Source of the DNA: an uncultured Candidatus Competibacteraceae bacterium
GTDB taxonomy: Bacteria; Pseudomonadota; Gammaproteobacteria; Competibacterales; Competibacteraceae
NCBI GenBank assembly: GCA_937872125.1
Contig: CALMNY010000117.1
Location: forward strand, 1 to 16,635
Length of the DNA: 16,635 nt
Reading direction: 5' to 3'
Each line of letters begins with the position of its first letter. The stretch's first letter is position 1. The notes under the pieces are model-generated. The model saw only the letters and a program-made list of their open reading frames with translations, was not told the origin of the DNA and ran no database searches. Position numbers and translations under genes: made by a program. This document shows, piece by piece, positions 1 to 16,635 of the stretch.

Positions 1-90
1 ATACATGGCTTCACCCCGGGTTCATCATTGCCGTCGAAGAGAATTAGTAAGCGAAATCATGAATAGATTCAGAAATAGCCGTAAAGTATT

Positions 91-1188
91 TCATGTATTT
101 TCTCTCATCGGCTTTAATCTCACCCGCCAATCCCTTCCCACCGCCCGCATTTCCAGGATTTCCAATTCCCATCGTTCCTGCATCTTCGTCAACCCTGGCA
201 ACTGAAACAGCCCACGCGCCTTGTCGCCGAGCAACAGTGGGGCCATGTAAATCACCAGTTCATCCACCAGTCCCGCCTGCAACAAGGCGCCGGCCAGGGT
301 CGCACCACATTCCACATGGACTTCATTGCACTCGCGGCGGGCGAGTTCGGCCATGACGGCGAGCAACTCCAGCCCCTGTTTGGCGCGCGGCAAAATGACG
401 ATTTCCGCTCCTGCCGCCCGCAGCAATTCATGCGCGGTGGGATCGGCAACGGCGGTGAAAATCAGCACCGAACCGGGTAACCGCAATGTCCGAGCGGTCG
501 GCGGGGTACGCAAGCCGGAGTCGAGAATCACCCGCAACGGCTGCCGGGTCGCTTCCGGCAGGCGGACGTTGAGGCTGGGATCGTCGGCCAGCACCGTACC
601 GATGCCGGCCAGGATCGCCGAAGCGCGCGCCCGAAGTCTTTGCACGTCCTGCCGCGCCGCTGCGCCGGTCAGCCATTGGCTTTCGCCCGAAGCCAGCGCC
701 GTGCGCCCGTCCAGGCTCATCGCCAGCTTGACCCGCACCCAGGGCCGGCCTGTGGTCATCCGCTGGATGAAACCGGGATTCAGCGCCCGCGCTTCCGTTT
801 CCAGCAGATCGCATTCCACTACGACGCCAGCATCGCGCAGGATAGCCAATCCTTTACCGGCCACTTGCGGATTGGGGTCGGACATGGCCGCCACCAACCG
901 GACAATTCCGGCTTTGAGCAGCGCATCGGTGCAGGGCGGAGTGCGACCATGGTGGCAGCAGGGTTCCAGGGTGACATACGCCGTCGCGCCGCGCGCCCGT
1001 TCGCCGGCGGCGTTGAGCGCGTTGACCTCGGCGTGCGCTTCGCCGGCGCGCTGGTGCCAACCTTCGCCAACGACGCTTCCCTCCTTGACCAGCACACAAC
1101 CCACACGGGGATTGGGATCGGTGCTATACAAGCCGCGCCGGGCGAGCGTCAAAGCGCGCGCCATGAAGCGGTAATCTTCGGGGAACAT
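91..1188 (-). CDS. ribD: RibD, bifunctional riboflavin biosynthesis deaminase/reductase
   Basis: Bifunctional cytosolic enzyme of riboflavin synthesis. It deaminates the pyrimidine made by GTP cyclohydrolase II, then reduces its ribosyl side chain using NADPH. The protein is 365 aa, the usual length for the family (E. coli about 367). The N-terminal deaminase domain (about residues 5-150) carries the zinc and catalytic motif HAE (H52, E54) and the paired cysteines of PCCHHGRTPPC (C77, C86). The C-terminal reductase domain (about 150-365) has the expected RPWVRVKLAMSLDGR start and a late VDELVIYMAPLLLG segment. The start at 1188 gives [13 protein letters not shown], the family N-terminus. The frame is open further upstream but that stretch is a shadow of nrdR. 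The ATG overlaps the nrdR stop as TAATG and no strong Shine-Dalgarno is visible, so translational coupling is likely. Downstream rib genes, if present, lie outside the window. Confidence 0.95.
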   Translation of the reverse strand: MFPEDYRFMARALTLARRGLYSTDPNPRVGCVLVKEGSVVGEGWHQRAGEAHAEVNALNAAGERARGATAYVTLEPCCHHGRTPPCTDALLKAGIVRLVAAMSDPNPQVAGKGLAILRDAGVVVECDLLETEARALNPGFIQRMTTGRPWVRVKLAMSLDGRTALASGESQWLTGAAARQDVQRLRARASAILAGIGTVLADDPSLNVRLPEATRQPLRVILDSGLRTPPTARTLRLPGSVLIFTAVADPTAHELLRAAGAEIVILPRAKQGLELLAVMAELARRECNEVHVECGATLAGALLQAGLVDELVIYMAPLLLGDKARGLFQLPGLTKMQERWELEILEMRAVGRDWRVRLKPMRENT

Positions 1189-1664
1189 TACTCGGCGTCC
1201 GCTGGACCGGGTGGCGTACTCTGCAAGCGTTCGATTTCGACCCGGAAGGCGTTGACATCCTGGAAGCTGCGATAGACCGAGGCGAAACGAACGTAAGCGA
1301 CCTGATCCAGATCGCGCAGCTCGTCCATCACCCATTCGCCGATTTGCTGGCTGCTCAACTCCCGCTCGCCGCTGGCGCGGGCGCGGTTTTTGATGCGGAG
1401 GAGGGTTTCTTCGATCTGCGCGGCACTGACCGGGCGCTTTTCCAGTGCCCGCAGCAAGCCGGTGCGCAGCTTTTCTTCCAGGAACGGCTCGCGGCGACCG
1501 TCGCGCTTCACTACCGGCGGCATCAGCAGTTCCGCCACTTCATACGTGGTGAACCGGGCGTTGCAATGGGAACATTCACGGCGGCGGCGAACCTTGTCGC
1601 CTTCCGCCGTCAGCCGGGAATCAATGACCCGGGTATCGGGCGCACTACAGAACGGACAATGCAT
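1188..1664 (-). CDS. nrdR: NrdR, transcriptional repressor of ribonucleotide reductase genes
   Basis: Nucleotide-sensing repressor that binds NrdR boxes upstream of ribonucleotide reductase operons when dATP/ATP occupy its ATP-cone. The protein is 158 aa, close to the family norm of about 150. It starts with an N-terminal zinc ribbon, CPFC (C3, C6) and CSHC (C31, C34), containing the conserved DSR and RRRRECSHC stretch. An ATP-cone domain spans about residues 49-139 ([11 protein letters not shown] to [11 protein letters not shown]). A GAGG Shine-Dalgarno lies 5 nt before the ATG. The gene sits 29 nt after glyA and overlaps ribD, matching the glyA-nrdR-ribD order known from many gammaproteobacteria. 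The short C-terminal tail ([10 protein letters not shown]) is variable in the family. Confidence 0.96.
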
Positions 1665-1693
1665 CGCCGCCGCCTCACGCGCTGACTAGCGAA

Positions 1694-2947
1694 TCAGCCG
1701 TACACCGGGAAGCGAGCGCACAATTCAGCCACCTGACCGCGCACCCGCTCGATCACCGCTTCGTTGTTGAGATCATCGAGGATGTCGCAAATCCAGCCGG
1801 TCAGTTCCCGGCATTCACGTTCCTTGAAGCCGCGCGTGGTGATCGCCGGCGAGCCGATGCGGACGCCGCTGGTGACAAAGGGCGATTGCGGATCGTTGGG
1901 CACGGCGTTCTTGTTGACCGTGATGTGCGCCCGGCCCAGCGCGGCGTCGGCGGCCTTGCCGGTCAGACCCTTGGCAATCAGACTGACCAGGAACAGATGA
2001 TTGTCGGTGCCGCCGGACACCACATCGTAGCCGCGCTCCAGGAATACCCCGGCCATAGCGCGGGCGTTGGCGAGCACCTGTTTCTGGTATTCGACGAATT
2101 CTGGTTCCAACGCTTCCTTGAAGGCGACGGCCTTGGCGGCGATGACGTGCATCAGCGGTCCGCCCTGGGTGCCGGGGAAGACCAGCGAGTTCAGCTTCTT
2201 TTCAATGTCGGGATTGGACCGGGCCAGGATCAAACCGCCGCGTGGGCCGCGCAGGGTCTTGTGGGTGGTGGTGGTCACCACGTCAGCGACGGGGAGCGGA
2301 TTGGGATACAGGTCCGCCGCGACCAGCCCGGCGACGTGCGCCATGTCCACCACGAAGCAGGCGCCCACCTGATCGGCGATGGTGCGGAACCGCGCCCAGT
2401 CCACCACCCGCGAGTAGGCCGAGAATCCGGCGATGATCATTTTCGGCTTGCATTCCAGCGCCAGCCGCTCCACCTGGTCGTAATCAATCTCGCCGGTGGC
2501 TTCGTTCAGGCCGTATTGCACTGCCTGATACAAGCGCCCGGAGAAGTTGACCTTGGCGCCGTGGGTGAGGTGGCCGCCGTGGGCCAGGCTCATGCCGAGC
2601 ACGGTTTCGCCCGGTTCCAGCAGCGCCATGTAGACCGCGGCGTTGGCCTGTGAGCCGGAATGGGGCTGCACGTTGGCGTAATCAGCGCGGAACAGTTGCT
2701 TGGCGCGATCAATCGCCAGTTGTTCGGCGATGTCCACAAATTCGCAGCCGCCGTAATAGCGTTTGCCGGGATAGCCCTCGGCGTACTTGTTGGTCAGCAC
2801 CGAACCCTGGGCTTCAAGCACGCGCGGGCTGGCGTAATTTTCCGAGGCGATCAGCTCGATGTGGGCTTCCTGGCGCTGCTGCTCGCCCTGCAGGGCAACC
2901 CACAACTCGTTGTCAAATCCGGCGATCCGCATCTCTCGACTGAACAT
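1694..2947 (-). CDS. glyA: GlyA, serine hydroxymethyltransferase
   Basis: PLP enzyme that interconverts serine and glycine while charging tetrahydrofolate with a one-carbon unit, in the cytosol. The protein is 417 aa, the same length as the E. coli enzyme and very similar throughout. The PLP lysine is K230 in [14 protein letters not shown]. Other family signatures are [10 protein letters not shown] near residue 30, [16 protein letters not shown] near 52-67 and [11 protein letters not shown] near 201-211. The start at 2947 ([10 protein letters not shown]) matches the family N-terminus and has AGAGG about 7 nt upstream. The frame stays open for 23 further codons but without homologous sequence. 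It is the first gene of the glyA-nrdR-ribD unit. The leader holds a stem-loop, listed separately, and no glycine riboswitch was recognised. Confidence 0.97.
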
Positions 2948-2970
2948 TCGCGACCTCTGCAAAGTCAGGC

Positions 2971-3000
2971 GCCCGCTGCTATCGGAGAAAAAGAGCGGGC
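2971..3000 (-). other. Stem-loop in the glyA leader
   Basis: A perfect 7-bp inverted repeat, GCCCGCT (2971-2977) and AGCGGGC (2994-3000), encloses a 16-nt loop and ends 24 nt upstream of the glyA ATG. In the glyA transcript the loop is pyrimidine-rich on its 5' side. It may be a leader structure or a regulator site. It is not followed by a T-tract, so it is unlikely to be a classic terminator. Function is unknown. Confidence 0.3.
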
Positions 3001-3072
3001 AAACCGATGAAAACAATGAATACTACCGTACTTTGACCGCGAGAGGCAGGCTTTTGCGGCTGAATGCCGGGC

Positions 3073-3102
3073 GGCGCTCCCATGGATCGGCGCGGGAACG
3101 CC
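3073..3102 (-). other. GC-rich stem-loop after the deacetylase gene
   Basis: GGCGCTCCC (3073-3081) and GGGAACGCC (3094-3102) pair over 9 bp with one G-U wobble around a 12-nt loop. It begins about 20 nt after the deacetylase stop codon, where a transcript end would be expected. There is no T-run on the minus-strand side, so it would be an atypical terminator or a 3'-end-stabilising hairpin. Confidence 0.3.
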
Positions 3103-3122
3103 CCCCGGAGGCGACGCGCGGT

Positions 3123-4082
3123 TCAGCGCATCGGCGTTTCGAGAAAGGAATCCACGACGGCGACCCAGGCTTTGCCGACGTTGCGCAGATCGTAGCCGCC
3201 GCCGCCAACGCCGACGATGCGGCCCTCAGCGAATTCCTCAGCGATCTGGCACAAACCCCGGGCGGCGCGGCTGTGGGCGCGGAACGAGTAGTGCAGGTGG
3301 GCCAGCGGGTCGCCGTCCAGACCATCAGCCCCGCAGTTCATGAAAATGAATTGCGGCTCCCACTTGCGCAGGAATTGCTCGACGTTATCCCACATCATCA
3401 TGAAATCGTCGTCGGCGGACAGCGGCAGCAATGGGATATTAAGCTTGCGGCCCTTGGCCTCGCCCTTGCCGATCTCGTGCGGAAAACCGCTCTGTGGGAA
3501 GTTGTAGCGGCCATCCTCGTGAATGTCGGCGAAGATGACGGTCGGGTCGGACTCAAACGGATAGAACAGGCCATCGCCGTGATGGGCGTCAATGTCCACG
3601 TAGGCGATCCGCTCCAGGCCATAGTCCTGTTGCAGAATCCGGATGGCCACGCCAACATCGTTGAACACGCAAAACCCGGAAGCGGTGTCGGGCATGCTGT
3701 GGTGCAGACCGGCGATGGGAACGAAAACACGCCGGGCCTCGTTGTTCATGACCTTGCGCGTGGCGTCCACCACGGTGCCGACCACCACCGAGGCATCCTC
3801 GAACACGCCCTTGTAGGCCGGGGTGTCGCCATAGTCCAGCAGACCTTCGCCGGCTTCGGAGAAAATCTTGACCTTCTCGACATAGTCGTTGGTATGGAAC
3901 AACTTGAGTTGTTCCTCGGTCGCCACGGCAGGCTCAAACACCCGAACCTGATAGTCAAAGTGGCGTCGGTGCATTTCGTCCCAGAAAGCATGGATGCGAT
4001 CCTCGCCGAACGGGTGATCCTCGAATCCGTAACGGCCCAGTTCTTCGCCGGCATAGACGGCCACCGTTCTACTTCGCGCCAT
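3123..4082 (-). CDS. Histone deacetylase family (AcuC-like) zinc hydrolase
   Basis: Member of the arginase/deacetylase fold family (class I HDAC, AcuC, acetylpolyamine amidohydrolase). These enzymes remove acetyl groups from acetyl-lysine or acetylpolyamines. The substrate here cannot be read from sequence. The protein is 319 aa with the full catalytic set: the HHS histidine pair (H127, H128), zinc ligands D165 and H167 in YVDIDAHHGDG, D253 in GADGLDGDP, and the transition-state Tyr Y297 in GGGGYD. No signal peptide is seen, so it is cytosolic. The ATG at 4082 has GGAG 4 nt upstream. A GTG one codon earlier (4085) has GAGG 7 nt upstream and is equally possible. It is co-directional with glyA but separated by 175 nt, so probably a separate unit. 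AcuC in Bacillus acts on acetyl-CoA synthetase, but no acs or acu partner is visible here. Confidence 0.9.
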   Translation of the reverse strand: MARSRTVAVYAGEELGRYGFEDHPFGEDRIHAFWDEMHRRHFDYQVRVFEPAVATEEQLKLFHTNDYVEKVKIFSEAGEGLLDYGDTPAYKGVFEDASVVVGTVVDATRKVMNNEARRVFVPIAGLHHSMPDTASGFCVFNDVGVAIRILQQDYGLERIAYVDIDAHHGDGLFYPFESDPTVIFADIHEDGRYNFPQSGFPHEIGKGEAKGRKLNIPLLPLSADDDFMMMWDNVEQFLRKWEPQFIFMNCGADGLDGDPLAHLHYSFRAHSRAARGLCQIAEEFAEGRIVGVGGGGYDLRNVGKAWVAVVDSFLETPMR

Positions 4083-4085
4083 CAC

Positions 4086-4227
4086 ACTCCATCCTCTATC
4101 TTGGGGTTATCAGTTTTTCATTGCATTATCATAGTCCAGTTCCGGGCGAGTTGGGCGGGCCTCAGCAGTGAAATCCACCCGCCGCCGCCCATCGCCCGCC
4201 CTTGATTTTACCTCCAGAGGAGTTCCC
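4086..4227. promoter_or_regulatory. Divergent promoter region between deacetylase and thioesterase genes
   Basis: The 142-nt gap between two divergent genes must hold both promoters. Its deacetylase-proximal half (about 4095-4135) is AT-rich, with -10-like hexamers on both strands (CATTAT on plus; TATGAT/GATAAT on minus), but none has a convincing -35 partner. Its thioesterase-proximal half is very GC-rich and contains an 8-bp inverted repeat, GGGCGGGC (4154-4161) and GCCCGCCC (4195-4202). The AGAGGAG Shine-Dalgarno for the thioesterase could pair with CTCC just upstream (4212-4215 with 4219-4222). Confidence 0.35.
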
Positions 4228-4659
4228 ATGACTGCCATAGAGCCACAGGATATTTTCCCGCGCGACCGCCAGCCGACCGTCCGCATTCTGGCGATGCCGG
4301 CCTACACCAATCCCAACGGCAACATTTTCGGCGGCTGGATCATGGCGCAGATGGACGTGGCCGGCAGCGTGGTGGCGGTGGAATACGCCGGCGGGCGGGT
4401 AACCACCGTGGCGGTCACCTCGATGGAGTTTCACAAACCGGTATTCGTCGGCGATCTGGTGAGCTGCTTCGCCCGGATTCAGAAGGTGGGTTCAACCTCG
4501 ATCACCGTCAAGGTCGAGGTCTTCGTCCAGCGCGCCCGCGATGGCCAGTTGCTGACCGACAAGGTCACCGAGGCCGTGATCGTCTACGTCGCCATTGACG
4601 ATAGCGGCAAGCCGCGCAAACTGCCGGAACGAGGGCCGGATTTCGGGCGGTATTGGTGA
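4228..4659 (+). CDS. yciA: YciA-like hotdog acyl-CoA thioesterase
   Basis: Hotdog-fold thioesterase that hydrolyses acyl-CoA to free acid and CoA in the cytosol. YciA homologues have broad substrate range and are thought to balance CoA pools and membrane lipid supply. The protein is 143 aa (E. coli YciA 132). It shows LAMPAYTNPNGNIFGGWIMA followed by the catalytic aspartate region QMDVAGS (D43), then VTSMEFHKPVFVGDLVSC and YVAIDDSGKPRKLP, all typical of YciA. The ATG at 4228 is chosen because AGAGGAG lies 5 nt upstream and family homology begins shortly after. An earlier in-frame ATG at 4168 precedes non-homologous sequence. It is divergent from the deacetylase gene and 83 nt ahead of vapB, which has its own promoter. 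Confidence 0.92.
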   Translation: MTAIEPQDIFPRDRQPTVRILAMPAYTNPNGNIFGGWIMAQMDVAGSVVAVEYAGGRVTTVAVTSMEFHKPVFVGDLVSCFARIQKVGSTSITVKVEVFVQRARDGQLLTDKVTEAVIVYVAIDDSGKPRKLPERGPDFGRYW

Positions 4660-4698
4660 ACGCGGGCGGCGGCAAAATGCCTGGTTTGCGGGGACGAT

Positions 4699-4725
4699 GT
4701 GATATACTGCAAAGCCATATATCAC
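4699..4725 (+). promoter_or_regulatory. vapBC promoter and probable VapB operator
   Basis: An 8-bp perfect inverted repeat, GTGATATA (4699-4706) and TATATCAC (4718-4725), with 11 nt between the arms. The left arm overlaps TATACT (4703-4708), a good -10 hexamer. The -35 region is weak. VapB and VapBC complexes are known to repress their own operon through short palindromes at the promoter, so this is the expected autoregulatory site. It ends 17 nt before the vapB start codon and just upstream of the GGAGG ribosome binding site. Confidence 0.6.
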
Positions 4726-4742
4726 TCTTGCTGGAGGTTATC

Positions 4743-4997
4743 ATGCCCAAAACCGCCAAAGTATTCATGAGCGGCCGCAGTCAGGCCGTGCGGCTGCCGG
4801 TCGAGTTTCGCTTTAATTGCCCCGAAGTTTTCATCGAAAAGCAGGGTGAAACCGTGGTGCTGCGCCCTAAACCAACCAACCTGAGCGAAAGTCTGGCAGA
4901 GTTCTTCGCCAGAACGGAACCCTTTCCAGATGATTTTCTCGCTGACCGCCAGGATGAACCGCCGCAGGATCGGGAGTGGTTCCATGTGGACGCTTGA
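4743..4997 (+). CDS. vapB: VapB-type antitoxin (AbrB/SpoVT fold)
   Basis: Antitoxin of a type II toxin-antitoxin pair: it binds and blocks the adjacent VapC ribonuclease and represses the operon. The protein is 84 aa. The N-terminal swapped-hairpin DNA-binding domain (about residues 1-47) shows KTAKVFMSGRSQAVRLP and a later EVFIEKQGETVVLRP. The acidic, flexible C-terminus (about 50-84) would wrap the toxin. GGAGG lies 5 nt before the ATG. Its stop overlaps the vapC start by 14 nt, consistent with coupled synthesis. A palindrome over the promoter is listed separately. Confidence 0.92.
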   Translation: MPKTAKVFMSGRSQAVRLPVEFRFNCPEVFIEKQGETVVLRPKPTNLSESLAEFFARTEPFPDDFLADRQDEPPQDREWFHVDA

Positions 4998-5382
4998 TAC
5001 CAATATGTGCAGTTACATTCTGCGCAGGCATTCTTCTCAGGTTATCGCGCACTTTGAAAGACTGGAAGCGAGCGATCTGTTCCTGTCGGCGCTGGTGGCG
5101 GCGGAATTGCGCTATGGGGCCGCGAAGCTGGGTTCAAGCAAGTTCGCGGGCTATCTGGAGGACTGGTTACGCCTTTTCGATCTGCGTCCGTGGCCGGTGA
5201 CTGCTTCCCAGCATTACGCCCGCTTGCGGTGCGATCTCGAACGCCAGGGCACGCCCATCGGTGGCATGGACCTGCTGATCGCCGCCCACGCGCTGGCCGA
5301 GAACGCCGTGCTGGTGACCAATAACCTGCGCGAGTTCGGGCGGGTGCCGAACTTGCGGCTGGAAAACTGGATGGGGCCGTAA
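4984..5382 (+). CDS. vapC: VapC-type PIN-domain toxin ribonuclease
   Basis: PIN-domain endoribonuclease toxin. Characterised VapCs cleave initiator tRNA, other tRNAs or 23S rRNA; the target here is unknown. The protein is 132 aa, the normal length. Acidic metal-binding residues are D5 (MWTLDTN), E41 (VAAELRYGA) and D96 (GGMDLLIAAHA). The fourth position, in LVTNNLREFGRV, has asparagine (N114), which is common in this VapC subgroup. The start at 4984 is the conserved MxxLDTN start and lies inside the vapB coding sequence (14-nt overlap). It ends 9 nt before the convergent hydantoinase remnant. Confidence 0.93.
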   Translation: MWTLDTNMCSYILRRHSSQVIAHFERLEASDLFLSALVAAELRYGAAKLGSSKFAGYLEDWLRLFDLRPWPVTASQHYARLRCDLERQGTPIGGMDLLIAAHALAENAVLVTNNLREFGRVPNLRLENWMGP

Positions 5383-5391
5383 AAGGATCGC

Positions 5392-6252
5392 TCAGCCATA
5401 CCCTCCACCGCCCGGCGTTTCGATCACGAACAGATCATTAACCCCTATCGTCACTTGCGCCGTGCCCGGCAGTTCTTCCGTCTGGCCATCGGCCCGTTCC
5501 ACCGCGTTACGTCCGACCTGGCCCGGTTTGCCACCCGCCAGACCGTAGGGCGGAATGCGGCGATGACCGGACAAAATCGCGGCGGTCATCGGTTCCAGAA
5601 ACCGAATCCGTCGAATCACGCCGTCGCCGCCACGCCAGCGGCCCGCACCACCGCTGCCCTTGCGGATGCAAAATTCTTCCACTCGCACTGGAAACCGCCA
5701 TTCCAGCACTTCCGGGTCGGTCAGCCGCGAATTGGTCATGTGGGTGTGTACCGCCGAGGCGCCGTCAAAGCCTGGTCCCGCGCCAGCCCCGCCACAGATC
5801 GTTTCGTAATACTGATGCTGTTCGTTGCCGTGGGCCGAAACCCGCTCGCGCACTTCCGCCACCCGTTCGTACAGCAGTTCCGGCAACACGATCTGACGGG
5901 CGAACAACTTGGGCCGGTTCTGATAACCGATACGCAGGGCGTCGCGAAAGCCTTGCGTGATCAGTAGCAGGGTGCGGTCGCCCTTGCGTTCCAACAGGGC
6001 ATTGGTGGCGACGGTGGTTCCCATCTTCACCGCCGCGATGGATGCAGCGGGAATCGGCTGATCCGCCGCCACGTTCAATAAGTCACGGAGACCCCGCAAG
6101 GCGGCGTCGGGGTAATGCTCGGGATTATCCGACAGCAGTTTGTGTGTCAGCAGGCGGCCATCGGGCCGGCGGGCGACAATGTCGGTAAATGTGCCGCCCC
6201 GGTCAATCCAGAATTGCCAGCGGGCGGGAGTCGGGGGAGCGGGAGCGATCAT
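5392..6252 (-). pseudogene. Internally deleted 5-oxoprolinase / hydantoinase (HyuA start joined to HyuB end)
   Basis: 5-oxoprolinases and N-methylhydantoinases carry an ATPase-like HyuA part and a HyuB part, together about 1,200 aa when fused. This frame encodes only 286 aa. Residues 1-142 match the start of HyuA ([17 protein letters not shown] phosphate motif; [31 protein letters not shown]). From about residue 143 the sequence jumps to the end of HyuB ([51 protein letters not shown]; final ETPGGGGYG). The rest of HyuA and most of HyuB are absent, and the join near 5824-5830 keeps the frame. The ATG at 6252 is chosen because homology begins just after it. Activity is unlikely. It could be a real deletion remnant or an assembly misjoin. 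Confidence 0.85.
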
Positions 6253-6510
6253 GGCGGTCTTCCAATCATAATATTTCCGAATGAATATTGAGTTTTTGGT
6301 AGTTGATACCACCTACCTTAATCACGCCCTCGTTGTTATGCTTTTTCATCAGTCTCCTCCGCACTCTGACTGATGATGGTTGACAACATCACCGAGTGCT
6401 TCGACTGGCCGGAGTTGACATCAAGTTCTCAGGTTCATTGGGAGCGCAGGGCGGATCCATCCCATTTGCTTCTAACCCTTTACTGTCTACTGCCCACTCA
6501 TGAGGCCCGT
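6253..6510. other. AT-rich divergent gap between hydantoinase remnant and ispH
   Basis: This 258-nt region separates two divergent genes. The part near 6261-6350 is AT-rich and carries the small ORF listed above. The ispH-proximal part has two TTGACA hexamers (6380-6385 and 6415-6420), but neither has a good -10 at standard spacing, so the ispH promoter is not resolved. The plus-strand frame is open into ispH but shows no IspH homology before 6511. Confidence 0.4.
6266..6349 (-). CDS. Possible 27-aa small ORF or gene fragment upstream of the hydantoinase remnant
   Basis: A short frame, ATG at 6349 to TGA at 6266, encodes a 27-residue peptide beginning [14 protein letters not shown]. It has a strong GGAGGAG 4 nt upstream. 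It lies in a clearly AT-rich patch unlike its neighbours and ends 13 nt before the hydantoinase start. No family is recognised. It could be a small leader peptide, the 5' stub of a deleted gene, or chance. Confidence 0.25.
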
Positions 6511-7449
6511 ATGAGCGTACACATCCACCTGGCCAACCCGCGCGGCTTTTGCGCCGGGGTGGACCGGGCTATCGGCATCGTTGAACGGGCACTGGACCTG
6601 TTCGGCGCGCCGATCTATGTCCGCCACGAAGTCGTGCACAACCGCTTCGTGGTGGACAATCTGCGACAGCGGGGCGCAGTGTTCGTCGAGGAACTGGATG
6701 AAGTTCCCGATGGCGCCACAGTCATTTTCAGCGCCCACGGCGTTTCGCGGGCCGTGCAGGAGCAGGCGGCGCAGCGCGGTCTCAAGGTCTTCGACGCTAC
6801 CTGCCCCCTGGTCACCAAGGTCCACCTGGAAGTCAGCCGCCACGCCCGCGCGGGCCGCGAAGCGATCCTGATCGGCCATGCGGGTCACCCGGAAGTCGAG
6901 GGCACCATGGGGCAGTACGACGAGCGCCAGGGCGGGCGGATGTATCTGGTGGAAACGGTCGAGGACGTGGCGGCGCTGCCGGTGCGCCATCCCGCCGAAC
7001 TGGCCTACGTCACTCAGACCACCTTGTCGGTGGACGACACCGCACAGATCGTCGCGGCGTTGCGCGAGCGGTACCCGGCCATTCAGGGGCCGCGCAAGGA
7101 TGACATTTGCTACGCCACCCAGAATCGGCAAGATGCGGTCAAGGACCTGTCGCGGCGTTGCCAGTTGCTCCTGGTAGTCGGTTCGCGCAACAGTTCCAAT
7201 TCCAACCGGCTGCGGGAACTGGCCGGAAAAGAGGGAACGCCGGCCTGGCTGATTGATGGGCCGGCGGACATTGATCCGGCGTGGCTGGTCGGAAAAACCA
7301 CTATTGGCGTTACCGCCGGCGCTTCCGCACCCGAGGTGCTGGTGCAACAGGTGATCGCCCGACTGCGGGAACTGGGCGCTACGGCGGTGACAGAAAGCAC
7401 GGGGCGGGAAGAAAACGTGGTGTTCGCGCTGCCCAAAGAGTTGCGGTGA
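6511..7449 (+). CDS. ispH: IspH (LytB), 4-hydroxy-3-methylbut-2-enyl diphosphate reductase
   Basis: Last enzyme of the MEP isoprenoid pathway, an iron-sulfur protein that converts HMBPP to IPP and DMAPP in the cytosol. The protein is 312 aa (E. coli 316). The three cluster cysteines are C14 ([13 protein letters not shown]), C98 ([11 protein letters not shown]) and C200 ([13 protein letters not shown]). Substrate residues H43, H76 and H126 and the catalytic glutamate E128 in [10 protein letters not shown] are present. The start at 6511 is preceded by GAGG at 5 nt and places the conserved N-terminus correctly; the longer open frame upstream is not conserved. It is convergent with aroH, with only 6 nt between stop codons. 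Confidence 0.96.
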
Positions 7450-7455
7450 TCTCCC

Positions 7456-8532
7456 TCAGCCTCCAAACCGGCCTGGCAAAGCTTCTTTCAGCTTGGCGCG
7501 CGCCTCGCGCAGCATCTGTGCGGTCGTCGCCCAGTCCACGCAGGAGTCCGTGATCGAGACGCCATATTTCAGTTGCGAACGGTCGGCAGGGATCGCCTGA
7601 TTGCCCCATTCCAGATTGCTCTCGATCATGAAGCCGACGATGGAGCGATTGCCCTCCAGAATCTGATGGACGCAATCCTTCATCACCAGCGGTTGCAAAG
7701 CCGGATCCTTGCGGGCGTTAGCGTGGCTGCAATCCACTACGATGTTGAGCGGTAACTTGTTTTTAGCCAGTTCCTTCTCGCACAGGGCAATCGTCACAGT
7801 GTCGTAGTTGGGACCGTCGGAACCGCCGCGCAGCACCACGTGGCCGTAGCGGTTGCCGGTCGTGCGAACCACCGCCGACTGGCCCTGCGAGTTGATGCCG
7901 AGAAAGCTGTGGGGGCGGGATGCGGACTGCAGGGCGTTGATCGCCACTTCCAGACTGCCATTGGTCCCATTCTTGAACCCGACCGGGGTGGACAGGCCAC
8001 TGGCCATTTCCCGGTGGGTCTGCGATTCCGTCGTGCGGGCGCCAATGGCGGTCCACGCCAGCAGATCGTCCAGATACTGCGGGCAGAGCGGGTCCAGCGC
8101 CTCGGTGCCGGTGGGCAGACCCAGTTCAGCGATTTCCAGCAACAGCGCGCGGGCGATCTGCAAACCTTCAGCGATATCGAAGGAATCATCCAGATGCGGA
8201 TCGTTAATCAGACCCTTCCAGCCGACCGTGGTCCGGGGCTTCTCGAAATACACCCGCATGATCAGAACCAGGGTATCGCCCACCTCGTCGGCCAGTGCGC
8301 GCAAGCGTTGCGCATAGTCACGAGCCGCGGCGATATCGTGAATGGAACAAGGCCCTACCACTACAAACACCCGGTGATCCCGATGGTCGAGGATGTTCTG
8401 CACGGTCTCGCGGGCGGTGAGCACCGTGGCGGCGGCGGTTTCATTCATCGGCAGTTGCCGCTTGATCTCTTCGGGGGTGGGCAGGATATCGTAGGCGCCG
8501 ACGTTGACATTGTTGAGCAGATTCGCAGACAT
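7456..8532 (-). CDS. aroH: DAHP synthase, type I, AroH-like
   Basis: Condenses phosphoenolpyruvate and erythrose-4-phosphate to DAHP, the entry step of the shikimate pathway. The protein is 358 aa, in the 348-356 aa range of E. coli AroF/G/H. Metal ligands are C62 (VVVGPCSIHD), H270 (VDCSHAN), E304 (MIESN) and D329 (SITDSC). K98 lies in VYFEKPRTTVGWKG. Segments such as EALDPLCPQYL, QTHREMASGLS and VDCSHANARKD are closer to the tryptophan-sensitive AroH than to AroF or AroG, so I favour AroH, but the feedback ligand is inferred. The ATG at 8532 is preferred over an in-frame TTG at 8550. A good sigma-70-type promoter lies 58-86 nt upstream. Confidence 0.93.
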   Translation of the reverse strand: MSANLLNNVNVGAYDILPTPEEIKRQLPMNETAAATVLTARETVQNILDHRDHRVFVVVGPCSIHDIAAARDYAQRLRALADEVGDTLVLIMRVYFEKPRTTVGWKGLINDPHLDDSFDIAEGLQIARALLLEIAELGLPTGTEALDPLCPQYLDDLLAWTAIGARTTESQTHREMASGLSTPVGFKNGTNGSLEVAINALQSASRPHSFLGINSQGQSAVVRTTGNRYGHVVLRGGSDGPNYDTVTIALCEKELAKNKLPLNIVVDCSHANARKDPALQPLVMKDCVHQILEGNRSIVGFMIESNLEWGNQAIPADRSQLKYGVSITDSCVDWATTAQMLREARAKLKEALPGRFGG

Positions 8533-8589
8533 GGGAATTCCGGTGGGCAAGATGGATAAAGCAGGGTTGGGAGGGTGTTGAAGCGAGTT

Positions 8590-8618
8590 CTTATAGTGGA
8601 GCGAACCCCCAAGGTAAA
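8590..8618 (-). promoter_or_regulatory. Probable sigma-70 promoter of aroH
   Basis: On the minus strand, TTTACC (8613-8618, -35) and TATAAG (8590-8595, -10) are separated by exactly 17 nt. The -10 matches consensus at 5 of 6 positions and the -35 at 4 of 6. It would give a leader of about 50 nt. No TrpR-like operator was recognised in it. Confidence 0.55.
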
Positions 8619-8662
8619 GAGTCCGGGCGGGTAAATTTTGCCGCCTGGAGCGGGCGTCTCAA

Positions 8663-8684
8663 CATCTGTTCGCTGTCACAGATG
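8663..8684. promoter_or_regulatory. Inverted repeat in the aroH / Sel1 divergent region
   Basis: CATCTGT (8663-8669) and ACAGATG (8678-8684) form a perfect 7-bp inverted repeat with an 8-nt centre. The right arm ends on a TG that precedes TAAACT (8686-8691), which could be an extended -10 for the plus-strand Sel1 gene. It also lies about 45 nt upstream of the aroH -35. Operator-like, but no regulator can be named. Confidence 0.35.
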
Positions 8685-8721
8685 CTAAACTACTAAAAAG
8701 TGAATCGAGTGTCGCTTCTTC

Positions 8722-8753
8722 TATCGAGATGGGGATGCTCGATATCGAGATGG
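8722..8753. repeat. 21-bp-spaced direct repeat with 12-bp palindrome ahead of the Sel1 gene
   Basis: TATCGAGATGG occurs at 8722-8732 and again at 8743-8753, a period of 21 bp, or two turns of DNA. A perfect 12-bp palindrome, CTCGATATCGAG (8738-8749), overlaps the second copy. A third partial ATCGAG is at 8704-8709. The cluster sits 29-60 nt upstream of the start codon, where an activator or repressor site, or an mRNA structure, could act. Confidence 0.45.
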
Positions 8754-8781
8754 TTTAAGTATGATCCACGGAGAACTTCAC

Positions 8782-9666
8782 ATGCTGCCGAAACCCATCT
8801 ACGAATCGCTACCCTTCATTTATATGGCCGCAGGCGTGGCCGCTATCATTGGCCTCGAACATCTGCTGGGACGGATCTGTGGGTTTCTGCTGATCCTCGT
8901 CGGAATAGGGGTCTATCAGATGCGCAGACGTTACCGCCACCGCAAGATCGGAAGATCCCCCATGGAAAAAACCTCCCGGCGTCCCAAGCCGAACGGCGAG
9001 CCGATCAGCCAGCGCAAGACCAAAATACGACAGGATTTCGAGAGCGGCGAGCATAGCTACGAACAAGGCGATTACGCAGCGGCCCTGAAATGGTATCGGC
9101 GCGCGGCTGAACAGGGTTATGCGCTGGCCCAGGTCAATCTGGGTTCCATGTACTTTGATGGACAGGGCACGTCCCCGGATATCCAGGAAGCCTTGAAATG
9201 GTACCGCCTGGCCGCCAATCAGGGTCTTGCTTCCGCTCAGTTCGATCTGGGCGTACTGTGCGAACAGCACGGGCGCACCCCGCAAGATGTGCAGGAAGCG
9301 CTCACGTGGTACCAAAAGGCTGCGGGCCAGGGCTATGCGCCGGCGCAGGTCAACCTGGCGGCCCTGTATGCGGAGGGACAGGGCGGTGTGGCGCAGGACT
9401 TTCAACAGGCGCTCAGGTGGTATCGTGAAGCCGCCGACCAAGGTTATGCGCCGGCCTGTTTCAATCTGGGGGTGATTTACGCCGAAGGCCAGGGGGGGGG
9501 CGAGCGGGACTTGATCATGGCTTATGTCTGGTTCTCCCGCGCCGCCGTATTGGGCGACGAAGACGCCCTGTCGGCCCAGAAACAGGTGGGGGCGCGGTTG
9601 ACCGCCGCGCAAAAAAGCCAGGCTCAGCAGCTACTGCAGCAGCCCATCTCGAAACGTCCCATCTAG
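8782..9666 (+). CDS. Membrane-anchored Sel1-repeat protein
   Basis: Sel1 repeats form an alpha-solenoid used for protein-protein contacts; the partner is unknown. The protein is 294 aa. Two N-terminal hydrophobic helices (about residues 10-27 and 30-46) are followed by the basic stretch MRRRYRHRK, which predicts a membrane hairpin with the rest in the cytoplasm. A charged linker leads to a half-repeat (about 89-112) and four Sel1 repeats (about 113-148, 149-184, 185-221, 222-258), each of the form A-x-NLG-x-Y...GQG...DxQEALKWYxxAAxQG. The ATG at 8782 has GGAG 8 nt upstream. An ATG 21 nt earlier lacks a good site. A run of nine G residues (9492-9500) encodes the loop of the last repeat. It appears to be a single-gene unit. 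Confidence 0.85.
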   Translation: MLPKPIYESLPFIYMAAGVAAIIGLEHLLGRICGFLLILVGIGVYQMRRRYRHRKIGRSPMEKTSRRPKPNGEPISQRKTKIRQDFESGEHSYEQGDYAAALKWYRRAAEQGYALAQVNLGSMYFDGQGTSPDIQEALKWYRLAANQGLASAQFDLGVLCEQHGRTPQDVQEALTWYQKAAGQGYAPAQVNLAALYAEGQGGVAQDFQQALRWYREAADQGYAPACFNLGVIYAEGQGGGERDLIMAYVWFSRAAVLGDEDALSAQKQVGARLTAAQKSQAQQLLQQPISKRPI

Positions 9667-9693
9667 TGGGTTGCCGCCCCGGTTTTGCCGGGC

Positions 9694-9735
9694 TGATCCG
9701 GCGCCCACGCTGGAGCGAACGTGAGCACCGGATCA
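9694..9735. other. Stem-loop between Sel1 gene and glycosidase-like gene
   Basis: TGATCCGG (9694-9701) and CCGGATCA (9728-9735) form a perfect 8-bp inverted repeat with a 26-nt loop. The right arm overlaps a 10-bp palindrome, GATCATGATC (9731-9740), which ends 7 nt before the next start codon. A small CCCGG/CCGGG hairpin (9678-9692) lies just upstream. No T-tract follows, so it may be a leader structure rather than a terminator. Confidence 0.35.
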
Positions 9736-9747
9736 TGATCTGTCAAA

Positions 9748-12700
9748 ATGAATGCAGCAATCCACCAGAACCTTCCTTCAACCCGAACATTGATCTCCAT
9801 GTCACCGGCCCACCTGCTGCCCATCCTGCTCCTCACGGTGTTTTCGCTCATGTCGCCGCTCCTAACCATCGCCGCCGCGCCTGAACCGCCAACCGCTATC
9901 GCCGCCCCTGCGCGCAAGACCATCCTGCTCGATGACTTCGAGAATATCGGCGGCTGGAGCGCGCTCACCTCGCCTACCGCCCGCCTGGAAATCGCCCAGG
10001 ACGCTGGCCGTACCGGGCGGGCGCTGCGGCTGGATTTCGAGTTTCAGGACGGAACCGGTTGGGTCATCGCCCGCAAGGCGTTTCCCATGCGCCTGCCCGA
10101 CAATTTCGCCTTCCACTTTGTTTTGCGCGGCGATGCGTCGCCCGGCAACGCCGAATTCAAGCTGGCGGATTCGCGTGAGAATGTCTGGTGGTTCAAAAAG
10201 GCCGAATATGCGATTCCCACTGACTGGCGGCCCATTACGGTCAAGCGGCGCCAGCTCAGTCTGGCCTGGGGGCCTGGCGGCCCACTGGACGAAGTGGCGG
10301 TGCTCGAATTCGCCTTCGCCCTGGGCAAGCCGGGCAAGGGTTCGGTGTGGATTGATGATCTGAGCTTCGAGCAGCGCGAGCCAGCCCACGCCTATACCCT
10401 GAACCCGACCATTCGCGCCTCCACTGCCGTCGAAGGCCAGCCACCGGACGCCGTGCTCGACCCCAATCCCGCCAGCCGCTGGCATAGCGGCGCCTTGGCC
10501 GAGGAGCAGTGGTTGCTGCTGGATTTTCTCACCCAGCGCGAGTACGGCGGTCTGGTGATTGACTGGGACCCGGAGGATTACGCCGCCGATTACGAAGTTC
10601 AGCTCTCCGACGATGGCGAGAACTGGCAAACCGTCTATCAGGTGCGCGACGGCGATGGTCGGCGCGATTATCTCTATCTGGCCGACGCCGAATCCCGTTA
10701 CCTGCGGCTCAACCTGCAACGCAGCAGTCGGACCCGTGGTTACGGCATCGGCCGCATTCTGGTCCAGTCCTACGAATTCTCCAGTTCGCCCAACCAGTTT
10801 TTCGAGACCATCGCCCGCGACGCGCCGCGTGGCTTCTATCCCCACTATTTCCAGGGCGAGCAGTGCTACTGGACTGTGGTGGGGGTTGCCGGCGACGGCA
10901 AGGAGGCGTTGCTCAACGAGGATGGCGCGCTGGAAGTGGACAAGGGCGGGTTCATCATCGAGCCGTTCCTGTTCGCCGATGGCCGGTTGATCACCTGGGC
11001 CGATGTGGATACCCGTCAGGACCTGGCCGAGGCTTACCTGCCGATTCCCACGGTGCGCTGGGAGCATGAATCCTACTGGCTGTCGGTCACGGCGTTCGCC
11101 GCTGGTCCGCCGGGCGCGTCGGCGCTGTACGCCCGCTACCAGTTGGAAAACCTGAGTCCCGATCCCCGCCATGTCACTCTGTATCTGGCGCTGCGACCCT
11201 TCCAGGCCGTTCCCCCCTGGCAGTCGGTGAATATGACCGGCGGCGTGGCCCCGATCCGTGCGCTGGAGTATGCCGACCGGACGATTCGGGTCAACCAGGG
11301 CGCTAAAACAGTCACGGTGCTGACCGCGCCCGACCGGTTCCGCGCCGCCACCTTCGATCAGGGAGCACTCACCGAGTATCTGGCGACGGGCAAATTGCCT
11401 GAACACAGCCGGGTTGAAGACTCTTTTGGCTATGCCTCCGGGGCGTTGGAGTACGGTTGGGATCTAAAGCCCGGCGAAAAGCGCGAAGTGGTGTTGCGCA
11501 TCCCGTTTTACGCTGCCGGGGCCAGCGGGCCGATCCCGGCAACCGCTGCCGAGGCCTCCGCTGAGGTTGATCGGCTCCTGGAACAGACCACCCGCGACTG
11601 GGCGATGCGGCTGGACCGGGTGGGTTTGGAACTGCCCCCCGTCGCGCAACGGCTGGCCTGGAGCATCAAGAGCAATCTGGCCTACATCCTGATCAACCGC
11701 GACGGCCCCGCCATTCAGCCCGGTTCGCGCAATTACGCCCGCTCCTGGATCCGCGACGGTGCGCTGACTTCCGCCGCCCTGCTAGGCATGGGCTACACCG
11801 AGGAGGTGCGGGAGTTCCTGCAATGGTACGCCGGCTATCAGGCGGCGGACGGCGCAATTCCCTGTTGCGTGGATGGGCGCGGGGCCGATCCGGTGCCCGA
11901 ACACGACAGCCACGGCGAATTCATCTACGCGGTGATGGAGTACTACCGCTACACCCGCGATGTCGGCTTCCTGCGACAAATGTGGCCGGCGGTGGTCCGG
12001 GCGGTTGGCTACATGGATTCCCTGCGCCAGCAGCGCCTAACCGAGAAGTATCGCACTGATCCGGACTGCGTGGCCTATTGCGGGCTGGTGCCGGAATCCA
12101 TCAGCCACGAGGGTTATTCCAGCCAGCCGCGTCATTCCTACTGGGACAACTTCTTCATCCTGCGCGGTTTCAAGGACGCGGCGCAGATGGCGGTGATTTT
12201 GGATGAGGACGCTGATGCGACGCGGTTTGCAGCGCTGCGCGACGCCTTCAGCAAGGATCTGTACGCTTCGATCCAGGAAACCCTCAAGCTGCACAAGATT
12301 GACTTCATTCCCGGCGCGGTCGAACTGGGCGATTTTGACGCGACCTCGACCACCATCGCCGTGGACCCGGGCGGCGAACTGGGGCGCCTGCCGCAACCGG
12401 CGCTGAATCGCACCTTTGAGCGTTATAACGAATTTTTCCGCCAGCGCCGCACCGAGGCGCAGTGGAACAACTATACCCCGTATGAGTGGCGGGTCGTGGG
12501 CACGATGGTCCGGCTGGGCTGGCGCGACCGGGCGCTGGAACAGATGGCGTTTTTCATGGAGGGTCAACGGCCCCCCACCTGGAATCACTGGGCGGAGGTG
12601 GTCTGGCGCGATCCCAAGACGCCGCGTTTCATCGGCGACATGCCGCATACCTGGGTGGGTTCCGATTTCATCCGCGCTGCGCGCAGCCTGTTCGTATTCG

Positions 12701-13026
12701 AGCGTGAGGCCGATCAGGCATTGGTGATTGGCGCGGGCCTGCCCGCCGCGTGGGTGGAAAGTCCCCAGGGCGTCACGGTGCGGCGGATGCCGACCTGGCA
12801 TGGCACTCTGAACTACCGGCTGGCGATGGCCGGCCCGGATGCGCTGCGGGCGCGATTGACTGGCGACGTGACCGTGCCGCCGGGGCGGATCATCCTGCAT
12901 TCACCGCTTGATCGGCCGGTGCGAGCAGCCACAGTCAACGGCCGGGCGGCAACGTTCACCGCTAACACCGTCACGGTGGATCAGTTCCCCGCCGAAGTGG
13001 AACTGCACTACGCCACCGCGCCGTAG
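9748..13026 (+). CDS. Exported discoidin-domain protein with six-hairpin glycosidase-like barrel
   Basis: A large (1,092 aa) probable periplasmic or secreted glycan-active protein of no named family that I can assign. An N-terminal signal has a hydrophobic core at about residues 22-43 ending in AAA before PEPP. Then come a galactose-binding-like beta domain (about 57-212; LLDDFENIGGW, VWIDDLSFEQ), a discoidin/F5-F8-like domain (about 214-344; DAVLDPNPASRWHSG), a beta super-sandwich (about 350-620), an alpha/alpha barrel (about 620-1000) and a C-terminal beta tail. Barrel motifs are RSWIRDGA (D670), HSYWDNFF (D800) and YTPYEWR (E913), candidate catalytic or sugar-binding residues. The start is uncertain: ATG at 9748 has no clear ribosome site, and ATG at 9799 would give a shorter signal without a basic residue. 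It lies 35 nt upstream of the GH94 gene, so they are probably cotranscribed. A carbohydrate role is inferred from fold and neighbour. Confidence 0.8.
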   Translation: MNAAIHQNLPSTRTLISMSPAHLLPILLLTVFSLMSPLLTIAAAPEPPTAIAAPARKTILLDDFENIGGWSALTSPTARLEIAQDAGRTGRALRLDFEFQDGTGWVIARKAFPMRLPDNFAFHFVLRGDASPGNAEFKLADSRENVWWFKKAEYAIPTDWRPITVKRRQLSLAWGPGGPLDEVAVLEFAFALGKPGKGSVWIDDLSFEQREPAHAYTLNPTIRASTAVEGQPPDAVLDPNPASRWHSGALAEEQWLLLDFLTQREYGGLVIDWDPEDYAADYEVQLSDDGENWQTVYQVRDGDGRRDYLYLADAESRYLRLNLQRSSRTRGYGIGRILVQSYEFSSSPNQFFETIARDAPRGFYPHYFQGEQCYWTVVGVAGDGKEALLNEDGALEVDKGGFIIEPFLFADGRLITWADVDTRQDLAEAYLPIPTVRWEHESYWLSVTAFAAGPPGASALYARYQLENLSPDPRHVTLYLALRPFQAVPPWQSVNMTGGVAPIRALEYADRTIRVNQGAKTVTVLTAPDRFRAATFDQGALTEYLATGKLPEHSRVEDSFGYASGALEYGWDLKPGEKREVVLRIPFYAAGASGPIPATAAEASAEVDRLLEQTTRDWAMRLDRVGLELPPVAQRLAWSIKSNLAYILINRDGPAIQPGSRNYARSWIRDGALTSAALLGMGYTEEVREFLQWYAGYQAADGAIPCCVDGRGADPVPEHDSHGEFIYAVMEYYRYTRDVGFLRQMWPAVVRAVGYMDSLRQQRLTEKYRTDPDCVAYCGLVPESISHEGYSSQPRHSYWDNFFILRGFKDAAQMAVILDEDADATRFAALRDAFSKDLYASIQETLKLHKIDFIPGAVELGDFDATSTTIAVDPGGELGRLPQPALNRTFERYNEFFRQRRTEAQWNNYTPYEWRVVGTMVRLGWRDRALEQMAFFMEGQRPPTWNHWAEVVWRDPKTPRFIGDMPHTWVGSDFIRAARSLFVFEREADQALVIGAGLPAAWVESPQGVTVRRMPTWHGTLNYRLAMAGPDALRARLTGDVTVPPGRIILHSPLDRPVRAATVNGRAATFTANTVTVDQFPAEVELHYATAP

Positions 13027-13061
13027 GCGGCACAAGACCGTTCTGACGGGGAGAATTCGCC

Positions 13062-16000
13062 GTGTCCACCGACTTCCACACGCTGAGTAATAGCCGCTAC
13101 GCCACCGTCCTGAGCGCCGCCGGGACGGGCTATTCGACCTGGAACGGGTTGGCGCTGACCCGCTGGAACGGCGATCCGGTCGAGGACAACGACGGTTTTT
13201 TCCTGTACTTGCGCGATTTGGATAGCGGCGCGTGCTGGTCGCTGGGCCAGCAGCCGGTGGTTACGCCAGAGGCGCGGCGGGCCAGCCGGTTCAGCGATGG
13301 CAGCGCCGAGCTGCGCTGTGAATACGCGGGTATCGAAGCCGAGATGACGGTCGTCGTTCCCGGTGACGCCGATATGGAATTGCGGCGGGTGATTTTGCGC
13401 AACGCCAGCGACCGCCCCCGGCGCATCGAATTGACCAGTTACGCCGAGGTAGTGCTGAATGCGCGGGCCGCTGACGCCACCCATCCGGCTTTTTCCAAGT
13501 TGTTCGTGCAGACCGAGTGGGTCGCTGAACAGCGGGCGTTGCTGGCGCGGCGGCGACCTCGCGACGTCGGGGAACCGGTCTGCTGGCTGGTTCATGCGCT
13601 GATCGGCGATGGTGACGAAGTCGAGCGGCCTCACTATGAAACCGACCGCGCCCGATTCATCGGTCGAGGCTATTCGTTGGCTGGCCCACGGGCTTTGACA
13701 GGATCAATACCGCTGCTCCGCACCGTCGGCAACGTGCTGGACCCCATCGTCAGTCTGCGGCGAACGGTGGAATTGCCAGCGGGCGACTCAGCGCAAGTGA
13801 TGTTTCTACTGGGTGTGGCATCGGAACGAGAAGCGGCGTTGGCGCTGGCGACGGCTGTTGATCCATTCCCCCCCTCGATTGAGGGGGGGTGGCGCGTAGC
13901 GCCGGGGGGGTTCAGTCGCCAGAACCCGCAAACCACCCCGGCGCTGCGCGCCACCCCTCCTTATCCAAGGAGGGGAACTGATGGAAAAACCGAGCAGTTG
14001 GTTTTCAACGATGAACCGTTGCAATTCTGGAACGGCTACGGTGGCTTCAGCGCCGATGGAACCGAATACGTGATCCGGCTCCAGTCCGACGCCGGTGGAC
14101 GATTGAAACGACCACCGCTGCCCTGGGTCAACGTCATCGCCAATCCCCAGTTCGGTTTTCTGACCAGCGAGACCGGGGCTGGCTATACCTGGAGCCAGAA
14201 CAGCCGCGAGAATCGCCTGACCCCCTGGTACAACGATCCGGTGCTCGACCCGCACGGCGAGGCGCTGTACCTGCGCGACGAGGACGACGGCGCGTTCTGG
14301 TCGCCGCTGCCGGGTCCGGCTCCGCAACCGGCGCCTTACGAAGTCCGCCACGGGTTCGGCTACAGCCGCTACCGCTGCGTCAGCCAGGGGCTGGAACAGG
14401 ATACGTGGCTGTTCGTACCGCGCGAAGACCCGGTCAAAATCATCCGAATCCAGTTGCGTAACGTCAGCGGCCAACCGCGCCGGCTGTCGCTGTTCAGCTA
14501 TGCCCGGCTGGTGCTGGGGGTGTTGCCGGGAGACTACGCGGCGGATCTGGTCATCGAGCAGGATGCAACAACCGGCGCGTTGTTGGCCGAGAATCACAAC
14601 CGGGAATTCGCGGGCCGCGTCGCCTTCGCCGCCGTCGCCATGCCCGACGGCGTGTCGGCTTACATCAGCGGCGACCGGGCCAACTTCATCGGTCATCACG
14701 GCAGCCCGGCCCGCCCGGCGGCGCTTGAACGTGATGAGGCTCTAAACGGGCGACTGGGCGCGGGCCTCGACCCCTGCTTTGCGCTGCAAATCACGCTGCA
14801 ACTGGAGCCGGACGCGACGGTGGAATGCGCCTTCGTGCTGGGTGAGGCGGAAAATCGGGAGGAAGCCCGTCGGCTGGTCAACCGCTACCGCCAGGATGGG
14901 GCGATTGCGGCGGCGCTGGCCGAAGTGCGGGAATTCTGGCGCGACCGGTTGTCCGCCGTGCGCATTCAAACGCCCAGCCCGGCGCTCGATCTGATGGTCA
15001 ACGGCTGGCTGGCCTATCAAACCCTGAGTTGCCGGCTGTGGGGCCGCTCGGCGTTTTACCAGTCGGGCGGAGCGTTCGGTTTCCGCGACCAGTTACAGGA
15101 CGCCGCCGCGCTGGTTTACCACGACCCGGAACTGACCCGCCGGCAACTGCTGCTGCACGCCGCCCACCAGTTCCAGGAAGGCGACGTGTTGCACTGGTGG
15201 CATCCTCCCACCAGTTGCGGGATTCGCACCCGCTTCAGCGACGATTTGCTGTGGCTGCCGTATCTGGCGGCTTTTTACGTCCGCACCACCGGCGACTGGA
15301 CTCTGTTTGCTGAACCGGTGCGCTTCCTCAAGGCGCGAGAACTGGAGCCGGGCGAGGACGAGACCTTCCTGACGCCGGAGGAATCCGGCGAAGTCGCCAG
15401 CCTGTACGAACATTGTTGCCGGGCGCTGGATCGCTCGCTGACTCAGGGCGCGCACGGGCTGCCGCTGATGGGCACCGGCGACTGGAACGACGGCATGAAC
15501 CGGGTCGGACGCGAAGGGCGCGGCGAGAGCGTATGGATGGGGTTTTTCCTGTACGCCATTCTCGGCGACTTCATCCCGGTGTGCGGCCAGCACGGCGATC
15601 ACGACCGGGCGCGACGCTACGCCGCGTTCCGCCGCCATCTGGCCGAGGCGCTCAACGAACACGCCTGGGACGGCGAGTGGTACCGCCGGGCCTGGTACGA
15701 CGACGGCGCGGTGCTGGGTTCCGCCGCCAGCGATGAATGCCGGATTGACGCGCTGGCGCAGGCCTGGGCGGTGATTTCCAAGGCCGCACCTTGGGCCAGG
15801 GCCGAAGCGGCGCTGGATGCGGTCGAACGTCATCTGATTTCGGAAGCAGACGGTTTGATCCGGCTGCTGACGCCGCCGTTCGAGAACACGCCCCACGATC
15901 CCGGCTATATCAAGGGCTATGTGGCCGGGGTGCGGGAAAACGGCGGACAATACACCCACGCGGCGCTGTGGGTGGTGCGGGCGCTGGCGGAACTGGGGCG

Positions 16001-16481
16001 GCGCGACCGGGCGGCGAAGCTGTTGGAGATGCTGACGCCGATCCATCACACGCTCACCCCGGAAGCGGTGGCCGTTTATCAACTGGAGCCCTTCGTGGTC
16101 GCCGCCGATGTCTACGGCGCAGCGCCGCATGTCGGGCGCGGCGGTTGGAGTTGGTACACCGGCGCGGCGGGCTGGATGCTGCGGGGGGTGCTGGAATCCA
16201 TCCTCGGTCTGGAACAGGTCGAGGGGCATACCCTGCGGCTGCGGCCCTGCATCCCGGATGAATGGCCGGGTTTCCAGCTACATTACCGACTGCCGGCTGG
16301 CGATGGGGTCTATGACATCGAAGTCCGCAATCCCGACCGGCGCGCGGAGCGGGTTGCGGCGGTGATGATTGACGAGACGCCAGGCACGGTCGAGGCTGGC
16401 GCAGCCCACATTCCACTATGCCGCGATAGGAAAACGCACCGAGTCGTGGTGACGCTGCAACCACACCGACCCATTCCCTGA
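13062..16481 (+). CDS. GH94-family glycoside phosphorylase, NdvB C-terminal-like, without GT84 domain
   Basis: A 1,139-aa protein related to the phosphorylase half of cyclic beta-1,2-glucan synthases and to stand-alone beta-1,2-oligoglucan phosphorylases. No signal peptide or membrane segment is seen, so it is cytosolic. Order: first beta-sandwich (about residues 1-265; GTGYSTWNGLALTRW, HPAFSKLFVQTEWV, NVLDPIVSLRRTVELP); an insert encoded by a palindromic element (269-305); second beta-sandwich (about 320-600; LQFWNGYGGFSADGTEYVI, GAGYTWSQNSRENRLTPW); helical catalytic barrel from about 624 with GTGDWNDGM (D807/D810; the GH94 general-acid motif), RENGGQYTHAALW (N960-Q963) and GRGGWSWYTGAAGWM (W1029); C-terminal beta cap. 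The start is GTG with GGGGAG 8 nt upstream. The N-terminal glycosyltransferase of NdvB is absent, so synthesis of cyclic glucan is not expected; phosphorolysis of beta-1,2-glucooligosaccharides is the best guess. Confidence 0.85.
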   Translation: MSTDFHTLSNSRYATVLSAAGTGYSTWNGLALTRWNGDPVEDNDGFFLYLRDLDSGACWSLGQQPVVTPEARRASRFSDGSAELRCEYAGIEAEMTVVVPGDADMELRRVILRNASDRPRRIELTSYAEVVLNARAADATHPAFSKLFVQTEWVAEQRALLARRRPRDVGEPVCWLVHALIGDGDEVERPHYETDRARFIGRGYSLAGPRALTGSIPLLRTVGNVLDPIVSLRRTVELPAGDSAQVMFLLGVASEREAALALATAVDPFPPSIEGGWRVAPGGFSRQNPQTTPALRATPPYPRRGTDGKTEQLVFNDEPLQFWNGYGGFSADGTEYVIRLQSDAGGRLKRPPLPWVNVIANPQFGFLTSETGAGYTWSQNSRENRLTPWYNDPVLDPHGEALYLRDEDDGAFWSPLPGPAPQPAPYEVRHGFGYSRYRCVSQGLEQDTWLFVPREDPVKIIRIQLRNVSGQPRRLSLFSYARLVLGVLPGDYAADLVIEQDATTGALLAENHNREFAGRVAFAAVAMPDGVSAYISGDRANFIGHHGSPARPAALERDEALNGRLGAGLDPCFALQITLQLEPDATVECAFVLGEAENREEARRLVNRYRQDGAIAAALAEVREFWRDRLSAVRIQTPSPALDLMVNGWLAYQTLSCRLWGRSAFYQSGGAFGFRDQLQDAAALVYHDPELTRRQLLLHAAHQFQEGDVLHWWHPPTSCGIRTRFSDDLLWLPYLAAFYVRTTGDWTLFAEPVRFLKARELEPGEDETFLTPEESGEVASLYEHCCRALDRSLTQGAHGLPLMGTGDWNDGMNRVGREGRGESVWMGFFLYAILGDFIPVCGQHGDHDRARRYAAFRRHLAEALNEHAWDGEWYRRAWYDDGAVLGSAASDECRIDALAQAWAVISKAAPWARAEAALDAVERHLISEADGLIRLLTPPFENTPHDPGYIKGYVAGVRENGGQYTHAALWVVRALAELGRRDRAAKLLEMLTPIHHTLTPEAVAVYQLEPFVVAADVYGAAPHVGRGGWSWYTGAAGWMLRGVLESILGLEQVEGHTLRLRPCIPDEWPGFQLHYRLPAGDGVYDIEVRNPDRRAERVAAVMIDETPGTVEAGAAHIPLCRDRKTHRVVVTLQPHRPIP
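13868..13975. repeat. 108-bp nested palindromic element inside the GH94 coding sequence
   Basis: Two 45-nt arms (13868-13912 and 13931-13975) are inverted copies matching at 37 of 45 positions, with an 18-nt centre. Each arm holds a 9-bp hairpin with a 4-nt loop (left 13868-13889, right 13954-13975) and a GGCGC-3nt-GCGCC hairpin (13891-13903 and 13940-13952). The terminal hairpins differ by paired, compensatory changes. The element is exactly 36 codons and reads through in frame as residues 269-305 of the host protein, a Pro/Gly/Arg-rich segment (PFPPSIEGGWRVAPGG ... ATPPYPRRGT). The architecture is that of a REP/BIME- or MITE-like repeat. Confidence 0.8.
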
Positions 16482-16521
16482 AGGCTATCCAGCCTGCATG
16501 GTAAAAATGAAATCCACCGGG

Positions 16522-16553
16522 AATTGATGTTTCTTTTTTTAAATCAATTTTTT
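16522..16553 (+). terminator. Possible weak rho-independent terminator after the GH94 gene
   Basis: AATTGAT (16522-16528) and ATCAATT (16543-16549) form a 7-bp stem with a 14-nt, T-rich loop, and the right arm runs into six T residues (16548-16553). The stem is AT-rich, so termination strength is doubtful. A second small hairpin, TGGGT/ACCCA (16556-16571), follows. The rest of the tail to 16635 is AT-rich, with no gene recognised. Confidence 0.4.
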
Positions 16554-16635
16554 GATGGGTGCTTCAACCCAACTCAGCCGCTGCCCCAGCATTTCGTTAA
16601 ATATATTCTATAGTTGATTGTCCAAGTTGCTCGAA

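Follow-up and report, generated by a model that had tools for sequence, protein, structure and literature searches.

The window, which is the whole 16,635-nucleotide stretch of DNA that was analysed, contains a GH94-family gene that carries a palindromic element in frame (Table 1). Pfam analysis of the encoded protein revealed a PF06165 sandwich, matched in two stretches, and a C-terminal catalytic domain, PF17167. The nearest solved structures were 8rf9 and 8rf0; residues 7-258 and 318-1078 of the protein aligned to positions 1543-1794 and 2023-2776 of 8rf9 respectively. By its sequence, the protein is similar to the C-terminal portion of cyclic beta-1,2-glucan synthase. The large gene upstream encoded F5/8 type C and six-hairpin glycosidase domains and is possibly a partner in glucan metabolism. 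Two small ORFs resembling a VapB/VapC-type toxin-antitoxin pair were also seen, as was a 306 amino acid ORF that resembled the start of one hydantoinase-type subunit fused to the end of another. The named homologues of the GH94 protein were from Ca. Contendobacter and Competibacteraceae, which agrees with the gammaproteobacterium-like host suggested in a preliminary description of this DNA.

Table 1. Features of the window (nucleotide positions) and in-frame copies of the repeat in other genes of the same genome (positions of the insert and of the domains in the encoded proteins)
Feature	Position	Strand	Basis or context
VapB/VapC-like pair of ORFs	4653-5382		by eye
Hydantoinase-like ORF	5392-6312		by eye
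Large gene upstream of the GH94 gene	9748-13026		Pfam
GH94-family gene, ORF	13062..16481	+	ORF listing; PF06165 in two stretches and PF17167
Coding part of element, codons 269-306	13866..13979	+	AlphaFold2 pLDDT; linker comparison
Arm A	13868..13912	+	inverted repeat, fold; model R1 E 3.3e-14 (arm used in building R1)
Arm A, stem	13868-13876/13881-13889
Arm A, small hairpin	13891-13895/13899-13903
Arm A, third-strand-like tail	13904-13912
Spacer between arms, 18 nt	13913..13930	+	tails of both arms point to spacer
Arm B, inverted	13931..13975	-	inverted repeat, fold; model R1 E 4.6e-15 (arm used in building R1)
Arm B, tail	13931-13939
Arm B, small hairpin	13940-13952
Arm B, stem	13954-13975
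GH94, in-frame element copy			domains on both sides
leuS, insert	278-293		within editing domain 254-459; TIGR00396 38-916
valS, insert	237-255		within Anticodon_1 138-305; contig end cuts gene
MmeI-type methylase, first, insert	472-506		domain 353-630
MmeI-type methylase, second, insert	475-511		domain 355-598
MmeI-type enzyme, third, insert	343-358		between domains 68-313 and 473-631
Type ISP methylase, insert	459-495		between N6_Mtase 390-428 (no single stretch passes alone) and Eco57I 566-739
ABC substrate-binding protein, insert	319-334		within 58-376

The two 45-nt arms and their spacer make up 108 bp, or 36 codons, and the ORF continues through them uninterrupted. Both the coordinates and the ORF agree with the preliminary description, which had reported a 108-bp element of two inverted 45-nt arms that leaves the frame open. 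The corresponding inverted repeat, I1 (52 nt, 81%), was the longest in the window's inverted-repeat listing. When folded as single-stranded DNA, the region between 13866 and 13982 had an energy of -52.6 kcal/mol, compared with -24.6 +/- 2.8 in 200 dinucleotide shuffles (z -10.06), none of which was equally low (0/200). Arms A and B differed at eight of 45 positions (5, 9, 11, 12, 14, 18, 30 and 41). The differences at 5/18 and 9/14 were compensatory, with C-G in one arm and T-A in the other, exactly as had been described before, and 14 of 14 stem pairs were formed in each arm. Additionally, tail position 41 co-varied with stem pair 5/18 between the two arms. Judged from sequence, this layout is that of triplex-type repeats, in which a hairpin is accompanied by a mirror third strand.

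AlphaFold2 modelling of the GH94 protein (45-row alignment, mean pLDDT 78.4, pTM 0.84) gave good predictions for the domains on both sides of the element and a pLDDT below 50 at residues 270-273 and 278-314. The element-encoded peptide is predicted to be a disordered linker between two sandwich domains.

A pattern search of the window's own genome (G000, 80.7% complete) found 28 places, and a covariance model, R1, built from 13 arms including the window's two, found 41 matches; two overlapping matches on contig C135 represent one element in valS, which belongs to a different subfamily. In a set of 40 genomes, R1 matched 17 of the 25 that belong to the same family (own genome included) and none of the 15 outside it. 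When 299 genomes sampled from the phylum were searched with stricter filters, 38 had a match, own genome included; apart from the own genome, none of these 38 was from the family and none had a match better than E 6e-7. The number of matches was 145 in the relative G024, 70 in G013 and 44 in G011. Of 20 copies fetched in G024 from a subgroup with 46-nt arms, 17 were located inside a larger, nearly identical repeat whose outer flanks differed (L355-L371), and these copies are hitchhiking in another mobile element. Elsewhere in G000, a dimer (L024) was found to have the same two stem types as the window, with the tails inward. In the 108-bp element, two subtypes of this dispersed palindrome are joined head to head as a heterodimer.

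The 41 matches in G000 merged to 30 loci, 17 of which were covered by a Pfam scan (10 of these also by NCBIfam). Eight of the scanned loci were in frame with domains spanning or flanking the insert (Table 1), three were probable coding copies (a V-ATPase subunit I, an SNF2 helicase and an MmeI gene truncated at a contig end) and six were unsupported. These six were not counted as coding: C302, C101, C81:110, C28 and C506 had long open frames with no Pfam match, and C343 had a long open frame with one sub-cut-off Pfam match elsewhere. In G024, the 30 best-scoring of the 145 matches included 10 whose open frame extended for 100 residues or more to either side. Nine of these frames carried Pfam domains, those of leuS, an MmeI methylase, a penicillin amidase and six polyketide-synthase stretches, two of which (L347 and L351) overlap. 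There is good support for the element and for its coding role. A dispersed palindromic repeat turned coding had been proposed in the preliminary description, and the genome matches together with the in-frame copies in leuS, valS, methylases and other genes bear this out.

Alignment of relatives across the same sites revealed both occupied and short forms. The leuS loop, between GVRIGFPY and GILWVFTTR (23 sequences aligned), contained the window-type repeat in six genomes: G000, G004 (as a dimer), G024, G008, G011 and G021. Other C-rich palindromes were present in G006 and G018 and further inserts in G017 and G043; the loop was short in G003, G019, G040, G012, G009 and some others. In the valS loop after APLAG (19 sequences aligned), a CCCCCC..GGGGGG-type palindrome was found in G000, G003, G006, G018 and G041 and other inserts in G004, G021 and G017, while the remaining sequences were short. 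The presence of short forms of these loops in relatives supports the earlier claim that the coding sequence is repeat-derived. No target-site duplication was seen by eye at leuS or valS, and the flanks of the short forms vary.

A search with the GH94 insert region returned nine proteins: the window's own, seven GH94 relatives and a DsbD-family protein, P0009, which shared a 16-residue identical stretch with the insert. By eye, one stretch of P0009 contained three QTTPALRA-type repeats together with a PLAGEGLGVR peptide, so that members of several repeat families may have inserted at the same spot. Further GH94 orthologues had decayed forms of the insert, and the linkers of some contained peptides resembling other repeats, SPLAGEGRGEG and PPxFEKGGQGGF (decayed forms and peptides alike were judged by eye, in protein letters). 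In the GH94 gene of G003 the palindrome had decayed with the frame still open (-93.5 vs -119.5 kcal/mol for equal-length stretches, RNA energies). In that of G001 (L070/L086) most of the palindrome was gone and the frame was broken at that place, as expected if palindromes promote deletions.

The open frame across all 36 codons is what ordinary coding sequence, palindromic by chance, would also give. The fold z of -10, the 41 matches in the genome, homologue linkers that are unrelated or contain other repeat-like peptides, and the short sites of the sister insertions at leuS and valS stand against that reading, the probability of which is negligible. Neither a chance palindrome nor conserved GH94 residues withstood the evidence of fold, copy number and homologue comparison. 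The covariance-model search and homologue check proposed in the preliminary description did not end in a single copy with the same residues in palindrome-free homologues.

That description had further attributed the compensatory differences to selection for the hairpins or to repeat transposition. Selection for hairpins in the GH94 gene is unnecessary to explain them: because L024 joins arms of both stem types elsewhere in the genome, such differences may simply distinguish the subtypes, and G003 has lost much of the symmetry with its frame still open. It is very improbable that selection for a hairpin function of the RNA or DNA, such as attenuation or mRNA stability, has maintained the palindrome in the GH94 gene. 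The intact stem pairs of both arms fit such a function, but the frame of G003 persists despite a decayed palindrome and several orthologues show just a decayed peptide (protein letters only).

In their short palindromes, inverted dimers and many copies, the arms look like REP/BIME (REPIN) elements mobilised by a RAYT, the system that the preliminary description had brought up, and Y1-transposase matches were found in 19 of 25 genomes, own genome included. However, an arm was near one of the 30 Y1-transposase loci that were fetched from those listed (L117), the arms were without the terminal GTAG tag, and they bracketed genes of another kind, DUF559. Mobilisation by a RAYT is therefore improbable.

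Among 30 DUF559 (PF04480) loci, five had R1 matches, which at four of the five flanked the gene on either side in inverted orientation. Inspection by eye of the flanks of 12 strong DUF559 loci revealed a cognate hairpin repeat on one or both sides at 11. In further genomes of the family, window-type arms were present at the DUF559 gene of L309, L310, L311 and L315, and in the first three they were inverted on both sides. The loci with window-type arms on both sides of DUF559 were L152, L162, L309, L310 and L311. As is the case for MITEs, the ends are held in common with an element that carries an enzyme gene. Blastn alignment of L162 with L310 showed 90.5% identity over 527 bp, and that of L309 with L311 showed 91.1% over 481 bp. 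Both alignments stopped within ~10 bases of the arms, which span ~470-510 bp. Arm-DUF559-arm is a discrete unit in these two pairs of relatives. Extra shared flanking DNA was present on the right side of L309 and L310, and L309 and L311 shared a separate 557-bp stretch at other positions.

For a wider sample, contigs were scanned with a DUF559 alignment, which gave at least 576 relatives among at least 587 stretches, of which the 80 best were retained. The DUF559 gene was spanned by an inverted repeat (score >=16) at 50 of these 80, compared with 1/309 displaced window pairs and 0/1600 shuffles. In a gene-centred control, one of 207 other ORFs of 90-250 amino acids from 71 of the same loci was bracketed, these being mechanical ORFs and not verified genes. 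According to record titles, the bracketed 50 were from alpha- and gammaproteobacteria, Bacteroidota, cyanobacteria, Chloroflexi, Nitrospinae, Patescibacteria, an anammox planctomycete and an archaeon. For one or more of the 50 (L251) the repeat was simply a C-run. The other 30 loci were below the threshold. In the window's relatives, the inverted repeat was found at 21 of 23 strong DUF559 loci (those without were L150 and L315) and at none of 27 weak ones, which are not a clean control because many lie in larger open frames and the tested windows can fall within the gene.

Many of the arms flanking DUF559 consisted of a pyrimidine arm, a loop, a purine arm, a short or hairpin spacer and a tail mirroring the purine arm. 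Under a mirror rule that places G on G and A or T on A, such tails were found in 90 of 160 DUF559 flanks and 9 of 420 control flanks. By locus, 56 of the 80 had a mirror tail on at least one side and 34 on both, and the tail was directed away from the DUF559 gene in 53 of the 160 flanks. When asymmetric hairpins were picked by length alone, 56 of 95 tails mirrored the stem of their own hairpin with no more than one mismatch, compared with a mean of 18.9 and a maximum of 30 in 1000 permutations of the tails; 29 of the 95 tails fitted their own stem in unmirrored order. The tail of the window's arm B matched its own stem with no mismatch in nine positions and that of arm A with one.

G000 encoded a single DUF559 match, which was weak and had no arms, and in the high-copy genomes G013 and G011 no R1-flanked DUF559 gene was present among the fetched loci. 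A search of G011 and G041 for an empty site of the DUF559 unit found none, with only short arm-sized stretches among the matches listed. Across the 25 genomes of the family, R1 copy number had a median of 48 in the five with R1-flanked DUF559 (G002, G008, G017, G021 and G024) and 9.5 in the 20 without (Mann-Whitney p 0.010), a comparison given little weight because the genomes are related, the G017 flanks are irregular and the G024 count includes copies inside another repeat.

DUF559 might alternatively be a passenger of repeats that are moved by another enzyme or spread by recombination or slippage. The arms far outnumber the DUF559 units (in G024 there are 145 matches and one R1-flanked unit, L311), and copies in that genome, 17 of the 20 picked, ride in another repeat. 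Set against this, there are many different arm sequences across phyla, each bracketing a DUF559 gene of its own, and other ORFs of similar size were bracketed in 1/207, a distribution that would not result from a single capture. We regard a passenger role as unlikely, though of some weight.

Comparison of the DUF559 profile with solved structures identified 3hrl (E 4.8e-38) and 3r3p (E 2.4e-4). The latter is titled 'Mobile intron protein' and is a Vsr-like homing endonuclease, so that the DUF559 nuclease has a relative serving a mobile intron. According to PMC12907096, a DUF559 protein of Caulobacter is Vsr-like and causes an SOS response in a methyltransferase mutant. The DUF559 gene of E. 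coli K-12, ycjD (L176), had a triplex motif at 1706-1740, ~170 nt beyond its 3' end, and a similar hairpin was seen by eye at the 3' end; no triplex pattern was found upstream of the gene in the stretch taken. In a literature search that covered few subscription journals, no paper was recognised as linking DUF559 to dispersed repeats.

A DUF559 mobiliser is the best reading of these sequence relationships, and the 108-bp element is probably a non-autonomous derivative of a small DUF559 mobile element, mobilised by the DUF559 nuclease. The full form would be [arm>] DUF559 nuclease gene [<arm], with the gene swapped for a short spacer in the 108-bp element. The Vsr-like nuclease may recognise the arms as a hairpin or triplex and cut or nick them to start copying, a role like that of the RAYT for REPs. 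A copy would have entered the GH94 interdomain linker in an ancestor of several Contendobacter lineages, where the open frame of the GC-rich repeat and the flexibility of the linker may have allowed it to be tolerated, and it would since have drifted as ordinary coding sequence.

We hold the balance to be even on a wider proposal: that DUF559 (YcjD/Vsr-like) nucleases with triplex-type hairpin ends are widespread, unrecognised minimal mobile elements from which the PIT/TM repeats of E. coli and other bacteria arose, and that housekeeping proteins have repeatedly gained disordered peptides from their non-autonomous dimers. If true, this would provide an enzyme for a large group of bacterial repeats in which Holder et al. 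saw no link to mobile elements, and a role for a domain that Pfam still names 'unknown function'. It would also provide a non-Rickettsia counterpart of palindromic selfish DNA becoming protein, in which short sites and several insertions per loop can be compared.

According to the main text of PMC4666352 (Holder 2015), E. coli K-12 has 23 copies of the PIT/TM intrastrand-triplex repeats, which are always intergenic and whose inverted pairs always join type A with type B. That text reports no association of the copies with transposons, phages or plasmids, and stable PIT/TM triplexes in vivo were unsupported by that study's data; 'endonuclease' and 'ycjD' each have 0 occurrences in it. The window's arms are like the PIT/TM repeats described there in having a pyrimidine arm, loop, purine arm and mirror purine third strand, in their two-type inverted pairs and in being dispersed. 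They differ in the second loop, which is 14 nt and itself a hairpin (the PIT/TM limit in PMC4666352 is 1-6 nt), in a stem unlike the TMECO consensus CCCTCNCCC given there, and in having coding copies in the host.

In-frame REPs and RPEs inside genes are already known, with flexible linkers or loops suggested as sites, as set out in PMC3733652 (Di Nocera 2013). Like these RPEs and intragenic GTAG/CGTC REPs, whose dimers encode 20-30 residues, the window repeat is a palindrome found in frame in unrelated genes. The same paper links GTAG REPs to RAYT and gives no known enzyme for CGTC REPs. Unlike either, the window arms have no terminal tag in the alignment of 13 arms. The in-frame insertion into unrelated genes is shared with RPEs, whereas the host is not one of the Rickettsiales, the named GH94 homologues being from Contendobacter and Competibacteraceae.

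In REP/REPIN systems the single-gene partner, RAYT, is bracketed by the same palindromic repeats. The repeats studied here are similar in being palindromic and probably non-autonomous, with a candidate single-gene partner flanked by them, but this candidate is a Vsr-like nuclease and not a Y1 transposase, and the termini differ. Compared with the 3r3p system, there is no intron here and the DUF559 gene is bracketed by palindromic repeats. As a single-gene partner with palindromic non-autonomous dimers, the proposed system would be of a kind already known; the candidate enzyme and the ends are different.
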